From: Sporosarcina psychrophila
GTDB lineage: Bacteria; Bacillota; Bacilli; Bacillales_A; Planococcaceae
Length of the DNA stretch: 64,000 nucleotides
Reading direction: 5' to 3'
Assembly (NCBI RefSeq): GCF_001590685.1
Contig: NZ_CP014616.1
Span: forward strand, 456,501-520,500
Made by a program: the position numbers and the translations under genes. The notes under the pieces were generated by a model, which was given only the letters and a program-made list of their open reading frames with translations, was not told where the DNA came from and did not search any database. Shown here piece by piece: positions 1-64,000 of this stretch (the stretch's first letter is position 1; each line of letters opens with the position of its first letter).

Positions 1-1446
1 CATGCGATTCTTCGGAATTTCCCGATTTTAGGGCGGATGCGTTATGTGATGGAGAAGACGGGTCCTGAGCTTCGTCAATATCTGTTTGACGACGATAATG
101 ATGGCGAACCATTCAATCGTGAAGAATACCTACACATGGTTATGCCAGGGAAATATTTGAATAGTGTCATCGGCTTTGGCTCGAAACGTGATTTTGAAGA
201 ATCGGGTTATTATATCCGCAACGCAATGTTTACGAAGCAAAATGAGGAAATGCGCGTTGATAATTCAAACCTTATAGATACGATGCGTTATGTCGTTGAT
301 GAAGATAATCTCTTCTCACGTAAAGAACACCGCGAAGATATTCCGACATTGCCTTGGTTGTTGCCAGAAGAGGATGCAATCGTCATTGGTCCGAACTGTG
401 AGCATCCATTTCATGTCCGCAGCATGCTTGGTCAATCCGCGATGAGTTATGGGGCACTCGGGGAAAATGCAATCACTGCATTGTCAAAAGGGATTGGCAT
501 GGCGCAAGGGGCTTGGATGAATACCGGCGAAGGAGGTCTGTCCCAGCATCACTTGGCGGGCGGTGCAGATATCATTGCACAAATTGGCTCGGGTTTGTTC
601 GGATTTAGAACGGAGGATGGCGAATTCAGTTTTGAGCGGGTTCGTGAAAAAGCGGATATTCCGCAAGTCAAAGCGTTTGAAATTAAATTAGCGCAAGGTG
701 CGAAAATGCGCGGTGGGCACGTTGAAGGGGCGAAGGTAACGGAAGAAATTGCGGCAATTCGTAATGTTGTCCCGTTTGTCTCTATTAATAGTCCAAACCG
801 CTTTCACCAGTTTGATGATTACCCAACACTTTTTGAATTCATTGATCAAATTCGTCAGCATTCGGGTAAACCGGTTGGTATTAAGGTTGTCCTCGGTGGG
901 AAACAGGATGCAGAGGAACTTGCGTCATTCATGTATGAAACAGGTATGGGTCCCGACTTTATCTCATTAGATGGTGGGGAGGGCGGCTCGGGCGCTACAT
1001 ACCAGGATCTTGCTGATAGCGTTGGATTACCGTTGCGGTCAGCAATTATTCTTCTGGACGATGCACTTCGAAAATTTGAAGTACGTGACCGCGTGAAAAT
1101 TATTGCATCGGGTAAGATTACGTCACCGGACCGAGCAGCAATAGTTCTAGCAATGGGAGCAGATCTTGTTCAGGTTGCGCGTGGTTTTATGATCTCGGTC
1201 GGTTGCATTATGGCGCACCGTTGTCATACGAATGATTGTCCAGCGGGCGTTGCGACGACAGATAAGAAATTACAGCAAGGCCTCGTCGTCGAAGAGAAAA
1301 AGTACCGTGTCACGAATTATATTTTGACGATGCGAGAAGGACTTTTCCGTGTCGCTGCAGCGGCAGGTCTGGATTCGCCAACGAAACTCGAACGACATCA
1401 TGTCGTTTACAAAGACGAACGGGGACGCGTCTTCCCTGTGGAATGA
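1..1446 (+). CDS. FMN-binding glutamate synthase-like protein (5' truncated)
   Basis: C-terminal part of a ferredoxin-type glutamate synthase-domain oxidoreductase resembling Bacillus YerD. The frame is open from base 1 and the residues before the first in-window ATG (position 37) already look like family sequence (LRNFPILGR), so the true start lies outside the window. Visible features are the TIM-barrel FMN/substrate region with the SAMSYGALG and DGGEGGSGA motifs, and a Cys-x5-Cys-x4-Cys group (CIMAHRCHTNDC) that in the family binds a 3Fe-4S cluster. By family it would be an FMN/Fe-S redox enzyme related to the glutamate-forming half of GltB. The exact substrate is not established. It stands alone and is followed by an intrinsic terminator. 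Confidence 0.88.
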   Translation, partial: HAILRNFPILGRMRYVMEKTGPELRQYLFDDDNDGEPFNREEYLHMVMPGKYLNSVIGFGSKRDFEESGYYIRNAMFTKQNEEMRVDNSNLIDTMRYVVDEDNLFSRKEHREDIPTLPWLLPEEDAIVIGPNCEHPFHVRSMLGQSAMSYGALGENAITALSKGIGMAQGAWMNTGEGGLSQHHLAGGADIIAQIGSGLFGFRTEDGEFSFERVREKADIPQVKAFEIKLAQGAKMRGGHVEGAKVTEEIAAIRNVVPFVSINSPNRFHQFDDYPTLFEFIDQIRQHSGKPVGIKVVLGGKQDAEELASFMYETGMGPDFISLDGGEGGSGATYQDLADSVGLPLRSAIILLDDALRKFEVRDRVKIIASGKITSPDRAAIVLAMGADLVQVARGFMISVGCIMAHRCHTNDCPAGVATTDKKLQQGLVVEEKKYRVTNYILTMREGLFRVAAAAGLDSPTKLERHHVVYKDERGRVFPVE

Positions 1447-1453
1447 ATTGAAG

Positions 1454-1491
1454 TATGCCGTTCTGCCTTGAGAGGTGGAACGGTATTTTTT
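1454..1491 (+). terminator. Intrinsic terminator after glutamate synthase-like gene
   Basis: CCGTTC and GAACGG arms around a loop of about 13 nt, followed by a run of six T residues. It lies eight bases past the stop codon. Confidence 0.75.
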
Positions 1492-1637
1492 ATGGTGTTC
1501 GCAACGTTTCGCCAAAAGAAAACAACACTCCATCGGAACCTCACAACAAATACACTACAACCTGAAATTAATTTTCAATAATCTGAACTTCGTGATAACA
1601 TATTGCTATATGATTGTTTCAGAAAAGGGGAATGGAC

Positions 1638-3272
1638 ATGACATTGCTACGTAAAACAGTGGGGCAAATTGTAAGGGAACAAGCGGAGCTTTATCCGGAC
1701 CAGGAAGCTTATGTCTATCCGGAACATGGAATTCGAAGAACATATAAAGAATTTGATAAAGAAACGGACAAACTTGCAAAAGCATTTATTGCTATGGGCA
1801 TCGAAAAAGGGGAAAACATTGCCATATGGTCAGACAATAAAAGGGAATGGCTGCTTAGCCAATATGCAACAGGGAAGATGGGGGCAGTCCTGGTCACCGT
1901 AAATACGAATTACCAAGCTACAGAACTGGAATATTTGCTGAAGCAATCTGATGCAACTACGCTCATTCTGGATGAAAGCTTTAAAGGAACGAGTTACATA
2001 GATATTATCCGTACGGTTTGTCCTGAACTGGTGACGAGTGAGAGGGGCTCTATATCAAGTGTCAAACTGCCTCATTTCAAACGAATCATCCTGATGACGG
2101 AACGAGAAGAACAAGGTATGTACAAATGGTCGGAATTCATGGCGCAAGCTGATAAAGTAACGGATGAGCAGTTTGAGGGACAATTTCAATCGCTTGATCC
2201 CGATGATGTCATTAATATTCAATATACTTCTGGCACAACAGGCTTTCCTAAAGGGGTCATGCTGACACATTATAACGTCGTGAATAACGGTAAACAAATT
2301 GGGGATTACATGAAACTGACAGAGCAGGACCGCGTTTGTATTCCTGTTCCATTTTTCCATTGTTTTGGTTGTGTACTAGGAACGCTCGCGGCGGTTACGC
2401 ACGGTTCAGCGATGATTTTACTCGAACAGTTCGATCCATTGCGTGTACTTCAAGCGGTACAAGACGAGAAGTGTACAGCACTTCATGGGGTGCCGACGAT
2501 GTTCATCGCAGAGTTGAATCACCCTGACTTTAAGAACTACGATACATCTACGCTTCGTACCGGTATTATGGCTGGATCTGTCTGTCCGATTGAAGTTATG
2601 AAACGTGTTATTGAAGATATGGGAGCAAGTGAAATTACGATTTGTTACGGCCAGACAGAGGCGTCCCCTGTCATTACACAGACGAAGACAGATGATCCAA
2701 TCGGAAAACGCGTATCGACAGTAGGCAAGCCGCATCCGAACGTTGAAGTCAAAATTATTGATCCTGTAACGGGTGAAGAGCTGCCGGTTGGCGTGCCAGG
2801 GGAACTTTGCACGCGTGGTTATAACATTATGAAAGGGTATTACAACAATGCGGAAGCAACACGTGAAGCGATTGATGCAGAAGGTTGGCTTCATACGGGC
2901 GATATTGCAGTGATGGATGCAGATGGCTACATCGATATTACGGGGCGCATCAAAGATATGGTCATCCGTGGTGGCGAAAATATTTACCCGAAAGAGGTTG
3001 AGGAATTTCTGTATACGCATCCTGATATCGCAGACGTACAGGTCGTCGGTGTGCCAGATGCGAAATACGGTGAGGAACTAATGGCGTGGGTTATTCTGAA
3101 AGAAGGCCTGAATCTTGATGAAGAGTCCGTACGCGCATTTTGTAAGGGGCGTATTTCACATCATAAGATACCAAAGTACATTGAGTTTATAAAAGAATAT
3201 CCAATGACTGCTTCGGGGAAAATACAAAAGTTCAAACTGCGAGAAATGTCCGTAGAAAAGTCATACCAATAA
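1638..3272 (+). CDS. yngI: AMP-forming acyl-CoA ligase, YngI type
   Basis: ANL-superfamily acyl-CoA synthetase (544 aa) that activates a carboxylic acid with ATP to an acyl-adenylate and transfers it to CoA in the cytoplasm. The ATP-binding P-loop YTSGTTGFPKG is near residue 200, the adenylate motif YGQTEASP near 340, and the C-terminal hinge and catalytic lysine region (TGRIKDM, then PMTASGKIQK) is intact. The closest recalled relative is B. subtilis YngI. I chose ATG 1638 because AAAGGGG sits seven bases upstream; a TTG at 1614 lacks a suitable site. It appears to be a single-gene unit. Chain-length preference (medium or long, or acetoacetate) cannot be read from the sequence. Confidence 0.9.
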   Translation: MTLLRKTVGQIVREQAELYPDQEAYVYPEHGIRRTYKEFDKETDKLAKAFIAMGIEKGENIAIWSDNKREWLLSQYATGKMGAVLVTVNTNYQATELEYLLKQSDATTLILDESFKGTSYIDIIRTVCPELVTSERGSISSVKLPHFKRIILMTEREEQGMYKWSEFMAQADKVTDEQFEGQFQSLDPDDVINIQYTSGTTGFPKGVMLTHYNVVNNGKQIGDYMKLTEQDRVCIPVPFFHCFGCVLGTLAAVTHGSAMILLEQFDPLRVLQAVQDEKCTALHGVPTMFIAELNHPDFKNYDTSTLRTGIMAGSVCPIEVMKRVIEDMGASEITICYGQTEASPVITQTKTDDPIGKRVSTVGKPHPNVEVKIIDPVTGEELPVGVPGELCTRGYNIMKGYYNNAEATREAIDAEGWLHTGDIAVMDADGYIDITGRIKDMVIRGGENIYPKEVEEFLYTHPDIADVQVVGVPDAKYGEELMAWVILKEGLNLDEESVRAFCKGRISHHKIPKYIEFIKEYPMTASGKIQKFKLREMSVEKSYQ

Positions 3273-3315
3273 AAAACGAAACCATTGAAAAAGTTCTTTT
3301 TATAGTTAGAACTAA

Positions 3316-3388
3316 TTGATTGTAGTGAAGAGCGGCGACTCCAGTGGGAACAGCGCGAACTGAAGACCTCGCTCGGACCGGAAATCAA
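3316..3388. repeat. Short palindromic intergenic element (TTGATT...AATCAA)
   Basis: A GC-rich element in AT-rich DNA, bounded by TTGATT and AATCAA and containing the core GCGGCGACTCC. The ends and core resemble a dispersed intergenic repeat common in Bacillales genomes (recognised from memory, not searched). This copy is short. Only one copy is seen in the window. Confidence 0.5.
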
Positions 3389-3426
3389 CGGGATTGAAGG
3401 AAATCGTACTTTTTCAGTGCCCTCAT

Positions 3427-3473
3427 AAAAAACAGGTGTATACCTCTAGACATAGGGGTATCCGCCTGTTTTT
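3427..3473. terminator. Bidirectional terminator
   Basis: AAAACAGG-N-GTATACC arm pairs with GGGTATCC-N-CCTGTTTT around an 11-nt loop, with A-run and T-run on either side. It lies about 155 bases after the acyl-CoA ligase. The remainder of the 3273-3660 gap holds the palindromic element and the AT-rich putP promoter region. Confidence 0.75.
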
Positions 3474-3660
3474 GTGTGTTATAAAAAGGTTGCTTGTCGA
3501 ATATGCATTATTTCCTGGGAAATGTAAGGTGAATGAAATAACTTCGTCGTATTCTGTCTATTCAATATACATTATTTACTATCGGTTATTTTAAAAAACA
3601 GATTTTTATTTATTAAAAAGGTGATATGATAGAGGCAATCTAATAAAAGGAGGATTCATC

Positions 3661-5145
3661 ATGTCAAATGAAGGGTATCAATTAATTGCAATTATTATAT
3701 ACATGGCGGCGATGATTTTCATTGGATGGTATGCATTCAAACGCACATCCAATCTCACGGATTATATGTTAGGTGGGCGTTCGCTTGGGCCGGCTGTAAC
3801 CGCTCTCAGTGCTGGTGCTGCTGACATGTCGGGCTGGTTGCTTATGGGGTTGCCGGGTGCAATCTATCTCAACGGTTTAGTTGAAGCATGGATTGCGGTC
3901 GGTTTGACAGTTGGAGCATATTTGAACTGGGTCTTTGTTGCACCTCGTTTACGTGTGTATACACAAGTTTCAAGTGACTCCATTACAATTCCAAGTTACT
4001 TGGAAAGTCGTCTGAAAGATAAATCCCGTCTCTTACGTATTGCTTCAGGGATTATTATTCTAATATTCTTCACGTTTTATGTGTCTTCGGGAATGGTTGC
4101 AGGCGGGAAGTTCTTCCTTAGCTCATTCGGGTTGGACTATCACGTAGGCCTATTGATTGTTTCGGGTGTCGTTATTTTCTATACACTATTCGGAGGATTT
4201 TTGGCGGTTAGTTACACGGACGTTGTCCAAGGTATCGTTATGTTCTTTGCGCTCCTACTTGTGCCGATTGTCGGTATCTTCATCACAGGAGGATTTACAG
4301 AAACTGCGACAAGTATCCGTGCTGTGGATCCACAATTGCTGAATTTCGTATCTGGTGCAACGTTCCTAGGTATTTTGTCTGCAGTCGCGTGGGGACTAGG
4401 TTATTTCGGTCAACCGCATATCATCGTCCGCTTTATGGCGCTTAACTCGCACAAAGAAGCGAAAAAAGCACGTCGTATCGGAATTAGTTGGATGTTCTTG
4501 AGTTTATTCGGTGCAGTTGCAACTGCACTTATCGGAATTGCTTATTATCAGCAGAACACGAATGCAACACTGGTGGATAATGAAACGGTATTTATTGTTC
4601 TAGGGCAGATTATCTTCCATCCATTCATTGCGGGAATCATGCTTGCGGCTGTTCTTGCAGCTGTTATGAGTACAATTTTTTCGCAACTGATTGTATCCTC
4701 TTCTGCGCTAGTTGAAGATTTATACAAAACGTTTATGAAAAAAGACGCAACGGATAAGCATTATGTGTTTTTAGGTAGAATGGCCGTCCTTGCAGTTTCA
4801 GTAATTGCTATGGTACTTGCTTGGCCTAACAATGAATCCATTTTGAAAATCGTATCGTTTGCATGGGCTGGATTTGGAGCTGCATTTGGTCCAATCATCT
4901 TGCTATCTCTTTACTGGCGCAAACTTACAACGAAAGGTGCACTGTGGGGAATGATAGTTGGAGCAATAACAGTTATGATTTGGGGGAACGTCGATGCTTT
5001 ATCGGGCACCCTTTATGAAATCGTACCTGGTTTCCTCCTCTGCCTGATTGTTACAGTTGTCGTTAGTAATATCACATATAAACCAAATGCCGAGATTGAT
5101 AAAGAATTCTCAGCAGCACTTGAAATCCTTAACGAAGATAAGTAA
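3661..5145 (+). CDS. putP: Sodium/proline symporter
   Basis: Sodium:solute symporter family protein (494 aa, about 13 membrane helices) that imports L-proline with Na+. The N-terminal region with LTDYMLGGRSLGP and ALSAGAADMSGWLLMGLPGA is diagnostic for PutP/OpuE and contains the Na+ and proline site residues of TM2. AAAGGAGG precedes the ATG by about 7 bases. A possible -10 element (TATGAT, near 3627) lies upstream. The gene is monocistronic, with a terminator directly behind. PutP (nutritional) and OpuE (osmoprotective) cannot be told apart from sequence alone, and no put catabolic genes are adjacent. Confidence 0.93.
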   Translation: MSNEGYQLIAIIIYMAAMIFIGWYAFKRTSNLTDYMLGGRSLGPAVTALSAGAADMSGWLLMGLPGAIYLNGLVEAWIAVGLTVGAYLNWVFVAPRLRVYTQVSSDSITIPSYLESRLKDKSRLLRIASGIIILIFFTFYVSSGMVAGGKFFLSSFGLDYHVGLLIVSGVVIFYTLFGGFLAVSYTDVVQGIVMFFALLLVPIVGIFITGGFTETATSIRAVDPQLLNFVSGATFLGILSAVAWGLGYFGQPHIIVRFMALNSHKEAKKARRIGISWMFLSLFGAVATALIGIAYYQQNTNATLVDNETVFIVLGQIIFHPFIAGIMLAAVLAAVMSTIFSQLIVSSSALVEDLYKTFMKKDATDKHYVFLGRMAVLAVSVIAMVLAWPNNESILKIVSFAWAGFGAAFGPIILLSLYWRKLTTKGALWGMIVGAITVMIWGNVDALSGTLYEIVPGFLLCLIVTVVVSNITYKPNAEIDKEFSAALEILNEDK

Positions 5146-5152
5146 TTTGGAA

Positions 5153-5182
5153 GCCTGCGGTATCTACTACTGCAGGCTTTTC
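5153..5182 (+). terminator. Intrinsic terminator of putP
   Basis: GCCTGC-N-GTA pairs with TAC-N-GCAGGC around a five-base loop, followed by TTTT. Confidence 0.8.
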
Positions 5183-5216
5183 ATTTATTTAAAATTAAGA
5201 AGGTGAGGTTATTACT

Positions 5217-5918
5217 ATGAAGCTTGATCATACTGTCTATTTCACGAATAAAGAACCGGAGAAAATCGTAGTGGAACAGCAAGCGAGTGGACGTCACGCT
5301 GTAGTCGGTGGTCGTCATGAACAATGGGGTACGCATAATGCGCTACTCTATACGAAGAATGCTTATATTGAATGGTTGTCAGTCGAGAAAATGGGGATTG
5401 CGCAACAAGTGGAGCACCCGCTGACTAAGTTATTGCTGCATGATCTTGAACAAAGCGATGGGTGGGGGACGATTTGTCTGTCTGTCGAAAGTATTGAGAA
5501 ATTCAATGATGAAGTTGAAAATAAAGGATTCCGAACGTCAGGTGTGCTCGATGCTGAGCGAAGAACGGCTGATGGCCAATTGCGGAAGTGGAAAATGTTG
5601 TTCATCGATCAACCCGTATCGAATGAGTTACCCTATCCGTTTTTCATCGAGTGGGAGGAGCCGGAAGAAACACGTTTTGCGAAATTACGTGAAGAGGGAA
5701 CGCTTTCCCTGGACAATGAACAGCTGGAAATTACGGAGTGTGTTTTTAGTGTCGAAGATCCATTAAGAGTAACAGCGGAGTGGGCCATTTTATTGTCGAA
5801 GAAAGTTGGTAATACTGATGACATCGTCTTGCCGAATGTTGTGCTGAAATTTGTTGCACATGATGGCGACAAAGATAGATTGACGGATGTTATCGTTGGG
5901 CAAACTGACCAACAGTGA
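5217..5918 (+). CDS. VOC (glyoxalase-like) family protein
   Basis: A 233-aa cytoplasmic protein of the glyoxalase-like VOC superfamily (PF13468-type, assigned by recall). The N-terminus MKLDHTVYFT carries the typical first-strand His, and the GGRHEQWGTHNALLY stretch (residues 26-43) is characteristic of this subgroup, followed by paired beta-alpha-beta units. AGAAGGTGAGG precedes the ATG. Such proteins are often metal-dependent lyases, isomerases or hydrolases, but the substrate is unknown. It lies between putP and hflX with 94 bases to the latter and no terminator, so co-transcription with hflX is possible. Confidence 0.75.
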   Translation: MKLDHTVYFTNKEPEKIVVEQQASGRHAVVGGRHEQWGTHNALLYTKNAYIEWLSVEKMGIAQQVEHPLTKLLLHDLEQSDGWGTICLSVESIEKFNDEVENKGFRTSGVLDAERRTADGQLRKWKMLFIDQPVSNELPYPFFIEWEEPEETRFAKLREEGTLSLDNEQLEITECVFSVEDPLRVTAEWAILLSKKVGNTDDIVLPNVVLKFVAHDGDKDRLTDVIVGQTDQQ

Positions 5919-6012
5919 CAGAGTAGTTGTGCAGTTCGACCTGTCTGACATACAATTTCGTCACATATGGTAGACTAAACATACTTATAGCTTGTCTGGA
6001 AGGGGTAGTTCT

Positions 6013-7284
6013 ATGGAATTTTTAGTCGAACGCGCAGTAATTGTGGGGGTCCATGAACAAAAGGATCAGCACTTTGAATATGCAATGGAAGAATTAAAAA
6101 ACCTTGCTAAAGCAATCGATGTTGAAGTCGTTGGAGAAGTGACGCAAAACATGGAAAAGCGTAACCCGTCTACTTATGTTGGGAAAGGGAAAATGGAAGA
6201 GATTCAGAACTTCTATGAAGAATTAGATGCTAACCTTGTTATCTTCAATGATGAATTGTCTCCGTCTCAGATTCGTAATTTGGAGCGGGAACTGGACTGT
6301 AAAGTGATTGACAGGACAATGCTCATTCTTGATATTTTCGTACGGCGTGCGAGAACGAGTGAATCTCGGATGCAAGTTGAACTTGCGCAACTGCAATACA
6401 TGCTTCCTAGACTTGTCGGTTTACGTGCATCCCTTGGTAGACAGGGCGGCGGAGCAGGCGGCGGTGTTCAGAATAAAGGGGCAGGAGAAACGAAACTTGA
6501 ACTCGATCGTCGAAAAATCGAAGACCAGATTTCCAAACTTGGCCGTGACCTTGATCATGTGAAGGATCAGCGTGAAACTCAGCGCAAGCAACGTAAAAAG
6601 AGTGGTATCCCTGTTGTTTCGATTGTCGGTTATACGAATGCTGGCAAGTCGACGATTATGAATAAATTGCTGCTGAAGATGGACGTAGACAATGCGAAGC
6701 AAGTGTATGAGGAAGATATGTTATTCGCGACACTCGATACGTCAATTCGGAAAGTGAAGCTTGAGGATAACAAAGAATTCATCTTGACGGATACAGTCGG
6801 TTTTGTTTCGAAACTGCCACACCATCTTGTAAAAGCATTCCGTTCGACATTAGAAGAAGCGCGTGATGCGGATCTCCTATTACATGTAGTGGATGTGTCG
6901 AATTCGGAACACGGCTATATGATGGAAGTAACAAATGACACATTGCAGGCAGTTGGAGTAGAGAATGTAGCGACGCTTAATATTTACAATAAAGCTGATC
7001 TTGCGGATGTTCCCTATCCAGTAGTGAGCGATGATAGTGTGTGGATTTCTGCACGTGAAGGAAAAGGATTAGATGAACTTATCGAGTTGATCAAGAAAAA
7101 GATTTTTGAACAATATAGTACATGCAAGCTACTTATTCCATTTGACCGTGGTGATATCGTGTCCTATTTGAATGACAAAGCAAACGTCAAAAGTACGGAG
7201 TATGAAGAAGATGGAACGCTGATGACTGTGGAAATGGATATTTCAGAGCGAGCCAAGATTGAAGAATTTATCGTAAGCCACTAA
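6013..7284 (+). CDS. hflX: Ribosome-associated GTPase HflX
   Basis: HflX (423 aa) is a translational GTPase-family protein that binds the 50S subunit and splits stalled or hibernating ribosomes. The N-terminal HflX domain ends in the glycine-rich linker GRQGGGAGGGVQNKG (about 143-157). The G domain follows, with G1 GYTNAGKST (206-214), G3 DTVGF and G4 NKAD. ATG 6013 is chosen because GGAAGGGG lies seven bases upstream; the upstream TTG at 5992 lies before that site. Length is normal for the family. A block of three hairpin repeats begins at the stop codon in place of a simple terminator. Confidence 0.96.
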   Translation: MEFLVERAVIVGVHEQKDQHFEYAMEELKNLAKAIDVEVVGEVTQNMEKRNPSTYVGKGKMEEIQNFYEELDANLVIFNDELSPSQIRNLERELDCKVIDRTMLILDIFVRRARTSESRMQVELAQLQYMLPRLVGLRASLGRQGGGAGGGVQNKGAGETKLELDRRKIEDQISKLGRDLDHVKDQRETQRKQRKKSGIPVVSIVGYTNAGKSTIMNKLLLKMDVDNAKQVYEEDMLFATLDTSIRKVKLEDNKEFILTDTVGFVSKLPHHLVKAFRSTLEEARDADLLLHVVDVSNSEHGYMMEVTNDTLQAVGVENVATLNIYNKADLADVPYPVVSDDSVWISAREGKGLDELIELIKKKIFEQYSTCKLLIPFDRGDIVSYLNDKANVKSTEYEEDGTLMTVEMDISERAKIEEFIVSH

Positions 7285-7400
7285 GAAAAGCTCCAGGCGC
7301 CTGCTTAGTCGCGACAGGCATAAGTCAATCCAGCGACGTGGCGTACTTTGCCACATAGCTGGATTGCTTATGACCCGAGCGGCTGGCGCCTGGAGCTAGC
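7285..7400. repeat. Hairpin repeat, type A (cluster 1, copy a)
   Basis: Element of about 116 bp with perfect 13-bp terminal inverted repeats (AGCTCCAGGCGCC at 7289-7301 and its complement at 7385-7397), a second stem GCATAAG...CTTATG, and a central GTGGC/GCCAC hairpin with loop GTACTTT. The whole element can fold into one long rod. Related copies occur at 23427, 24109 (reverse), 49810, 50115 and 59736 (reverse). Confidence 0.85.
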
Positions 7401-7407
7401 CACTAAT

Positions 7408-7527
7408 GAAAAGCGCAAGGCGCCTTGGTAGACCCGACAAGCGCTGGAGGGCCTGAAGATAAAGGCGCACTTTGCCTTTAACCTCAGGACTGAAGCGACT
7501 CGAGGGGTTAGGCGCTGGAGCTAGACA
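7408..7527. repeat. Hairpin repeat, type B (cluster 1, copy b)
   Basis: Begins GAAAAGCGCAAGGCGCC, ends GGCGCTGGAGCTAGACA, with a central AAAGGC (7461-7466)/GCCTTT (7474-7479) stem extended by CCTGA (7452-7456)/TCAGG (7484-7488). Nearly identical to the next copy. Confidence 0.85.
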
Positions 7528-7531
7528 CTAA

Positions 7532-7651
7532 GAAAAGCGCAAGCACCTTGGTAGACCCGACAAGCGGTGGAGGGCCTAAAGATAAAGGCGCACTTTGCCT
7601 TTAACCTCAGGACTGAAGCGACTCGAGGGGTTAGGCGCCTGGAGCTAGACA
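7532..7651. repeat. Hairpin repeat, type B (cluster 1, copy c)
   Basis: Second tandem type B copy, differing from copy b at a few positions (for example AAGCACC for AAGGCGCC at the left end). The gene-free interval 7285-7797 is filled by these three copies plus a terminator. Confidence 0.85.
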
Positions 7652-7697
7652 CTATTCTAAGTCCAAAAAACTCATACTTTCTTATCTTTTAAAAATC

Positions 7698-7744
7698 AAA
7701 AAACAGCACCACATGACTAGGGAGGTCATGTAGTGCTGTTTTTT
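7698..7744. terminator. Bidirectional terminator, 3' of ABC exporter
   Basis: AACAGCACCACATGAC pairs with GTCATGTAGTGCTGTT (one mismatch) around a short loop and is flanked by A and T runs. It ends the leftward ABC exporter transcript and can stop rightward readthrough from hflX. Confidence 0.85.
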
Positions 7745-7797
7745 CTATCTAAGAGAAAGGGGGTGGAATAGTTCTAGTATGCCCGCTTATATGAAAG

Positions 7798-9516
7798 TTA
7801 AACCTCTTGGAATTGATTGTTATGAAGTCGGGCAAAAATCCCGCCTTTCTTCACAAGCTCATCGTACTTGCCATCTTCCGCAATCCCGTTTTCTGTGACA
7901 ACGACAACGCGATCAGCATCACGAATTGTCGCCAATCGGTGTGCGATAACAAGAGTTGTCCGGTTTTCAGCAAGTTCAGCGAGTGACTGCTGAATAATGC
8001 GTTCCGTTTCTGTATCGAGAGCAGATGTCGCTTCATCTAAAATAAGAATTGGCGGGTTTTTCAAGAACATGCGGGCAATGGCAAGACGTTGTTTCTGGCC
8101 GCCGGATAATTTCAAGCCGCGTTCTCCAATCTGTGTTTCATAGCCATAAGGAAGTGAAGCGATGAAGTCTTCTAGATGCGCTTTTTTCGCTGCTGAAATA
8201 ATTTCATCATCCATCGCATCCAATTTTCCGTAGCCAATATTTTCTTTGATGGTCCCGGTGAATAAGAAGACGTCCTGCTGAACGATACCGATTTGTGAAC
8301 GCAAGGAGTGCTGCGTCATATCGCGGATATCGATGCCGTCAATAGAAATCGCACCTTCAGTTACATCGTAAAAACGCGGAATAAGCGAGCAAATCGTTGT
8401 TTTTCCCGCTCCAGATGGCCCAACAAATGCAACCGTTTGACCCGCGCGTATGTTTAAATTAATACCTTCTAGTACGGCTTTGTTATCGTCATAATGGAAA
8501 TCTACATCATCGAAGATAATATCTCCGTTCAAATGGGCAACAGCCACTGCGTCTGGACGATCTTTAATTTCAGGCTCTTGTTCAATTAATTCACGGAACC
8601 TGCGGAATCCTGCCATACCCTTTGGATACAGTTCCAATAGCGCGCTGATTTTATCGACAGGCTTAATGAGCACATTGACAAACAATACAAATGCCACGAG
8701 TTCTCCACTCGACAATTTGTCGTTGAGTGTGAACCACGCTCCAACAACAAGTACGATAAGAGTAACAAGTCGGGTCATCATGAACATACTCGAATGGGTC
8801 CAGGCCATCACTTTATAGGCGACAAGCTTGGCTATTCTGAAATTCCCGTTGTCTATGCGGAAGCGCGCAATTTCGAAGTCTTCGTTCGTGAATGATTTGA
8901 CAACGCGTGAACCTGACACGGAATCTTCTACGCGTGCATTGACGTCAGCAATTTTACCGTACATGTTTTGCCAAGCCGCATTCATTTTGATGTTACAGAA
9001 TGTGACGAGGATAATGAGAAATGGAACCATAATAATTGCGATCAGTGCAAGTTCAGGGTTGATGCTGTACATGATGGCAAATGCCCCAATAAGCGTCATG
9101 ATGGCGATGAAGACGTCCTCTGGACCATGGTGGGCGAGTTCCCCGATGTCGAACAGATCATTGGTGATCCGGCTCATAATATGTCCGGTCTTCGTGTTGT
9201 CAAAAAAACGGAAGGATTGCCGCTGTACATGGTTGAATAGCTGCTGGCGCATATCGGTTTCGATATTGATGCCGAGTTTGTGACCAAGATAGCTGACGAT
9301 ATATTGAAGGAACGTACTCAGTAAATAAACGACCAATAATAGAATACTTATCGTCGTGATTTGTCCCCAATTGCCTTTAGGCAGCAAATCATCAATGAAC
9401 CACTGGACCGCGACTGGGAACGCAAGGTCGAGCAATGCTACGAAAATAGCACTTGAAAAGTCGATGATGAAAAGTCGCCTATGTGGTTTGTAATATGAAA
9501 AGAACTTTTTGAGCAT
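7798..9516 (-). CDS. ABC exporter, fused permease-ATPase (MsbA/Sav1866-like)
   Basis: A 572-aa half-transporter that should act as a homodimer or pair with a partner to export lipophilic compounds or drugs. The N-terminal about 320 residues form a type I exporter membrane domain with six helices. The C-terminal ATPase domain has Walker A GPSGAGKTT (about residue 370), signature LSGGQKQR, Walker B ILILDEATSALD and the switch His in VIAHRL. The gene reads leftward, with AAAGGGG upstream of ATG 9516. No second half-transporter is adjacent, so a homodimer is likely. The substrate is unknown. Confidence 0.9.
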   Translation of the reverse strand: MLKKFFSYYKPHRRLFIIDFSSAIFVALLDLAFPVAVQWFIDDLLPKGNWGQITTISILLLVVYLLSTFLQYIVSYLGHKLGINIETDMRQQLFNHVQRQSFRFFDNTKTGHIMSRITNDLFDIGELAHHGPEDVFIAIMTLIGAFAIMYSINPELALIAIIMVPFLIILVTFCNIKMNAAWQNMYGKIADVNARVEDSVSGSRVVKSFTNEDFEIARFRIDNGNFRIAKLVAYKVMAWTHSSMFMMTRLVTLIVLVVGAWFTLNDKLSSGELVAFVLFVNVLIKPVDKISALLELYPKGMAGFRRFRELIEQEPEIKDRPDAVAVAHLNGDIIFDDVDFHYDDNKAVLEGINLNIRAGQTVAFVGPSGAGKTTICSLIPRFYDVTEGAISIDGIDIRDMTQHSLRSQIGIVQQDVFLFTGTIKENIGYGKLDAMDDEIISAAKKAHLEDFIASLPYGYETQIGERGLKLSGGQKQRLAIARMFLKNPPILILDEATSALDTETERIIQQSLAELAENRTTLVIAHRLATIRDADRVVVVTENGIAEDGKYDELVKKGGIFARLHNNQFQEV

Positions 9517-9738
9517 ATCGTTTTAATCCCCTTTAGTCTGATAATTGCTAGTATAGCGGAAAAAGCGACAGAAGACGATAATTAATTTCTGAAACCGAAA
9601 TAATACTCATGTAGTTCCATAGATGTGAATAAGTAATTGAGTAATAATATTCAATTACTTTGAAATGTGGAACTCTTTGTGTTTTGAGCCGTATGAGTAT
9701 ATGTAGATAAAATTAGCAATTGGAAGGAAGCGGATAAT

Positions 9739-10617
9739 ATGAACAATTGGATGAAGGGTATTGCAGCAGGAATTCTTGTACTTGGACTTGGTGCATGCGG
9801 TAAGACAGCGGAGCCGAAAACAGATCCTGATACGGGCAAGAAGGTAGAAGTCCAGAATAAGAGCGACATGACAGCGCAGGAAGTTTATGAGAAGGTGATG
9901 GCAGTTTCGGAAGAGCAAAAGAGTATGCACGCCAAAATGGATATCGATCAGCTGATTAAAGTACCAAGCCAAGAGTTTGAAATGAACAGTAAGATAAATA
10001 TGGACATGGATATGGTTATGGAACCACTCTCGATGTATCAGAAGATGAATATGGACATGGGTGAGCAAGGGAAGATGGACATGGAAATCTATATGACAGA
10101 TGCAGGCTTCTTCATGAAAGATCCGGAGTCGGGTGATTGGATTAAGCTACCAAATGAAATGTATGAGGAAATGAGTGGCCAACTGTCCGGAGGAGCGGAT
10201 CCGACACTTGACATGAACATGTTCAAAGAATTTACAGATGACTTCAAGTTTGAGCAAACGGATGATGCTTACATCCTTACATTATCCGCAGCAGGCGATA
10301 AATTCAGCAAGCTATTCAAAAAAGTTGCTACTGAAAACATGCCTGCTGGTATGGAAATGAATGAAGAACAGGCGGAAGTGATGGAAAATATGGAAGTGAA
10401 ATCACTCGAGTATGAAATCTTCATCGACAAAAAGACATTCTACACAAATGCGTTCAATATGAAGATGGATATGACGATGGAAGTCGAAGGCGAAGAAATG
10501 CATATTGACCAGAAAGTAAAAGCCGACATCAGTAAAATTAACGAAATCGACACAATTAAAATTCCACAAGAAATACTAGATAACGCTGTCGATATCAATG
10601 AATCGATGGGGCAGTGA
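9739..10617 (+). CDS. Met-rich lipoprotein, DUF6612-like
   Basis: A 292-aa predicted lipoprotein. The signal peptide ends in lipobox LGAC with the lipidated Cys at residue 20. The mature part is acidic and unusually rich in Met and Asp-Met pairs (for example NMDMDMVM and KMDMEIYM). It matches the pattern of Bacillales DUF6612 lipoproteins (recall, not searched), a family with a LolA/LppX-like fold thought to bind lipids or cell-envelope ligands. GGAAGGA precedes the ATG. It is monocistronic with its own terminator. Function is not established. Confidence 0.75.
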   Translation: MNNWMKGIAAGILVLGLGACGKTAEPKTDPDTGKKVEVQNKSDMTAQEVYEKVMAVSEEQKSMHAKMDIDQLIKVPSQEFEMNSKINMDMDMVMEPLSMYQKMNMDMGEQGKMDMEIYMTDAGFFMKDPESGDWIKLPNEMYEEMSGQLSGGADPTLDMNMFKEFTDDFKFEQTDDAYILTLSAAGDKFSKLFKKVATENMPAGMEMNEEQAEVMENMEVKSLEYEIFIDKKTFYTNAFNMKMDMTMEVEGEEMHIDQKVKADISKINEIDTIKIPQEILDNAVDINESMGQ

Positions 10618-10626
10618 AACAATGGG

Positions 10627-10655
10627 CACCGGTTATCCACTCCGGTGTTTTTTTT
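10627..10655 (+). terminator. Intrinsic terminator of lipoprotein gene
   Basis: CACCGG/CCGGTG stem with a nine-base loop and eight T residues, starting nine bases past the stop. Confidence 0.85.
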
Positions 10656-10694
10656 ATTGCAATAAGTAAAAACAAGGGAATCTATTAGAAACAC

Positions 10695-10802
10695 TGCCAG
10701 ACCAGTAAAAAACTCAGACCAATCATAAAACCTGGAAGATTAATAACAACAAATTCCAAACCGTCCATAAACTCGCATGACTGACTATATGAAAAGTGGT
10801 AG
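10695..10802. repeat. Degenerate approx. 20-bp repeat array
   Basis: Loose repetition of 'CAGACCAATCATAAAAC'-like units (exact at 10715-10731, with variants on either side). The same 17-mer occurs at 63023-63039 in the tandem array behind tcyP. Degenerate here, so low confidence. Confidence 0.35.
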
Positions 10803-10835
10803 CCGAGGGTAGCCTACTTGTTCTTGTATTCTCAC

Positions 10836-10916
10836 TGATAATGATTTTCAGTTATTCATTGACAGTTGTTTCTAGCATGCTATAATTGAATTTGCGCTAA
10901 TTGATAACTGTTTTCA
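10836..10916 (+). promoter_or_regulatory. Fur-controlled promoter of yclNOPQ
   Basis: A sigma-A promoter with TTGACA (10859-10864), a 16-base spacer and TATAAT (10881-10886). A Fur-box-like site TGATAATGATTTTCA (10836-10850), one mismatch from the 7-1-7 consensus, lies just upstream of the -35. A weaker one, TGATAACTGTTTTCA (10902-10916), lies in the leader. Together they predict repression of the importer when iron is sufficient. Confidence 0.82.
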
Positions 10917-10963
10917 TTAACGGATTCTCAATTGGTAGTAAATAATCGATATCGGGGATACCC

Positions 10964-11914
10964 ATGAAGATACGTTACTTAGTCATCGCACTTATCAGTC
11001 TTTCATTCCTATCGTTATTTGTTGGAGTGAGCCATATTACGCCAATGGGTCTGCTTGATTTTAAATCGGAAGCAACCGAAATTTTTCTAATCAGCCGCGT
11101 GCCGCGACTTGTCGCTATTCTTCTTGCAGGAGCAGGGATGAGTATAGCAGGTCTCATTATGCAACAGCTGAGCCGAAATAAATTCGTTTCACCGACAACA
11201 GCAGGAACTTTGGATGCGACACGGCTCGGGATTCTTGTTTCGATGCTGTTATTCACAAACGCATCCACAATTGAAAAGATGATTGTCGCATTTGTATTCG
11301 CGCTTGCCGGCACGCTACTGTTTATGCAAATCCTTGACCGTATCAAATTCAAGGATGCGATTTTCATTCCGTTAGTTGGGCTTATGTTCGGTAATATTTT
11401 GTCATCTATTGCGACGTTTTTCGCTTACAAAGCGAACGTCATTCAAAATATGTCGGCATGGTTACAAGGTGATTTTTCGATGATTATGAAAGGACGTTAT
11501 GAACTTCTATACATAAGCATTCCCGTGCTAATCATCACATATTTGTACGCAAACCGGTTTACTGTTGCGGGAATGGGTGAGGATTTCTCGAAAAACCTCG
11601 GGCTTGCTTATAGGCGGATCGTCAATATCGGACTAATCCTTGTTGCGCTTATTACCACTACCGTCGTCTTGACGGTCGGAATGATTCCCTTCCTTGGATT
11701 GATCATTCCGAATATCGTTTCTATTTTTAAAGGAGATCATTTACAGAAGACATTGCCTCATACAGCACTGCTAGGCGCGATATTCCTGCTTGTCTGTGAC
11801 ATTTTAGGTAGAGTGCTTATCTATCCGTATGAGATTTCAATTAGTTTGATGGTAGGCGTTATTGGCAGTGGAATATTCCTCTATTTATTGTTTAGGAGGA
11901 AGGCCTATGCGTAA
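10964..11914 (+). CDS. yclN: Iron-siderophore ABC permease YclN
   Basis: FecCD-family permease (316 aa, about 8-10 helices), first gene of a four-gene siderophore importer in the same order as B. subtilis yclNOPQ, which takes up petrobactin. The N-terminal transmembrane region and the cytoplasmic loop GMGEDFSKNLGLAYRR, the likely contact for the ATPase, are intact. It follows a Fur-box promoter and overlaps yclO by eight bases, so translation is probably coupled. Petrobactin specificity is inferred from the B. subtilis system. Confidence 0.9.
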   Translation: MKIRYLVIALISLSFLSLFVGVSHITPMGLLDFKSEATEIFLISRVPRLVAILLAGAGMSIAGLIMQQLSRNKFVSPTTAGTLDATRLGILVSMLLFTNASTIEKMIVAFVFALAGTLLFMQILDRIKFKDAIFIPLVGLMFGNILSSIATFFAYKANVIQNMSAWLQGDFSMIMKGRYELLYISIPVLIITYLYANRFTVAGMGEDFSKNLGLAYRRIVNIGLILVALITTTVVLTVGMIPFLGLIIPNIVSIFKGDHLQKTLPHTALLGAIFLLVCDILGRVLIYPYEISISLMVGVIGSGIFLYLLFRRKAYA

Positions 11915-12857
11915 CTCAACGAAACTCATCATTCTCTCTGTAATCGCAGCTATATTCTGTATTCTGTATCTTTTCCAAGGGTTAAACGGAAGCTTTGACT
12001 ATGCGTTACCACGCCGCGGTATCAAAGTGATGGCAATGGCCATCACGGGTGTTGCAATCGCGTACTCAACGGTCATTTTCCAAACAATTACACATAACCG
12101 TATTTTGACACCGAGTATTATGGGTCTTGACTCACTGTACTTATTGTTGCAGACCGCAATCATTTTTTTCCTTGGTTCGGGTCATGTGATAATCGTCAAT
12201 AAACAGGTGAATTTTATAATATCTGTTTCTGCAATGGTTGTATTCGCGCTTATCCTCTATCGATTTTTATTCAAGGGGGGCAAACGCCCAATTTATTTCC
12301 TGCTTCTTGTAGGAATTATCGTCGGGACATTTTTCGGAAGCATATCGACATTTTTGCAAGTGTTAATTGATCCGAACGAATTCATGCTTGTACAGGATAG
12401 GATGTTTGCCAGTTTCAACAACGTCAGCGGTGAACTCGTTTGGTGGGCATTTGCCATCGTTATCATCAGTCTCGTCATTGGATGGAGATACTTCAACCAA
12501 CTTGATGTTCTGTCACTTGGAAGGGACACCGCACTTAACTTAGGTGTCTCTTACGACAAAGTCGTCAAGACCATGCTAATCCTATCTTCTGTTTTAATAG
12601 CGGTCTCAACTGCACTAGTAGGTCCAATCACATTTTTTGGTTTGATCGTTGCGAATTTGTCCTATCAGTTTTTCAAAACGTATAGGCATAGCATCCTTAT
12701 TGCGGGTGCGTCTATTATGAGTATTATCGCGCTTGTCGGGGGACAATGGGTTGTTGAACGAATATTCACGTTCTCGACGACTCTCAGTGTCATTATTAAC
12801 TTCATCGGCGGCATTTACTTCATCTACTTACTATTAAAGGAGAGTCGATCTACATGA
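11907..12857 (+). CDS. yclO: Iron-siderophore ABC permease YclO
   Basis: Second FecCD-family permease (316 aa) that pairs with YclN to form the membrane channel. The start at ATG 11907 is set by TAGGAGGA seven bases upstream and lies inside the end of yclN. An upstream in-frame start at 11862 would bury 15 residues in the yclN coding region. The ATPase-coupling loop reads LGRDTALNLGVSYDKV. It overlaps yclP by four bases (ATGA). Confidence 0.9.
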   Translation: MRNSTKLIILSVIAAIFCILYLFQGLNGSFDYALPRRGIKVMAMAITGVAIAYSTVIFQTITHNRILTPSIMGLDSLYLLLQTAIIFFLGSGHVIIVNKQVNFIISVSAMVVFALILYRFLFKGGKRPIYFLLLVGIIVGTFFGSISTFLQVLIDPNEFMLVQDRMFASFNNVSGELVWWAFAIVIISLVIGWRYFNQLDVLSLGRDTALNLGVSYDKVVKTMLILSSVLIAVSTALVGPITFFGLIVANLSYQFFKTYRHSILIAGASIMSIIALVGGQWVVERIFTFSTTLSVIINFIGGIYFIYLLLKESRST

Positions 12858-13615
12858 TCCAAGTCCGTGAGCTATCGAAGTTTTATGGTAAAAAAGCGGT
12901 CGTTGAAAAAGTAAGCGTGAATATCCACCGCGGAAAAATCACGTCTTTTATCGGACCGAATGGTGCTGGTAAATCGACACTTCTATCAATGGTAAGCCGT
13001 CTGCTAGATGCAGATACGGGGGAAGTGCTGGTTGATAAAGACAATGTAAAACAGATGAAATCGAACGATTTTTCAAAACGAGTTTCGATTTTGAAACAGT
13101 CGAACTTCATGAACGTCCGTTTAACAATTCGTGAACTAGTGTCGTTTGGTCGATTCCCACATTCAAGGGGGAGGCTGACGGCCGAAGATCTTCGTTTCGT
13201 CAATCAAGCGATGGATTATATGGATCTAATGGATATGCAGGACGATTACCTCGACGAACTGTCAGGTGGACAGCGCCAGCGGGCATTCATCGCAATGGTT
13301 ATCGCGCAGGATACGGATTATATATTGCTTGATGAACCGCTGAATAACTTGGATATGAAGCACTCCGTCCAGATCATGAAAATATTGAGAAGACTTGTAG
13401 ATGATTTAGGGAAAACAGTTGTCATCGTCTTACATGACATTAACTTCGCATCCGTTTATTCGGATCGGATTGTTGCGCTTAAAGAGGGACGTGTCGTCAA
13501 AGACGGTCCGACAGATGAAATCATCACTTCTGATGCATTAAAGGATATCTACGATATGGATATTCCAATTAAACAAATGGCTAATTGTCGTATATGTGTG
13601 TACTTCGACTCTTAA
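12854..13615 (+). CDS. yclP: Iron-siderophore ABC ATPase YclP
   Basis: Cytoplasmic ATPase (253 aa) energising the YclNO channel. Walker A GPNGAGKST is at residues 34-42, followed by a Q-loop, signature LSGGQRQRAF, Walker B YILLDEPLNNLD and switch His in VVIVLHD. This is the FepC/FhuC-like subfamily of siderophore ATPases. The ATG overlaps the yclO stop, giving tight coupling. An 86-base gap without a terminator separates it from yclQ. Confidence 0.92.
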   Translation: MIQVRELSKFYGKKAVVEKVSVNIHRGKITSFIGPNGAGKSTLLSMVSRLLDADTGEVLVDKDNVKQMKSNDFSKRVSILKQSNFMNVRLTIRELVSFGRFPHSRGRLTAEDLRFVNQAMDYMDLMDMQDDYLDELSGGQRQRAFIAMVIAQDTDYILLDEPLNNLDMKHSVQIMKILRRLVDDLGKTVVIVLHDINFASVYSDRIVALKEGRVVKDGPTDEIITSDALKDIYDMDIPIKQMANCRICVYFDS

Positions 13616-13701
13616 TCAAGAAAAGTGTAGTTACCCCGAGTTTATAAATCGATTCAAGTAAAGAGATTTAAACTTACAATACAACTAAAAGGATGGTAAT
13701 G

Positions 13702-14676
13702 ATGAAGAAAATACTAATGACAATGATGTTGTTCGCATTAATGGCTGTACTTGTAGCTTGTGGATCGAAAGACGAAGATGCAGCAGACGATAAAACAACT
13801 GGTGACAAAACAGAGCCAAAAGTTGAAGAAACTGAAACAGCAGAACCAATGGTAATTACGCACGACCTTGGCGAAACTTCAGTCGAAAAAAATCCTGAAA
13901 AAGTTGTCGTATTCGATTTTGGTATGCTTGACACGCTAGATGAGCTTGGCGTTGAAGTAGCAGGTGTTCCACAAAAGAACATTCCTTCATACTTGTCAAA
14001 ATATGAAGATTCAAAGTATGTAAACGTTGGCGGTCTTAAAGAACCTGATTTTGAAGCAATCCATGCAATGAAACCAGATGTTATCCTCATCTCAGGACGT
14101 CAATCTGCTATGTACGATGAACTAAGTGAAATTGCTCCAACAATCTTTGTAGGAGTGGATACAACAAACTACATGGAGTCATTCAAAGAAAACATGGAAA
14201 TGGTTGCTGAACTCTTTGGTAAGGAAGATGAAATGAAAGCAGAACTTGCAGACATTGACGAAAGAATTGCAGCGATTAATGAAAAATCAAGCAAGAGCGA
14301 TGCGAAATCATTGATCATTCTTGGAAATGAAGGAAAAGTAAGTGCTTATGGATTGAGTTCACGTTTTGGTATTATTCATGATGTATTTGGCTTTAAAGCA
14401 GCTGATGAAAAACTTGAAGTATCGACTCATGGTCAAAGCATCACATTCGAATATATCCTTGAAACAAACCCAGACATTCTCTTTGTTATAGACCGTGACG
14501 CTGCGATTGGCGGCGATGCAAGTGCAAAAGATTCAATTGAAAACGACCTTGTGAAGAAAACAAACGCTTATAAAGACGGTAAAATCATTTACTTAGATCC
14601 TGACTATTGGTACCTGTCTGGTGGCGGACTTCAATCTGTGAAAGAAATGATTAAAGAAGTCGAAGCGGTATTGTAA
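13702..14676 (+). CDS. yclQ: Siderophore-binding lipoprotein YclQ
   Basis: Solute-binding lipoprotein (324 aa), anchored outside the membrane, that captures the ferric siderophore for YclNOP. Lipobox LVAC places the lipidated Cys at residue 20. The mature protein has an acidic linker and then a class III periplasmic-binding fold (KVVVFDFGMLDTLDELG and KPDVILISGRQS are typical). Three in-frame ATGs (13693, 13699, 13702) are close together. AAAAGGA best fits 13702, with 13699 possible. It is the last gene of the operon and is followed by a strong terminator. Confidence 0.9.
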   Translation: MKKILMTMMLFALMAVLVACGSKDEDAADDKTTGDKTEPKVEETETAEPMVITHDLGETSVEKNPEKVVVFDFGMLDTLDELGVEVAGVPQKNIPSYLSKYEDSKYVNVGGLKEPDFEAIHAMKPDVILISGRQSAMYDELSEIAPTIFVGVDTTNYMESFKENMEMVAELFGKEDEMKAELADIDERIAAINEKSSKSDAKSLIILGNEGKVSAYGLSSRFGIIHDVFGFKAADEKLEVSTHGQSITFEYILETNPDILFVIDRDAAIGGDASAKDSIENDLVKKTNAYKDGKIIYLDPDYWYLSGGGLQSVKEMIKEVEAVL

Positions 14677-14686
14677 AAATAGCAAG

Positions 14687-14724
14687 AGAGCCGATCCACT
14701 GAAAAGTGAACCGGCTCTTTTTTT
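14687..14724 (+). terminator. Intrinsic terminator of yclNOPQ
   Basis: AGAGCCG-N-TCCACT pairs with AGTG-N-A-CCGGCTCT and is followed by seven T residues. Confidence 0.85.
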
Positions 14725-14897
14725 GTTGTATAGAAAAATATAAAACTATCGGCCTGTGGACAACACTTAGCGAATTAGGTCGCATTTACACATTTACTAT
14801 CTAAACACTGGGTATAATGATAGAAAATACAGAAAAATATGATAAGATTAATGTACTAGCCTAAAACGGAAATTAGATTTGAAATGGGGGGGAAGAT

Positions 14898-16952
14898 ATG
14901 GGGAAATCTATTACGGTAAAAGCAGAAACGATTGAGGAAGCTGTCCGGCTAGCCTTATCGATTACAGAATTGAAATTGGAAGAAGTCCATATTGAAGTGT
15001 TGTCGAATCCGCGAAAGAATCTTTTTGGCTTACAAAAAACGCTGGCTGAAGTAAATGTTACACAAATCATAGAATCACCATCCGCTACGAAAAAGACGCA
15101 AGATCGGAATCTGGCAATCGAACAATATCTCGATAGATTAGTATCAACAGAAGGGACGAATCGGGAATGGAACGATGCCCAGCCTCTGGGTGGCCTGTCA
15201 TCAGCAATTAGTAAAGTAGCTGGGGCACGTATTAGCAATGAAAAGATTGATATACAGTTTTTAGGTAAAAAATACCCCATAGTCGTTCCTGGTTCAAATG
15301 TTAATTTCTCAATCAATGGAAAACAAATAAAGCGGCAAACAATTATTTCACCTGGAGATAAAGTAGAAGTGACAGTAAGTGATGGGCTTATACCACCACA
15401 TTTTGAAATTCAATTGATTGAGCATGACATGCTTGCCATGCTTATTTTCACACCTGGGAAAAAGGTGAAGCACACTTTACGCGATACGGAGTTCGAACAA
15501 GTTCTTCATATTGAAGCAGATGAGGAAATTGAGTACTACAATGATTTAGACCCTCAAGTAATTGTTGAGCACCTAAAATCATTAGGCATACAAAAAGGGT
15601 TGCTCTTCCCGGCTATCAAGAAAGTGACGGACGCGATCAAACCGTTTGAAACGATTGTGGCAAAAGGGGTACCTCCAATTGAAGGACTGGATGGCGATTT
15701 AGAAATGCATATCGACTATCAGGAAAAAACACCGGGGGAATTGGAAAAGGTGGATTTTCATGAGATGAACCTGATTGTGTCGGTAGAAGCTGGACAAGTC
15801 ATTGCAACCTATATACCACCGGTTCAGGGAACACCAGGCAGTAGCCTTCTTGGGAAAGCGATTCCTGTGAAAAAGGCGAATGACATTGTCCTGCGTCTTG
15901 GTGTGAATGTAACGCAGGTGGACAATGATATTGTTGCAGCGATTTCTGGGAAACCATCCGTGGAATGGCGAAATAAGCTTGTGAAAATTGATGTCAATCA
16001 TGAATTTCATCACCAAGGGGAAGTCGATATGGCGAGCGGAAATATTCGCTTTGAGGGGAACGTAAGTATACAAGGGAATATACAACCTTCAATGTTCGTG
16101 GGGGCGACAGGAACAGTTAACATAGGGGGGTCTGTGACGAAAGCGACGATTCATGCCATGAAATCGGCTGTCGTAAAAGGGAATGTTTTTTCCTCCACAA
16201 TTAGCGTCGGGCAACATGAGTTTATAATAGGAGAACTAACAACTCAACTTAGTGAAATTAAGGGGTATCTGGAACTAATTCAAGCTGCAATCCAACAGAT
16301 ACTCCTGATACGGGGAGAGACGGACGATAGCCTCAGTTCAGCTGAGTTGAACCATCTTATTAGGCTCTTGCTCGAAAAGAAATATACGGCATTCCAAGAT
16401 TTGAATAGGCACTTCCTCCAAAAAGTTAAAAATCATTCTCTCCAGTTGCCGGTAGAATGGAGTGAAATGGCAGCCAAATTATATGAGGTATTTATAACTT
16501 CTGAAAATAAGCAATTGAAAGACATGGGTGGTTTCGAACTTTTAATCGGGGAAGTAAAAACGCTTGTGGAATTGTATGGTGAGAAAGCAGCTCCGAAATT
16601 ATACCTTTCAGTACCCTATGCCATTAATAGCGTGTTATATAGTAATGGCAATATTGAGGTGACCTCGAAAGGGCTTTATCATAGTTCGGTTACAGCAGGT
16701 CACGATATAAAAGTGCGTGGTGTTTGCCGCGGTGGGGAAATCATCGCAGCCAATAAAATATCCCTCCAAAATACAGGGTCCGTAAACTTAATTAAGACAG
16801 TTGTCCGAACAGGAGAAAAAGGGAATATCACAATTGGGCATGCGCATGCGGGAACAGAAATTCATGTTGGAAATAGGTCTTATACATTTACAGCCAATGA
16901 AATGGGTGTTTTTGCTCGTCTGGATGATGAAGGAATGCTATTGATAAAATAA
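14898..16952 (+). CDS. FapA family protein with N-terminal Jag_N domain
   Basis: A 684-aa protein. Residues about 3-52 resemble the Jag/EloR N-terminal domain (KSITVKAETIEEAVRLAL, then KNLFGLQ). The rest matches the FapA/DUF342 family: a mixed alpha/beta region followed by a long right-handed beta-helix-like part rich in GNV, GSV and 'VKGNVFSS' turns. The helical stretch around 430-560 may form a coiled coil. FapA proteins are bactofilin-like polymers of unclear role; Jag_N suggests interaction with cell-envelope or RNA-binding partners. ATG follows a GGGGGG Shine-Dalgarno site. The gene is isolated and its function is unknown. Confidence 0.78.
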   Translation: MGKSITVKAETIEEAVRLALSITELKLEEVHIEVLSNPRKNLFGLQKTLAEVNVTQIIESPSATKKTQDRNLAIEQYLDRLVSTEGTNREWNDAQPLGGLSSAISKVAGARISNEKIDIQFLGKKYPIVVPGSNVNFSINGKQIKRQTIISPGDKVEVTVSDGLIPPHFEIQLIEHDMLAMLIFTPGKKVKHTLRDTEFEQVLHIEADEEIEYYNDLDPQVIVEHLKSLGIQKGLLFPAIKKVTDAIKPFETIVAKGVPPIEGLDGDLEMHIDYQEKTPGELEKVDFHEMNLIVSVEAGQVIATYIPPVQGTPGSSLLGKAIPVKKANDIVLRLGVNVTQVDNDIVAAISGKPSVEWRNKLVKIDVNHEFHHQGEVDMASGNIRFEGNVSIQGNIQPSMFVGATGTVNIGGSVTKATIHAMKSAVVKGNVFSSTISVGQHEFIIGELTTQLSEIKGYLELIQAAIQQILLIRGETDDSLSSAELNHLIRLLLEKKYTAFQDLNRHFLQKVKNHSLQLPVEWSEMAAKLYEVFITSENKQLKDMGGFELLIGEVKTLVELYGEKAAPKLYLSVPYAINSVLYSNGNIEVTSKGLYHSSVTAGHDIKVRGVCRGGEIIAANKISLQNTGSVNLIKTVVRTGEKGNITIGHAHAGTEIHVGNRSYTFTANEMGVFARLDDEGMLLIK

Positions 16953-17054
16953 AGAATTCCTGTTGAACATGAAAATAGTACAGGCCAGATGTTGAGTTAG
17001 GGAAACTCATAGCATACAATAGTTCTAACCTAGAAATAGAAAGAAGATGTATAC

Positions 17055-17864
17055 ATGGATGGAAATGTACTGTTTGCATTCGCCCTTACTCTTTTTGCGG
17101 GACTTGCAACGGGAATCGGTAGCTTACTTGCATTTTTCACAAAAAGGACGAATACAAAGTTCCTCTCGATAGCCCTCGGATTTTCAGCGGGCGTTATGAT
17201 TTACGTGTCACTTGTCGAAATATTTGTAAAAGCTAAAGATGCACTTGTGTTAGATTTGGGCTTAACCAATGGCTATTGGGTGACAATCGCCGGCTTTTTC
17301 GGCGGAATGCTGTTGATTGCACTTATCGATCGTCTGATTCCTGCGATTGGGAATCCGCATGAGGTAAAGAGTGTAGAAGACGTGAATGCAGGTCCGACGA
17401 ATGACGAATATGCCAAGCTGAAAAAAATGGGTATGTTTACAGCCCTCGCTATTGCCATACACAACTTTCCAGAGGGAATTGCAACATTCACTTCGGCGTT
17501 GCAAGACCCTACGCTTGGAATTGCTATTGCCATCGCAGTTGCGATACACAATATTCCAGAAGGGATTGCTGTCGCCGTACCTATTTATTTTGCGACGGGT
17601 AATCGTAAGCAAGCATTTAAGTTATCGTTTCTTTCTGGATTGGCAGAACCAGTTGGTGCGATTGTGGCCTATCTTATTTTGATGCCTTATTTGAACGGTA
17701 TTATGTTCGGCGTTATCTTTGCTGCTGTAGCAGGAATTATGGTATTCATTTCAATCGATGAATTACTGCCTGCTGCTCGGGAATACGGCGAAGCGCATTT
17801 GTCGGTCTACGGTTTTATGGCTGGAATGGCAGTAATGGCTGTTAGTCTCGTGCTTGTCGCGTAA
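17055..17864 (+). CDS. zupT: ZIP family divalent metal transporter
   Basis: A 269-aa ZIP-family membrane protein (8 helices) that imports zinc and other divalent cations. The two hallmark metal-binding motifs are present in TM4 and TM5, HNFPEG and HNIPEG. Overall length and order match ZupT. The start at ATG 17055 follows GAAAGAAGATG. niaP lies 90 bases downstream without a clear terminator between them. I see no convincing Zur or MntR box upstream. Confidence 0.93.
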   Translation: MDGNVLFAFALTLFAGLATGIGSLLAFFTKRTNTKFLSIALGFSAGVMIYVSLVEIFVKAKDALVLDLGLTNGYWVTIAGFFGGMLLIALIDRLIPAIGNPHEVKSVEDVNAGPTNDEYAKLKKMGMFTALAIAIHNFPEGIATFTSALQDPTLGIAIAIAVAIHNIPEGIAVAVPIYFATGNRKQAFKLSFLSGLAEPVGAIVAYLILMPYLNGIMFGVIFAAVAGIMVFISIDELLPAAREYGEAHLSVYGFMAGMAVMAVSLVLVA

Positions 17865-17895
17865 AAAAACCTTTGTGTGGATTCGGTGTGTAAGG

Positions 17896-17919
17896 TATAA
17901 TGACAGGTGTAAAGACACC
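17896..17919 (+). promoter_or_regulatory. Putative niaP promoter with NiaR-like operator
   Basis: A TATAAT -10 element (17896-17901) is followed four bases later by the inverted repeat GGTGT-AAAG-ACACC (17906-17919), which would cover the transcription start. The position fits a repressor site. NiaR (YrxA) control of niacin transport genes is known in Bacillales, but the match to its exact consensus is from memory. Confidence 0.5.
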
Positions 17920-17954
17920 GGGTTACACACTACACTACGAGGGGTAGAGACGTT

Positions 17955-19160
17955 ATGAAGAAACAGAAACAGGAAATTTCCCGAAATAAATTATTAGGGC
18001 TTGCGGGAACGGGCTGGATGTTCGATGCAATGGACGTCGGAATTCTGTCGTTCGTTATCGCGGCACTTGCAGTAGAATGGCAGTTGACGCCATCTCAAAT
18101 GGGTTGGATAGGCAGCGTCAACTCGATTGGGATGGCAGTTGGTGCATTAGGATTTGGAATGCTTGCGGATAAAATCGGTAGGAAAAACGTATTTATGATG
18201 ACGCTTGTCCTGTTCTCTGTGGCTAGTGGATTATCTGCGTTGACGATGACGCTTACTGCTTTTCTGATCCTCCGCTTTTTTGTCGGAGCAGGACTTGGTG
18301 GCGAGTTGCCAGTCGCATCGACATTAGTATCTGAAAGCGTTGAGGCGCATGAACGGGGGCGTGTTGTCGTGCTCCTTGAAAGTTTTTGGGCAGCAGGATG
18401 GTTGCTAGCCGCAATCATCGCCTACTTTGTTATTCCGAACTATGGCTGGAGACTTGCGTTAATTATTACAGCATTGCCGGCATTTTACGCCATCTATCTT
18501 CGACGCAGATTACCGGATTCTCCGAAGTTTGAGCTGGATGGCAAACCGAAACAGTCAGCTGTAGAAAAGATTAAAACACTGTGGTCGAATAAGTATGCAC
18601 GACGAACACTCATGCTTTGGATCGTCTGGTTCACGGTAGTATTTTCATATTATGGCATGTTCCTGTGGTTACCAAGTGTTATGGTAATGAAAGGCTTTGA
18701 TTTGATTCATAGCTTCAAATACGTTCTTATTATGACGCTTGCTCAATTGCCAGGCTATTTTACAGCTGCTTGGTTAATCGAGAGAGCAGGACGGAAATTT
18801 GTTCTCGCCACGTATCTTCTTGGAACTGCAGCAAGTGCATTGTTCTTTGGTAACGCAGAAACACTTCCATTGCTTCTCACTTCGGGTGCATTGTTATCCT
18901 TCTTTAACTTAGGTGCTTGGGGAGCTTTGTACGCGTATTCACCAGAACAATATCCGACTGCAATCCGGGCAACAGGATCTGGAATGGCGGCAGCGGTTGG
19001 CCGTATTGGCGGTATATTCGGACCGTTACTCATCGGTACACTTCTTGCGGCAGGTTACGGATTCGATTTGGTATTCGGTATCTTCTGTGGCGCGATTATT
19101 ATCGGTGTGATAGCCGTTGTCTTTTTAGGGACAGAAACGAAACAGACTGAATTGGAATGA
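17955..19160 (+). CDS. niaP: Niacin permease NiaP (MFS)
   Basis: A 401-aa major facilitator (12 helices), strongly similar along its length to B. subtilis NiaP (YceI), which imports nicotinate for NAD synthesis. Shared stretches include WMFDAMDVGILSF, GLGGELPVASTLVSE and the C-terminal TETKQTELE. The MFS loop 2-3 motif reads GMLADKIGRKN. The gene follows a palindromic putative operator and ends in a terminator, so it is likely an independent unit. Confidence 0.93.
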   Translation: MKKQKQEISRNKLLGLAGTGWMFDAMDVGILSFVIAALAVEWQLTPSQMGWIGSVNSIGMAVGALGFGMLADKIGRKNVFMMTLVLFSVASGLSALTMTLTAFLILRFFVGAGLGGELPVASTLVSESVEAHERGRVVVLLESFWAAGWLLAAIIAYFVIPNYGWRLALIITALPAFYAIYLRRRLPDSPKFELDGKPKQSAVEKIKTLWSNKYARRTLMLWIVWFTVVFSYYGMFLWLPSVMVMKGFDLIHSFKYVLIMTLAQLPGYFTAAWLIERAGRKFVLATYLLGTAASALFFGNAETLPLLLTSGALLSFFNLGAWGALYAYSPEQYPTAIRATGSGMAAAVGRIGGIFGPLLIGTLLAAGYGFDLVFGIFCGAIIIGVIAVVFLGTETKQTELE

Positions 19161-19166
19161 ATGATG

Positions 19167-19198
19167 GCCTGCCTTTTGTGATGAGGGCAGGCTTTTTT
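19167..19198 (+). terminator. Intrinsic terminator of niaP
   Basis: GCCTGCC/GGCAGGC stem with a T6 tail starting seven bases after the stop codon. Confidence 0.85.
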
Positions 19199-19268
19199 AA
19201 AATTAATCAAATGAAACTTCCACCGCTATTCATCCGTAAAAGAAGGTAAGGATAAAGGGGATGAGAAT

Positions 19269-19610
19269 ATGTCAGTACGCGAATTTACTGTATCTATTTT
19301 ACCAGCGGCGGCAATGGATGTTATTGAGCAATTTGTAGTCAGAGGGAGTATCAGTGGAACGCTTGTCGATCGGTATGTGAGGCGGCTAGGCGATTACGAA
19401 GTCCATGTCCTAGTGTTGGAAAAGTATTATATGAGGTCCAGCAACCGCGCGTCGCTTACTGTGACAATCGATAATTTAGAAGGACAAACGAAAGTCCATG
19501 CGGTCGCATCCGGCGGTTCAGAAGGGATGTTCCTGCGCTTTGATTGGGGCGCTGGAAATAATTTTGCGAACAGTGTGGAGTCTGCATTGGGATCGTATAT
19601 AGTGGGTTAG
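19269..19610 (+). CDS. Small uncharacterised protein, DUF6054-like
   Basis: A 113-aa soluble protein with no signal peptide or membrane helix. It has a conserved-looking C-terminal FDWGAGNNFANSVESAL motif that I associate with the Bacillota DUF6054 family (recall). The predicted fold is alpha/beta. The ATG follows AAAGGGGATG. It is isolated between niaP and the DNA glycosylase, and nothing in the sequence points to a biochemical role. Confidence 0.65.
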   Translation: MSVREFTVSILPAAAMDVIEQFVVRGSISGTLVDRYVRRLGDYEVHVLVLEKYYMRSSNRASLTVTIDNLEGQTKVHAVASGGSEGMFLRFDWGAGNNFANSVESALGSYIVG

Positions 19611-19666
19611 AATGAAGAGATAGGCAAAAATAATCAACGCAACAAACCAATAGCGACATAGTCCAG

Positions 19667-19698
19667 AGTCTTTCCTTTTGATGGAAAGGCTTATTTTG
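19667..19698 (+). terminator. Weak intrinsic terminator
   Basis: CTTTCC/GGAAAG stem, seven-base loop, then TTATTTTG. It could end the 113-aa gene. Confidence 0.5.
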
Positions 19699-19730
19699 TT
19701 AAAATGAAAACACAAGAGAGGGGTGCTTAG

Positions 19731-20378
19731 ATGTTCCGTATACCTGAATCGATTGCGAACCTTGGCCGGGAACGGATAGAAGGTTTTCCTGTGGAGGGGT
19801 TTATTTACGGAGAAGGTCCCATAAAACCGGAGCTGATGCTAATCGGCGAAGCACCTGGTGAATTCGAATTGGTTGATGGCATTCCTTTTATCGGTCGTGC
19901 TGGGAAGGAACTGATGAAGTCACTCGAGACAATCGGTTTAACACGTGAAGACGTTTATATTACAAGTGCAGTCCGCAGCAGGCCATATAGATGGGGAACG
20001 AAAAATAACCGTGACGGAACCACGACAGAACGGAAATATAATCGGCCACCAACCATGAAGGAAATTTTGGCACATGCGCCAGTGCTCGATTATGAACTAG
20101 CAAATATTGAGCCGAAGCTCATTGTCACGCTTGGTAACGTCGGATTGCAGCGATTACTTGGCAAAGAGGCGAAGGTGACGGAGCTTCACGGGCAGCTGTT
20201 GGATCGCCCCATTCAATTTTTAAAAGAATTAGATGATACGAGCTTCAACTTGACACAGAAGTTGTACAGGATAGTGCCGACATTTCATCCTGCGTCTATC
20301 TTTTACAGGCCGTCGCATAGACCCTCATTAGATGCAGATTGGTTGGAGATTGGCCGTATATTGGGGGAGATGAATTAG
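19731..20378 (+). CDS. Uracil-DNA glycosylase superfamily protein lacking Fe-S cysteines
   Basis: A 215-aa UDG-superfamily protein (family 4/5-like) predicted to excise uracil or deaminated bases. Motif A is GEAPGE (39-44) followed by DGIPFIGRAG, and motif B is FHPAS (H186). Unlike classical family 4 enzymes it contains no cysteine at all, so it cannot bind the usual 4Fe-4S cluster. AGAGGGG precedes the ATG. Its stop codon shares one base with the start of the next gene, so the two are coupled. Confidence 0.82.
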   Translation: MFRIPESIANLGRERIEGFPVEGFIYGEGPIKPELMLIGEAPGEFELVDGIPFIGRAGKELMKSLETIGLTREDVYITSAVRSRPYRWGTKNNRDGTTTERKYNRPPTMKEILAHAPVLDYELANIEPKLIVTLGNVGLQRLLGKEAKVTELHGQLLDRPIQFLKELDDTSFNLTQKLYRIVPTFHPASIFYRPSHRPSLDADWLEIGRILGEMN

Positions 20379-20920
20379 TGGAAGCGATTCATCATAAAAA
20401 AGTACTGATTATCGGTTGCAGTGGAGCTGGAAAGTCGACCCTGTCACGCAAGCTCGCTATGAGGTGGGGATTGCCTTTGCATCATCTTGATGCACTGTTT
20501 TGGAATGAAGGGTGGATACCTACACCAAAACCGGAATTCCGTGAGATGTTGAAAGACGTGGTAGCGCAGCCTGAATGGATCATCGATGGGCATTTCAATT
20601 CCACACTTGAAATGAGAGCACAATATGCGGATCTAATCATCTTTCTTGATTTTTCGAACTGGCTTTGCTTATCACGGGTCACGAAGAGGGTATGGAGTTA
20701 TTGGGGACAGACACGTCCAGATATGGCGGAGGGATGTCCCGAAAAGATTGATATGAATTTTGTCCGCTGGATTTGGCGCTATCCGAAAGACGTTCGACCG
20801 GGTGTGTTAGACATTTTGCGGAAAACTCAAGCGGATGTCGTACTGCTGAAGACATCGGTTGAAGTTGAAAGATGGTTAGCGACTACACCGCAAAGAAATA
20901 CAAAAGGAGGAGTTCTATGA
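20378..20920 (+). CDS. P-loop nucleotide kinase-like protein (FlaR/topology modulation family)
   Basis: A 180-aa adenylate-kinase-like P-loop NTPase of the group annotated as 'DNA topology modulation protein FlaR'. Walker A GCSGAGKST lies at 13-21, followed by LHHLDALFW and a DGHFNSTLEMR substrate or lid region. The GTG start at 20378 is chosen because GGGGGAG lies eight bases upstream and it overlaps the glycosylase stop by one base. An alternative start at 20339 lies within that gene. The physiological substrate is unknown. Confidence 0.78.
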   Translation: MEAIHHKKVLIIGCSGAGKSTLSRKLAMRWGLPLHHLDALFWNEGWIPTPKPEFREMLKDVVAQPEWIIDGHFNSTLEMRAQYADLIIFLDFSNWLCLSRVTKRVWSYWGQTRPDMAEGCPEKIDMNFVRWIWRYPKDVRPGVLDILRKTQADVVLLKTSVEVERWLATTPQRNTKGGVL

Positions 20921-21885
20921 TTCGCTTTGAAAATGTAACAAAACGTTTTGCGGATGGAACGGAAGCGTTGAAGAATGTGTCCGTGACAATCCCGACAAAT
21001 AAGTTAACTGCCATTATTGGCCCTTCTGGCTGTGGAAAGACGACGCTTATGCGGATGATTAATCGGCTGGAAGTGCCGTCAGAAGGCGCCATCTATATCG
21101 ATGAGCTGCCAATCTTCGAACGAGACGAAGTGGAGCTACGGCGTTCAATTGGCTATGTCATTCAACGAATCGGTCTCATTCCTCATATGACGATTGAAGA
21201 TAATATTGCACTTGTTCCTGAATTACTCAAGTGGGATAAAGAGAAAACTGCTGTTCGTGTCGATGAGTTACTTGATATGGTGGATCTTGATCCGGCTGTA
21301 TTTAAGAAACGTTACCCTTTTGAGCTATCAGGTGGTCAACAGCAGCGGGTCGGCGTTAGCCGGGCACTTGCGAGTGACCCGAACATTATTTTAATGGACG
21401 AGCCCTTTTCGGCACTCGATCCTATCAGCCGTGAACAACTCCAAAAAGAATTGAAGAAGCTACAGAAGAAAATCAAAAAGACAATTGTATTTGTAACACA
21501 CGATATGGACGAAGCACTCGAAATTGCGGATGTAATTATCGTGATGCGGGAGGGGCAAATTGAGCAGATATCTTCGCCTGATGAATTGATTGAAAATCAG
21601 GCAAATGATTTCGTTCGTGAATTCATTGGACAGGAACGAATTGACAGACAGCGTAATTTCGGTCAGAGACCTATTAAAGAGTTCGTTAGATTCTATGATG
21701 AAACATGGACAGGCGAAGTAAGAGAAGTGACTTCAATGCTGACAGTCGATGATGCAATTACTGTCCTGGATGCCCATCCTAGCAGTCGTCTTGCCGTAGC
21801 TGAAGACGGAGTTGTGATTGGCTATATTGGTCATCATTCGCTCTTGCAAGCGTCAATGGATAACGGGAAGTGGGTGAAATCATGA
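20917..21885 (+). CDS. Osmoprotectant-type ABC ATPase (OpuCA/ProV-like)
   Basis: Cytoplasmic ATPase (322 aa) of a quaternary-amine importer. Walker A GPSGCGKTT is at 35-43, followed by signature LSGGQQQR, Walker B IILMDEPFSALD and switch His THD. The C-terminal tail (about 250-315) carries what looks like a single CBS-type segment, shorter than the two-CBS tail of OpuCA (about 380 aa). ATG 20917 overlaps the upstream stop (ATGA) and follows AAAGGAGG. The substrate (glycine betaine, choline, carnitine or ergothioneine) is not decided by the sequence. Confidence 0.88.
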   Translation: MIRFENVTKRFADGTEALKNVSVTIPTNKLTAIIGPSGCGKTTLMRMINRLEVPSEGAIYIDELPIFERDEVELRRSIGYVIQRIGLIPHMTIEDNIALVPELLKWDKEKTAVRVDELLDMVDLDPAVFKKRYPFELSGGQQQRVGVSRALASDPNIILMDEPFSALDPISREQLQKELKKLQKKIKKTIVFVTHDMDEALEIADVIIVMREGQIEQISSPDELIENQANDFVREFIGQERIDRQRNFGQRPIKEFVRFYDETWTGEVREVTSMLTVDDAITVLDAHPSSRLAVAEDGVVIGYIGHHSLLQASMDNGKWVKS

Positions 21886-22520
21886 AGAACTTTATCGAGA
21901 CAGTGACTAGTCGTTCAGACATGATTACAGAAGCTTTTCTCCAACATATCTTTCTGTCTTTCGTAGCACTTGCCATCGGGATACTCATTGCTCTACCAAC
22001 TGGAATGCTGGTTGCCCGTCATCGTCGTTTTGCAGAGCCAATCATTGGTGTAGCAGCGATTTTACAGACGATACCAAGCCTTGCATTGTTCGGTTTTCTT
22101 GTTCCGTTAATCGGAATAGGCTCAAAAACGGCTCTTATTGCACTTATTATTTACGCATTGTTACCAATCGTACGCAATACATATGCGGGTCTTACAGGTG
22201 TCGATGAGGCGATTGTCGAAGCGGGACGCGGGATGGGGATGACGCCCAACCAAATCTTGAAGAAAATTGAGTTTCCGATTGCCTTGCCTGTTATCATGGC
22301 TGGTATTCGGACAGCGACTGTGCTGACGGTAGGTATTGCCACGCTTGCAACATTCGTCGGGGCAGGCGGACTGGGAGATGTTATTTATAGGGGTTTGCAA
22401 TCTTATAATAATGCGCTTGTTCTTGCAGGAGCGCTGCCAGTTGCATTACTCGCCATCGCTTTTGACTTCATCCTAAAATGGGTAGAGAAGAAGGTAACTC
22501 CAAAAGGCGTACAACATTGA
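21882..22520 (+). CDS. Osmoprotectant-type ABC permease (OpuCB/OpuCD-like)
   Basis: A 212-aa permease with five or six helices and the ATPase-coupling EAA-type loop EAGRGMGMTPNQ. It resembles OpuCB/OpuCD and YehW/YehY, and as the only permease gene it probably forms a homodimer. ATG 21882 overlaps the ATPase stop by four bases (ATGA); the upstream GTG at 21870 is less likely. The binding-protein gene follows 14 bases after the stop. Confidence 0.88.
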   Translation: MKNFIETVTSRSDMITEAFLQHIFLSFVALAIGILIALPTGMLVARHRRFAEPIIGVAAILQTIPSLALFGFLVPLIGIGSKTALIALIIYALLPIVRNTYAGLTGVDEAIVEAGRGMGMTPNQILKKIEFPIALPVIMAGIRTATVLTVGIATLATFVGAGGLGDVIYRGLQSYNNALVLAGALPVALLAIAFDFILKWVEKKVTPKGVQH

Positions 22521-22534
22521 TAGGGGGAAGAAAG

Positions 22535-23425
22535 ATGAAAAAAGGATTAGGAATTATTTTAATGTCGTTGACACTGCTACTTGGGGCGTGCGGCGGAAAA
22601 GATGAAATTGTTATCAGTGGTAAGCCATGGACAGAGCAATTCATACTGCCGCATATTTTAGGGCAATATATTGAGGCAGAAACGGATTATAAAGTGAAGT
22701 ATAAAGATGGTCTAGGTGAAGTAGCTATCATGACGCCTGCACTTGAAAAAGGCGATATCGATCTTTACGTAGAATATACAGGAACGGGTTTGAAAGACGT
22801 TCTGAAAGAAGAATCGAAAGCGGGAGAGAGTTCTGAAAGCGTTTTGGAACGTGTGAAAAAAGGCTATGAAGATAAATTTGGAGTGACATGGCTAGAGCCA
22901 CTTGGTTTCGAAAACGGCTATACGTTGGCTTTCACGAAGGATAAAGAATACAATGCGAAAACATACTCCGACCTCGCAGGAATTTCCGCAGATGAAGAAA
23001 TGATATTTGGAGCACCGCATGCTTTCTATGAGCGTAAAGGTGATGGCTATGATGATATGGTAATTTCTTATCCATTTACATTCAAAGACACGAAGAGCCT
23101 GGACCCAAATGTGATGTATGAAGCGGTGAAAAATGGGGATGTTGATGTTATTCCAGCATTCACAACAGACAGCCGTATTCAGATGTTCGATCTTGCCACA
23201 ACGGAAGACGATCTAGGATTTTTCCCGAAATATGATGCAGCACCAGTCGTGCGTCAGGAAACATTGAAGAAGTTTCCTGAACTTGAAAAAGTGCTTAATA
23301 GCTTAGCAGGAAAAATTACGGAAGAAGATATGCTGAAAATGAATGCCCGCGTTGATTTGGATAAAGAGAAACCAGAAGACGTTGCCCGCGCGTTTTTGAT
23401 TGAAAAAGAATTAATTAAGGAATAA
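22535..23425 (+). CDS. Osmoprotectant-binding lipoprotein (OpuCC/OsmF-like)
   Basis: Substrate-binding lipoprotein (296 aa) that delivers ligand to the adjacent permease. Lipobox LLGAC puts the lipidated Cys at residue 19. The mature start SGKPWTEQF and the YVEYTGTGL segment are typical of the OpuAC/OsmF (YehZ) family of class F binding proteins. ATG 22535 follows AGGGGGAAG. No terminator precedes the hairpin repeat cluster that begins two bases after the stop. Ligand could be a betaine, choline or ergothioneine; residues alone do not settle it. Confidence 0.88.
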   Translation: MKKGLGIILMSLTLLLGACGGKDEIVISGKPWTEQFILPHILGQYIEAETDYKVKYKDGLGEVAIMTPALEKGDIDLYVEYTGTGLKDVLKEESKAGESSESVLERVKKGYEDKFGVTWLEPLGFENGYTLAFTKDKEYNAKTYSDLAGISADEEMIFGAPHAFYERKGDGYDDMVISYPFTFKDTKSLDPNVMYEAVKNGDVDVIPAFTTDSRIQMFDLATTEDDLGFFPKYDAAPVVRQETLKKFPELEKVLNSLAGKITEEDMLKMNARVDLDKEKPEDVARAFLIEKELIKE

Positions 23426-23426
23426 A

Positions 23427-23544
23427 GAAAAGCGTAAGCGCCTTGGTAGAGGCGACAGGCATAAGACGGGCTAGCGAAGCAGCGTTCTTTGCTGCATAGC
23501 TGGACTGACTTATGACCCAAGCCTCTGGGCGCTGTAGCTAGACA
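23427..23544. repeat. Hairpin repeat, type A (cluster 2, copy a)
   Basis: Type A rod: AGCGCC/GGCGCT ends, AGAGGC (23448-23453) pairing with GCCTCT (23521-23526), GGCATAAG/CTTATGACC, and AGCAGC/GCTGC(A) around the loop. The sequence differs from the 7285 and 49810 copies, but the pairing is kept. Confidence 0.85.
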
Positions 23545-23549
23545 ATAAA

Positions 23550-23669
23550 GAAAAGCGCAAGCGCCTTGGTAGACCCGAAAAGCGCTGGAGGACCATAAGA
23601 GAAAGGCGCTTTTTGCCTTTAACTTAAGGACTGAAGCGACTCGAGGGGCTAGGCGCTGTAGCTAGACAA
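23550..23669. repeat. Hairpin repeat, type B (cluster 2, copy b)
   Basis: Full type B copy with AAAGGC/GCCTTT core stem, the conserved GACTGAAGCGACTCGAGGGG segment and the GCTAGACA right end. Confidence 0.85.
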
Positions 23670-23672
23670 TAA

Positions 23673-23745
23673 GAAAAGCGCAAGCGCCTTGGTAGACCCG
23701 AAAAGCGCTGGAGGGCGTTAAGAGAAAGGCGCTTTTTGCCTTTAA
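23673..23745. repeat. Hairpin repeat, type B, truncated (cluster 2, copy c)
   Basis: Matches copy b up to the core hairpin, then breaks off after GCCTTTAAC and is joined directly to the mazG-like terminator. The right half is missing. Copies a-c fill the gap 23426-23745. Confidence 0.8.
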
Positions 23746-23778
23746 CAAAAACCGTTCCCGCAAGACTGGGAACGGTTT
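23746..23778 (-). terminator. Terminator of MazG-like gene (leftward)
   Basis: AAACCGTTCCC/GGGAACGGTTT stem with an eight-base loop. Read leftward it ends in a T run. Confidence 0.8.
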
Positions 23779-23785
23779 ACTTAAT

Positions 23786-24076
23786 TCATACAGGGTATTT
23801 CTCTGCATTTTTCTTCATCTTCGCACGTGCAGCTTCTTCCAAATCTATGCCGATGAGATCAGCGAATTGTAATAGATAAATAAATACGTCCGCTGCCTCA
23901 TCCACGATTTCCTGTTTATTATGAGCGACTGCTTCTTCTCCAGATTTCCATTGGAAGTGTTCTAGTAACTCACTTGCTTCCAAAGAAATTGAAATGGCGA
24001 GATTTCGAGCATCATGATTGCCGCCCCAATTGCGAGCTTTCGTAAATTCACGTATTTCAGTTTGTAGCTTTTCCAA
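23786..24076 (-). CDS. MazG-like nucleotide pyrophosphohydrolase
   Basis: A 96-aa MazG/RS21-C6-type all-alpha NTP pyrophosphohydrolase, probably cleaving non-canonical dNTPs (dCTP-like) to the monophosphate as house-cleaning. The metal-binding EXXE and EXXD motifs are visible as EASELLEHFQW and EIVDEAADVFIYLL. The start is TTG 24076, with AAAGGATGA upstream, because the nearby ATG runs straight into a stop. Oriented leftward, towards a strong terminator, next to a DNA glycosylase on the other strand. Confidence 0.85.
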   Translation of the reverse strand: MEKLQTEIREFTKARNWGGNHDARNLAISISLEASELLEHFQWKSGEEAVAHNKQEIVDEAADVFIYLLQFADLIGIDLEEAARAKMKKNAEKYPV

Positions 24077-24108
24077 ATTTATCTCATCCTTTCGACAGTT
24101 TTTCTTGA

Positions 24109-24228
24109 TGTCCAGCTACAGGCGCCAACTCCTCGGGACATTAGGCGTTTTATTGCGTGGGCTGTAGAACGCCCTCTCCACAAACCGTCGTATGCCTGTC
24201 GGAGCTAGACGGCGCCTTGTGCTTTTCT
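24109..24228. repeat. Hairpin repeat, type A-like, reverse orientation
   Basis: Reverse-strand copy: it starts CAGCTACAGGCGCC and ends GGCGCCTTGTGCTTTTC. An internal TATGCCTGTCGGAGCTAGAC segment looks like a junction of two elements. Confidence 0.7.
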
Positions 24229-24272
24229 TGAGTATACGTTACTTAGACTTGTGATTCTAGGGAATACTAATA

Positions 24273-24887
24273 ATGAAGTGGAGGGCGATTGCGATTTATA
24301 CACCTATAGATAAATTATTTTTTGAGGCACCTGTACTCGAATTGGCCCGAAATTTGCTCGGACAGTATATTGTGCACAAACAGCCAGAAGGGGATATTGT
24401 GGTTCGTATTGTTGAAACGGAAGCGTATCATGGACCTGAAGACAGAGCGGCGCATAGTTTTGATAATCGCCGAACGAAGCGGACAGAAATCATGTTTGGA
24501 ACCGCTGGACTTATTTATACCTATCAAATGCATACACATACCCTAATGAATGTAGTGAGCGGAGCAATTGGAACACCCCATGCCATTCTTATCAGGGCAG
24601 GAGAACCAGTGGTTGGATTAGAACTGATACAGGAGAACCGTGGCCATCATTTAAAAATGACAGATTGGACAAATGGACCAGGGAAATTATCGAAAGCACT
24701 TGGTGTGACAATGAAGTATTACGGTCATCATTGGACAGATGAGCCGCTATTTATTGCCGCAGGTGCTGCGCCTGAAGAAATTGTGGCTGGTCCCCGGGTG
24801 GGTATTGGAAACTCCGGAGAAGCGGTTCATTATCCATGGCGTTTTTATGAAAAAGATAGTCCTTATGTCTCCAAGTATCGTCCTTAA
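24273..24887 (+). CDS. 3-methyladenine DNA glycosylase (AAG/Mpg family)
   Basis: A 204-aa monofunctional alkyladenine glycosylase that removes alkylated purines from DNA. Family signatures are VETEAYHGPEDRAAHS (catalytic Glu region), RRTKRTEIMF, the intercalating-Tyr area YTYQMHTHTLMNVV, and TNGPGKLSKALG. Closest recalled relative is B. subtilis YxlJ. The ATG at 24273 has no convincing ribosome site; a GGAGGG lies just inside the ORF (24278-24283) ahead of ATT codons at 24288 and 24294. The true start is therefore less certain than usual. Confidence 0.88.
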   Translation: MKWRAIAIYTPIDKLFFEAPVLELARNLLGQYIVHKQPEGDIVVRIVETEAYHGPEDRAAHSFDNRRTKRTEIMFGTAGLIYTYQMHTHTLMNVVSGAIGTPHAILIRAGEPVVGLELIQENRGHHLKMTDWTNGPGKLSKALGVTMKYYGHHWTDEPLFIAAGAAPEEIVAGPRVGIGNSGEAVHYPWRFYEKDSPYVSKYRP

Positions 24888-24912
24888 GTTTAAATGTAGC
24901 TCAAAGAGGTAT
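24888..24912 (+). promoter_or_regulatory. Sigma-B-type promoter of yfkM
   Basis: GTTTAA (24888-24893), 13-base spacer, AGGTAT (24907-24912), close to the general stress consensus GTTTAA-N12-15-GGGTAT. It sits about 39 bases before the start codon. Confidence 0.7.
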
Positions 24913-24950
24913 AGAACAAGAGTACAAACAAAAAAAGGAGTGCATTTAAA

Positions 24951-25466
24951 TTGGCTAAAATAGCAACTTTAATCACGAATCTATTTGAAGACTCGGAGTA
25001 CACAGAACCAGCAAAAGCATTCAAGGATGCTGGACATGAAGTAGTGACAATTGAAAAATCAGCAGGTGTAGAAGTAACCGGGAAGCAAGGTACTGCAAAA
25101 GTTAAGACGGATTCCGGCATCGACGATGTAAAACCGCAAGACTTTGACGCATTATTTATCCCTGGAGGATTCTCCCCGGATCAGTTACGTGCAGACGACC
25201 GCTTCGTGCAATTTGCGAAGACGTTCATGGATGATAAAAAACCGGTATTTGCAATCTGTCATGGTCCTCAGCTTCTAATCACAGCTAAAACCCTTGAAGG
25301 AAGAGATGCAACGGGTTATAAATCGATAAAAGTTGACATGGAAAATGCAGGTGTGAAATATGTGGATAAAGAAGTTGTCGTGTGCCAAAATCAGCTTGTG
25401 ACAAGTCGTACACCTGAGGACATACCAGCGTTTAATCGTGAATCATTAAAACTTCTCGAAAAGTAA
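24951..25466 (+). CDS. yfkM: DJ-1/PfpI family general stress protein (YfkM-like)
   Basis: A 171-aa DJ-1/PfpI-superfamily protein, nearly colinear with B. subtilis YfkM (general stress protein 18). The nucleophile elbow AICHGP carries the reactive Cys, and FIPGGFSPDQLR holds the conserved Glu-binding turn region. Family members are reported as protease-, chaperone- or deglycase-like; the actual activity is debated. The TTG start follows AAAAAAGGAG at a 10-base spacing. The sigma-B-type promoter just upstream fits a stress role. Confidence 0.85.
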   Translation: MAKIATLITNLFEDSEYTEPAKAFKDAGHEVVTIEKSAGVEVTGKQGTAKVKTDSGIDDVKPQDFDALFIPGGFSPDQLRADDRFVQFAKTFMDDKKPVFAICHGPQLLITAKTLEGRDATGYKSIKVDMENAGVKYVDKEVVVCQNQLVTSRTPEDIPAFNRESLKLLEK

Positions 25467-25498
25467 ATAGTATTAGCAGAATAGCAAATAATACAAAG

Positions 25499-25522
25499 AA
25501 GGCCGATTATGCGGCCTTTTTT
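25499..25522 (+). terminator. Intrinsic terminator of yfkM
   Basis: AAGGCCG/CGGCCTT stem with a T6 tail. The rest of the gap to 25797 is AT-rich with a degraded repeat-like stretch (near 25656) and no gene that I can support. Confidence 0.8.
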
Positions 25523-25797
25523 GTATTAGTAGGAGACTATAAAACTCAAACTGTGGAGAAGGTTTCACGTTTAAACTTCAATGCTTAGGGGGTGTGGGGG
25601 ATATGCCAACTGAAACGCATCTCTGCTGTTCTACCCTATATCTGCCGGTCTTGACTAGGCGCTTAAGTTTTTGTTATTGTTGAAAAGGTATCCGAAGAGT
25701 GATAAATTAGAAGAGTACTATAACACTTAATATTAAAAATGTGACGGTTTTATGGAGTTGCTAATTTTTAGTGCCGTGTACTAACTAGGGGGACATC

Positions 25798-26853
25798 ATG
25801 AAAAAAGTACTTAAAATGGGAAGCGCTTTCATAGGTATAATCGTTGGAGCAGGTTTTGCTTCCGGACAGGAAGTTCTACAATTTTTTACAAGTTTCGGTC
25901 TTCTTGGTATTGTGGGGGCAATTATTTCGACAGCATTTTTTGCTTATCTCGGTATGGTACTCACTCGACTTGGAAGTCGTATGCAGACCACTTCTCATAA
26001 AGAGGTCATTTATAAAATAAGTGGTCGTTACTTAGGGATTATTGTTGATTACATAATAATTATTACGTTATTTGGTGTAGGGGTTGTTATGATTGCAGGG
26101 GCAGGTGCAAACTTGAACCAGCAGTTCGGGTTGCCGCCATTTGTCGGCAGTCTTCTTATGATTGTTCTTGTCATGTTGACGGTTATGCTTAATGTCGATA
26201 AGGTCGTCGGCATAATTGGAAGTATTACACCATTCCTTATTCTTGCGGTTGTCCTTGTATCTATTTATTGTTTAACAACCATGGACACTTCTTTTGCAGT
26301 CCTCGATCCAATTGCTCAAGGCGTAAAAACGACATTGCCAAACTGGTTCATCTCGGCAATCAACTATGTGTCGTTTAACATAGCTGTAGGAGCCTCAATG
26401 ACCATTGTCATGGGAGGAACAGAGAAGGATGAGAAAATAGCGGCATGGGGCGGATTTGTCGGAGGACTTGGTTTAGGGATTCTTATCTTGCTTAGCCACT
26501 TGGCGATTTTCGCTAAAATCGAAACAGTTGGAGATGCTGAGATGCCAATGTTGGCAATCATCAACGATGTTTCGCCTATACTTGGCATATTCATGGCGTT
26601 CATCCTATACGGCATGATATTCAATACTGCGGTCGGCATGTTCTATTCTTTCGGAGCACGTTTCATTCAAATTGGTACGAAGAAATTCAATGTTTTCGTT
26701 TTGATCACCCTCATTATCGGATTTGGATTGAGCTTTGTCGGCTTTAAGGAACTTGTAGCTAAACTCTATCCAACAATCGGATATCTTGGTCTGTTCCTTG
26801 TTGTAGCGCTGATTTACGCATCATTCAAACTTCCGGCAAAGGTTAAGAGCTAA
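25798..26853 (+). CDS. YkvI family membrane protein (APC-type transporter)
   Basis: A 351-aa integral membrane protein with about 10 helices that matches the YkvI family, distantly related to branched-chain amino acid and APC-superfamily transporters. The first helix motif GIIVGAGFASGQEVLQFF is characteristic of a LeuT-fold unwound TM1. A GGGGGA site precedes ATG 25798. It is monocistronic with a terminator. The substrate is unknown. Confidence 0.82.
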   Translation: MKKVLKMGSAFIGIIVGAGFASGQEVLQFFTSFGLLGIVGAIISTAFFAYLGMVLTRLGSRMQTTSHKEVIYKISGRYLGIIVDYIIIITLFGVGVVMIAGAGANLNQQFGLPPFVGSLLMIVLVMLTVMLNVDKVVGIIGSITPFLILAVVLVSIYCLTTMDTSFAVLDPIAQGVKTTLPNWFISAINYVSFNIAVGASMTIVMGGTEKDEKIAAWGGFVGGLGLGILILLSHLAIFAKIETVGDAEMPMLAIINDVSPILGIFMAFILYGMIFNTAVGMFYSFGARFIQIGTKKFNVFVLITLIIGFGLSFVGFKELVAKLYPTIGYLGLFLVVALIYASFKLPAKVKS

Positions 26854-26872
26854 AGCTATTTCAAAAACAGGG

Positions 26873-26910
26873 ACGGTCACGGAGCTGAGCTTCGATGACC
26901 GTTTTTTTTT
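26873..26910 (+). terminator. Intrinsic terminator of ykvI-like gene
   Basis: CGGTCA/TGACCG stem, 16-base loop region, and nine T residues. Confidence 0.85.
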
Positions 26911-26941
26911 GTGTGGCTTGGGAAATTACAAAATCTCTTTC

Positions 26942-27103
26942 TATATATGTTGAACAAATGAATACCTATATTAACTGAGCGAAGGCGCCTTACAAGGGGG
27001 AGCCGAAGCCCTAAGACTGGCGGCGAAGCTGCTTGGCTTAGGGCGGGAGGCATACCCGAGCGCCGTAGCGGATTTGAAGGGAATCATTATTTCAACTTAT
27101 ATA
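26942..27103. mobile_element. MITE-like element, family C copy 1
   Basis: About 160 bp with imperfect terminal inverted repeats (TATATATGTTGAA at the left, TTCAACTTATATA at the right, 12 of 13 matching) and an interior CCCTAAG/CTTAGGG stem in GC-rich sequence. There is no coding capacity. A related, shorter element is at 57264. Confidence 0.6.
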
Positions 27104-27118
27104 GTGAAAAGTGATAAT

Positions 27119-27154
27119 TCACGTCTAGTCTCCAAGGCACTTGCGCTCTTCTTA
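27119..27154. repeat. Hairpin repeat remnant (type B end, reverse)
   Basis: Short stretch TCACGTCTAGTCTCCAAGGC running into GCACTTGCGCTCTTCTTA, the two ends of a reverse type B element with the middle deleted. Compare 33908, which starts with the same TCACGTCTAG segment. Confidence 0.55.
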
Positions 27155-27278
27155 CTGCAGTTTGTGTCGAAAAGAAGTCGCTCTTTCAGAGAATAAAGCG
27201 ATTGAACACTTATGAAGGTTGAGTTGGTTCCATGTATGATGGTTTAATAGACATAGTTAACTTGGAAGGGTGAGCAGC

Positions 27279-28079
27279 TTGCTTCACTATAGAACTTACG
27301 AAATTAGCCCGACAACCCCTTGGGTAACATTCATACATGGCGCGGGCGGAAGCTCTTCTGTCTGGTACAAACAAATTCGGGAATTTAGAAAACAACATAA
27401 TGTTCTCCTAATTGACCTTCGGGGGCACGGACAATCTGCCGGTGGAATGTGGAAAAAAGGCGATACATTTATGGATATATCGAAGGAAGTAATTGAAGTG
27501 CTAGACGAGGTTAGCATAAAAGACACGCATGTTATCGGCATGTCACTCGGGACGATCGTCGCACAGACTATGGCAGATAACTTCCCAGAACGTGTAAACT
27601 CACTCATTCTTGGTGGAGCGATTATTCGTTTTGATATCCGAACAAAGTTATTATTATTGGGGGGGCGTGTAGTAAAGCGTTTTGTCCCTTATATGCTCCT
27701 TTATAAATTATTTGCTTATATTATTATGCCGCGTAAACAGCACGAAGAATCGCGAATGGCTTTCGTCAATGAAGCCAAAAAAGTGTACCAGAAGGAATTT
27801 ATCAAATGGTTTTCCCTTACTAAGCTTATAAATCCATACTTGACCCGCTTACAAGCATCGACAACGGCCATTCCAACATTATTTTTGATGGGTGAGGAAG
27901 ATTATTTGTTCATTCCGCCGATTGAGGAAGTTGTTCGTAAAAATAAAGGATTTGAATTCGTTAAAATTGAAAAGTCCGGCCATGTTTGTAATATCGACCA
28001 ACCGGAAATGTTCAATAAGTTAGCCATCGATTATATAGCTAAAATCGAACAAAGAAAAGCCGCCATCCAACTGGGATGA
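27279..28079 (+). CDS. Alpha/beta hydrolase
   Basis: A 266-aa alpha/beta-hydrolase fold protein. Oxyanion motif HGAGGSSSVW is near residue 20, the nucleophile elbow is GMSLGT, the acid is likely in the EEDYLF region, and the catalytic His is in KSGHVCNID. TTG 27279 fits the GGAAGGG site with eight bases spacing; the GTG at 27270 overlaps it. An intrinsic terminator is embedded in the last codons. The substrate is unknown (esterase, lactonase or C-C hydrolase are all possible). Confidence 0.85.
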   Translation: MLHYRTYEISPTTPWVTFIHGAGGSSSVWYKQIREFRKQHNVLLIDLRGHGQSAGGMWKKGDTFMDISKEVIEVLDEVSIKDTHVIGMSLGTIVAQTMADNFPERVNSLILGGAIIRFDIRTKLLLLGGRVVKRFVPYMLLYKLFAYIIMPRKQHEESRMAFVNEAKKVYQKEFIKWFSLTKLINPYLTRLQASTTAIPTLFLMGEEDYLFIPPIEEVVRKNKGFEFVKIEKSGHVCNIDQPEMFNKLAIDYIAKIEQRKAAIQLG

Positions 28080-28089
28080 CGGCTTTTCT
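28054..28089 (+). terminator. Intrinsic terminator overlapping hydrolase 3' end
   Basis: GAAAAGCCGCCATCC and GGGATGACGGCTTTTC form a near-perfect stem that includes the last eight codons and the stop of the hydrolase gene. Confidence 0.8.
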
Positions 28090-28351
28090 GCAGATTGACG
28101 AATGATCACGTCTGTTGAACAACCATTTATTTGCATGAAATACTGGTGAGTAGGGCTTGATGACCTTCATTTTCACTGCACTATTTTCGGCCCGCTTTCG
28201 ACTAACTATTCATGACAGATTTACTGAGGGGGGCCATACTCTTTTCAGTAATACTGTTGCGAATAGTTGCCTGTCGCGTTCCTTCAATGTTCAAGTGAAA
28301 AATGCAGTAGTTTTGGAAGAAAAGAATAGATGACATTCTATGGAGAGTGTA

Positions 28352-28379
28352 AGTGTCCGAAGATGCAATTTCGGGCACT
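28352..28379 (+). ncRNA. Hairpin 1 of a possible structured RNA
   Basis: AGTGTCCGAA pairs with TTCGGGCACT (10 bp, one G-U) around loop GATGCAAT. The loop is the exact reverse complement of the loop of the hairpin at 28506. No promoter is convincing, so calling this an RNA gene is inference. The surrounding gap 28090-28809 contains no supported protein gene. Confidence 0.4.
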
Positions 28380-28460
28380 CTTGCACTTTGTATAATTGGT
28401 TCCTTGCTTACTTTTAGCAAAGATTCTGCATGTAATTATGTGAGACCTTATAGAAAGCGA

Positions 28461-28484
28461 CACTTCTTTACTAGTAAAGAAGTG
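28461..28484. repeat. Perfect 24-bp palindrome
   Basis: CACTTCTTTACT is followed directly by its own reverse complement, with no loop. It could be a binding site for a dimeric regulator or an RNA hairpin. Its purpose is unknown. Confidence 0.7.
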
Positions 28485-28505
28485 AAAATCCTAAAGAAAG
28501 CATCA

Positions 28506-28535
28506 GCCGCCAAAATTGCATCTTTGGCGGCTTTT
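28506..28535 (+). terminator. Intrinsic terminator in gene-free region
   Basis: GCCGCCAAA/TTTGGCGGC stem with loop ATTGCATC and a TTTT tail. It lies about 420 bases beyond the hydrolase terminator, which suggests that something upstream is transcribed rightward. Confidence 0.75.
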
Positions 28536-28627
28536 ATCCGGGTAGATGCCCCTTTATTCTTTCGTCCCGAAAAGCTTTAGCACTTCGTGTACTTATGCAT
28601 TTGGAGCGCGAAGGATGAAGGATCACC

Positions 28628-28702
28628 ATACGATTACCGAAAAAATGTGTAGGGATGCAACAAATTCGCATCTCTACACATCCAGAAATTCCGTAATCGT
28701 AT
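28628..28702. other. Two-tier inverted repeat
   Basis: Outer arms ATACGATTAC (28628-28637) and GTAATCGTAT (28693-28702). Inner arms ATGTGTAGGGATGC (28645-28658) and GCATCTCTACACAT (28668-28681), with one G-U if RNA. Asymmetric internal loops separate the tiers. No T tract follows, so it is not a standard terminator. It lies 3' of hmp (leftward gene). Confidence 0.6.
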
Positions 28703-28809
28703 AGAAGTCATTCAATCCTAAACAATCCAAAGTCAACTATACACGTAGCGCCCAGTAGCTGATCATGTTAGTCACTGGTTACTCTTGGCTAAACAACAGG
28801 TGTCACGGA

Positions 28810-29997
28810 TTATGCGTTTACAAGTTCTAGTTCCTCAGCAGGGCCGAAGAATTCGAAGTTTATTTTTTCTTCTGGAACACCGAGTGCATATAGACCTTTA
28901 ATGACAGCTTGCATGAAAGGTGTTGGCCCACAAACAAAGATATCGCTGCCTTCAATGACGTTAGCGGCAAGGAAGTCGGGGTTGATAAAGCCATCCCCCT
29001 CATCTGAGTAGAGCACGGCATATGTGGAACTAGGCATAGATTCATTCAACGTGCGTAATTTTGCATCGAATGCTTGGTGTTTGCGTGTACGTGCCGAATG
29101 TAGGAATGCAGCCGGCCGTTCTGGTGTTGTTTTGGCGATGGATTCATACATGCTCATCATTGGCGTGATACCAACACCGCCGCTAATAAGTGTCACTGGA
29201 TTTTTACTTTCCATATCAAGGTGGAATACACCCGCTGGAACACTAACTTCAACTGTGTCACCGACATTCATTTCACGATGAAGGTTAACGGACATTTTAC
29301 CGTTCGGTGTGACTTCATCTTCGCGTTTAACAGAAATGCGGTAGGAGTCGCCTGTTGGTGCTTGTGACAAACTGTATTGGCGATTCAAGATATAGTCTTC
29401 GCCTGGAATTGTGACACGTAACGTGATGTATTGTCCTGGTTTGTATGAGGGTACTTTTTTGCCATCAACAGGTTTTAAATAGAATGATGTAATAACATCA
29501 CTTTCAACTACTTTATCCGCGATTACAAAGTCTTTGAATGTTTTCCAGCCGTCATCCATTTCCTCAGCTTTGGCATACATTTCCTTTTCGATACCGATGA
29601 AGACACCTGCGATAACTTCATAGGCTTCTCCCCAAGCACCAATAATTTCGGGAGTTGCAGCTTCACCTAATACTTCTTTTATAGCGCCTAATAGGTAGTA
29701 GCCGACGATTGGATATTGTTCTGGTGTAATGTTGAGTGATTTGTGTTTGTGCGCAACTTGAACGACAGCAGGTAAAACAGCGCTGAGGTTATCGATATTT
29801 GCAGCTGCCGCGTAAACCAGTCCTGCAAGTGCGTTTTGTTGACGTCCTTGGGATTGATTGGCATGGTTGAAGATGTTCAACAGTTCAGGGTGAGCCTCGA
29901 ACATATTTTTATAAAACACTGTTGTAATTGTTTTACCGTGTTGCTCCAATACAGGTACGGTTGATTTGATAATGGTAATGGTTTCTTGTGATAGCAT
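28810..29997 (-). CDS. hmp: Flavohemoprotein (nitric oxide dioxygenase)
   Basis: Flavohemoglobin (395 aa) that oxidises NO to nitrate using O2 and NAD(P)H in the cytoplasm. The globin domain (1-140) has Tyr29 and proximal His85 at the classical positions. The FAD domain carries RQYSLS, and the NAD domain GGVGITPM. The C-terminal EFFGP motif is intact. Transcribed leftward and divergent from nsrR, with the NsrR operator between them. The start is ATG 29997. Confidence 0.96.
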   Translation of the reverse strand: MLSQETITIIKSTVPVLEQHGKTITTVFYKNMFEAHPELLNIFNHANQSQGRQQNALAGLVYAAAANIDNLSAVLPAVVQVAHKHKSLNITPEQYPIVGYYLLGAIKEVLGEAATPEIIGAWGEAYEVIAGVFIGIEKEMYAKAEEMDDGWKTFKDFVIADKVVESDVITSFYLKPVDGKKVPSYKPGQYITLRVTIPGEDYILNRQYSLSQAPTGDSYRISVKREDEVTPNGKMSVNLHREMNVGDTVEVSVPAGVFHLDMESKNPVTLISGGVGITPMMSMYESIAKTTPERPAAFLHSARTRKHQAFDAKLRTLNESMPSSTYAVLYSDEGDGFINPDFLAANVIEGSDIFVCGPTPFMQAVIKGLYALGVPEEKINFEFFGPAEELELVNA

Positions 29998-30053
29998 GTT
30001 GTAGCACGACCTTTCGTAGTTGTTAACTCAAGCTTAAACTATAAAAGTGCTTA

Positions 30054-30076
30054 AAGATATATTTATAATACATCTT
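30054..30076. promoter_or_regulatory. NsrR operator between hmp and nsrR
   Basis: A near-palindrome with half-sites AAGATATATTT and AATACATCTT, matching the Bacillus class 1 NsrR box pattern (AAGATGYATTT dyad). Its location 57 bases before the hmp start and 84 bases before nsrR predicts NO-relieved repression of hmp and autoregulation of nsrR. Confidence 0.85.
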
Positions 30077-30159
30077 TAGAAAGTGTTAGGAAGTTAGTCA
30101 CATTTCTTTCACGTAATTGCCACAAACGTTATAATGGTATTTGAAAGAGCGGTGAAGTT

Positions 30160-30603
30160 ATGCGTCTAACGATGTACACAGACTTTTCGTTGCGTGTTTT
30201 AATTTATCTGGGAGCAAAAGAGCCAGGGGAATTATCAACGGTCCAGGAAATTTCAGATACATACAATATCTCGAAAAATCATTTGACGAAAGTAGTGCAC
30301 GAGCTAGGGAAGATGGGGTTAATCGAAACGATACGCGGTCGTGGTGGTGGCATCAGGATGAAAGTGGAACCTAAAGACATCAACGTTGGAAAACTAGTTC
30401 GAAGGACGGAAGATGATTTTCATCTTGTTGAATGTTTTAATTCTGAGTCGAATAGTTGTATTCTTTCCCCGGTTTGCCGATTAAAAGGTGCATTACACGA
30501 AGCGTTGAATGCTTATTTAGCAGTTTTAGATAACTATACAGTGGCAGATTTTATCATTAATAAAGATGAGCTCAAAGCGATTTTGTTTGACCATCCATTA
30601 TGA
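30160..30603 (+). CDS. nsrR: NO-sensing Rrf2 repressor NsrR
   Basis: Rrf2-family winged-helix repressor (147 aa) with a NO-sensitive Fe-S cluster. Cys92, Cys100 and Cys106 are at the spacing of the NsrR cluster ligands. The recognition helix region ISKNHLTKVVHELG and wing GRGGGIRM match family members. The gene is divergent from hmp, its classical target. GGTGAAG precedes the ATG. ppaC starts 39 bases later with no terminator between, so readthrough is possible. Confidence 0.94.
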   Translation: MRLTMYTDFSLRVLIYLGAKEPGELSTVQEISDTYNISKNHLTKVVHELGKMGLIETIRGRGGGIRMKVEPKDINVGKLVRRTEDDFHLVECFNSESNSCILSPVCRLKGALHEALNAYLAVLDNYTVADFIINKDELKAILFDHPL

Positions 30604-30642
30604 TAAAATGAAAAAGAATATAAAAACAGGGGGCTATTTTTC

Positions 30643-31569
30643 ATGGGAAAAGTTTTTGTTTTTGGACATAAAAATCCTGATACCGATTCAATTTCATCGG
30701 CAATCAGTTACGCGTATTTAAAGCAGCAATTGGGAATGAATGCAGAAGCAGTAAGACTCGGTGATGTAACGAATGAAACGGCATATGCGCTTGAATATTT
30801 TGGTTTTGAAGCGCCACGTTTTATCGAAAAAGCCGCGCCAGAAGTAGCGAAAGTCATTCTCGTCGACCATAATGAAAAACAGCAAAGTGTGGATGATATT
30901 GATGATGTGCAAGTAATCGAAGTTGTCGATCATCATAGAATTGCTAACTTTGAAACGAACGATCCTCTCTATTACCGTGCAGAGCCGGTAGGATGTACGG
31001 CAACGATTTTAAACAAACTATATAAAGAAAACGGTGTTGAAATACCGAAAAATATTGCTGGGCTTATGCTGTCTGCACTTATTTCGGATTCACTATTATT
31101 CAAGTCACCGACGTATACAGACCAAGACCGTGCTGCGGTTGAAGAATTGATTGCTATCACAGGTGTGGATGCACAAGAATATGGACTGGCTATGTTGAAA
31201 GCTGGTGCAGATTTAAGTGGTAAAACGCTCGAAGATCTTGTGAAACTTGATGCGAAAGAATTTGGTATCAATGAAGTGAAGATTGAAATTGCACAAGTGA
31301 ATGCAATTGACATCAATGATGTTATGAATCGTCAAGCCGATTTGGAAGACCTTCTATACCGTGTCATTGCTGAAAAAGGGCTCGACCTGTTTTTGTTTGT
31401 CGTAACTGACATATTGAACAACGACTCAATCGTATTGGCACTTGGTAAAGAAGCGGGGCGCGCTAGCGAAGCATTCAATGTTACACTCGTGAACAACACG
31501 GCAACATTGAAAGGTGTCGTCTCCCGTAAGATGCAAATTGTTCCAGTATTGACTGAAGCATTGAAATGA
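30643..31569 (+). CDS. ppaC: Manganese-dependent inorganic pyrophosphatase
   Basis: Family II (DHH/DHHA2) pyrophosphatase (308 aa) that hydrolyses PPi to phosphate in the cytoplasm. Metal ligands include His9, Asp13 and Asp15 (GHKNPDTDS), the Asp in LVDHNE, and VVDHHR. The C-terminal DHHA2 part has the substrate-binding SRKMQ motif. AGGGGG precedes the ATG. Length is typical. A strong terminator follows. Confidence 0.97.
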
Positions 31570-31583
31570 TATGAAGTGAATAG

Positions 31584-31625
31584 GAAAAGGTTGCAGTCCG
31601 CGTAAAGTGGATTGCAACCTTTTTG
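31584..31625. terminator. Bidirectional terminator between ppaC and FAD-Rieske gene
   Basis: AAAAGGTTGCAGTCC and GGATTGCAACCTTTT form the stem, with a T tail on both strands, so it can serve both convergent genes. Confidence 0.85.
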
Positions 31626-31675
31626 TTTTAATTGAGGATGAGCTGGTATCTCGGATTAGTTATGATAGCCATATC

Positions 31676-33052
31676 CTATTTCAAATCAAGTGGTTTCGTC
31701 GCAGGGCCTTCGAGGACGGAGCCGTCTTTTCGAAAGCGTGAGCCGTGGCACGGGCAATCCCATGTTTCATCGCCGGCATTCCACCTCGTCCGGCAGCCCA
31801 TATGCGTACAGATGGGGGAGTCCGTCCGTGTAATATGACCGCCAGTAAACTCTTTTAAGACAAGCCCAGTATTTTTCAAAGCTTGCAGTAAGAATGTACC
31901 AAACCCTGTTCGATCAGGCGAATAAAGTTCGGAAGCACGATTCTCTTTGCCGACAATTAGATCGCTGATAATCCGGGCGCTCGCCATTGAATTCGATAGT
32001 CCCCATTTTCGATATCCCGTACTTAAATAGACGTAAGGCATGCTAGAAGAAATAATTCCCGCGTATGGAATCAGATCGGGTGTCTGCGGGTCTTGCGCGG
32101 ACCAGCCATGAGTCAGGGGAGAGAGGTTATACACATCTTGCAAATCGGTGTAAAGCCGATTGTAATGTATCTGTGTATCGCTTTCCATTCCCGCCTGATG
32201 ACTTTCCCCAGACAGCAGAAAATACGTTTTTCCATCGATTTGTGCCGTTCGGATGGACCGTTTTGGTTCATCGACTGCAATATACTGCCCGCGAAGTGGC
32301 ATATCACCTTCTGCCGCGACGATATAAGACCGATCGACAGACAATTTCATAATTTGTAGCCCACGCAGTGCTTCAATCGGGTAGTGTGAACATAATATTA
32401 GTTCCTTGAACTGAACTTCATGTCCCGATTTCATAGAAAGTAGACGTTTCTTTAAATCCATTAATAAAACATCCGAATGTTCGTAAATACGCGCACCTGC
32501 TTCAACCGCAAGACGCGCAAGATGTTGTCCGAATCGCACAGGGTGAATCTGACTTTCGTTATTCAATGTAAGTGTTGCGTCAATCTGAATCGGTAATTCA
32601 GAATTCCTCCCTAGTTCACCTGGGATGCCAAGTTCCTTGTATGCATTCATCTCATAACGGAGTAATTCAGTGCCCAGCTTAGATTGAGAATAAAGAATGG
32701 AGTCAGCTGCCTTTAATTCATCTTTTATTGCAATAGATTTCCCAAATTGAACGGCTTCTTCGTTCACTTCAAAATACATTTTTGCATTGTCTCGTCCAAA
32801 CTGTTTTAGTAACTTTGCATAAACGAAGTCATGTTGGGCAGTCAGTTTTCCCGTGGAGTTGCCCGTAGCTCCCGCTAGGATTGTATCTTTTTCGAGAAGG
32901 ATAACATCTTTCCCTTCTTTAGCTAGAAAATAGGCGTTTGCAATTCCACTTAGTCCGCCCCCGATGATGCAGACGTCGCAGGTGACATCGCCCTCAAGTT
33001 TTGGATATGGTTCACGTGGATATGCAGTACTAAGCCATAATGAATTGGACAT
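31676..33052 (-). CDS. FAD-dependent oxidoreductase with C-terminal Rieske domain
   Basis: A 458-aa fusion. The N-terminal DAO-type FAD domain has the dinucleotide motif IIGGGLSGIANA near residue 30. The C-terminal about 60 residues form a Rieske 2Fe-2S domain with CTHMGC and CPCHGSRF (two Cys-His ligand pairs). The pairing suggests electron transfer between the FAD amine/hydroxy-acid oxidoreductase site and the cluster. ATG 33052 is selected because ACGGAGG sits seven bases upstream; the longer reading adds 16 residues without a site. The substrate is unknown. Confidence 0.87.
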   Translation of the reverse strand: MSNSLWLSTAYPREPYPKLEGDVTCDVCIIGGGLSGIANAYFLAKEGKDVILLEKDTILAGATGNSTGKLTAQHDFVYAKLLKQFGRDNAKMYFEVNEEAVQFGKSIAIKDELKAADSILYSQSKLGTELLRYEMNAYKELGIPGELGRNSELPIQIDATLTLNNESQIHPVRFGQHLARLAVEAGARIYEHSDVLLMDLKKRLLSMKSGHEVQFKELILCSHYPIEALRGLQIMKLSVDRSYIVAAEGDMPLRGQYIAVDEPKRSIRTAQIDGKTYFLLSGESHQAGMESDTQIHYNRLYTDLQDVYNLSPLTHGWSAQDPQTPDLIPYAGIISSSMPYVYLSTGYRKWGLSNSMASARIISDLIVGKENRASELYSPDRTGFGTFLLQALKNTGLVLKEFTGGHITRTDSPICTHMGCRTRWNAGDETWDCPCHGSRFRKDGSVLEGPATKPLDLK

Positions 33053-33154
33053 AAAATAACCTCCGTCAAGTCTGCTTGAAATAGTAGTAAGCATATTCAT
33101 TGTTCCCTTCTTTGATTGAATTTAAAATGAAGAGTATGAAAGGTGGCGGGAAAA

Positions 33155-33793
33155 ATGAAAATTGAAATATGGTCAGATTATGTTTGTCCATTTTGTTATA
33201 TTGGAAAGCGCAGATTAGAAGAGGCATTAGAGCAAACTGGTCTTGGGGAAAAGGCTGAAGTTGTTTTCAAAGCATATGAACTAGATCCGAATTCGCCCGC
33301 AGTATCCGATACACTGATGACAGAAGTCCTTGCGAAGAAGTATGGGATGAGTGTGGAAGAAGCGAAGAAGATGACTGATAATGTAGTGGACCAGGCAAAA
33401 TCTGTGGGATTGAATTATAACTTTGACGTAATGACGCCAGCAAATACATTTAATGCACACCGTCTAGCGAAACTTGCTGAACAGGAAGGTTTCGATAAGA
33501 CTGTATCGGAAAGTTTACTGAAAGCTTATTTCATAGATGGTGAAAAAATAGGTGCAGAAGACGTATTGCTTCGCATTGCCGAAGAAGCAGGAATTTCACG
33601 CGACCGTGCGAAAGCAGTTCTTGATTCTGATGAGTTTGCAGATGATGTAAGAATGGATATCGCAGAAGCCCAGCAAATAGGTGTGAAAGGTGTTCCGTTT
33701 TTCGTTATCGATCGCAAATATGCAATCTCAGGAGCGCAGCCGGCAGAAGCATTTGCAAATGCACTTCGACAAGCCGCGGAAGAAGAAGTTTAA
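33155..33793 (+). CDS. DsbA family oxidoreductase (FrnE-like)
   Basis: A 212-aa thioredoxin-fold protein of the FrnE/DsbA-like group, with the active site CPFC at Cys11 and Cys14 and the cis-Pro loop KGVPFFVI. It has no signal peptide, so it acts in the cytoplasm, probably as a disulfide oxidoreductase or isomerase in redox stress. ATG 33155 follows AAAGGTGG; the GTG at 33143 overlaps that site. The insertion domain between residues 65 and 165 is helical, as in the family. A bidirectional terminator follows. Confidence 0.88.
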   Translation: MKIEIWSDYVCPFCYIGKRRLEEALEQTGLGEKAEVVFKAYELDPNSPAVSDTLMTEVLAKKYGMSVEEAKKMTDNVVDQAKSVGLNYNFDVMTPANTFNAHRLAKLAEQEGFDKTVSESLLKAYFIDGEKIGAEDVLLRIAEEAGISRDRAKAVLDSDEFADDVRMDIAEAQQIGVKGVPFFVIDRKYAISGAQPAEAFANALRQAAEEEV

Positions 33794-33804
33794 ACAAAAG
33801 AAAT

Positions 33805-33850
33805 AAAAAATCGGCCATGTGATCATAATGATCGCATGGCCGATTTTTTA
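33805..33850. terminator. Bidirectional terminator after dsbA-like gene
   Basis: AAAAAATCGGCCATG pairs exactly with CATGGCCGATTTTTT, with an extra GATCAT/ATGATC inner stem. It suits rightward readout from the dsbA-like gene and leftward readout from yceI. Confidence 0.9.
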
Positions 33851-33907
33851 AGTTATTTATTAAATTATAAAATCTCGAACTAGGATAAGTTACAACATAG
33901 AGATTTC

Positions 33908-34027
33908 ACGTCTAGACTCCAGCGCCTAGCCCCTCGAGTCGCTTCAGGCTTGCTGATAAAGGCAAAGAACGCCTTTCCCTTCAAGCCTTCCGGCGCTTGT
34001 CGGGGCTTAGCAGGCGCTTGCGCTTTT
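33908..34027. repeat. Hairpin repeat, type B, reverse orientation
   Basis: Reverse copy with core AAAGGC (33958-33963)/GCCTTT (33971-33976) and flanking stem AGGCTTG (33946-33952)/CAAGCCT (33982-33988). The flanking stem differs from other copies but is still paired. Confidence 0.82.
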
Positions 34028-34031
34028 GTTA

Positions 34032-34559
34032 TTATTGAGCTGGGTTTGCTTGTAAATCGATTGTGATTTTAATGTCGTCACCTACAAGAACGCCGCCTGC
34101 TTCAAGCGCTTGGTTCCATGTAAGACCAAATTCTTTTCTTGAAATTTTCCCTTCGACTTCGAAAGCAGCTACGTCTACGCCCCAAGGGTTTTTACCTGTA
34201 CCTTCATACTCAGCTTCGAATGTAACTTTTTTCGTTACATCTTTAACTGTCATATCGCCAGTAACGTCATATTCGTTATCGCCTTTTTTTACGATATCTG
34301 TTGAAACGAATGTGATTGTCGGGAATGTTTCTGTATCGAAGAAATCAGCAGAACGAAGGTGGTTGTCACGATCGTCGCTATTGGTATGAATTGTTGTAGC
34401 GTCGATTGTGAAGTTGATGTTAGCACCCGTCAAATCTTCAGGATTCCCTTCGATTGTACCTTCTACGCCTGTAAAACGTCCTCTTACTTTAGAAACCATC
34501 ATATGCTTAACTGAAAAACCAACACCTGTATGTGAAGCGTCTACTGTCCATTTTGTCAT
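34032..34559 (-). CDS. YceI family protein
   Basis: A 175-aa lipocalin-like protein of the YceI family, which binds isoprenoid or other amphiphilic molecules in a beta-barrel. The N-terminus WTVDASHTGVGFSVKHMMVS and the mid-region KDVTKKVTFEAEY are characteristic. There is no signal peptide, so this is a cytoplasmic version. GAGAGGAAG precedes ATG 34559. The promoter region carries a palindrome over the -35 (see below). The gene converges on the hairpin repeat and terminator. Confidence 0.88.
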   Translation of the reverse strand: MTKWTVDASHTGVGFSVKHMMVSKVRGRFTGVEGTIEGNPEDLTGANINFTIDATTIHTNSDDRDNHLRSADFFDTETFPTITFVSTDIVKKGDNEYDVTGDMTVKDVTKKVTFEAEYEGTGKNPWGVDVAAFEVEGKISRKEFGLTWNQALEAGGVLVGDDIKITIDLQANPAQ

Positions 34560-34594
34560 TGGAAAAACTTCCTCTCTGAATAAGTTATGTTCTT

Positions 34595-34624
34595 ACTATA
34601 TTCGATAAGTATCTTGAAGTCAAG
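34595..34624 (-). promoter_or_regulatory. Sigma-A promoter of yceI with palindrome over -35
   Basis: On the minus strand: TTGACT (34618-34623), 17-base spacer, TATAGT (34595-34600). CTTGA-N2-TCAAG (34613-34624) straddles the -35 and is a possible repressor site. The cognate regulator is unknown. Confidence 0.65.
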
Positions 34625-34751
34625 GTATTTAATCGAATTTAATTTGAATAAGGTGAATAGTAAGTCCTTTATTCTAATTAGTATTCCTTGTCAAAGTATA
34701 AGTTTGCAAGCATACTATTAAAGATGAAAAGCTTTAAATTGAAAGGATTGA

Positions 34752-35678
34752 ATGTTGATGTCGAAACATCAATGGTATGAAGAACTTCAGAAAACAATTA
34801 CAACAGGTACATTATTAATTGACGAGTCACTATGTAAATACACGATGACAAAACTTGGAGGAGCTGCAGACCTTCTTGTCATACCTGGAACAATAGATGA
34901 AACAGAGGCGACAGTACGTTACGCATATAAAAATAATATTCCATTATTATTACTCGGAAACGGGTCGAATATGGTCGTCAGGGATGGCGGTGTAAGAGGA
35001 ATTGTCCTTCACTTGTCACAACTCAATACGATAAGGATTGAAGGATCACTTGTGCATGCCGAGGCGGGGGCACTAATCATTGACGTTTCAAAACGTGCGG
35101 CAGCGACTACACTGTCGGGTATCGAATTTGCCTGTGGAATTCCAGGCTCCATCGGGGGCGCAATGGCGATGAATGCCGGCGCGTATGGTGGGGAGATAAA
35201 AGATATAATTGTGCAGGCAACAGTGTTAACGAAAGCTGGAGAGCGGTTAGTTCTTTCAAAAGAACAACTTGAGCTCGGTTATAGGAAGAGTATTATATCG
35301 CAAGAGGGCTACTACGTTCTCTCGGCAGATTTCCAACTCGCACAAGGAGACCAGGGTGTCATTGATGGGAAGGTAGCAGACTTAACCTTCCAGCGTGAAT
35401 CAAAGCAACCGCTTGAGTATCCATCGGCCGGAAGTGTGTTCAAACGACCACCGGGCTATTTTGCGGGCAAACTTATTCAAGACTGCGGTCTTCAGGGAAA
35501 AGGGCATGGCGGAGCAGAAGTTTCATTGAAGCATGCTGGTTTTATCGTCAATAAAGATAATGCGACCGCATCCGATTACATTCAGACAATTAACATGGTG
35601 AAAGCGGAAGTGAAAAAAGTATTCGGCGTTGAACTGGAACTTGAAGTGAAAATCGTCGGCGAAGAAATAACGGAATAA
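34752..35678 (+). CDS. murB: UDP-N-acetylenolpyruvoylglucosamine reductase MurB
   Basis: MurB (308 aa) reduces UDP-GlcNAc-enolpyruvate to UDP-MurNAc with NADPH in peptidoglycan synthesis (cytoplasm). FAD-binding motifs LLGNGSNMVV and CGIPGSIGGAMAMNAGAYGGE are present, and the catalytic serine motif is SAGSVFKRP. It is the short type II enzyme typical of Bacillota. Two close ATGs exist (34752 and 34758); GAAAGGA lies four or ten bases upstream, so the start is ambiguous by two codons. It is not in a division cluster here. A terminator follows. Confidence 0.95.
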   Translation: MLMSKHQWYEELQKTITTGTLLIDESLCKYTMTKLGGAADLLVIPGTIDETEATVRYAYKNNIPLLLLGNGSNMVVRDGGVRGIVLHLSQLNTIRIEGSLVHAEAGALIIDVSKRAAATTLSGIEFACGIPGSIGGAMAMNAGAYGGEIKDIIVQATVLTKAGERLVLSKEQLELGYRKSIISQEGYYVLSADFQLAQGDQGVIDGKVADLTFQRESKQPLEYPSAGSVFKRPPGYFAGKLIQDCGLQGKGHGGAEVSLKHAGFIVNKDNATASDYIQTINMVKAEVKKVFGVELELEVKIVGEEITE

Positions 35679-35680
35679 CA

Positions 35681-35718
35681 AAAAGCGGATGACCCATGAT
35701 TGGGCTATCCGCTTTTTT
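35681..35718 (+). terminator. Intrinsic terminator of murB
   Basis: AAAAGCGGAT/ATCCGCTTTT stem with an inner CCA/TGG pair and a T tail. Confidence 0.85.
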
Positions 35719-35763
35719 GTTTTTTTAGGAAACTATATGTTTTTTGACGTAGAGCAGTGTTTA

Positions 35764-35896
35764 GGCTCCAGGCATCAATCTCAACACAAAGTCGCAAATT
35801 TAGACTGTCTTCTTTGAGTTTCAGTCCTTTATTTAAAGGCAGAGATCGCCTTTTTCTCCAGCGCTTGTTGGGGTTAAAAGGCGCCTTGCGCTTTTC
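35764..35896. repeat. Hairpin repeat, type B, diverged, reverse orientation
   Basis: Core stem AAAGGC/GCCTTT with loop AGAGATC and right end GGCGCCTTGCGCTTTTC. The left end (GGCTCCAGGC) is diverged from the other copies. Confidence 0.7.
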
Positions 35897-35899
35897 TTA

Positions 35900-36574
35900 T
35901 CATCTGGCGTTTTTACAAGAGAGCAGTGCAGGGTCGGTTACTTGGTCGTCTGTAATGTGCACTTGGCACATTTTATTGTTACTCATGAATTTGAAGATCC
36001 CATTGTTGAAGTCAGTTCCAACTTCTTTGAAGAAAATACCTTCAAAGCGAACTTCTTTTGAAAGCGTGAAGTTGACGCGGAAACCGTTACTGTCTTCGAC
36101 TAAGTAGGCACGTACGCCTTTTTCGAACATGCCGTCAATCTCGTCTCTGATGGCGCGATCGACAGAAACGACATGGAAGTCAACGAATGTGATTTCTCGT
36201 AACAATACGTTCATGAACGAACCTTTAGTAATCTCTTCCCATCTACTCTGAGCAGTTTGCCCAAGAATGATTTGGGTAATGTTATGTGTATGAGCTACTT
36301 CCTTAATAACTTTTGCGGAAGTACGTTTTTCATTATCCCGGATTATGAAATCTTCTACTTCGAGTTCTTCAGCGAGTTCTTTCCAACGATCGATATATTC
36401 GGATTTTTCCGCGTCAAATTCATCATAAGGAAGCGGGTCCACTGTTAAAATATACATTGGACAATCCATGATCGTTGCAATTTTATGTCCGCGCCTAATG
36501 AGACGCTCACCATTTGGACCGTAGTAGACACAAACGAGAATACTCTCGTCCATACGACCTTTTACTTTGCCCAT
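35900..36574 (-). CDS. Universal stress protein (Usp/KdpD-like) domain protein
   Basis: A 224-aa cytoplasmic protein. The first about 140 residues resemble a Usp/KdpD-type nucleotide-binding domain: a beta strand at ILVCVYYGPNGERLIRRG, then ITQIILGQTAQSRW, which fits the ATP-binding loop region of KdpD Usp domains. The C-terminal 80 residues have no assigned domain. Read leftward from ATG 36574, with GAGGTGA eight bases upstream; GTG 36586 would overlap that site. The role is unknown. A KdpD-type potassium or osmotic sensing link is speculative. Confidence 0.7.
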   Translation of the reverse strand: MGKVKGRMDESILVCVYYGPNGERLIRRGHKIATIMDCPMYILTVDPLPYDEFDAEKSEYIDRWKELAEELEVEDFIIRDNEKRTSAKVIKEVAHTHNITQIILGQTAQSRWEEITKGSFMNVLLREITFVDFHVVSVDRAIRDEIDGMFEKGVRAYLVEDSNGFRVNFTLSKEVRFEGIFFKEVGTDFNNGIFKFMSNNKMCQVHITDDQVTDPALLSCKNAR

Positions 36575-36938
36575 GACGGTAGTCACCTCTTAATTATATT
36601 TTGGTTAGTCGAATTCATGTTAGAAGTTTAGTACTGATTGAAAACCAAACAATTATATATGAAAATGAACGATTTGACAAGATGCGAATGCTTCAAAGTG
36701 CTAAGAGTATGGTAATAGTGTATAATTTATTGTGTAATCTCTTTGAGCTTCCCCTAATACTATTATCTATAGCTCCCTATTATCCCGCCAGTCACGCTGA
36801 AGGTCAAGTTTGCCCAATATAATAATGAGTTTTACAAGTAATACATAATATGGATTGTGTATTTCTGTAGATTTTCAGGTGGTTTATTACAACTGTTTTA
36901 AAAGGTAAGAAGGTACAAATTTTTCTACATGGGCCGAT

Positions 36939-37081
36939 GTCTAGACTTCAGACTTCCTTCCATTAGCCTCGGTCTGGCTGAAAAGGCTTAGCACGCCTTT
37001 ATCTTCAAGATTACCAGTAGGGAGGGTCCGAACTTAATCCCTTCTACTTATCGGGGCTAAACCGCGCCTTGCGCTTTTCTT
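36939..37081. repeat. Hairpin repeat, diverged, reverse orientation
   Basis: Recognised by the GTCTAGACTTCAG left end, AAGGC...GCCTTT core, CTTATCGGGGC and the GCGCCTTGCGCTTTTC right end. It is the most diverged large copy. The rest of 36575-37108 holds AT-rich DNA with the leftward gene's promoter region and nothing else that I can support. Confidence 0.65.
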
Positions 37082-37108
37082 AATCTGTTTAGTATTGGAG
37101 GTTTGCAT

Positions 37109-39520
37109 TTGTTGGCGATAACGATAGCTATTTTTATCCCGTTTTTGGCTGCTCTACTCGTCCCGTTCATTTATAAGAGGGTGCGCAGTCGCAATATCGG
37201 GTGGTTTGTCATGTCCGTTCCACTCGTCCTATTCATATATCTTGCCAGTTTCATTCCCGCGATTGCAGGAGGGAAAACATATATACATACGATTAAATGG
37301 ATTGATTCTGCTGGGATCAATTTTACGACGTATCTAGATGGTCTCAGTATGATTTTTGGCCTTTTAATTACTGGGGTAGGGAGCCTCGTAATTCTCTATT
37401 CCATATATTATTTGTCTGAACGCGAAGCATTAGGGCGTTTTTACGTTTATCTTTTGATGTTCATGGGCTCGATGCTTGGAGTAATATTCTCGGACAACTT
37501 AATGGTGCTATATGTTTTTTGGGAATTGACGAGTATTTCGTCGTTTCTTTTAATCGCATTTTGGTACCACCGCAAAAAGTCTAGGTATGGTGCACAAAAA
37601 TCAATGCTCATCACTGTATCTGGCGGAGTAGGGATGCTTGTTGGTTTTATCATGTTGCATACAATGACTGGGTCGTTCAGTGTGCGCGAAATCATTGCAA
37701 CAATTGGTCAGTATACAAATGAAAGTTTGTTTTTACCGGCAATGCTACTCGTTTTGCTTGGTGCATTTACGAAGTCAGCCCAGTTTCCATTCCACATCTG
37801 GCTACCAGATGCCATGGAAGCGCCGACACCGGTCAGTGCTTATTTACATTCCGCGACAATGGTTAAGGCAGGGATTTACCTTGTCGCACGCTTCACACCT
37901 GTATTTGGTGGGGAAGCGGTGTGGTTTTATACAGTTACTGGCGTGGGGATATTTACATTGTTCTGGGGATCCGTCAATGCGGTGCGGCAAACGGATCTGA
38001 AGGCATTGCTCGCCTACTCAACAATTAGTCAACTGGGTCTGATCATGAGCCTCTTCGGACTTGGTTCAGCGGCGCTTAACGAAGGCTACAGCGCGGACTC
38101 AGTTATTTATACACAGGCGACATTTGCCGCTTTGTTCCATCTTATTAACCATTCAACGTTCAAAGGTGCTCTCTTTATGGTCGTTGGTATTGTCGATCAT
38201 CAAGTTGGAACGCGAGATATTCGTAGACTTGGCGGACTGATGTCACTCATGCCCGTGACGTTTACAATCGCTGTTATCGGCAGTTTTTCGATGGCAGGAT
38301 TACCGCCGTTTAACGGTTTCCTTAGTAAGGAAATGTTTTTCGAATCCGTACTGAATGTGCGTAATCTCGACATTTTCGCAATGGGGCCGCTGATGGGAAG
38401 CTTATTGCCTGTTGTGGCTTGGATTGCAAGCGTGTTGACATTCGTTTATAGCATGATTATCGTTTTTCAGACATTTCTTGGGAAACATCAACCGGACCGT
38501 CTTGATAGAAAAGCATTTGAAGCGCCAGTTGGGATGCTGATTGCTCCGTCGATTCTGGCACTGTTCGTTGTAGGTATTTTCTTCTTCCCGAATGTAGTCG
38601 GAAAGTATTTGTTAAAGCCTGCAATGGCTTCGGTTTTACCTCCGTTTGAAGGTGCGGAAGGCCTTGTCCCGCATATAACTGCTTGGCATGGTTTTAATGG
38701 AGCTATCATGATGACAATTGGTGTTATCGTAGTGGGCGCGTTGCTATACTTCTTCCTTCGTTATTGGCGCGGGGTTTACTCGCTTGCACCTATGCGCTGG
38801 AATCTCGATTCTATGTATAACGGCTTGTTGACGCAGGCGGAGAAAGCTTCATCTTTCTTGACTCGGACTTATATGACGGGATACCTTAGGGATTATCTTG
38901 CATATATATTTGTTTTTTTCATCCTAACTGTCGGTGGCGGCCTGTTATGGACCGGTGGGTTTTCAATCGATTTTTCTAACGATGCTCCCATTACGGTTAG
39001 CGAGTATATCATCATCTTCGTAATGATGGGTGCGAGTATTGCGATCATCTTTGTAAAATCACGTATGACGGCAATCCTGTTAAATGGTGTTCTCGGTTAT
39101 TCAATTGCTATTCTCTTTGTCGTGTTCCGGGCACCGGATTTGGCTTTGACACAAATTATCGTAGAAACCGTGACGACTGCGTTATTCCTCTTATGTTTCT
39201 ATTTCTTACCTGAATGGAGCAAGGAGAAATCGACAAGGTCATTAAAAGTTTTCAAAGGCATTATTGCCATTTCGGTAGGAACGGTTGTTACAGTTCTTGC
39301 ACTCGTCGTACAAGGCAATAAGATGTTCGAGTCGATTTCAGTATACTTTGAAGATGCTTATGAGTTGGCGGGAGGAAAGAATATCGTCAATACGATATTG
39401 GGTGACTTCCGGGCATTCGATACGATGCTCGAAGTAGTTGTACTTTTTATCGCCGGTATTGGCGTGTTTACATTGATTAAACTGAAGGCTGGAAAGGGGG
39501 ACGAGGACGTTGAAGATTAA
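37109..39520 (+). CDS. mrpA: Mrp Na+/H+ antiporter subunit A
   Basis: Large membrane subunit (803 aa, about 20 helices) of the hetero-oligomeric Mrp cation/proton antiporter. It is related to complex I NuoL (residues 60-450, with the PFHIWLPDAMEAPTPVSAYLHSA stretch around position 228) plus a C-terminal MrpB-like extension. Proton-path Glu and Lys residues are in the first half. TTG 37109 is set by TTGGAGG seven bases upstream. It is the first gene of a seven-gene operon in standard order. The complex supports Na+ and alkali resistance and pH homeostasis. Confidence 0.95.
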   Translation: MLAITIAIFIPFLAALLVPFIYKRVRSRNIGWFVMSVPLVLFIYLASFIPAIAGGKTYIHTIKWIDSAGINFTTYLDGLSMIFGLLITGVGSLVILYSIYYLSEREALGRFYVYLLMFMGSMLGVIFSDNLMVLYVFWELTSISSFLLIAFWYHRKKSRYGAQKSMLITVSGGVGMLVGFIMLHTMTGSFSVREIIATIGQYTNESLFLPAMLLVLLGAFTKSAQFPFHIWLPDAMEAPTPVSAYLHSATMVKAGIYLVARFTPVFGGEAVWFYTVTGVGIFTLFWGSVNAVRQTDLKALLAYSTISQLGLIMSLFGLGSAALNEGYSADSVIYTQATFAALFHLINHSTFKGALFMVVGIVDHQVGTRDIRRLGGLMSLMPVTFTIAVIGSFSMAGLPPFNGFLSKEMFFESVLNVRNLDIFAMGPLMGSLLPVVAWIASVLTFVYSMIIVFQTFLGKHQPDRLDRKAFEAPVGMLIAPSILALFVVGIFFFPNVVGKYLLKPAMASVLPPFEGAEGLVPHITAWHGFNGAIMMTIGVIVVGALLYFFLRYWRGVYSLAPMRWNLDSMYNGLLTQAEKASSFLTRTYMTGYLRDYLAYIFVFFILTVGGGLLWTGGFSIDFSNDAPITVSEYIIIFVMMGASIAIIFVKSRMTAILLNGVLGYSIAILFVVFRAPDLALTQIIVETVTTALFLLCFYFLPEWSKEKSTRSLKVFKGIIAISVGTVVTVLALVVQGNKMFESISVYFEDAYELAGGKNIVNTILGDFRAFDTMLEVVVLFIAGIGVFTLIKLKAGKGDEDVED

Positions 39521-39932
39521 TGATGTCATTTTACAGACAGTAACGAAGATTGTTGTCTTCATCATTTTGACGTTCGGCGTGGAATTGTTCCTTTCCGGTC
39601 ATAATAATCCGGGAGGTGGATTCATTGGTGGTCTCGTCCTATCTTCCGCATTCGTTCTTCTCTATTTGGTGTTCGATATCGAAACAGTCCATAAGGGCAT
39701 CCCATTCGATTTCAAGAAGATTGCAGCGTTTGGTGTATTGCTTGCAGTCGGAACGGGTTTAGGATCAGTTCTATTCGGTGCTTCATTCCTTACACAGACG
39801 GCTAGTCATTTCAACTTGCCAGTGTTCGGGGAAACGGAATTAGCGACGGTCGTGCTGTTTGAGGCAGGGGTTGCACTGACTGTTGTCGGTGTTGTTGTAA
39901 CGATTATTTTAAGTATTAGTGAGGATGTGTAG
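39510..39932 (+). CDS. mrpB: Mrp antiporter subunit B
   Basis: Membrane subunit (140 aa, four helices) of the Mrp complex, with the family motif SGHNNPGGGFIGGLV. It starts at TTG 39510, eleven bases inside the end of mrpA, with a GAGGACG site upstream, so translation is coupled. mrpC follows four bases after its stop. Confidence 0.94.
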   Translation: MKINDVILQTVTKIVVFIILTFGVELFLSGHNNPGGGFIGGLVLSSAFVLLYLVFDIETVHKGIPFDFKKIAAFGVLLAVGTGLGSVLFGASFLTQTASHFNLPVFGETELATVVLFEAGVALTVVGVVVTIILSISEDV

Positions 39933-39935
39933 CTG

Positions 39936-40274
39936 TTGGAAACGTTAATAACGATACTCGTTGGAGTCCTTGTAACGGTCGCTGTCTACTTGCTGCTATC
40001 TAAAAGTCTAGTTCGGGTCATTTTAGGGACGGCAATCCTGTCGCATGCTGTGCATTTGCTATTAATGACGATGGGCGGCTTGAAAAAAGGAGCAGTCCCA
40101 CTATTAGGTGAAAATGCGGAGAGCTACACGGATGCTCTTCCACAGGCACTTATCCTGACTGCAATAGTGATCAGTTTCGCAGTGACTTCCTTTTTACTGG
40201 TGCTTGCATATCGAACATACAAAGAGACTGGGTCGGACAATCTCGCTGCATTGAGAGGGTTCAAAGATGAATAA
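39936..40274 (+). CDS. mrpC: Mrp antiporter subunit C
   Basis: A 112-aa NuoK-like subunit with three helices. LGTAILSHAVHLLLMT and LPQALILTAIVISFAVT are diagnostic of the family. The TTG start at 39936 has only a weak ribosome site, so coupling to mrpB is likely. It overlaps mrpD by eight bases. Confidence 0.94.
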   Translation: METLITILVGVLVTVAVYLLLSKSLVRVILGTAILSHAVHLLLMTMGGLKKGAVPLLGENAESYTDALPQALILTAIVISFAVTSFLLVLAYRTYKETGSDNLAALRGFKDE

Positions 40275-41751
40275 TATTATAGTTATGCCAATGATTATAC
40301 CTTTATTAACAGGGATTTTACTTGTATTTCTCCGGCCTTATGTGAAAGTTCAACGGGCGTTCAGTCTTGTTTCAATCGTAGCAACCGTAGCGATCAGTGT
40401 TTATATTTTGAACATGATTCAGGCGGACGGTATTTTACGGCTCGATTTCGGGGGCTGGTTGCCACCATACGGAATTTCATTTGTCGCAGATTCATTCTCT
40501 ATGCTACTTGTATTGACGACAGCGATTGTAACAGGAATCCTTCTAATTTATGCGTTCTCGTCGATTGGTCGAGCGCATGAGAATATGTTCTTTTATCCGT
40601 TCGTTTTTTTCCTGATTGCGGGCGTTAATGGTTCATTTCTAACGGGTGACTTGTTCAACTTATTCGTCTGTTTTGAAGTTATGCTTCTATCTTCTTATGT
40701 GCTCATAACACTTGGAGGCAGGAAAGTTCAACTCGTCGAATCAATTAAATACATAACTATAAATGTACTGTCATCGTGGTTTTTCCTCGTTGGAATCGCG
40801 TACTTATATGGTACGGTAGGTACGCTTAATATGGCACATCTATCAGTACGTATTGCAGAAGTCGGGCAAGGGCCGCTGTTGACAGTGATTAGCATTGTCT
40901 TCCTCATTGTATTTAGTTTGAAATCTGGACTACTTCTATATTTCTGGTTGCCAGGGTCATACAGTGCACCACCGACAGTAGTTGCGGCTTTGTTCGGTGC
41001 TTTGCTTACGAAAGTCGGTATCTATGCAATGTTCCGCGTGTTTACGCTCATTTTTTATCACGAGCCTGGTGTTACACATTTGATGATTGGCATTATGGCG
41101 GGAATCACGATGATTGGCGGTAGTATTGGTGCAATCGCCTACAATGATATCCGGAAGATTGTGTCCTATAACGTCGTCATTGCAGTAGGGTTTATACTCG
41201 TTGGCCTTGCTGTCTCGACAGAAGTGGCGATTCAAGGGTCTATTTATTATCTTATCCATGACATGATTATTAAAGCTTTGTTATTCCTTATCGCAGGGAC
41301 GATGATCTACTTAACTGGAACTGCAAGGATTGAAAATATGAGTGGGTTGATTCGCAATTATCCATTACTTGGGTGGCTGTTCTTCATCACAATGCTGTCA
41401 CTTGCGGGAATTCCGCCGCTTAGCGGGTTCATCGGAAAGGTGTACGTTGGCCAAGGGGCGATTGAGGCGGGTGCGTTCGTCTTGCTTGCAATCGCGTTCC
41501 TATCAAGTATTTTCGTTTTGTATTCACTTCTGCGGATTTTCCTAAACTGCTTTTGGGGCGAAACGATTATCAATGAAGATGACGATGTACCGCTTAAAAA
41601 AGGGATGCTTATTCCACTCGTCTTGTTTGGTGTACTGACAATTGCGCTGGGAGTTGGAGCAGAGGCGCTTGCGCCATACGTTTCAGATGCAGCCCGAACA
41701 CTGACAAATCCTGATATCTATATAGACGCGGTTTTGAATGACAACCGTTAA
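40267..41751 (+). CDS. mrpD: Mrp antiporter subunit D
   Basis: NuoN/NuoM-like proton-translocating subunit (494 aa, about 14 helices). The conserved Glu of TM5 lies in LFNLFVCFEVMLLSSYVL, and the TM7 Lys in FSLKSGLLLYFWLPGSY. It starts at ATG 40267 inside the end of mrpC. A 46-base gap leads to mrpE. No terminator occurs within the operon. Confidence 0.95.
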   Translation: MNNIIVMPMIIPLLTGILLVFLRPYVKVQRAFSLVSIVATVAISVYILNMIQADGILRLDFGGWLPPYGISFVADSFSMLLVLTTAIVTGILLIYAFSSIGRAHENMFFYPFVFFLIAGVNGSFLTGDLFNLFVCFEVMLLSSYVLITLGGRKVQLVESIKYITINVLSSWFFLVGIAYLYGTVGTLNMAHLSVRIAEVGQGPLLTVISIVFLIVFSLKSGLLLYFWLPGSYSAPPTVVAALFGALLTKVGIYAMFRVFTLIFYHEPGVTHLMIGIMAGITMIGGSIGAIAYNDIRKIVSYNVVIAVGFILVGLAVSTEVAIQGSIYYLIHDMIIKALLFLIAGTMIYLTGTARIENMSGLIRNYPLLGWLFFITMLSLAGIPPLSGFIGKVYVGQGAIEAGAFVLLAIAFLSSIFVLYSLLRIFLNCFWGETIINEDDDVPLKKGMLIPLVLFGVLTIALGVGAEALAPYVSDAARTLTNPDIYIDAVLNDNR

Positions 41752-41797
41752 TCGAAGACAATCCCGTCCAATGACCGAAAAGAAGAGGTGAATGCTA

Positions 41798-42280
41798 ATG
41801 CCAGCCCAGTTACTGTTGAATTTATTTATAGCTCTGCTCTGGATGCTCTTAATCGATGAGGATGAGCTAAAGTTTACGACTTTCTTTGCCGGCTTCCTGG
41901 TTGGGATAGGAATCATATTTTTCATGCATAGATTTTTCGGCACGCAATTCTACTTGCGCCGTTTGTATGCGACATTCAAGCTACTTTTCATCTTCATATC
42001 CGAATTGACCAAATCGAGCGTAGTTGTATTGAAACAAATACTTAGCCCAAAGCTGAAAATTAAACCGGGTATTTTTAAATATGAAACAGTCTTAGAGAGT
42101 GATTCAGAAGTGACGATGCTGTCGTTGCTTTTGACGCTGACCCCGGGGTCTGTCGTCATGGAAGTATCCCCTGAAGGAAATGTCCTGTTTATTCACGCGA
42201 TGGACGTCGAACAATCTCGCGATGGACTTTTGATGCAACTGCATAACTTTGAAAGAGCAATCATGGAGGTGACCCGCTGA
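41798..42280 (+). CDS. mrpE: Mrp antiporter subunit E
   Basis: A 160-aa subunit with two or three membrane helices and a soluble C-terminal region; the LSLLLTLTPGSVVME motif is typical. Of two starts (41792 and 41798), ATG 41798 gives proper spacing from GAGGTGA and the N-terminus MPAQLLLNLFIALLW matches the family. The stop codon shares a base with mrpF. Confidence 0.93.
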   Translation: MPAQLLLNLFIALLWMLLIDEDELKFTTFFAGFLVGIGIIFFMHRFFGTQFYLRRLYATFKLLFIFISELTKSSVVVLKQILSPKLKIKPGIFKYETVLESDSEVTMLSLLLTLTPGSVVMEVSPEGNVLFIHAMDVEQSRDGLLMQLHNFERAIMEVTR

Positions 42281-42564
42281 TGATTCAAGCAATGCTGACG
42301 ACTTCGCTCGTATTATTCTCAATAACGATTGCAATAGCTGTCATACGAATCATTCTCGGCCCTTCGATGCCGGACCGCGTTATCGGGCTCGATATGATTG
42401 GTGTAAACTTGATTGCTATGATAGCCGTAATTTCAGTGGTGATGAACACGAAAGCATTTTTAGAAGTCATTCTTATTTTGGGAATTCTATCGTTCATCGG
42501 TACAATTGCCTTCTCTAAATTCATCGAGAGGGGTGTTATCGTTGAACGTAAACACGATAGGTGA
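42280..42564 (+). CDS. mrpF: Mrp antiporter subunit F
   Basis: A 94-aa three-helix subunit. The ILGPSMPDRVIGLDM motif is characteristic. The start overlaps the mrpE stop by one base, and the end overlaps mrpG by 23 bases. Its role is structural, in assembly of the antiporter. Confidence 0.94.
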   Translation: MIQAMLTTSLVLFSITIAIAVIRIILGPSMPDRVIGLDMIGVNLIAMIAVISVVMNTKAFLEVILILGILSFIGTIAFSKFIERGVIVERKHDR

Positions 42565-42922
42565 ATTCGTAGGCGCATTTCTGATTTTAACAGGCGGAGT
42601 TGCGAGCGTAATCAGTGTCTTTGGATTGCTTCGGCTGCCTGATGTCTACACGAGATCTCATGCTGCGACGAAAAGTTCGACGCTCGCTGTTTTGCTAACC
42701 TTGTCAGGTGCTTTTATTTACTTTTTGTTCAGTCAACATTTCGTAAGTGTACGCCTTCTTTTGGGAATTGTGTTCGTCTTTCTAACTGCACCGGTTGCCG
42801 GACATTTGATCGTCCGAGCGGCTTACCGGTCGAATGTGAAGTTAGCGGATATTTCTACTGAGGATGAATTATATGAGGTTTTGCATAAGGATAAAATAGA
42901 AGAGGATGGGACCGGCCGTTAG
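42542..42922 (+). CDS. mrpG: Mrp antiporter subunit G
   Basis: A 126-aa subunit with the hallmark RLPDVYTRSHAATKSSTLAV segment and three helices. TTG 42542 follows GAGAGGGG with suitable spacing. The earlier ATG 42506 is out of range of that site and would extend the overlap with mrpF. It is the final gene of the operon. Confidence 0.92.
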   Translation: MNVNTIGEFVGAFLILTGGVASVISVFGLLRLPDVYTRSHAATKSSTLAVLLTLSGAFIYFLFSQHFVSVRLLLGIVFVFLTAPVAGHLIVRAAYRSNVKLADISTEDELYEVLHKDKIEEDGTGR

Positions 42923-42943
42923 TGGCTGTCCTATCCTTTTTTT
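42903..42943 (+). terminator. Intrinsic terminator of mrp operon
   Basis: AGGATGGGAC pairs with GTCCTATCCT (one G-U) and is followed by a T7 run. The left arm overlaps the last codons of mrpG. Confidence 0.75.
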
Positions 42944-43113
42944 GTTGAGGGGATTTGGATGGATGATTGGTTGGGGTGTGTTTATGCTCGGTGTCGCGGA
43001 TATATAATCGGTTGTGTTGAGTTACCACTTTTGCCCTAAGGTTTGTTTGGAGAAAGAAGGAATATAAATGAAATAGTAGAATACCATTAAGGGAGATAGG
43101 GAAGGTGCGTGAA

Positions 43114-45498
43114 ATGGTGAAACAGGGGAAACGGATGGGGAAATGGCCAAAAATTATGTTGTCGGTGTTTGGATCAATTATAGTTTTGGCTATTGTGGTA
43201 CTACTTATTGTAAATAGTTACATAGCGAAGTCGAAACCATTTATTGATGGAGAAGTAAGTGTGGAAATTCTAGATGAAGATGTGACAATCGTCCGGGATG
43301 AGTTTGGCGTACCGCATATAACGGCGGAATCGGACGCGGATTTGTATAGGACTCAAGGCTATGTGCAAGCTCAAGACCGTTTATTCCAAATGGATATGGC
43401 TCGTAGGCAAGCGAGTGGTCGATTATCCGAAGTAGTTGGGGAAGTGGCTGTTGGAACGGATAAGAAGTTCCGTACATTTAGTTTGCGCTCGGCGGCCGAA
43501 GCGTCTTATGACGGCTATGGTGAGGAAGGGAAAAAGGTGCTCAGCTGGTATGCGGAAGGAGTCAATGCATTCATTGAGGAGGCGGAGCGAGATGGGAAGT
43601 TTCCGTATGAATTCAAGGTCCTGGGCTACACGCCTGAACCATGGACAGAAATCGATTCGCTGACGATAGGTAAGTATATGGCTTATGACCTCGGCGGAAA
43701 CTGGGATAGTTTAGCGGTCAGGCATTGGGCGTTGAATAATTTCTCGGAAGAATTAGCACGGGAGTTGTTCACCGTTTATCCGGAAAATGCTTCTTCTATT
43801 ATTGAGGCTAACATTGCGAATCCGGTCGCTGTGGCTGGTCAGTTCGACCCTGGTCTTGTGCCGCCTGAATTCAACGGTAGTAACAACTGGGTCGTGTCGG
43901 GGGATAAAACGGCTTCAGGATTACCGCTTCTAGCAGATGATCCGCATCTCGGGCTTAATACGCCGGCGATCTGGTATCAGATGCATTTGCAATCACCTGA
44001 ACAAAACGTTAGCGGTGTTATTTTTGCAGGGATTCCAGGAATTATTCTTGGGCATAATGACGACGTTGCATGGGGTGTGACGAACGTTGGACCTGACGTA
44101 CAAGATCTATATATCGAAACTCCAAATCCTGAAGATCGGACACAATTTCTCTATGATGGAGAATGGGAACAGGCTGAGGTAAGAGATGAAACGATTTCTG
44201 TAAAAGGCGAGGAGGATGTACCGTTTGAAGTAATGGTTACGCGACATGGCCCGATTATTTCGGACATTCTTTACAAAGATGAAGATCCAAACGCGCTGTT
44301 TTCAATGCAATGGACAGCACTGGAACCGACAAAAGAACTCGAAGCGATTATGAAGATGAACAAAGCTTCCAACTGGGAAAGTTTTGAGATGGCTTTGGAA
44401 GACTTCCATGCACCAGCACAGAACTTTGTGTTTGCGGCGAATGACGGCACTATTGCTTATAAAGCGAACGGTCGTATTCCTATCAGGAAACAAGGGGATG
44501 CGCAATTGCCTGTACCAGGCGACTCTTCCGATTATGGCTGGACGGGCTACATTCCATATGATGAATTACCGCGTGTCGTGAATCCTAAAGAAGGGTTCAT
44601 TGCCACAGCAAATAATCAAATTGTTGACGATTCATATCCGTATCATATTACAAAACTTTGGGCACAGTCTTATCGCTATGAACGAATAGCGGAAGTGCTT
44701 CGCGAAGGAGATAATTTCACGGCGGAAGATATGATGAAATTGCAGATGGATCAGAAGAACTTATACGCTCGTGAGTTCTTGGACGATATGATTGGTTCAA
44801 TTGAAATGAAAGACGCCGCTGTCGGAAAGTACAAAGAAATTGTAAAAATGCTTCGCGAGTGGGATCAATATGATTCCGCAGATGCGGCGGCACCACTTGT
44901 CTTTCATAAATGGATAAAACAATTGCCAATTGGCATGCTCAGTGCAACGATGCCTGAGGACGTTTATGAGCTTCTGCCGGCGAAAGGGACAATTACCGAC
45001 AAAATGTTGCGCGACGCTTATGCGGGTGAACCAGGGGCCTGGGTGGAAGAGTATGGCGGTGTTGATAAGTGGGTCTTCGATTCATTTGTAAATTCAATCG
45101 AAGAGATTGAAGGATTGTTCGGTGATAAAATCGCGGATTGGCAATGGGGAGATTTCCATCAGTTGGAGTTTCCGCACGCTCTATCAGGCGCATCTCCAAT
45201 CTTTGAATATTTCTTAAATCCGAAGAAACAGGCAATCGGCGGTTCGAATGTTACAGTCCAGGCTGCAGCATTTCAGGCAGATGGTACTGTAAATCACGGT
45301 GCACCTTGGCGCTTTGTTGCCGATTTGTCCGATTTATCGAAAGCGAATCATATTGTAGGGCCGGGTCAAAGTGGCCACATAAAATCGCAGTGGTTCCACG
45401 ATCAAGCAGATGACTGGGTGAATGGTAATTACCATGAAACTGTTTTGGATGGGGACATTAAAGAAGGATATACGTTGAAGTTAAAAGCGGAGCGCTAA
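43114..45498 (+). CDS. Penicillin acylase family protein
   Basis: An Ntn-hydrolase (794 aa) of the penicillin G acylase family, made as a precursor that self-cleaves before a Ser. The likely nucleophile is Ser256 in FNGSNNWVVSG. N-terminal residues about 14-38 form a hydrophobic signal anchor, so the mature enzyme faces the outside. ATG 43114 follows GGGAAGG; the GTG at 43105 overlaps it. Family members hydrolyse penicillins, acyl-homoserine lactones or other N-acyl amides, and this one's substrate cannot be deduced. Monocistronic. Confidence 0.88.
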   Translation: MVKQGKRMGKWPKIMLSVFGSIIVLAIVVLLIVNSYIAKSKPFIDGEVSVEILDEDVTIVRDEFGVPHITAESDADLYRTQGYVQAQDRLFQMDMARRQASGRLSEVVGEVAVGTDKKFRTFSLRSAAEASYDGYGEEGKKVLSWYAEGVNAFIEEAERDGKFPYEFKVLGYTPEPWTEIDSLTIGKYMAYDLGGNWDSLAVRHWALNNFSEELARELFTVYPENASSIIEANIANPVAVAGQFDPGLVPPEFNGSNNWVVSGDKTASGLPLLADDPHLGLNTPAIWYQMHLQSPEQNVSGVIFAGIPGIILGHNDDVAWGVTNVGPDVQDLYIETPNPEDRTQFLYDGEWEQAEVRDETISVKGEEDVPFEVMVTRHGPIISDILYKDEDPNALFSMQWTALEPTKELEAIMKMNKASNWESFEMALEDFHAPAQNFVFAANDGTIAYKANGRIPIRKQGDAQLPVPGDSSDYGWTGYIPYDELPRVVNPKEGFIATANNQIVDDSYPYHITKLWAQSYRYERIAEVLREGDNFTAEDMMKLQMDQKNLYAREFLDDMIGSIEMKDAAVGKYKEIVKMLREWDQYDSADAAAPLVFHKWIKQLPIGMLSATMPEDVYELLPAKGTITDKMLRDAYAGEPGAWVEEYGGVDKWVFDSFVNSIEEIEGLFGDKIADWQWGDFHQLEFPHALSGASPIFEYFLNPKKQAIGGSNVTVQAAAFQADGTVNHGAPWRFVADLSDLSKANHIVGPGQSGHIKSQWFHDQADDWVNGNYHETVLDGDIKEGYTLKLKAER

Positions 45499-45512
45499 TG
45501 CGCCCCGTTTTT
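45485..45512 (+). terminator. Weak terminator at acylase 3' end
   Basis: CGGAGCGC/GCGCCCCG imperfect stem (one mismatch) and TTTTT. The left arm includes the last codons. Confidence 0.55.
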
Positions 45513-45579
45513 AATTTGGTGAAACTTTGGAAACGCGGGTAAACCGATGCATTATCTTATCCACCGCTAAGAGCCTCTG

Positions 45580-45999
45580 TTATTTAACAATCAAAACCGG
45601 TGCTGTCACACGTTTTGCTACTTTATGACTCACACTGCCTAGCACCATTTCCTGAAAAGTATTCAGGCCACGGCTACCGAGAACGACAAGATCGAATTCA
45701 CCACTATTGGCAAAATTAACGATGATTGGTCCAGGGTCACCGTGTTTGATGACGAGCTTAAAGGGGATTTGAAACTGCTCGAAAGCCTCCTCGATGGGCA
45801 TGAGTCGCTTCTTGCGATCGATATGGAGATCATCACTGCTAGCATTATCAAGTACATCTGAACGTGTTCGGTCAAACTCAAGGATATAAAGGATTTCAAC
45901 GGCCACTCCTTGGCATAACGAGGCAAGTTGAGCGGCATGTTTGGCTGCGCGGTGCGAGTTTACTGAGCCGTCGACCGCGACTAGTATTCGGTTATACAT
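45580..45999 (-). CDS. Universal stress protein UspA family
   Basis: A 139-aa Usp domain protein. It has the N-terminal RILVAVDGS, and near the C-terminus VVLGSRGLNTFQEMVLGSVSHKV, which fits the ATP-binding G-2x-G-9x-GS pattern. It is cytoplasmic and probably binds ATP as a dimer. Read leftward from ATG 45999, with TAGGGATT upstream. A partner or stimulus is not evident. Confidence 0.9.
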   Translation of the reverse strand: MYNRILVAVDGSVNSHRAAKHAAQLASLCQGVAVEILYILEFDRTRSDVLDNASSDDLHIDRKKRLMPIEEAFEQFQIPFKLVIKHGDPGPIIVNFANSGEFDLVVLGSRGLNTFQEMVLGSVSHKVAKRVTAPVLIVK

Positions 46000-46116
46000 C
46001 GGAATCCCTACTTTCGTATGTCTGACATGTAAAGTTACATTGTTAGTAAGTATAAGTCTTCTACGCCTATCTGTTAAACCCTTCTTTTGAGTAATAAATC
46101 AAGCGGAAATTTACAT

Positions 46117-46191
46117 TCAAAGCACCGTTTGATTAGCCTTGCAATTACAAGAGGAATTACATATACTAAAGTTAATCAAACAACCATTTGA
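46117..46191 (+). promoter_or_regulatory. cadCA promoter with two CadC-type operators
   Basis: TTGCAA (46139-46144), 17-base spacer and TATACT (46162-46167). Two identical-architecture dyads, TCAAA-N6-TTTGA, lie at 46117-46132 (upstream of -35) and 46176-46191 (start region). The TCAAA-N-TTTGA pattern resembles the CadC operator of the staphylococcal cad operon. Confidence 0.78.
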
Positions 46192-46204
46192 ATGAGGTGT
46201 AAAT

Positions 46205-46573
46205 ATGACGGTAAAAGAAGTTTGTGAAGTGACAACGGTTCATGAAGAAGTTGTGAATCGGGTACAGAAGGCGCTCCCTGATGTGGGTGCTGCTGTCGCG
46301 ATATTTAAAGCGTTGGCGGATGAAACCAGATTGAAAATTGCTTTTTCGCTGACACTAGAAGAAGAAATGTGTGTATGTGACGTTGCGGCAGTGATTGGTT
46401 CTTCCGTTGCGACAGCTTCCCACCACTTACGCTATTTGCGCGAACAAGCACTTGCTAAATCAAGGAGAAAAGGGAAGATGGTTTACTATTCGCTCGCAGA
46501 CGATCACGTCCACCAACTTGTGAAAGTCGCACACGAGCATACGATAGAGGGTGTTGAGCATGGCAACGGTTGA
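46205..46573 (+). CDS. cadC: ArsR/SmtB-type heavy-metal repressor CadC
   Basis: A 122-aa winged-helix metal sensor. The metal-site residues Cys7, Cys56 and Cys58 (MCVCD) are at the positions of the CadC Cd(II)/Pb(II)/Bi(III) site, and a C-terminal DDHVH helix could hold the zinc alpha-5 site. The recognition region reads SVATASHHLRYLREQ. It would repress cadCA until Cd, Pb or Zn is present. It overlaps cadA by 14 bases. Confidence 0.93.
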   Translation: MTVKEVCEVTTVHEEVVNRVQKALPDVGAAVAIFKALADETRLKIAFSLTLEEEMCVCDVAAVIGSSVATASHHLRYLREQALAKSRRKGKMVYYSLADDHVHQLVKVAHEHTIEGVEHGNG

Positions 46574-48668
46574 GAAGAAAGAATATAGGTTGGAGAATCT
46601 AACATGTGCCAGTTGTGCGATGAAGTTTGAAAAAAACGTTAAAAACCTGCCTTCTATTGAGGATGTACAAGTGAATTTTGGTGCATCAAAATTAGCGTTC
46701 AGTGGCAGCGCGACGATTGAAGATCTCGAAGCAGCAGGTGCATTTGATGGCATTAAAGTTGTCCCGCTTCAGAATAAGAAGATTGAGCCGAAAACGTCTT
46801 TCTTTAAACGGAAAGAGAATCTCGTTACACTTTTTTCGCTGCTGTTCTTACTAATAGGGATGTATGTGTCATTTCGTTACGCTGAAACACATCCTGCAGC
46901 AATTGCCCTATTTGCAATTGCCATTGTAATTGGTGGAACAAGCATATTCAAAACAGGATTGCGAAATTTGGTCCGTTTCGAATTCGATATGAAAACGCTG
47001 ATGACGATTGCCATTATTGGTGCTGCAATTATTGGGGAATGGCGTGAAGGTGCGGTTGTCGTCTTCCTGTTTGCGGTTAGTGAAGCGTTAGAAGCCTATT
47101 CAATGAATAAAGCACGACAGTCCATCCGACAATTGATGGATATTGCACCGCCTTCCGCCCTCGTAAAACGAGGGGAAACGTTTATGGAACTTCCGACAGA
47201 AGACATCATCGTCGGCGATATTCTAATCGTAAAACCAGGTCAGAAAATCGCTATGGACGGCGCTGTTCTAACGGGTTCATCTACGGTCAATCAAGCAGCG
47301 ATTACAGGGGAATCCATCCCTGTCCAAAAAAAATCTGGTGATAATGTATTCGCGGGCACGCTTAATGAAGAGGGTGCACTTGAAGTAACGGTTACAAAGC
47401 TTGTCGGCGATACAACAATTGCGAAGATCATCCATCTCGTAGAAGATGCGCAAGCAGAAAAAGCACCATCTCAAAAGTTCGTTGATAAATTCGCGAAATA
47501 CTACACACCTGCAATCATCGTGATTGCAATTCTTGTGGCCATAATACCACCATTACTTGGTGGCGATTGGAACGCGTGGATCTACCAAGGTCTTGCTGTA
47601 CTCGTCGTCGGCTGTCCGTGTGCACTTGTTGTCTCTACACCAGTTGCGATTGTCACAGCGATTGGTAACGCGGCACGTCAAGGCGTGCTGATTAAAGGCG
47701 GTATCCACCTCGAAGAAACAGGAAGACTTGACGTTATTGCGTTCGATAAAACCGGAACGTTAACGAAAGGGTATCCGGAAGTAACGGATTTCATCGTAGG
47801 TAAAGAAATCGCTCAAGAGCAATTATTAAGTGCAATCGCAGCAGTCGAGTCAATGTCACAGCATCCGCTTGCAAAAGCGGTTGTCGATTACGCGCATCAT
47901 CATGGTGCACAGAAAGTCGTTGTGTCGAATTTTCAATCGGTTACCGGAAAGGGCGCTTATGCTGAAATTGATGGCATGACGACTTATATTGGCAGCCTGA
48001 GCTGGGCACAAGAACTATCTTCATTGTCAGAAGAAATATTACAGCAAGCGGCATCCCTTCAACGAGAAGGAAAGTCTGTCATGGCGATTGTCACGGGTAC
48101 TGATTTTAGTGGACTGCTAGCCGTGGCGGATCCCATACGTGCGGAAAGTCGTGACGTCCTTGAACAACTGAAAAGTATAGGTATCCGTCATACAGTCATG
48201 CTGACAGGCGATCACCAAGTAACGGCAGATGCAATTGCTACTGAGCTCGGTGTTACGGATGTACGCGCCGGACTAATGCCGGAAGACAAATTAACAGCGA
48301 TTAAACAATTGAGTGACGAATATGGCCGTGTTGCCATGGTTGGTGATGGCATCAATGACGCGCCTGCCTTAGCTGCAGCTTCAGTTGGTATAGCAATGGG
48401 TGGAGCGGGAACGGACGCTGCATTGGAAACAGCAGATATTGCACTAATGGCAGATGATTTAGGGAAATTACCTTATACAATGAAATTAAGCCGAAAAACA
48501 TTGCGAATCATCAAAGAAAACATTATGTTTGCATTAGGCTTAAAAATTATAGCATTGCTTCTTATCATTCCCGGTTGGCTGACATTATGGATTGCCATCT
48601 TCGCGGATATGGGTGCCACGCTACTCGTTGTGCTGAACTCGTTGCGGTTGCTACGCGTTCATAAGTAA
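46560..48668 (+). CDS. cadA: Cd2+/Zn2+-exporting P-type ATPase
   Basis: P1B-type ATPase (702 aa) that exports Cd2+, Zn2+ and Pb2+. One N-terminal HMA domain has CASC at Cys16 and Cys19. The membrane metal-binding motif CPC is in VVGCPCALVVSTP. The phosphorylation motif is DKTGTLTKG and the hinge is GDGINDAP. ATG 46560 is preferred to GTG 46551 because of the GAGGG site. It is co-transcribed with cadC. The Cd/Zn/Pb group is favoured over copper because of the upstream CadC and operators. Confidence 0.93.
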   Translation: MATVEKKEYRLENLTCASCAMKFEKNVKNLPSIEDVQVNFGASKLAFSGSATIEDLEAAGAFDGIKVVPLQNKKIEPKTSFFKRKENLVTLFSLLFLLIGMYVSFRYAETHPAAIALFAIAIVIGGTSIFKTGLRNLVRFEFDMKTLMTIAIIGAAIIGEWREGAVVVFLFAVSEALEAYSMNKARQSIRQLMDIAPPSALVKRGETFMELPTEDIIVGDILIVKPGQKIAMDGAVLTGSSTVNQAAITGESIPVQKKSGDNVFAGTLNEEGALEVTVTKLVGDTTIAKIIHLVEDAQAEKAPSQKFVDKFAKYYTPAIIVIAILVAIIPPLLGGDWNAWIYQGLAVLVVGCPCALVVSTPVAIVTAIGNAARQGVLIKGGIHLEETGRLDVIAFDKTGTLTKGYPEVTDFIVGKEIAQEQLLSAIAAVESMSQHPLAKAVVDYAHHHGAQKVVVSNFQSVTGKGAYAEIDGMTTYIGSLSWAQELSSLSEEILQQAASLQREGKSVMAIVTGTDFSGLLAVADPIRAESRDVLEQLKSIGIRHTVMLTGDHQVTADAIATELGVTDVRAGLMPEDKLTAIKQLSDEYGRVAMVGDGINDAPALAAASVGIAMGGAGTDAALETADIALMADDLGKLPYTMKLSRKTLRIIKENIMFALGLKIIALLLIIPGWLTLWIAIFADMGATLLVVLNSLRLLRVHK

Positions 48669-48695
48669 GTAGTTTCTATACGGAGGCGAATTCTA

Positions 48696-49808
48696 ATGTA
48701 TTTACAAGAGTGGACAATGGAAGAGCAGGAGCAACTTATTCATTTCATGACAACTAATACGTGGCCTTACCACGGTAACTCTGATCCGGGACGTCATTTG
48801 ATTGAAAAAACAATCGAAGAGGGCGGCTATGAGTCGGATGAAGTGAAAACGTTTTGGGTGGAAAATGACGCCGGAGAAAAAGTAGGAATCGTAAAAATTT
48901 ACGACTTGCAAGATGAAATTCCGTTGTTCGATTTACGTATTGCAGATATGTCGAGGGGATATGGCTACGGCCCGAAGGCTCTTCGACTTGTCGCGGAATA
49001 TGTATTCGGATTGCCAGGCAAGAAAATTCGTCTCGAAGGTCATACGAGACAAGATAATCTTGCGATGCGAAAAACGTTCGAACGTGCAGGCTTTGTCAAG
49101 GAAGCACATCTTCGGAAAGCTTGGTTTTCGCCTAAAGAACATTCCTATTATGATGCAGTGACCTATGGTATTACGCGGGAAGATTTCATGGCGGGAACGA
49201 CAACGCCTGTGATTTGGGAAGACGGAGAGAAGTCACGAGGTTCTGCGGCATCCCCTCGTATCCCGGATTTCGCGGAGTCATTCGAATCAGAACGGCTTGT
49301 CATTCGGGCTCCTGAACTTGGCGATGCAACAGATGCTTGGAATGCGATTAGGGCTTCATTACCTGCGCTTCGTAAGTGGATGCCATGGGCGCAACCGGAA
49401 CCGGAGCTGCATATGACAGAAGAAAGCTTGCGAAAAGCAGTTGCAAATTTCATCACAAGACAAGACCTGCGCTTCCATGTTTACCATAAAGAAACCGGGA
49501 AGTTTGTCGGTTCATCGGGACTACATCGAATCGATTGGTCGATTCCGAAATTCGAGATTGGCTACTGGCTAGCTACAGAATTTGAAGGCCAGGGCTATAT
49601 GACCGAAGCCGTTAAACATATTGAAAAATTTGCCTTCGAAAAGCTTGGAGCGCGCAGAGTGGAAATTCGTTGTGATGAAGAAAACATGAAAAGTCGTAGC
49701 GTCGCAGAACGTGCAGGGTTCACCCTCGAAGGAATTTTGAAACAAGATTCCTTATCCCCCGATGGTAATGTTTTACGAAATACATGCATCTATGCGAAAA
49801 TAGACTAA
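48696..49808 (+). CDS. Tandem GNAT acetyltransferase (RimJ/RimL type)
   Basis: A 370-aa protein with two consecutive GNAT domains, residues about 1-165 and 197-370, each with the acetyl-CoA pyrophosphate loop (GYGPKALR and GQGYMTEAV). The second half resembles ribosomal-protein N-acetyltransferases (RimJ/RimL). Such proteins are usually single-domain, so this looks like a fusion or duplication. CGGAGGCGA precedes ATG 48696. The 27-base gap to cadA and the lack of a terminator suggest possible co-transcription. The substrate is unknown. Confidence 0.85.
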   Translation: MYLQEWTMEEQEQLIHFMTTNTWPYHGNSDPGRHLIEKTIEEGGYESDEVKTFWVENDAGEKVGIVKIYDLQDEIPLFDLRIADMSRGYGYGPKALRLVAEYVFGLPGKKIRLEGHTRQDNLAMRKTFERAGFVKEAHLRKAWFSPKEHSYYDAVTYGITREDFMAGTTTPVIWEDGEKSRGSAASPRIPDFAESFESERLVIRAPELGDATDAWNAIRASLPALRKWMPWAQPEPELHMTEESLRKAVANFITRQDLRFHVYHKETGKFVGSSGLHRIDWSIPKFEIGYWLATEFEGQGYMTEAVKHIEKFAFEKLGARRVEIRCDEENMKSRSVAERAGFTLEGILKQDSLSPDGNVLRNTCIYAKID

Positions 49809-49809
49809 A

Positions 49810-49927
49810 GAAAAGCGGAAGCGGCCCGTATAGACGCGACAGGCATAAGACGGACCGGCGACGCGGTGCTCTTCCCGCACAGCTGGTCTGGCTTATGACC
49901 CGAGCGTCTGGCCGCTGTAGCTAGACA
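49810..49927. repeat. Hairpin repeat, type A (cluster 3, copy a)
   Basis: Type A copy in which the end stem is AGCGGCC (49820-49826)/GGCCGCT (49910-49916) and the next stem AGACGC (49832-49837)/GCGTCT (49904-49909). Both differ in sequence from the 7285 and 23427 copies but stay paired. Confidence 0.85.
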
Positions 49928-49934
49928 ATATAAG

Positions 49935-50113
49935 GAATGCAGCTTAAGTGCGCGACGTCCTGTCGCAACAGCTGCATGACCTACTTCGTGTAGGCCTAAG
50001 CTCCAGGCGCCGTCTAGCTCCGAAAAGCGCTGGAGGTCTTTCAGAAAAAGGCGTACTTTGCCTTTATCTGAAAGAATGAAGCGACTCGAGGGGCTGGCGC
50101 CTGTAGCTAGACA
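49935..50113. repeat. Hairpin repeat, composite type B (cluster 3, copy b)
   Basis: A type B body preceded by extra hairpins (GCGAC/GTCGC at about 49952-49966 and CCTAC/GTAGG at 49980-49994). Core stem AAAGGC (50047-50052)/GCCTTT (50060-50065) with flank TCTTTCAGA (50037-50045)/TCTGAAAGA (50067-50075), a perfect pair. Confidence 0.8.
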
Positions 50114-50114
50114 A

Positions 50115-50257
50115 GAAAAGCGGAAGCGGCCCGCATAGACGCGACAGGCATAAGACGGACCGGCGACGCGGTGTTCTTTACCCGGGAAGGATGCAGTTCA
50201 ATCCTTCCTAGCTGGTCTGGCTTATGACCCGAGCGTCTGGCCGCTGAAGCTAGACAC
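50115..50257. repeat. Hairpin repeat, type A with inserted loop hairpin (cluster 3, copy c)
   Basis: Same arms as the 49810 copy, but the terminal loop is replaced by a longer sequence that itself forms GGAAGGAT/ATCCTTCC. Together, copies a-c fill the interval 49809-50260. Confidence 0.82.
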
Positions 50258-50293
50258 TAAAAAAGGGATGCCGACTAATGTCGACATCCCTTT
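50258..50293 (-). terminator. Terminator of lmo0937-like gene (leftward)
   Basis: GGGATG-N-CGAC/GTCG-N-CATCCC stem with a T tail on the minus strand. Confidence 0.8.
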
Positions 50294-50295
50294 CG

Positions 50296-50451
50296 TTACA
50301 CGCTTCGTTTTCCGGAAATAAGATTGAAAATAAATGCAATAACCGCGATGACTAGAAGAATGTGAATTAGTCCTCCGCCAATCTTGAATACGAGACCTAA
50401 CAACCAAAACACGAATAATGCTACAATGAGTAACCATATAATTCGACCCAT
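50296..50451 (-). CDS. Lmo0937 family small membrane protein
   Basis: A 51-aa peptide with two hydrophobic segments (GRIIWLLIVALFVFWLLG and LIHILLVIAVIAFIFNLI) and a basic tail, matching the Lmo0937 family in size and layout. ATG 50451 follows GGGGGAATTCAC; the upstream reading to 50496 has no site. A sigma-B-type promoter precedes it. Its function is unknown, but Lmo0937-type peptides are stress-regulated. Confidence 0.8.
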   Translation of the reverse strand: MGRIIWLLIVALFVFWLLGLVFKIGGGLIHILLVIAVIAFIFNLISGKRSV

Positions 50452-50483
50452 GTGAATTCCCCCTTTACTGATGTATTCTATCT

Positions 50484-50509
50484 TTACCCCCGCCAATTAA
50501 AAGTTAAAC
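50484..50509 (-). promoter_or_regulatory. Sigma-B-type promoter of lmo0937-like gene
   Basis: On the minus strand, GTTTAA (50504-50509), 14-base spacer, GGGTAA (50484-50489), one base from the GGGTAT consensus. Confidence 0.72.
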
Positions 50510-50572
50510 TAGGGACGTTTGAAAAGTAGTGATTGGGAATGAGACTGGGTATACATACTGGAGGCGGTACAG

Positions 50573-50998
50573 TTGGCAACACCAGGTATGGAAGATTATC
50601 TTGAACAGATTTATTTGCATATCGAAGCGAAAGGCGTTGCACGTGTATCGGATGTAGCTGAATCCTTGGCGGTTCTCCCTTCATCCGTTACAAAAATGGC
50701 TCAGCGTCTCGACAAGGAAGGCTATATTGTTTATGAACGCTACAAAGGTCTCGAATTGACAGGAAAAGGGTTTTCGTTCGGAAAAAAACTTGTTCGACGT
50801 CATGATCTCCTTGAACAGTTTCTTCGCATTATTGGAGTCGATGAAGAAAATATTTATGGGGACGTGGAAGGAATTGAACATCACCTAAGCTGGAATGCGA
50901 TGGATCGAATAACTGATCTGGTCGAAGCGATGGGACAAGACGAAGAATTTGTTAGAAAATTACGTGTAATGGATCAGGAGAAAGAGGTAGATAAATAA
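50573..50998 (+). CDS. mntR: Manganese-responsive repressor MntR
   Basis: DtxR-family winged-helix repressor (141 aa). All MntR metal ligands are conserved: Asp8, Glu11, His77, Glu99, Glu102 and His103. The helix-turn-helix region reads [20 protein letters not shown]. It would repress Mn uptake genes in Mn excess. TTG 50573 follows GGAGGCGG five bases upstream. Its stop overlaps the start of the S1-domain gene. No MntR target gene (mntH or mntABC) is in the window. Confidence 0.95.
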
Positions 50999-51861
50999 TG
51001 GAACAACTAAAATCAGGTTATGCGGTGGAGTTAGAAGTGTTGGAGCAAGACGGTTCAAGATGGATATTGGGTGGCGATAGCGAACAAGAACATATTATGT
51101 TGAATGCATCTGATGCAGACGAAAACATTCAAGAAGGAGATAAAGTAAAAGTTTTCCTTTACATGAATAGACGCGGAGAGCTTTCTGCGACGATGCAGAT
51201 TCCACACATGACAGCTGAGACATTTGGCTGGGCACGTGTAATACGTGTGGATGACCATGAAGGTGTTTATGTTGATATCGGTTCTTCAATCGAAGTGCTT
51301 GTGAATAAAAATGATATGCCTAAAGTGCGGGCTCTATGGCCGAAGGTAGACGATGCATTGTATATGACGCTTCGAATGGATTTGGGCGGTACTATTTTCG
51401 GCCGACTTGCTACAGAAGAACGCGTATTAGAACAAATCATTGAAGCGCCTACTTCCGTCTTTAACATGGACTTGAAGGCAAGAGCGTATCGCTTGTTACC
51501 AGTTGGTTCGTTTATGCTTAGCATTCCTGAAAATTACCGTATTTTCATCCACAATACAGAACAGGAACGTGAACCTCGTCTCGGCCAAGAAATGACTGTC
51601 CGTATTATTGGTGTCCGTGAAGATGGAACAGTGAACGGATCGATGTTGCCTCGTAAAGAGGAGCGTCAGGGAGACGATGCTGAAAAAATCCTTCGTTATT
51701 TGAATGAAGCTAAGGGACGTATGCCCTTCACGGATAAATCAACACCTGACGAGATAAAAGAAATGTTCAATATGAGTAAAGCATCATTCAAACGTGCACT
51801 TGGTAAACTCATGAAAGAAGGCAGAATTGAACAGAATGATGGATGGACATTGTTGAAATAA
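50998..51861 (+). CDS. cvfB: S1 RNA-binding protein CvfB (YitL family)
   Basis: A 287-aa protein with three S1-like OB domains and a C-terminal winged helix (residues about 228-285), as in CvfB of Staphylococcus. It binds RNA and affects expression of virulence and stress genes in other species. It starts at ATG 50998, which shares a base with the mntR stop, so expression is coupled to mntR. Its cellular role here is inferred only from the family. Confidence 0.88.
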   Translation: MEQLKSGYAVELEVLEQDGSRWILGGDSEQEHIMLNASDADENIQEGDKVKVFLYMNRRGELSATMQIPHMTAETFGWARVIRVDDHEGVYVDIGSSIEVLVNKNDMPKVRALWPKVDDALYMTLRMDLGGTIFGRLATEERVLEQIIEAPTSVFNMDLKARAYRLLPVGSFMLSIPENYRIFIHNTEQEREPRLGQEMTVRIIGVREDGTVNGSMLPRKEERQGDDAEKILRYLNEAKGRMPFTDKSTPDEIKEMFNMSKASFKRALGKLMKEGRIEQNDGWTLLK

Positions 51862-51927
51862 TACCGAAGTTCGGGAACCTTTATCAACCGGGAATCGTAT
51901 TAATTCCTAGAAAGAGGGGGAATCAAC

Positions 51928-52818
51928 ATGAAACGTCTACTGACAATAATGATGGCGGCTGTACTGGTAATCGGAATCACGGTTCCGGCGACCGTACATG
52001 CAGAAGATACAGTCATCAATGAAAAACTAGGTGTACCAATCGTTGTTTACGGTGCAGATTTATCAGACGCAGAAAAAGAAAGTGTGAAGAATAGTTTGGG
52101 CGTTGCACAAGAAGCGGAAGTGGAAGAAATATCCGTTGATGGCAGTGACCTTGTGAAATATATTAAAGATGGCAATGGCAAGGCACGTATGTATTCTTCA
52201 GCTAAAATCACGAGGCAGGAAGAAGGCAAAGGGCTTGTCATCACGATTGTTACACAGGATAATATTACACAGGTGACACCAGAAATCTATGCAACGGCAA
52301 TGTTAACGGCCGGAATCGAAGACGCAATTGTCGAGGTAGCCTCACCGAAAAAAGTGACGGGCCATTCCGCGTTAGTTGGAATATACAAAGCCTATGAAGT
52401 GACTGGTGAGAAACTTGATACAGAGCGGACTGATGTCGCAAATGATGAATTGAATCTTGCGACGAAGTTTGCGAAAGAACCCGGTGTCGATAGTGACAAA
52501 GTAGCCGAGCTTCTAACGGAAATTAAAAAGCAAATCGCAGAGAAAAATCCGGCGACAAAAGAAGAGGTTGAGAAAATTGTCACAGAGCAAATGAAAAAGC
52601 TTAATATTAATTTAAGTGATGCGGATCGGCAATTGCTCATAGACTTAATGGACAGAATTAGAAATTTAGATATCGATTTCAATAAATTATCTGAGCAATT
52701 ATCGGATATGACATCGAAAATAAAAGAAACACTCGGTGATATTGATCCTGGCTTTTGGGAAAGTGTGAAGGAGTTCTTTGCGAACCTTTTCGAATCCGTT
52801 CAGTCTTGGTTTAAGTAA
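51928..52818 (+). CDS. ypuA: Secreted DUF1002 (YpuA-like) protein
   Basis: A 296-aa exported protein: signal peptide MKRLLTIMMAAVLVIGITV... cleaved after VHA, then a DUF1002 domain to about residue 175 and a C-terminal helical coiled-coil-like stretch (180-275) ending in an amphipathic FWESVKEFF segment. It resembles B. subtilis YpuA. AAAGAGGGGG precedes the ATG. Function unknown. Confidence 0.82.
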   Translation: MKRLLTIMMAAVLVIGITVPATVHAEDTVINEKLGVPIVVYGADLSDAEKESVKNSLGVAQEAEVEEISVDGSDLVKYIKDGNGKARMYSSAKITRQEEGKGLVITIVTQDNITQVTPEIYATAMLTAGIEDAIVEVASPKKVTGHSALVGIYKAYEVTGEKLDTERTDVANDELNLATKFAKEPGVDSDKVAELLTEIKKQIAEKNPATKEEVEKIVTEQMKKLNINLSDADRQLLIDLMDRIRNLDIDFNKLSEQLSDMTSKIKETLGDIDPGFWESVKEFFANLFESVQSWFK

Positions 52819-52874
52819 TCGGGAAGTAAAATGTTGTATTATGAAGGAGAATTTATTGAAAAGGGGTAGTTTAG

Positions 52875-53156
52875 ATGGAATTCGAATTTGTTGAATTGGG
52901 CGGGGATGCATTCGCGTTCCGTTATGAACAAAATGGAGCGATGCTTGCAGAAATTACATGGACAATTCTTGGGGATGTGATGGTGATGGATCATACATTC
53001 GTTTCACCTGAACTCCGAGGACAAGGCGTTGCAAAAAAAATACTGGACCGTGCAGCGAGTTATGCGCGTGAACAAGAGTTAAAAATGGAGCCTGTCTGCT
53101 CGTATGTTGTAACAGCTTTTGAACGCTACAAAGATTATGATGATGTAAAAGTGTGA
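52875..53156 (+). CDS. Small GNAT-like N-acetyltransferase (YjdJ/COG2388 type)
   Basis: A 93-aa minimal GNAT of the YjdJ family. The acetyl-CoA loop is LRGQGVAKKIL, and the conserved C-terminal block is CSYVVTAF. Family members are small, unassigned acetyltransferases. The ATG follows AAAAGGGG. The gene ends 8 bases before a terminator. Confidence 0.85.
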   Translation: MEFEFVELGGDAFAFRYEQNGAMLAEITWTILGDVMVMDHTFVSPELRGQGVAKKILDRAASYAREQELKMEPVCSYVVTAFERYKDYDDVKV

Positions 53157-53164
53157 AAAATAAT

Positions 53165-53206
53165 AAAAGGCAATCCATTTAGTTATAAAACTAAGGATTG
53201 CCTTTT
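53165..53206 (+). terminator. Intrinsic terminator of small GNAT gene
   Basis: AAAAGGCAATCC-N-TTAGTT pairs with AACTAA-GGATTGCCTTTT. Confidence 0.85.
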
Positions 53207-53243
53207 ATATTTCACGCGGTAAAATTCGATTCATTCAAATCCC

Positions 53244-53342
53244 TCACAATAAAGTAATTAAGTACACTATACTAGTTAATACAGTAGCGCCGGCGACAGT
53301 ATACATCATGTCGGCTTGACTGAAAATCAGTTTCTTCTCCAT
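53244..53342 (-). CDS. Small stress-type membrane protein (32 aa), unrecognised
   Basis: A 32-codon ORF starting MEKKLIFSQADMMYT and ending YLITLL, with one hydrophobic helix of about 18 residues after a basic start, so probably a single-pass membrane peptide. AGGAAAGGGG precedes the ATG by about nine bases. A sigma-B-type promoter lies 45 bases further upstream. No terminator is obvious on the left apart from the terminator at 53165-53206. I recognise no family. Confidence 0.6.
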   Translation of the reverse strand: MEKKLIFSQADMMYTVAGATVLTSIVYLITLL

Positions 53343-53393
53343 TTGTATCGTCCCCTTTCCTAATTTGAGCTATGATGCCTGCATATATACAGA

Positions 53394-53418
53394 ATACCCG
53401 TTCACTATTTAATGAAAC
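53394..53418 (-). promoter_or_regulatory. Sigma-B-type promoter of 32-aa small ORF
   Basis: On the minus strand, GTTTCA (53413-53418), 13-base spacer, GGGTAT (53394-53399). The -10 matches the consensus exactly, and the -35 matches in GTTT. Confidence 0.65.
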
Positions 53419-53508
53419 ATCTTTGTCATGTTATTGTTTGAAAAAGTGAAACCTATCCTTCAGTTGAACGTATAATCATATATAGAGATTAAGAGAGAGG
53501 TGTATTTC

Positions 53509-53982
53509 ATGAGCCGTACAGCGGAAAAAGTATTATCGATTTTAAGTGTCGTCTTGACGGCAATAGGTGTTTTTGTCAGTTTCGCAGCCCTGGCTTTATT
53601 TAACTATTTGAAATCGGACACGTTGATTAAAGAAGAGTTCGAAGCTGAAATACTGTTGGCAGATCCGACATTAACGCCTGATCAAATCGAAATTATCTAT
53701 GGAGTATTTGGAATCGTAGGTGGGTTTATGTGGTTAATTATCATCAGCTTAATTGTCAGCTTGATTTTGACGGTAATTGGAATCGTGAACATTTGGAACA
53801 ATAAAAATCCTAAGCTTGCCGGGATCATGTTCATTATCGCCGGTTTGACTGCTGGGATTATTTCGTTGACTTCGATTCTTCTGTACATTGCTGGGATCCT
53901 TTGTTTTACCAAGAAACCACCACTAACACAGGAGTCGCAGGTCGTGGATGATAAGTATGATGGAACAATGAGACCTTTATAA
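53509..53982 (+). CDS. DUF4064-like membrane protein
   Basis: A 157-aa membrane protein with four helices, resembling DUF4064 (recall). Two helix pairs flank a short acidic loop (about 40-62). ATG 53509 follows AGAGAGGTG; the GTG at 53500 overlaps that site. The soluble C-terminal tail is acidic. Function unknown. Monocistronic, with a perfect terminator. Confidence 0.75.
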   Translation: MSRTAEKVLSILSVVLTAIGVFVSFAALALFNYLKSDTLIKEEFEAEILLADPTLTPDQIEIIYGVFGIVGGFMWLIIISLIVSLILTVIGIVNIWNNKNPKLAGIMFIIAGLTAGIISLTSILLYIAGILCFTKKPPLTQESQVVDDKYDGTMRPL

Positions 53983-53989
53983 TAATGTA

Positions 53990-54027
53990 AAAAAACCCTT
54001 TCCTCCAATTGGAGGAAAGGGTTTTTG
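53990..54027. terminator. Bidirectional terminator
   Basis: AAAAACCCTTTCCTCC-AATT-GGAGGAAAGGGTTTTT, a perfect stem with A and T runs. It serves the DUF4064-like gene and the leftward GNAT gene. Confidence 0.9.
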
Positions 54028-54032
54028 GTTTT

Positions 54033-54533
54033 TTAGTACAAGGCAAGTGCTGGGGAATGAATACAAAATACATATTGGGCTGTTACTACAGGGTAACCCT
54101 CGAAATATTCTTCAAAGACATCAAGTAACTCAAAGCCTTGTTTCTCATAAAAGGCTCGTCCAACCGTATTGCGTTCGTCTACATAAACAAATAATTTCTG
54201 TGCGTCTGAAAGTAACGACAGAGAGTATTCAACTAACTTTTTACCATAGCCCATTTTCTGATGCGATGGTAAAATATACATAGCAGTCAATTCAGAATCG
54301 CCATCTTCATCTTTTTTCGTGAAACTGGAAAAACCGATAGGAATACCTTCACATTCGGCTACTAGCACATACGTTTTCTCCATGCGCTTCAATAGCATCG
54401 CTTCTGAGTAGGAGCGATTGATAAATTTCTTTTGGATTTCTGCTGGAATAATATCTTTATAGGTTTCGTTCCAAGTCTTAAAAACAATCTGTTGAACGTG
54501 CATACTATCCATGGCAGTCATTAGTCGGATCAT
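54033..54533 (-). CDS. GNAT family N-acetyltransferase
   Basis: A 166-aa GNAT protein, N-terminus MIRLMTAMDSMHVQQIVFKTW, acetyl-CoA loop LPSHQKMGYGKKLVEYSL, and C-terminal YEKQGFELLDVFEEYFEG. ATG 54533 is chosen because GCAGAGGTGA lies seven bases upstream; an extension of 21 residues to 54596 has no site. The substrate is unknown. Confidence 0.87.
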   Translation of the reverse strand: MIRLMTAMDSMHVQQIVFKTWNETYKDIIPAEIQKKFINRSYSEAMLLKRMEKTYVLVAECEGIPIGFSSFTKKDEDGDSELTAMYILPSHQKMGYGKKLVEYSLSLLSDAQKLFVYVDERNTVGRAFYEKQGFELLDVFEEYFEGYPVVTAQYVFCIHSPALALY

Positions 54534-54631
54534 TGCACTGTCACCTCTGCATTTCTTTTTGTAATCATAACAAATAACTTGGATGAAAACTACCAATGTA
54601 ATGAAAATGATATATATGGGAGAGATGCTGG

Positions 54632-55078
54632 ATGAAGTGGACTTATAACGAATTTGGGGAATTAAGCGGTCATGAAGTATATGAAATGTTGAAGTTACGT
54701 GTTGATGTATTCATCGTGGAGCAAAATTGCGCGTATCATGAAGTTGATGGTCATGATTACGATGCAATTCATATATTCTGTAGCGATGAGGAAGGACTAG
54801 CCGCTTATGCACGGCTACTTCCGGCTAGTGTGAAGTATATGGAGCCATCTATTGGTCGGGTCATCATCAGAGAGGACAAAAGGGGCACAGGGCTTGCACA
54901 TATTCTTATGGAACGAAGCGTTGACTTTACGAAGAATCGTTGGAAACCTGAAAAAATTCGATTGCAGGCCCAGCATCATCTTGTTGGATTTTATGAGAAG
55001 CATGGATTTAATGCAATTTCGGAGCCTTATGAAGATGGTGGAATTCCGCATGTGGATATGATTTTATCGATCGTATGA
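54632..55078 (+). CDS. ElaA-type GNAT acetyltransferase
   Basis: A 148-aa GNAT of the ElaA group. The first half has LKLRVDVFIVEQNCAYHEVDGHD, the family's hallmark, followed by RGTGLAHILMERSVDF (acetyl-CoA loop) and FYEKHGFNAISEPYEDGGIPH. ATG 54632 follows GGGAGAG. The substrate is unknown. Confidence 0.88.
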   Translation: MKWTYNEFGELSGHEVYEMLKLRVDVFIVEQNCAYHEVDGHDYDAIHIFCSDEEGLAAYARLLPASVKYMEPSIGRVIIREDKRGTGLAHILMERSVDFTKNRWKPEKIRLQAQHHLVGFYEKHGFNAISEPYEDGGIPHVDMILSIV

Positions 55079-55086
55079 AAATGAAA

Positions 55087-55112
55087 GTTTCTAAACTGGC
55101 AGATGAGGGTAT
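55087..55112 (+). promoter_or_regulatory. Sigma-B-type promoter of ytxH-like gene
   Basis: GTTTCT (55087-55092), 14-base spacer, GGGTAT (55107-55112). A TATAAT hexamer at 55121 offers an additional sigma-A option. Confidence 0.7.
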
Positions 55113-55160
55113 ACTATCTGTATAATACATTTTTCATTAAATCTGGGAGGAATGATTTTA

Positions 55161-55514
55161 ATGGGTCGTAAACGAAATAATAATTTATTACTTGCAACGA
55201 TGGCGGCGGGGGCTTATGCCTACTTTAGTAAAAAAGAAAATAGGGATAAGGCACAAGTGGCTTTTAGTAATATGAAAACAAAAGTTGATTCATTCATCGA
55301 ATCACAAAAATTGAACAGATCTCCCGAAACTAAAGTCGGTCATTCGGATCCATATGATCTTCAAGATAACAAAATGGTAAGTGAAGGTGCTCAAACAAGC
55401 GTCCATTATTATAACCAAGAAATTGAAGATGATGTGAAGATGACTCCTGAAACAGATGGACTCTACCATAAAAAAGAACAAAACGAATCAGGCGCGGAAC
55501 AATCCATCAAATAA
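55161..55514 (+). CDS. YtxH-like general stress protein
   Basis: A 117-aa protein with one N-terminal hydrophobic segment (LLLATMAAGAYAYFSKKENRDKA) and an acidic, hydrophilic remainder. This resembles YtxH-type general stress proteins in layout, although similarity is weak. ATG 55161 follows GGGAGGA at a workable spacing, whereas ATG 55152 directly abuts it. The sigma-B-type promoter supports a stress role. Function unknown. Confidence 0.65.
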   Translation: MGRKRNNNLLLATMAAGAYAYFSKKENRDKAQVAFSNMKTKVDSFIESQKLNRSPETKVGHSDPYDLQDNKMVSEGAQTSVHYYNQEIEDDVKMTPETDGLYHKKEQNESGAEQSIK

Positions 55515-55531
55515 AAATGTAGTACGATACC

Positions 55532-55564
55532 AAAAACACTTCCTACATGGAAGTGTTTTTTTTA
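55532..55564 (+). terminator. Intrinsic terminator of ytxH-like gene
   Basis: AAAAACACTTCC/GGAAGTGTTTTT stem with a short loop and T run. Confidence 0.85.
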
Positions 55565-55608
55565 TTAAATTATGTTAGGGATTCTTGCATTTTGGTATTG
55601 AGGGAAGA

Positions 55609-55749
55609 ATGAAAAATATATACGACAGGCAACAACCCAGAAGCTCCTCCAGGATTCTACTCGTGAAGACGGAACAGAATGAAATTTATGAAGTACATAC
55701 GAAAATTTTGTGCTCTGGAAGAATCTCAATACTACCTATGTTTTCCTGA
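55609..55749 (+). other. Possible 46-aa upstream ORF before yidC
   Basis: ATG 55609 to TGA 55749, with GAGGG at a tight four-base spacing. The peptide (starts MKNIYDRQQPRSSSR) is basic and not hydrophobic, unlike the known stalling leader MifM of B. subtilis yidC2. The rest of 55565-55985 (about 420 bases) is AT-rich with no other gene, and a TATACT -10-like element occurs near 55948. Coding status is doubtful. Confidence 0.25.
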
Positions 55750-55985
55750 AAATAAAATTCCTGATATATCTGAACGATTCTATTTTGTAATCAAAGTTAT
55801 TTCACACGCATAGATAAAAAATAAACCGGTCAAACACCTAGGCAATTCCGAAGAGATCTGACAGGAGATTATTTTCGTTACTCCATTACTGGGGAAGAAA
55901 AAATTTTCCGAACGGTCAATCGTTGTAATTTGAGGACTAGGTAAGGTATACTTTTTAATAGTTTGAAATAGTGAAGGTGAATCTA

Positions 55986-56897
55986 ATGAAGAAGAAAATT
56001 GGATTAGTTACGATGTTAATGACCACTGCCGTTTTTCTAAGCGGTTGTGCAGGCATCGAGAACAAAGAAGGTACATTTTATAATCTTTTCGTTAAGCCGA
56101 TGGATTGGTTACTGCATTTTTTCAGTGATTTCTTCAATGGGAATTACGGCCTGTCGATTATACTCATTACGGTATTAATCCGGTTGGTCCTAATGCCGCT
56201 TATGCTGAAAAACTATAAGTCGCAACAGAATATGAAAGTTAAAATGGATGCGCTCCGCCCTGAGATGGAAGACATTCAAAAGCGTTTGAAAGAAGCAAAA
56301 GAAAAAGAACAAAAAGATGAGCAAGTGAAGCTTCAGCAAGAAATGATGGGACTTTATTCGAAGCATGGTGTCAATCCACTTAATATGGGTTGTCTTCCGT
56401 TAGTCATCCAGATGCCAATCATCATGGGTCTCTACTTTGCTATCCTCAATTCTACTGAAGTACAAACACATGAGTTTCTTTGGTTTAATCTCGGAGAGCC
56501 GGATATGATTATGATGGTTCTTGCTGGTGCAGTTTACTTCGTCCAAGCACGTGTATCACTATGGACAATGCCGGAGCAGCAGAAGAAACAGATGAAAGCA
56601 TTTATTTACTTATCGCCAGTTATGATTATGTTCATTTCATTCAAGGCGATGGCAGCACTACCCCTTTACTGGGCAGTTGGGGGACTTCTCCTTATCTTCC
56701 AAACGTACTTAGGCCGCAAGTTCTATTACAAGCATCCTGAACTGGTTGTAGAAGATGCTGAAGAGGTTATAAATGCTGAAGAAGTAAAAGAAGTAAAAGA
56801 AGTAAAAGAAGTAAAAGAAGTAAAAGAAGTAAAAGAAGTAAAAGAAGTAAAAGAAGTAAAAGAAGTAAAAAAGATAGACACTAAAGACGATAAATGA
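55986..56897 (+). CDS. yidC: Membrane protein insertase YidC/SpoIIIJ family with (EVK)10 tail
   Basis: YidC/Oxa1-type insertase (303 aa). It begins with a lipoprotein signal (lipobox LSGC, Cys21) and has the hydrophilic-groove Arg66 in TM1 (VLIRLVLMP), a cytoplasmic helical hairpin (about 85-115) and five helices. It inserts small membrane proteins with or without Sec. GTG 55971 is possible, but AAGGTGA four bases before ATG 55986 favours the latter. The C-terminus carries ten exact copies of EVK, encoded by a 9-bp tandem repeat. B. subtilis has two paralogues (SpoIIIJ and YqjG); this one is not next to rnpA, so it is likely the second. Confidence 0.9.
   Translation: MKKKIGLVTMLMTTAVFLSGCAGIENKEGTFYNLFVKPMDWLLHFFSDFFNGNYGLSIILITVLIRLVLMPLMLKNYKSQQNMKVKMDALRPEMEDIQKRLKEAKEKEQKDEQVKLQQEMMGLYSKHGVNPLNMGCLPLVIQMPIIMGLYFAILNSTEVQTHEFLWFNLGEPDMIMMVLAGAVYFVQARVSLWTMPEQQKKQMKAFIYLSPVMIMFISFKAMAALPLYWAVGGLLLIFQTYLGRKFYYKHPELVVEDAEEVINAEEVKEVKEVKEVKEVKEVKEVKEVKEVKEVKKIDTKDDK
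56781..56870 (+). repeat. 9-bp tandem repeat (GAAGTAAAA x10)
   Basis: Ten perfect, uninterrupted copies of GAAGTAAAA, in frame with yidC. Because the unit is a multiple of three, expansion or loss by slippage changes the tail length without a frameshift. Confidence 0.95.
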
Positions 56898-56998
56898 AAG
56901 TAGGCTGGAGAGAAATCTTCGGCCTTTTTTCTGGTCAGATTACAGGAATCAGATAATGGTCAACATATGTAGATTACAAGGCATAGGAGGTTATCGAT

Positions 56999-57247
56999 GT
57001 GCAGACTAAATGGTTATTTGGAATCGGGATTGTAGCAGCCGCATTAGCTTCGGTCTATTTCATCATCAAGCTCGACTTGAACAACGCTGTTTTGTCGATG
57101 GTGGCTCTGTTTTCATTGACGAATGGGGCTCGGGCAAAATCATTTCGTGAGCAGGGGATGGTACGCGAGTCGAAATGGATGTTATGGATGTCTATTTTTT
57201 TCGGAGGCGCTTTTGTAGTGTTGCTCATATTTAATATTGTTAGGTAA
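56999..57247 (+). CDS. Small membrane protein, unrecognised (82 aa)
   Basis: An 82-aa protein with three hydrophobic segments (about 4-22, 29-42 and 60-80) and a basic loop GARAKSFREQGMVRESKW. GTG 56999 follows TAGGAGG at eight bases; an ATG two bases earlier is out of frame. It lies 100 bases after yidC. Function unknown. Confidence 0.65.
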   Translation: MQTKWLFGIGIVAAALASVYFIIKLDLNNAVLSMVALFSLTNGARAKSFREQGMVRESKWMLWMSIFFGGAFVVLLIFNIVR

Positions 57248-57263
57248 GTTGAACATATGATTA

Positions 57264-57352
57264 ACTATATATGTTGAATGAGTGATTCTATATAATCTCC
57301 AGCGAAGGCGTCCCCTAGCGTTGTTGGTAGGATTCTTTATTTCAACACATAT
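57264..57352. mobile_element. MITE-like element, family C copy 2 (shorter)
   Basis: About 90 bp with terminal inverted repeats related to the element at 26942 (ACTATATATGTTGAA left; TTCAACACATATAG right), and a shared internal AGCGAAGGCG. The internal GC-rich part is deleted. Confidence 0.55.
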
Positions 57353-57359
57353 AGGTAAA

Positions 57360-57402
57360 GAAAAGACGCTTACCGGGAACTGAAATTTCCGGTAAGCGTC
57401 TA
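57360..57402 (-). terminator. Terminator of MFS gene (leftward)
   Basis: AGACGCTTACCGG/CCGGTAAGCGTCT stem with a leftward TTTTC tail. Confidence 0.85.
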
Positions 57403-57407
57403 TTCTA

Positions 57408-58562
57408 TTAATAGGCATATTTCTTTCTAGTCATCAGCACGATGATGATAGCTGGAATAGAACAAATAATCATACCGAGAAATGCGAGTCGTGGTGAAAC
57501 GTCATATAAGTAACCACCTAAAAATGTCAGGATTGCGGTGCTCAGGCTCATCGCGAATGCTGCATACATTCCTTGTGCTGTAGCAAGTTGATCATGGGGC
57601 AGTTTTTGAGAAATGAATTTTATGAACGCAAAATGGGCTACACCAAACGACAAGGCATGGAGTATTTGAGTACCGATGAAAACAGATATGTATGGAAACA
57701 AAGCAATTAGTATCCATCTTACCGTGGATCCGATTCCTGCTATGAGAAACATCGTGGAGACTTTAAGGTTTGCAAGCAATCGATCAGCACGTGTAAAAAA
57801 CAATATTTCAAATAACACTGCTATATTCAAGATAATCCCGATATAAAGACCATTAACACCAAGATTATCTAAGAAAATGAATCCGAAGTTATAATAGGAC
57901 GCATGCGCCCCTTGTAAAAGGATGGCGAGTAGCAAGATGATTGCAAATTCTTTGGACGTCAAGAGCGATTTGAAATTGATGGCTTGTTTAGTAGTGTCAT
58001 CATGAACTGGATTTAATTGTAAAGCTTTTGGTGCTGGTCGCATGAAAAATAATGTTAAGATAGTTAACCCAACAATCATTATGTAAAGGATTGCTTGCTC
58101 AGTCCAAATAGCTGTAGCTGCTCCGATTAATAACAAAGCAATAGTGTAGCCAATTGATCCGAACGATCGGCTCTTTCCGTAATGAATTCCTTCTATCTGC
58201 ATTAAAATAGACGCGCCGCTTTCGACGGCAGGCAATATCATCGGATAGATTGCACTGAATAGAACGGTAATAATAAGAAGTACGATGAAAGGTGAGTCTG
58301 GTAAATAGAGGAGCGTTAAAATAAGTGCTGTAAGTGAAATCCATTTCATCACACGGATCATGGATATTTTTCGAGTCAGATACGGGAAGATAAGGAATGT
58401 GGATAACGATCGTGCAATCATTCCAGCACCCATAATAAAACTTGCTGCTGTTACGGATAAACCTTTTTCAATTGTTAGCCAGCCAGTCCAATAGGGAAGA
58501 AATACGCCCCAAGTAAAGAAAAAAGCGAAAAAACTCATCGAAAGCCATCTTTGGTTCTTCAT
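57408..58562 (-). CDS. MFS transporter (PPP/3-phenylpropionate transporter-like)
   Basis: A 384-aa major facilitator with about 12 helices, similar to the MFS_1_like group that includes HcaT. The N-terminal MKNQRWLSMSFFAFFF and GKSRSFGSIGYTIALL are typical. ATG 58562 follows GGGAGCGATAGG; the in-frame upstream extension to 58694 would add 44 residues without a site. Substrate unknown. Divergent from the VanY-like gene. Confidence 0.82.
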   Translation of the reverse strand: MKNQRWLSMSFFAFFFTWGVFLPYWTGWLTIEKGLSVTAASFIMGAGMIARSLSTFLIFPYLTRKISMIRVMKWISLTALILTLLYLPDSPFIVLLIITVLFSAIYPMILPAVESGASILMQIEGIHYGKSRSFGSIGYTIALLLIGAATAIWTEQAILYIMIVGLTILTLFFMRPAPKALQLNPVHDDTTKQAINFKSLLTSKEFAIILLLAILLQGAHASYYNFGFIFLDNLGVNGLYIGIILNIAVLFEILFFTRADRLLANLKVSTMFLIAGIGSTVRWILIALFPYISVFIGTQILHALSFGVAHFAFIKFISQKLPHDQLATAQGMYAAFAMSLSTAILTFLGGYLYDVSPRLAFLGMIICSIPAIIIVLMTRKKYAY

Positions 58563-58677
58563 CCTATCGCTCCCTTGCAAACTATTCAATAATCGTGAAA
58601 TTAAATGATAGCATACGCAGACCACAAAGAAAAATGATGGTAGACTATACATATATATTGAGAAGGTAGGCTTATTG

Positions 58678-59607
58678 ATGAAACGAAAAAACAACTATAC
58701 CAATAAGAAAAAAAAGGGTAAAGCTTTAACAATCACTTTAATTATTTCCGGCTTCATTATGACAGGACTCCTAATTGGACTTGGAATGAATGACTGGGAT
58801 GTAGAAAAAAGTATTAAAAAAGGGCAGGAAGTCATTGGTATGTCTGTTGCAAATGGGGATGAGGACGCAGCCCACGAAACAGAACCAACCGAACTCCCTG
58901 ACCTTGTAGAGCAACCCGATGCTGATGAAACGAAAGAAGAGGACGAACCCGGGAAAGTGCAGGAGGTTACGCCTGAATCTCCATCCAAACCAACAAAAAA
59001 CAACGGTGCAGGATCTGGTACTGAAGTGAAGCCGAATTCAGCGATTGACAACGGAGGATATATCGAAGGTCAGACGCTTCCTAAAGAACCGAAGTTTGTA
59101 AAAGGGATTTTACTCGCCAATAAAAAGTATCCTCTTCCGGCAACATACGCACCTGGAGAAGACAAAAAAGCGCGTGGCGCATTTGAAAGAATGGCGGCAG
59201 AAGCGAAACTTACAGGTTTTAATCTCAATGCATTCAGCACCTATCGCTCGTTTGAATACCAGACGACACTTTACGAGAGATATGTTGCTCGTGATGGTGA
59301 GAAAGCGGCTGATACCTATAGTGCACGCCCGGGTTATTCGGAACATCAAACAGGGCTGGCATTCGATATTGGTGAAGTGAATTTCGAACAGCACTTTGCT
59401 TCATCATCATTTGGGGAAACGGAAGCAGGAAAATGGGTGGCAGCAAACGCTCACCGATTCGGCTTCGTTATGCGCTATCCAGTGGGGAAAGAACAGATTA
59501 CAGGATATATGCATGAATCTTGGCATTTCCGTTATGTTGGTCTTGAAATTGCGGACGAAATTTTCAAGAAAAATCTTACGTTAGAAGAATATTTAGGGGT
59601 CCAATAA
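58678..59607 (+). CDS. D-alanyl-D-alanine carboxypeptidase (VanY/LAS family)
   Basis: A 309-aa membrane-anchored peptidase. One N-terminal TM helix (about 17-38) is followed by a low-complexity, Pro/Glu/Asp-rich spacer (50-125) and a LAS metallopeptidase domain. The Zn ligand motif is SEHQTGLAFD, with the third ligand in ESWHFRYVG. It probably trims the terminal D-Ala of peptidoglycan stem peptides outside the membrane. ATG 58678 follows GAAGGTAGG; a TTG three bases earlier is possible. Confidence 0.9.
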   Translation: MKRKNNYTNKKKKGKALTITLIISGFIMTGLLIGLGMNDWDVEKSIKKGQEVIGMSVANGDEDAAHETEPTELPDLVEQPDADETKEEDEPGKVQEVTPESPSKPTKNNGAGSGTEVKPNSAIDNGGYIEGQTLPKEPKFVKGILLANKKYPLPATYAPGEDKKARGAFERMAAEAKLTGFNLNAFSTYRSFEYQTTLYERYVARDGEKAADTYSARPGYSEHQTGLAFDIGEVNFEQHFASSSFGETEAGKWVAANAHRFGFVMRYPVGKEQITGYMHESWHFRYVGLEIADEIFKKNLTLEEYLGVQ

Positions 59608-59633
59608 ACACATAAGTGACTCATATTTTCATA

Positions 59634-59678
59634 GAACAAAAGGGACGTACCGTTTTAGCGGTGCGTCCCTTTTGTTCT
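59634..59678 (+). terminator. Intrinsic terminator of vanY-like gene
   Basis: AACAAAAGGGACG/CGTCCCTTTTGTT stem with inner ACCG/CGGT and T run. Confidence 0.88.
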
Positions 59679-59703
59679 ATGAAAAGAAAGTATTTAGGTC
59701 GGT

Positions 59704-59806
59704 ATTTAGACTCCAGACATCTTGCGCTTTTCTTAGTGTCTAGCTTCAGGCGCCAGCCGCTCGACTTATGCCTGTCGCGTCTAGCGGGCGTATTAAGCCT
59801 TTCTTA
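59704..59806. repeat. Hairpin repeat remnants (type B end plus deleted type A), reverse
   Basis: 59704-59733 looks like the two ends of a type B copy with the middle missing. 59736-59803 is a type A copy lacking the central stem-loop (CGCTCGACTTATGCCTGTCG joins the outer arms directly). Confidence 0.65.
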
Positions 59807-59808
59807 TA

Positions 59809-61260
59809 TCATAAAATTGGTGAAAGTAGTCTTGAAACTGATTCTTTTAATTTAATGAGACGAGAACGTTCCAAATACATTTCATAGGTTAATTCAGTCG
59901 ATAATTGCATATCCTGTTCGAAAAGCTCAGCTAATTCATGTGATTTTTCACGATCATAAATGAAGGCGTTGACTTCAAAATTCAATTTGAAGCTGCGGAC
60001 ATCGATATTGGCAGTTCCGACAGTTGAAAGTTCATCATCAACGACAATTTGCTTGGTATGCAGGAAGCCATTTTCATAAATATAAACTTTTGCTCCTGCT
60101 TTTAATAATTTACCAACATTTGAATAGGTTGCCCAGTATACAAACATGTGGTCAGGCTTGTTCGGAATCATTATCCGCACATCGATTCCAGAGAGACATG
60201 CAATGCGTAGCGCGTCCAAGAAGCTGATATCTGGGATGAAATAAGGCGTTTGAATATAAATATATTTCTTCGCTATGAAAATCATTTTCAAATAACCGTC
60301 TTTAATCTGCTCCCATTCTGAGTCGGGTCCACTCGACACAATCTGCATCCCGACGGAACCTTTACGAGGGATAGCAGGGAAGAAGTGCTCTGCATATTCG
60401 ATATCATTTTTTTCAGATGCTTGGTTCCAGTCCAATATAAACCTCGTCTGAAGCGGGTGTACCGCACTTCCTTCAATCCGCAGATGTGTATCGCGCCAAT
60501 AGCCAAACTTCTTGTTCAGCCCCAAGTACTCATCGCCTACGTTGAATCCGCCAACATAACCAATTCGCCCGTCGATAACAACGATTTTACGATGGTTCCT
60601 GAAATTCATTCGAGGATTGATAAGCGGCATAGTAGCTGGGAAAAACGCTTCAACATCTCCTCCATTATCAATCAGTTCCTTCAGATGTCTCTTGCGGAGC
60701 CCTCGTGAACCGATATCATCGAAGAGTACACGCACTTTTACGCCTTGCTTCGCTTTTCGTATTAAAACGTTTAGTATCCTAGTCCCCAGGGTATCCAATT
60801 TGAAAATGTAAGTTTGAAAATGAATATGATCCTTTGCTTGCTCGAGGTCATGGATAAGTGCATCAAATTTAGCTGCGCCATCGTTGAAAACCTGAACGTC
60901 ATTGTCTTGCGTCAAGACAGCGTGGTTATTTCTAAGATGAAGGTAAATCATATCCTTGTAGTGAGCTGTATCATCTAGCCTAAATTCGAGGGTATCTTCT
61001 TCTATTGCTTCAATTTGATAATCAATCAATTGATCGATACCAATTTTACTCCGTCCTTCCCACCGGAAAAGGTGTTTTTCCCTCAGTTGCCTGCCGAGTA
61101 AAAGGTAAATAAAGAAACCGAAAAATGGAATGAAAAATATGACGAGGAGCCATGCCCAAGTTGAGGTTGGGTCTCTTCTTTCTAGAAAAATAAGGGCAAT
61201 CGCAAGAAATATATTCAAAATAAAAACTGCCGTAACCGAGATGCTGATTAGTTGAGTCAT
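59809..61260 (-). CDS. cls: Cardiolipin synthase (ClsA type)
   Basis: A 483-aa phospholipase D-superfamily cardiolipin synthase that joins two phosphatidylglycerols. Two N-terminal TM helices (about 5-55) are followed by two HKD motifs: HRKIVVIDGRIGYVGGFN (about residue 220) and HTKQIVVDDELSTVGTANID (about 398). Read leftward from ATG 61260, with AAAGGAGG upstream. Monocistronic. Confidence 0.95.
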   Translation of the reverse strand: MTQLISISVTAVFILNIFLAIALIFLERRDPTSTWAWLLVIFFIPFFGFFIYLLLGRQLREKHLFRWEGRSKIGIDQLIDYQIEAIEEDTLEFRLDDTAHYKDMIYLHLRNNHAVLTQDNDVQVFNDGAAKFDALIHDLEQAKDHIHFQTYIFKLDTLGTRILNVLIRKAKQGVKVRVLFDDIGSRGLRKRHLKELIDNGGDVEAFFPATMPLINPRMNFRNHRKIVVIDGRIGYVGGFNVGDEYLGLNKKFGYWRDTHLRIEGSAVHPLQTRFILDWNQASEKNDIEYAEHFFPAIPRKGSVGMQIVSSGPDSEWEQIKDGYLKMIFIAKKYIYIQTPYFIPDISFLDALRIACLSGIDVRIMIPNKPDHMFVYWATYSNVGKLLKAGAKVYIYENGFLHTKQIVVDDELSTVGTANIDVRSFKLNFEVNAFIYDREKSHELAELFEQDMQLSTELTYEMYLERSRLIKLKESVSRLLSPIL

Positions 61261-61352
61261 AAGCGGCCTCCTTTACATATAATGCTTATCTTACTAGTAT
61301 AACGGAAGACTTAGAAAAAAGAAGTAACAGTGGAAGTTAAGATAAAACCTAC

Positions 61353-61381
61353 TTGACTGATAGACATTAATGGTTTAAAGT
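61353..61381 (+). promoter_or_regulatory. Sigma-A promoter of tcyP
   Basis: TTGACT (61353-61358), 17-base spacer, TAAAGT (61376-61381). No regulator site was recognised. Confidence 0.55.
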
Positions 61382-61424
61382 GTGCTTTATGCTACACGCT
61401 ATCTAAAACTTAGGAGGAAGAAAA

Positions 61425-62816
61425 GTGAATACATTATTACTTATTTTAAACATTGCCGGGTTGCTCTTGCTCGTCGGTATACTATATAGTATGCATCGCA
61501 AAAAGGTTTCGTTTTCAAAACGTGTTTTCACCGGGCTGGGTCTCGGAATCGCATACGGACTTATTTTACACTTCGCATACGGTACAGATTCAACAGTATT
61601 GCAGGAGTCTATGCCGTGGTTTAACTTGATAGGAACAGGTTATGTTAAATTACTTCAGATGATTGTTATGCCACTCGTTTTCATTTCAATTCTTGGGGCA
61701 TTCACGAAAATAACAATCGGCAAGAATTTTGGTAAGATGGCGGGATTGATATTAGGACTTCTTATTGGAACAACTGCAATCGCCGCGGTTATCGGGATTT
61801 CTGTTACACTTCTTTTCGGCCTTGATGCGAAGGAAATAGTGCAGGGGGAAGCTGAGCTTGCACGCGGTGTTTCTATTGAAGAACGATCGGAAGGAGTCGC
61901 GGACCGTCCGTTGCCTGATCAGTTAATAGACTTATTGCCTGCGAATCCGTTTCTTGACTTCACAGGTGCACGACCAACTTCAACAATTGGGGTTGTCATC
62001 TTTGCGGCATTCCTTGGATTTGCGTATTTGACACTTACAAGAAGAGATGAAAAAAATGCAGCTACAGTGAAAAAGGGAATCGATGCAATCTATTCTCTGA
62101 TCATGGGTGTTGTAAAGATTGTCTTGCGCTTGACTCCGTACGGTATTTTAGCGATTATTGCAACCACCGTAGCGACGTCTGACTTTGCGGCTATCTATAG
62201 TCTAGGCAAGTTTGTACTTGCTTCGTATGTAGCGATTTTAATCATGTTCGGCATTCACTTAATCATTATTACGCTATCGGGATTAAACCCAATCACTTAC
62301 GTGAAAAAAGCAGGGGAAGTATTGATATTTGCCTTCTCCTCAAGATCGAGTGCAGGGGCGCTTCCACTAAACATTGATACACAGACGAATCGTCTCGGCG
62401 TGCCTGATGGTATTGCCAACTTTGCCGGATCATTCGGCCTGTCAATCGGTCAAAATGGTTGTGCTGGAATCTACCCTGCGATGCTTGCAGTGATGATTGC
62501 ACCTTCAGTAGGACAGAACCCACTTGAACCAACATTCCTTGTTACATTGATCGCTATCGTGGCAATCAGCTCATTCGGAGTTGCTGGAGTTGGTGGCGGA
62601 GCAACATTCGCTGCGATTCTTGTTCTATCAGCACTGGACCTGCCGATTGTATTAGCAGGACTGCTGATTTCAGTAGAACCGCTCATCGACATGGGCCGTA
62701 CAGCATTAAACGTCAGTGGATCCATGACGGCGGGTGTTACGACTGCACGTGTAACGGGTGAATTGGATAAAGACATGTACAACGCTCCGCTTGATAAGCA
62801 GACGGCTGAAGTATAA
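61425..62816 (+). CDS. tcyP: L-cystine symporter TcyP (DAACS family)
   Basis: Dicarboxylate/amino-acid:cation symporter family protein (463 aa) matching TcyP (YhcL), which imports L-cystine. The HP1/TM7 signatures are SSRSSAGALPLNI and ARPTSTIGVVIFAA, and the HP2 region is GVAGVGGGATFAAILVL. The GTG start follows TAGGAGGA. The gene has its own promoter, with a tandem repeat array behind it. CymR control is known for tcyP in B. subtilis; I do not see a definite site. Confidence 0.9.
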   Translation: MNTLLLILNIAGLLLLVGILYSMHRKKVSFSKRVFTGLGLGIAYGLILHFAYGTDSTVLQESMPWFNLIGTGYVKLLQMIVMPLVFISILGAFTKITIGKNFGKMAGLILGLLIGTTAIAAVIGISVTLLFGLDAKEIVQGEAELARGVSIEERSEGVADRPLPDQLIDLLPANPFLDFTGARPTSTIGVVIFAAFLGFAYLTLTRRDEKNAATVKKGIDAIYSLIMGVVKIVLRLTPYGILAIIATTVATSDFAAIYSLGKFVLASYVAILIMFGIHLIIITLSGLNPITYVKKAGEVLIFAFSSRSSAGALPLNIDTQTNRLGVPDGIANFAGSFGLSIGQNGCAGIYPAMLAVMIAPSVGQNPLEPTFLVTLIAIVAISSFGVAGVGGGATFAAILVLSALDLPIVLAGLLISVEPLIDMGRTALNVSGSMTAGVTTARVTGELDKDMYNAPLDKQTAEV

Positions 62817-62820
62817 GTTG

Positions 62821-63040
62821 TCAATCGATCATAAAGTGTGTTTGACCGATCATATAACACTGCAATCGAGCATAAATTTGCTTGACCGATCATATAATCG
62901 TGCAATCGATCATAAACTTGCTTGACCGATCATATAACACTGCAATCGAGCATAAATTTGCTTGACCGATCGTATAACGCTGCAATCGAGCATAAATTTT
63001 CTCGACCGATCATATATCACTTCAGACCAATCATAAAACA
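62821..63040. repeat. 40-bp tandem repeat array
   Basis: Five units of about 40 bp starting at 62822, 62863, 62903, 62943 and 62983, each made of two about 20-bp halves (AATCGAGCATAAATTT and GACCGATCATATAA). It ends in CAGACCAATCATAAAAC, which is also found at 10715. Confidence 0.9.
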
Positions 63041-63080
63041 AAAAATACCGCAGAAGACGCGATTGTCTTTTGCGGTATTT
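63041..63080. terminator. Bidirectional terminator between tcyP array and TPR gene
   Basis: AAAAATACCGCA-N-AAGAC pairs with GTCTT-N-TGCGGTATTTTT. Confidence 0.85.
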
Positions 63081-64000
63081 TTATTTTGTTAACAATTCAT
63101 ATGTCTCCAAAATGAAATCTTTATAAGGCGTACGGGGCATCACTGAAATGTTCTGCATGGCGAGCCCTGCAAGGCGTCTCGCTTCAATAAGATTGCCCAA
63201 TTCCATGTAGCAAAGTGCTTTATATGCATCCTTTTCATAAAAAATCGACAAGTCGAATGGATGATGGGTATAGTCTGCAATCTTCACTTTTTCGAGGGCC
63301 ACGAGTGCATGTTCAAATTCATTTAATCCGAAAAAGGATTTTCCTTTTTCTAGATTAATAAAGGGACTGTAGTCATTAGAATACTTACCTTTATCTAAGA
63401 ACTGATCCCATTGTTCTTGCGCTTCCTTGTAGGACTTTTTGAAAGAATTTAAATAATGGACTTCCGCAAACTTCGTGAAAAATATTGCTTCTTTATCTTC
63501 CGTGAAATCCCCGTATTGGGTTAATTTCTTTAAATAATAAGCGTATTGATCTTCATCTTCCTCCATAATTGCATGAGCGGTTGCTAGCCTATATAAGTGG
63601 TCGATACGATAAAACACCCGCTCCTGCCTTGAGAATTCAATACCGCTTTTCATGACTCGTATGGCAGACTCGGAATCTCCTACTGCAAAAAGGAGAACAG
63701 CTTCCATATAATCGAGGTCAAGCCGTGTCATCGGATCGATAAATGCATTTCGAGCTTCGATTTCGGAACGTTCGTGGAGCAAAGTACTTAGTGATTGTGC
63801 ATAGTTATGCTCGGTAAATTTGACAAATGCCCGGAATATTCCTATGCTTGCGCGCCTCGGAATAATGTTCATCAGATCATACATTGTTGCAGCTCGATCG
63901 GAAAATACTTGCCATCCACTCTTTTTTTCATAATAAATACAGCGACTATATATTTCCAATAGGCGCGCTGATTCATAACCTTGTGTCAATTTTGGGACAT
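63081..64000 (-). CDS. TPR-rich protein, likely regulator (N-terminus cut off)
   Basis: A leftward gene running off the window end. At least 306 residues are visible, and the frame stays open to base 64000 with no ribosome site for the TTG at 63989, so the N-terminus is missing. The visible part is all-helical with repeated 34-36 residue TPR-like units (for example ALVALEKVKIADYTHHP...AYKALCYMELGNLIEARRLAG). This resembles the C-terminal region of HTH-TPR regulators, such as the RRNPPA group (Rap, PlcR, AimR). A DNA-binding part would lie outside. The regulator assignment is inference. Confidence 0.7.
   Translation of the reverse strand, partial: VPKLTQGYESARLLEIYSRCIYYEKKSGWQVFSDRAATMYDLMNIIPRRASIGIFRAFVKFTEHNYAQSLSTLLHERSEIEARNAFIDPMTRLDLDYMEAVLLFAVGDSESAIRVMKSGIEFSRQERVFYRIDHLYRLATAHAIMEEDEDQYAYYLKKLTQYGDFTEDKEAIFFTKFAEVHYLNSFKKSYKEAQEQWDQFLDKGKYSNDYSPFINLEKGKSFFGLNEFEHALVALEKVKIADYTHHPFDLSIFYEKDAYKALCYMELGNLIEARRLAGLAMQNISVMPRTPYKDFILETYELLTK

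Follow-up and report, generated by a model that had tools for sequence, protein, structure and literature searches.

In this work, we asked what the rod-shaped hairpins behind three genes of Sporosarcina psychrophila are and how they came to stand there. A preliminary description, made from the sequence alone, had noted copies of one kind (type A) at positions 7285, 23427 and 49810 of the window, which is the whole analysed stretch of 64,000 nucleotides, and had left it open whether they are RNA structures of 3' untranslated regions or mobile hairpins of the REP or MITE kind. The three copies and all six stem pairs quoted for them were confirmed in the sequence, and the predicted folds of their rods (L006-L008) reach -73.6, -56.9 and -61.3 kcal/mol, respectively. 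The names given to the upstream genes also fit, as HflX, OpuAC and GNAT domains were found in their products. On the other hand, the distance of 2-5 bases from the stop codons had to be corrected to 0-1 nt, with reading frames ending at 7284, 23425 and 49808 and heads starting at 7285, 23427 and 49810.

The hairpin family and its fold

The hairpins noted in three places are part of a large, previously unnamed repeat family. The motif GAAAAGCGNAAG was matched 15 times in the window with at most one mismatch (1.66 expected), and GACAGGCATAAG, at the same tolerance, 84 times in the genome (56 exact) compared with 29 for the reversed control. The genome-wide extraction with a covariance model that had been proposed was then possible with a model (R1) trained on 18 canonical copies, which gave at least 124 matches at E<=0.01 in the S. 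psychrophila genome (G000). Removing two opposite-strand shadows leaves 122 units, grouped in 86 clusters, as a lower bound, since 150 of 834 candidates were scored with R1. Units across the family have common ends, which read roughly GAAAAGCGnAAG (5') and GCTAGACA(c/a)TAA (3'), and between them lie inner hairpins of at least two kinds, types A and B. They form head-to-tail arrays of about 123 nt per unit whose members are not alike, and the subfamily that includes the type A unit at hflX, hereafter GAAAAGC, has the head GAAAAGCG and the tail CTTATACTTTCTTA. Some units are interrupted by other hairpins; Bacillaceae-1-like sequence was recognised by eye within three type A units (L018, L024, L025). 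R1 matches were found in 39 of 41 Sporosarcina genomes, including that of S. psychrophila, and among the matches listed the exact two-sided pattern occurs in Planococcus, Mesobacillus, Neobacillus, Jeotgalibacillus and others. A search of the literature returned no description of this repeat family or of its link to IS91 set out below.

In the window, the array at 7284-7690 has the order A-B-B plus tail. Its first unit, of type A, lies directly 3' of the hflX stop codon (7284..7406, plus strand; 126.9 bits with R1) and carries the -73.6 kcal/mol fold; the site is without a unit in G014 and G027. It is followed by a type B unit with the same ends and a different inner hairpin (7407..7531, plus; 67.2 bits), and by another type B unit (7531..7655, plus), which is absent from the window R1 list and was placed by the genome search at G000:C1:464031-464155 with 55.7 bits. 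The array is closed by the 3' tail TTCTAAGTCCAAAAAACTCATACTTTCTTATCTTTT (7655..7690, plus; tail pattern match at 464166-464190), after which come an A-run and the hflX terminator; in reverse complement, this tail forms the left end of an IS91-family element in G006. Directly 3' of the opuAC-like gene, a type A unit (23426..23548, plus; 135.3 bits) and a type B unit (23549..23672, plus; 73.2 bits) precede a truncated type B unit, which was read from the sequence and stops at a terminator-like hairpin (23673..23746, plus; boundary by eye). A single tail-less type A unit at 24105..24228 (minus; 88 bits) bears the direct repeat TCAAGAAAA at both ends. The ACAAAAGC subfamily is represented by a unit 3' of a stop codon (33905..34029, minus; 74.5 bits; included in the heads model described below), with an IS91-like tail (..CTTATCCTAGTTCGAGATTTTATAATTT..) at 33845..33904 (minus; boundary approximate; copy 490405 of the tail model). 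Two degenerate units follow on the minus strand: one, possibly chimeric, is 3' of a stop codon (35754..35897; 25.9 bits; G031 site without a unit) and the other has a tail (36900..37080; just 12.1 bits, E 0.65; tail pattern match at 36900-36924). Behind the GNAT gene, a type A unit directly 3' of it (49809..49931, plus; 129.8 bits), a type B-like unit (49999..50113, plus; 61.7 bits) and a type A unit interrupted by an additional hairpin (50114..50260, plus; 114.4 bits; fold L009) were found, with a Bacillaceae-1 RNA (RF01690; 49928..49994, plus; 78 bits) lodged between units. A type A unit with an internal deletion, 3' of a stop codon, is the last in the window (59733..59804, minus; 39.6 bits).

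At the type A and B units of the window, no Rfam match above the gathering score was obtained, RF01690 at 49928-49994 being the only hit; two matches at 7688-7750 were far below the cut-offs and were rejected. Repeats of other kinds were also observed, namely tandem direct 40-bp repeats (TTGCTTGACCGATCATATAA..) past a gene end at 62839-63038, and about ten 9-bp repeats (GTAAAAGAA) inside an open reading frame at 56739-56879, where the equivalent stretch is shorter in G009 and G031.

Compensatory changes within the rod had been noted in the preliminary description, and they are present in a conserved rod across the family. Among 53 copies (51 distinct; R1 E<=1e-20, from 62 sources; alignment fitted to the structure), two-sided change was observed in 28 of 35 pairs and 94.4% of cells pair, and the covariation score of 0.382 compares with 0.171 for shuffled alignments (reached by 0 of 500) and 0.02-0.10 for slid controls, kinship among copies being incompletely controlled in these statistics. 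In an alignment of 18 copies made from sequence only, two-sided change was found in 14 of 35 pairs, with a score of 0.313 versus 0.150. Thus, the family is not made up of identical recent duplicates alone, and its covariation exceeds the controls, with the same reservation about phylogeny. The further statement that structure, not sequence, is selected holds in its first half only: structure is kept, as the covariation indicates, but the rod is not free in sequence, since almost no variation is seen in GACAGGCATAAG/CTTATGACCCGAG and at several unpaired positions.

The fold also has a direction. When 49 copies were aligned by sequence, their consensus folded at -33.1 kcal/mol compared with -15.0 kcal/mol for the reverse complement. 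With exclusion of pairs that are most often a wobble, G·T and A·C combinations amount to 78 and 17 cells, respectively, and to 21 and 34 in the reverse complement's own consensus; when every pair is counted, the values are 99 and 18 versus 62 and 34. The smaller set of 18 copies behaves in the same way, with -40.3 versus -23.6 kcal/mol and G·T and A·C counts of 34 and 9 versus 22 and 12. The folding strand is the element strand, whether the folding molecule is RNA or single-stranded DNA.

Insertion sites and genomic placement

The suggestion that the hairpins are dispersed, mobile and MITE-like was borne out by empty sites in relatives, which show insertion of whole units. For this comparison, 464 kb of the S. 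psychrophila genome was set against G031 (475 kb) and G014 (465 kb); for the window portion of it, 60-76 kb of G009, G040 and G006 were used as well. The tail-less unit at 24105-24228 is a clean single-unit insertion, with the site empty in G009 and G031, and the insertion at 36.9-37.1 kb of the window is missing from the same two genomes. At genome position 144208, the site is empty in G031 and G014, and one copy in G014 has an empty matching site in G040. The hflX site was read by eye over 240 nt in each of 30 genomes, including that of S. psychrophila: a unit or remnant is present in nine (G000, G009, G002, G031, G037, G039, G032, G023, G004), one is uncertain (G033) and 20 have none. Tailed insertions are flanked on both sides by YTAA, which reads CTAA at 144208 and TTAA at hflX and at 36.9-37.1 kb of the window (by eye). 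The tail-less insertion of G014 relative to G040, in contrast, has a duplication no longer than 1 bp.

Units are placed in a characteristic manner. Of the 86 clusters, 24 start -3 to +5 nt from the stop codon of a same-strand predicted gene; for rough orientation, 400 kb of sequence contains 974 intergenic YTAA sites, of which 67 are stop codons. Thirty-six of the 86 are antisense, lying between two genes that are both on the other strand. Within 130 nt, an A-tract and then a hairpin were found on the 3' side of 22 of the 86 clusters, on the mirrored 5' side of nine, and at 29 of 400 random intergenic points. Moreover, 57 of the 86 clusters are on the strand opposite the leading one (origin near 0 and terminus near 2.34 Mb, from GC skew), a bias that is suggestive only, as it is confounded by gene orientation.

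Signs of recent activity were found in G223, in which IS91 copies are 98.7-100% identical and R1 has 28 matches. Twenty of these were fetched, and 13 proved to be ACAAAAGC-type type A units and the other seven a separate subfamily. The 13 type A copies are near-identical, nine of them letter for letter over 125 nt; they begin with GAACAAAAGC and their tails read to CCTAAGTAA or CCTAAGCAA. An A-run of at least five follows 12 of the 13 directly, and GAAC, which could belong to the target or to the element, is present at all 13. A perfect stem of at least 6 within 22 nt was found at five of the 13, and for ten of them a hairpin is predicted within the 45 nt that follow the unit. The A-tract is the firm part of the target context and the terminator the softer part, because hairpins are also predicted in 74 of 180 control stretches from the same loci. 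The other seven fetched units (L470-L472, L475-L478) form the TGAAATGCC subfamily and lie beside a sequence that looks like the 3' terminus of 23S rRNA genes.

The placement data bear directly on the possibility that the rod is a 3'-UTR RNA element of the host, kept for the protection or processing of transcripts and spread only incidentally. Strong covariation, a fold confined to one strand and the frequent start of clusters at same-strand stop codons all agree with such a role, as does the parallel with bcr3 of B. cereus, which is reported to correlate with longer mRNA half-life when co-transcribed (PMC3446304). However, a transcript across the antisense clusters would carry the complement, and the insertions, arrays, nesting and near-identical recent copies speak for mobility, as do ends that match those of IS91 elements. 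We regard a host RNA element as improbable, and, taken together with the antisense clusters, the one-strand fold agrees no less well with a single-stranded intermediate of transposition than with a role in mRNA.

Ends of the units and of IS91-family elements

A 3' tail ending in CTTATACTTTCTTATCTTTT follows many units, with 28 matches in the S. psychrophila genome and 0 in the reversed controls. Eighteen of the 28 lie outside R1 matches; read by eye, these sites resemble units, partial units or deletion derivatives, and no recognised transposase gene was seen at them. Tails of this type occur in 6 of 41 genus genomes, with 63 matches beyond S. psychrophila; 24 of the 63 were read, and a unit end lies within 60 nt in 19 and in five it does not. 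Among these five is L410 in G006, where a ACAAAAGC unit is found farther upstream. L422 in G031 (C3, about 189 kb), also one of the five, is a different insert of several hundred nt that likewise ends in CTTATACTTTCTTATCTTTT.

The link to IS91 comes from two subfamilies. In G006, the left end of an IS91-family element, whose frame has one internal stop, is the reverse complement of a GAAAAGC-type tail (E 2.8e-5). The right end of that element is lost at the contig end, and the autonomous partner of the GAAAAGC subfamily is known from its left end alone; this subfamily, with only one end of its partner, is the weakest link in the argument. A terminal module of about 60 nt (GGATTGTGRCRGGC plus tail) was also observed in G006 at L410, L415, L420 and L425, once at the left end of an IS91 gene. 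In G014, where the borders were defined by comparing six copies, the IS91 element read backwards starts with AAGAACAAAAGCGCTAAAGCGCC and finishes with GTTATCCACAAGTCGAGAACTTTATAATTTCCTAGACAA, and the ACAAAAGC subfamily of S. psychrophila does likewise. Profile models were built from S. psychrophila ACAAAAGC copies only, with seven heads and six tails (one tail looks unrelated), and they matched the G014 borders in the expected orientation in all six copies (heads E 0.0013-0.0042, tails E 0.0024-0.0057). In G223, heads matched in 8 of 8 copies (E 0.006-0.02) and tails in 8 of 8 (E 2e-4 to 5e-4); three of these eight copies (L451, L462, L463) have about 3 kb in common and do not count as separate insertion events. 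When the recent G223 units were compared with gaps to the IS91 ends of the same genome, 36 of 42 positions were identical on the 3' side and 20 of 22 on the 5' side (0 of 2000 shuffles each). In G209, from another genus, tails matched in 2 of 2 copies (E 6e-5, 2e-4) and heads in 0 of 2; the heads match at an IS91 relic in G035 is weak (E 0.62), and neither head nor tail matched at the borders of the distant IS91 of G186 (four copies) or of the single copies in G054, G136 and G041. At L456 of G186, two head-like matches (E 0.0025, 0.02) lie upstream of the IS91 gene, away from the right border. The transposases were placed in the IS91 family by PF04986 together with PF14319 and by NF033538 of NCBIfam, which scored 286.8 and 273.6 bits at a cut-off of 125. 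No rod was found inside full IS91 copies at 19 loci, where the only R1 match is the neighbouring unit at L441 of G014, in tandem with an IS91 copy.

By eye, no terminal inverted repeats were seen at the recent G223 copies or at the IS91 borders. This bears on the second alternative, a classic MITE with short inverted ends that is moved by a DDE transposase and makes a 3-4 bp YTAA duplication. The CTAA and TTAA flanks of the tailed insertions speak in its favour, and YTAA at these sites could be a true 3-4 bp duplication, which would be unexpected for IS91. On the other hand, the 5' and 3' ends of the recent G223 copies show no inverted repeat, the tail-less site in G014 is without such a duplication and the ends match those of an HUH element; once the last two points had emerged, a DDE-type MITE was set aside as very unlikely.

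The source of transposase was sought in S. psychrophila and elsewhere. The REP-like reading of the preliminary description, in which RAYT or some other Y1 transposase of the IS200/IS605 group would move the palindromes, might have drawn on the single-strand fold, the extragenic hairpins and the Y1 genes, many of about 200 aa, of 31 of 41 genus genomes, but it was rejected as hardly credible, since S. psychrophila itself has no Y1_Tnp gene and R1 found a unit, weakly, near only 1 (L370) of 20 loci of relatives (e.g. L370-L389) labelled RAYT-like by length (about 200 aa). A Y2_Tnp or IS91-family transposase was likewise not found in the S. psychrophila genome. The elements there are probably stranded, because neither a Y1 nor a Y2 transposase was found in it. 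IS91-family transposases were detected in three of the 41 genomes of the genus and, at family level, in eight of 200, whereas units are present in 39 of 41 genus genomes, so there is no genome-by-genome tie; conversely, 2 of 8 IS91-bearing genomes have no unit. Such a mismatch is expected if the source is often lost, and it would be seen equally if the link to IS91 were wrong. A plasmid search with the transposase gave 4530 records, all below 60% identity and left aside in the analysis of ends, and no relative was found among viral contigs.

We hypothesize that the elements are non-autonomous derivatives of IS91-family (Y2 HUH) transposons that move as rolling circles and insert 5' of A-tracts by stop codons or terminators, a reading that we hold with considerable confidence. 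The sequence evidence behind it consists of the shared ends, the insertions relative to empty sites, the near-identical recent copies, the A-tract context and the one-strand fold; from these we infer that the elements move by rolling circle and in trans and that the rod acts in a single-stranded intermediate. Read in the direction of the element, the 5' head (GAACAAAAGCGC.. or GAAAAGCG..) would correspond, in reverse complement, to the right end of IS91, which by analogy may be the replication-origin end, and the 3' tail likewise to the left end, with the rod hairpin in place of the transposase gene. A transposase supplied by a full element elsewhere would nick one strand at the head and peel it off, until the tail or another end-like sequence is reached. 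The strand would then be inserted 5' of an A-tract resembling the element's own head, and such A-tracts are present in the interval from stop codon to terminator and also where further copies have their heads. A target of this kind would explain the frequent position at stop codons, the terminators nearby and the tandem arrays.

IS801, of the IS91 family, is described as an element without proper terminal inverted repeats that uses the sites GAAC, GGAC, CAAG and CGAC, acts in trans, gives one-ended miniature products and captures neighbouring DNA, its right end being assumed essential (PMC3189936). Arrays, tail-less units and placement would follow from IS801-like behaviour, and the tail-less units may, by analogy only, be one-ended transposition products. 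At the sites of 67 first units of S. psychrophila with a readable head, TAAG is the commonest tetranucleotide (23), with CAAG in four and GAAC in one.

Related systems and biological meaning

Among known systems, the units are close to IS91 and IS801 and to the one-ended miniature products of this family. Both ends are common to ACAAAAGC units and the IS91 elements of G014 and G223, inverted ends were not seen in either, and GAAC or CAAG adjoins AAAAGC in some unit copies. The units differ in having a covarying rod of 120 nt that is absent from the IS, in their high copy number, in their arrangement in arrays and before A-tracts, and in that a transposase was not found in their own genome. Non-autonomous Helitrons are gene-less rolling-circle HUH elements too, with the target AT and a single small 3' hairpin, but they are eukaryotic. 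The BOX elements of pneumococci have a modular head-repeat-tail organisation similar to the layout of the units and differ in sequence and host. We know of no IS91 link for BOX elements, and of no transposase that would link repeats of the bcr1, Efa-1 and Bhal-1 type to the present family. The B. cereus repeat bcr1, Efa-1 from E. faecalis and Bhal-1 from B. halodurans are listed as short, structured, multi-copy families (PMC2267715, PMC3733652), and the units are likened to these MITE-like hairpin repeats by description only. GTAG REPs are single-strand palindromes moved by the HUH enzyme RAYT (PMC3733652); the enzyme is Y1 rather than Y2, the units have the 120-nt rod, and RAYT is not associated with them. 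The main text of a review of prokaryotic MITEs does not contain IS91 (PMC10969869).

In PMC2864571, Bacillaceae-1 is merely one row of a table. In the genomes searched here, this RNA (RF01690) has a high copy number, with 73 matches in S. psychrophila and at least 94 in G009, and it is present in 35 of 41 genus genomes. It is possible that Bacillaceae-1 is a mobile hairpin and not an sRNA gene. A wider reading, which we put forward only tentatively and consider rather doubtful as a whole, slightly more so in view of the hairpin predictions in control stretches, is that this IS91 lineage lands at the T-tract of intrinsic terminators, that its passengers depend on a large rod, folded in the strand being transferred, as a signal in cis, and that Bacillaceae-1 is among such DNA passengers.

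The IS91 connection provides a likely engine for a repeat family that occurs in nearly all Sporosarcina genomes sampled and also in several further genera of Bacillales, and it suggests that A-tracts by stop codons and terminators are a safe landing site for rolling-circle transposons. G223, with near-identical copies of both IS91 and units, is a genome in which movement could be tested directly. Furthermore, compensatory changes, which are usually taken as proof of a functional RNA, can arise from a mobile DNA element. If the wider reading is true, the covariation of the rod would record selection on a single-stranded DNA intermediate and not on RNA, and DNA passengers of this kind would account for some of the "structured RNAs" known from Bacillales, with Bacillaceae-1 as one of them.
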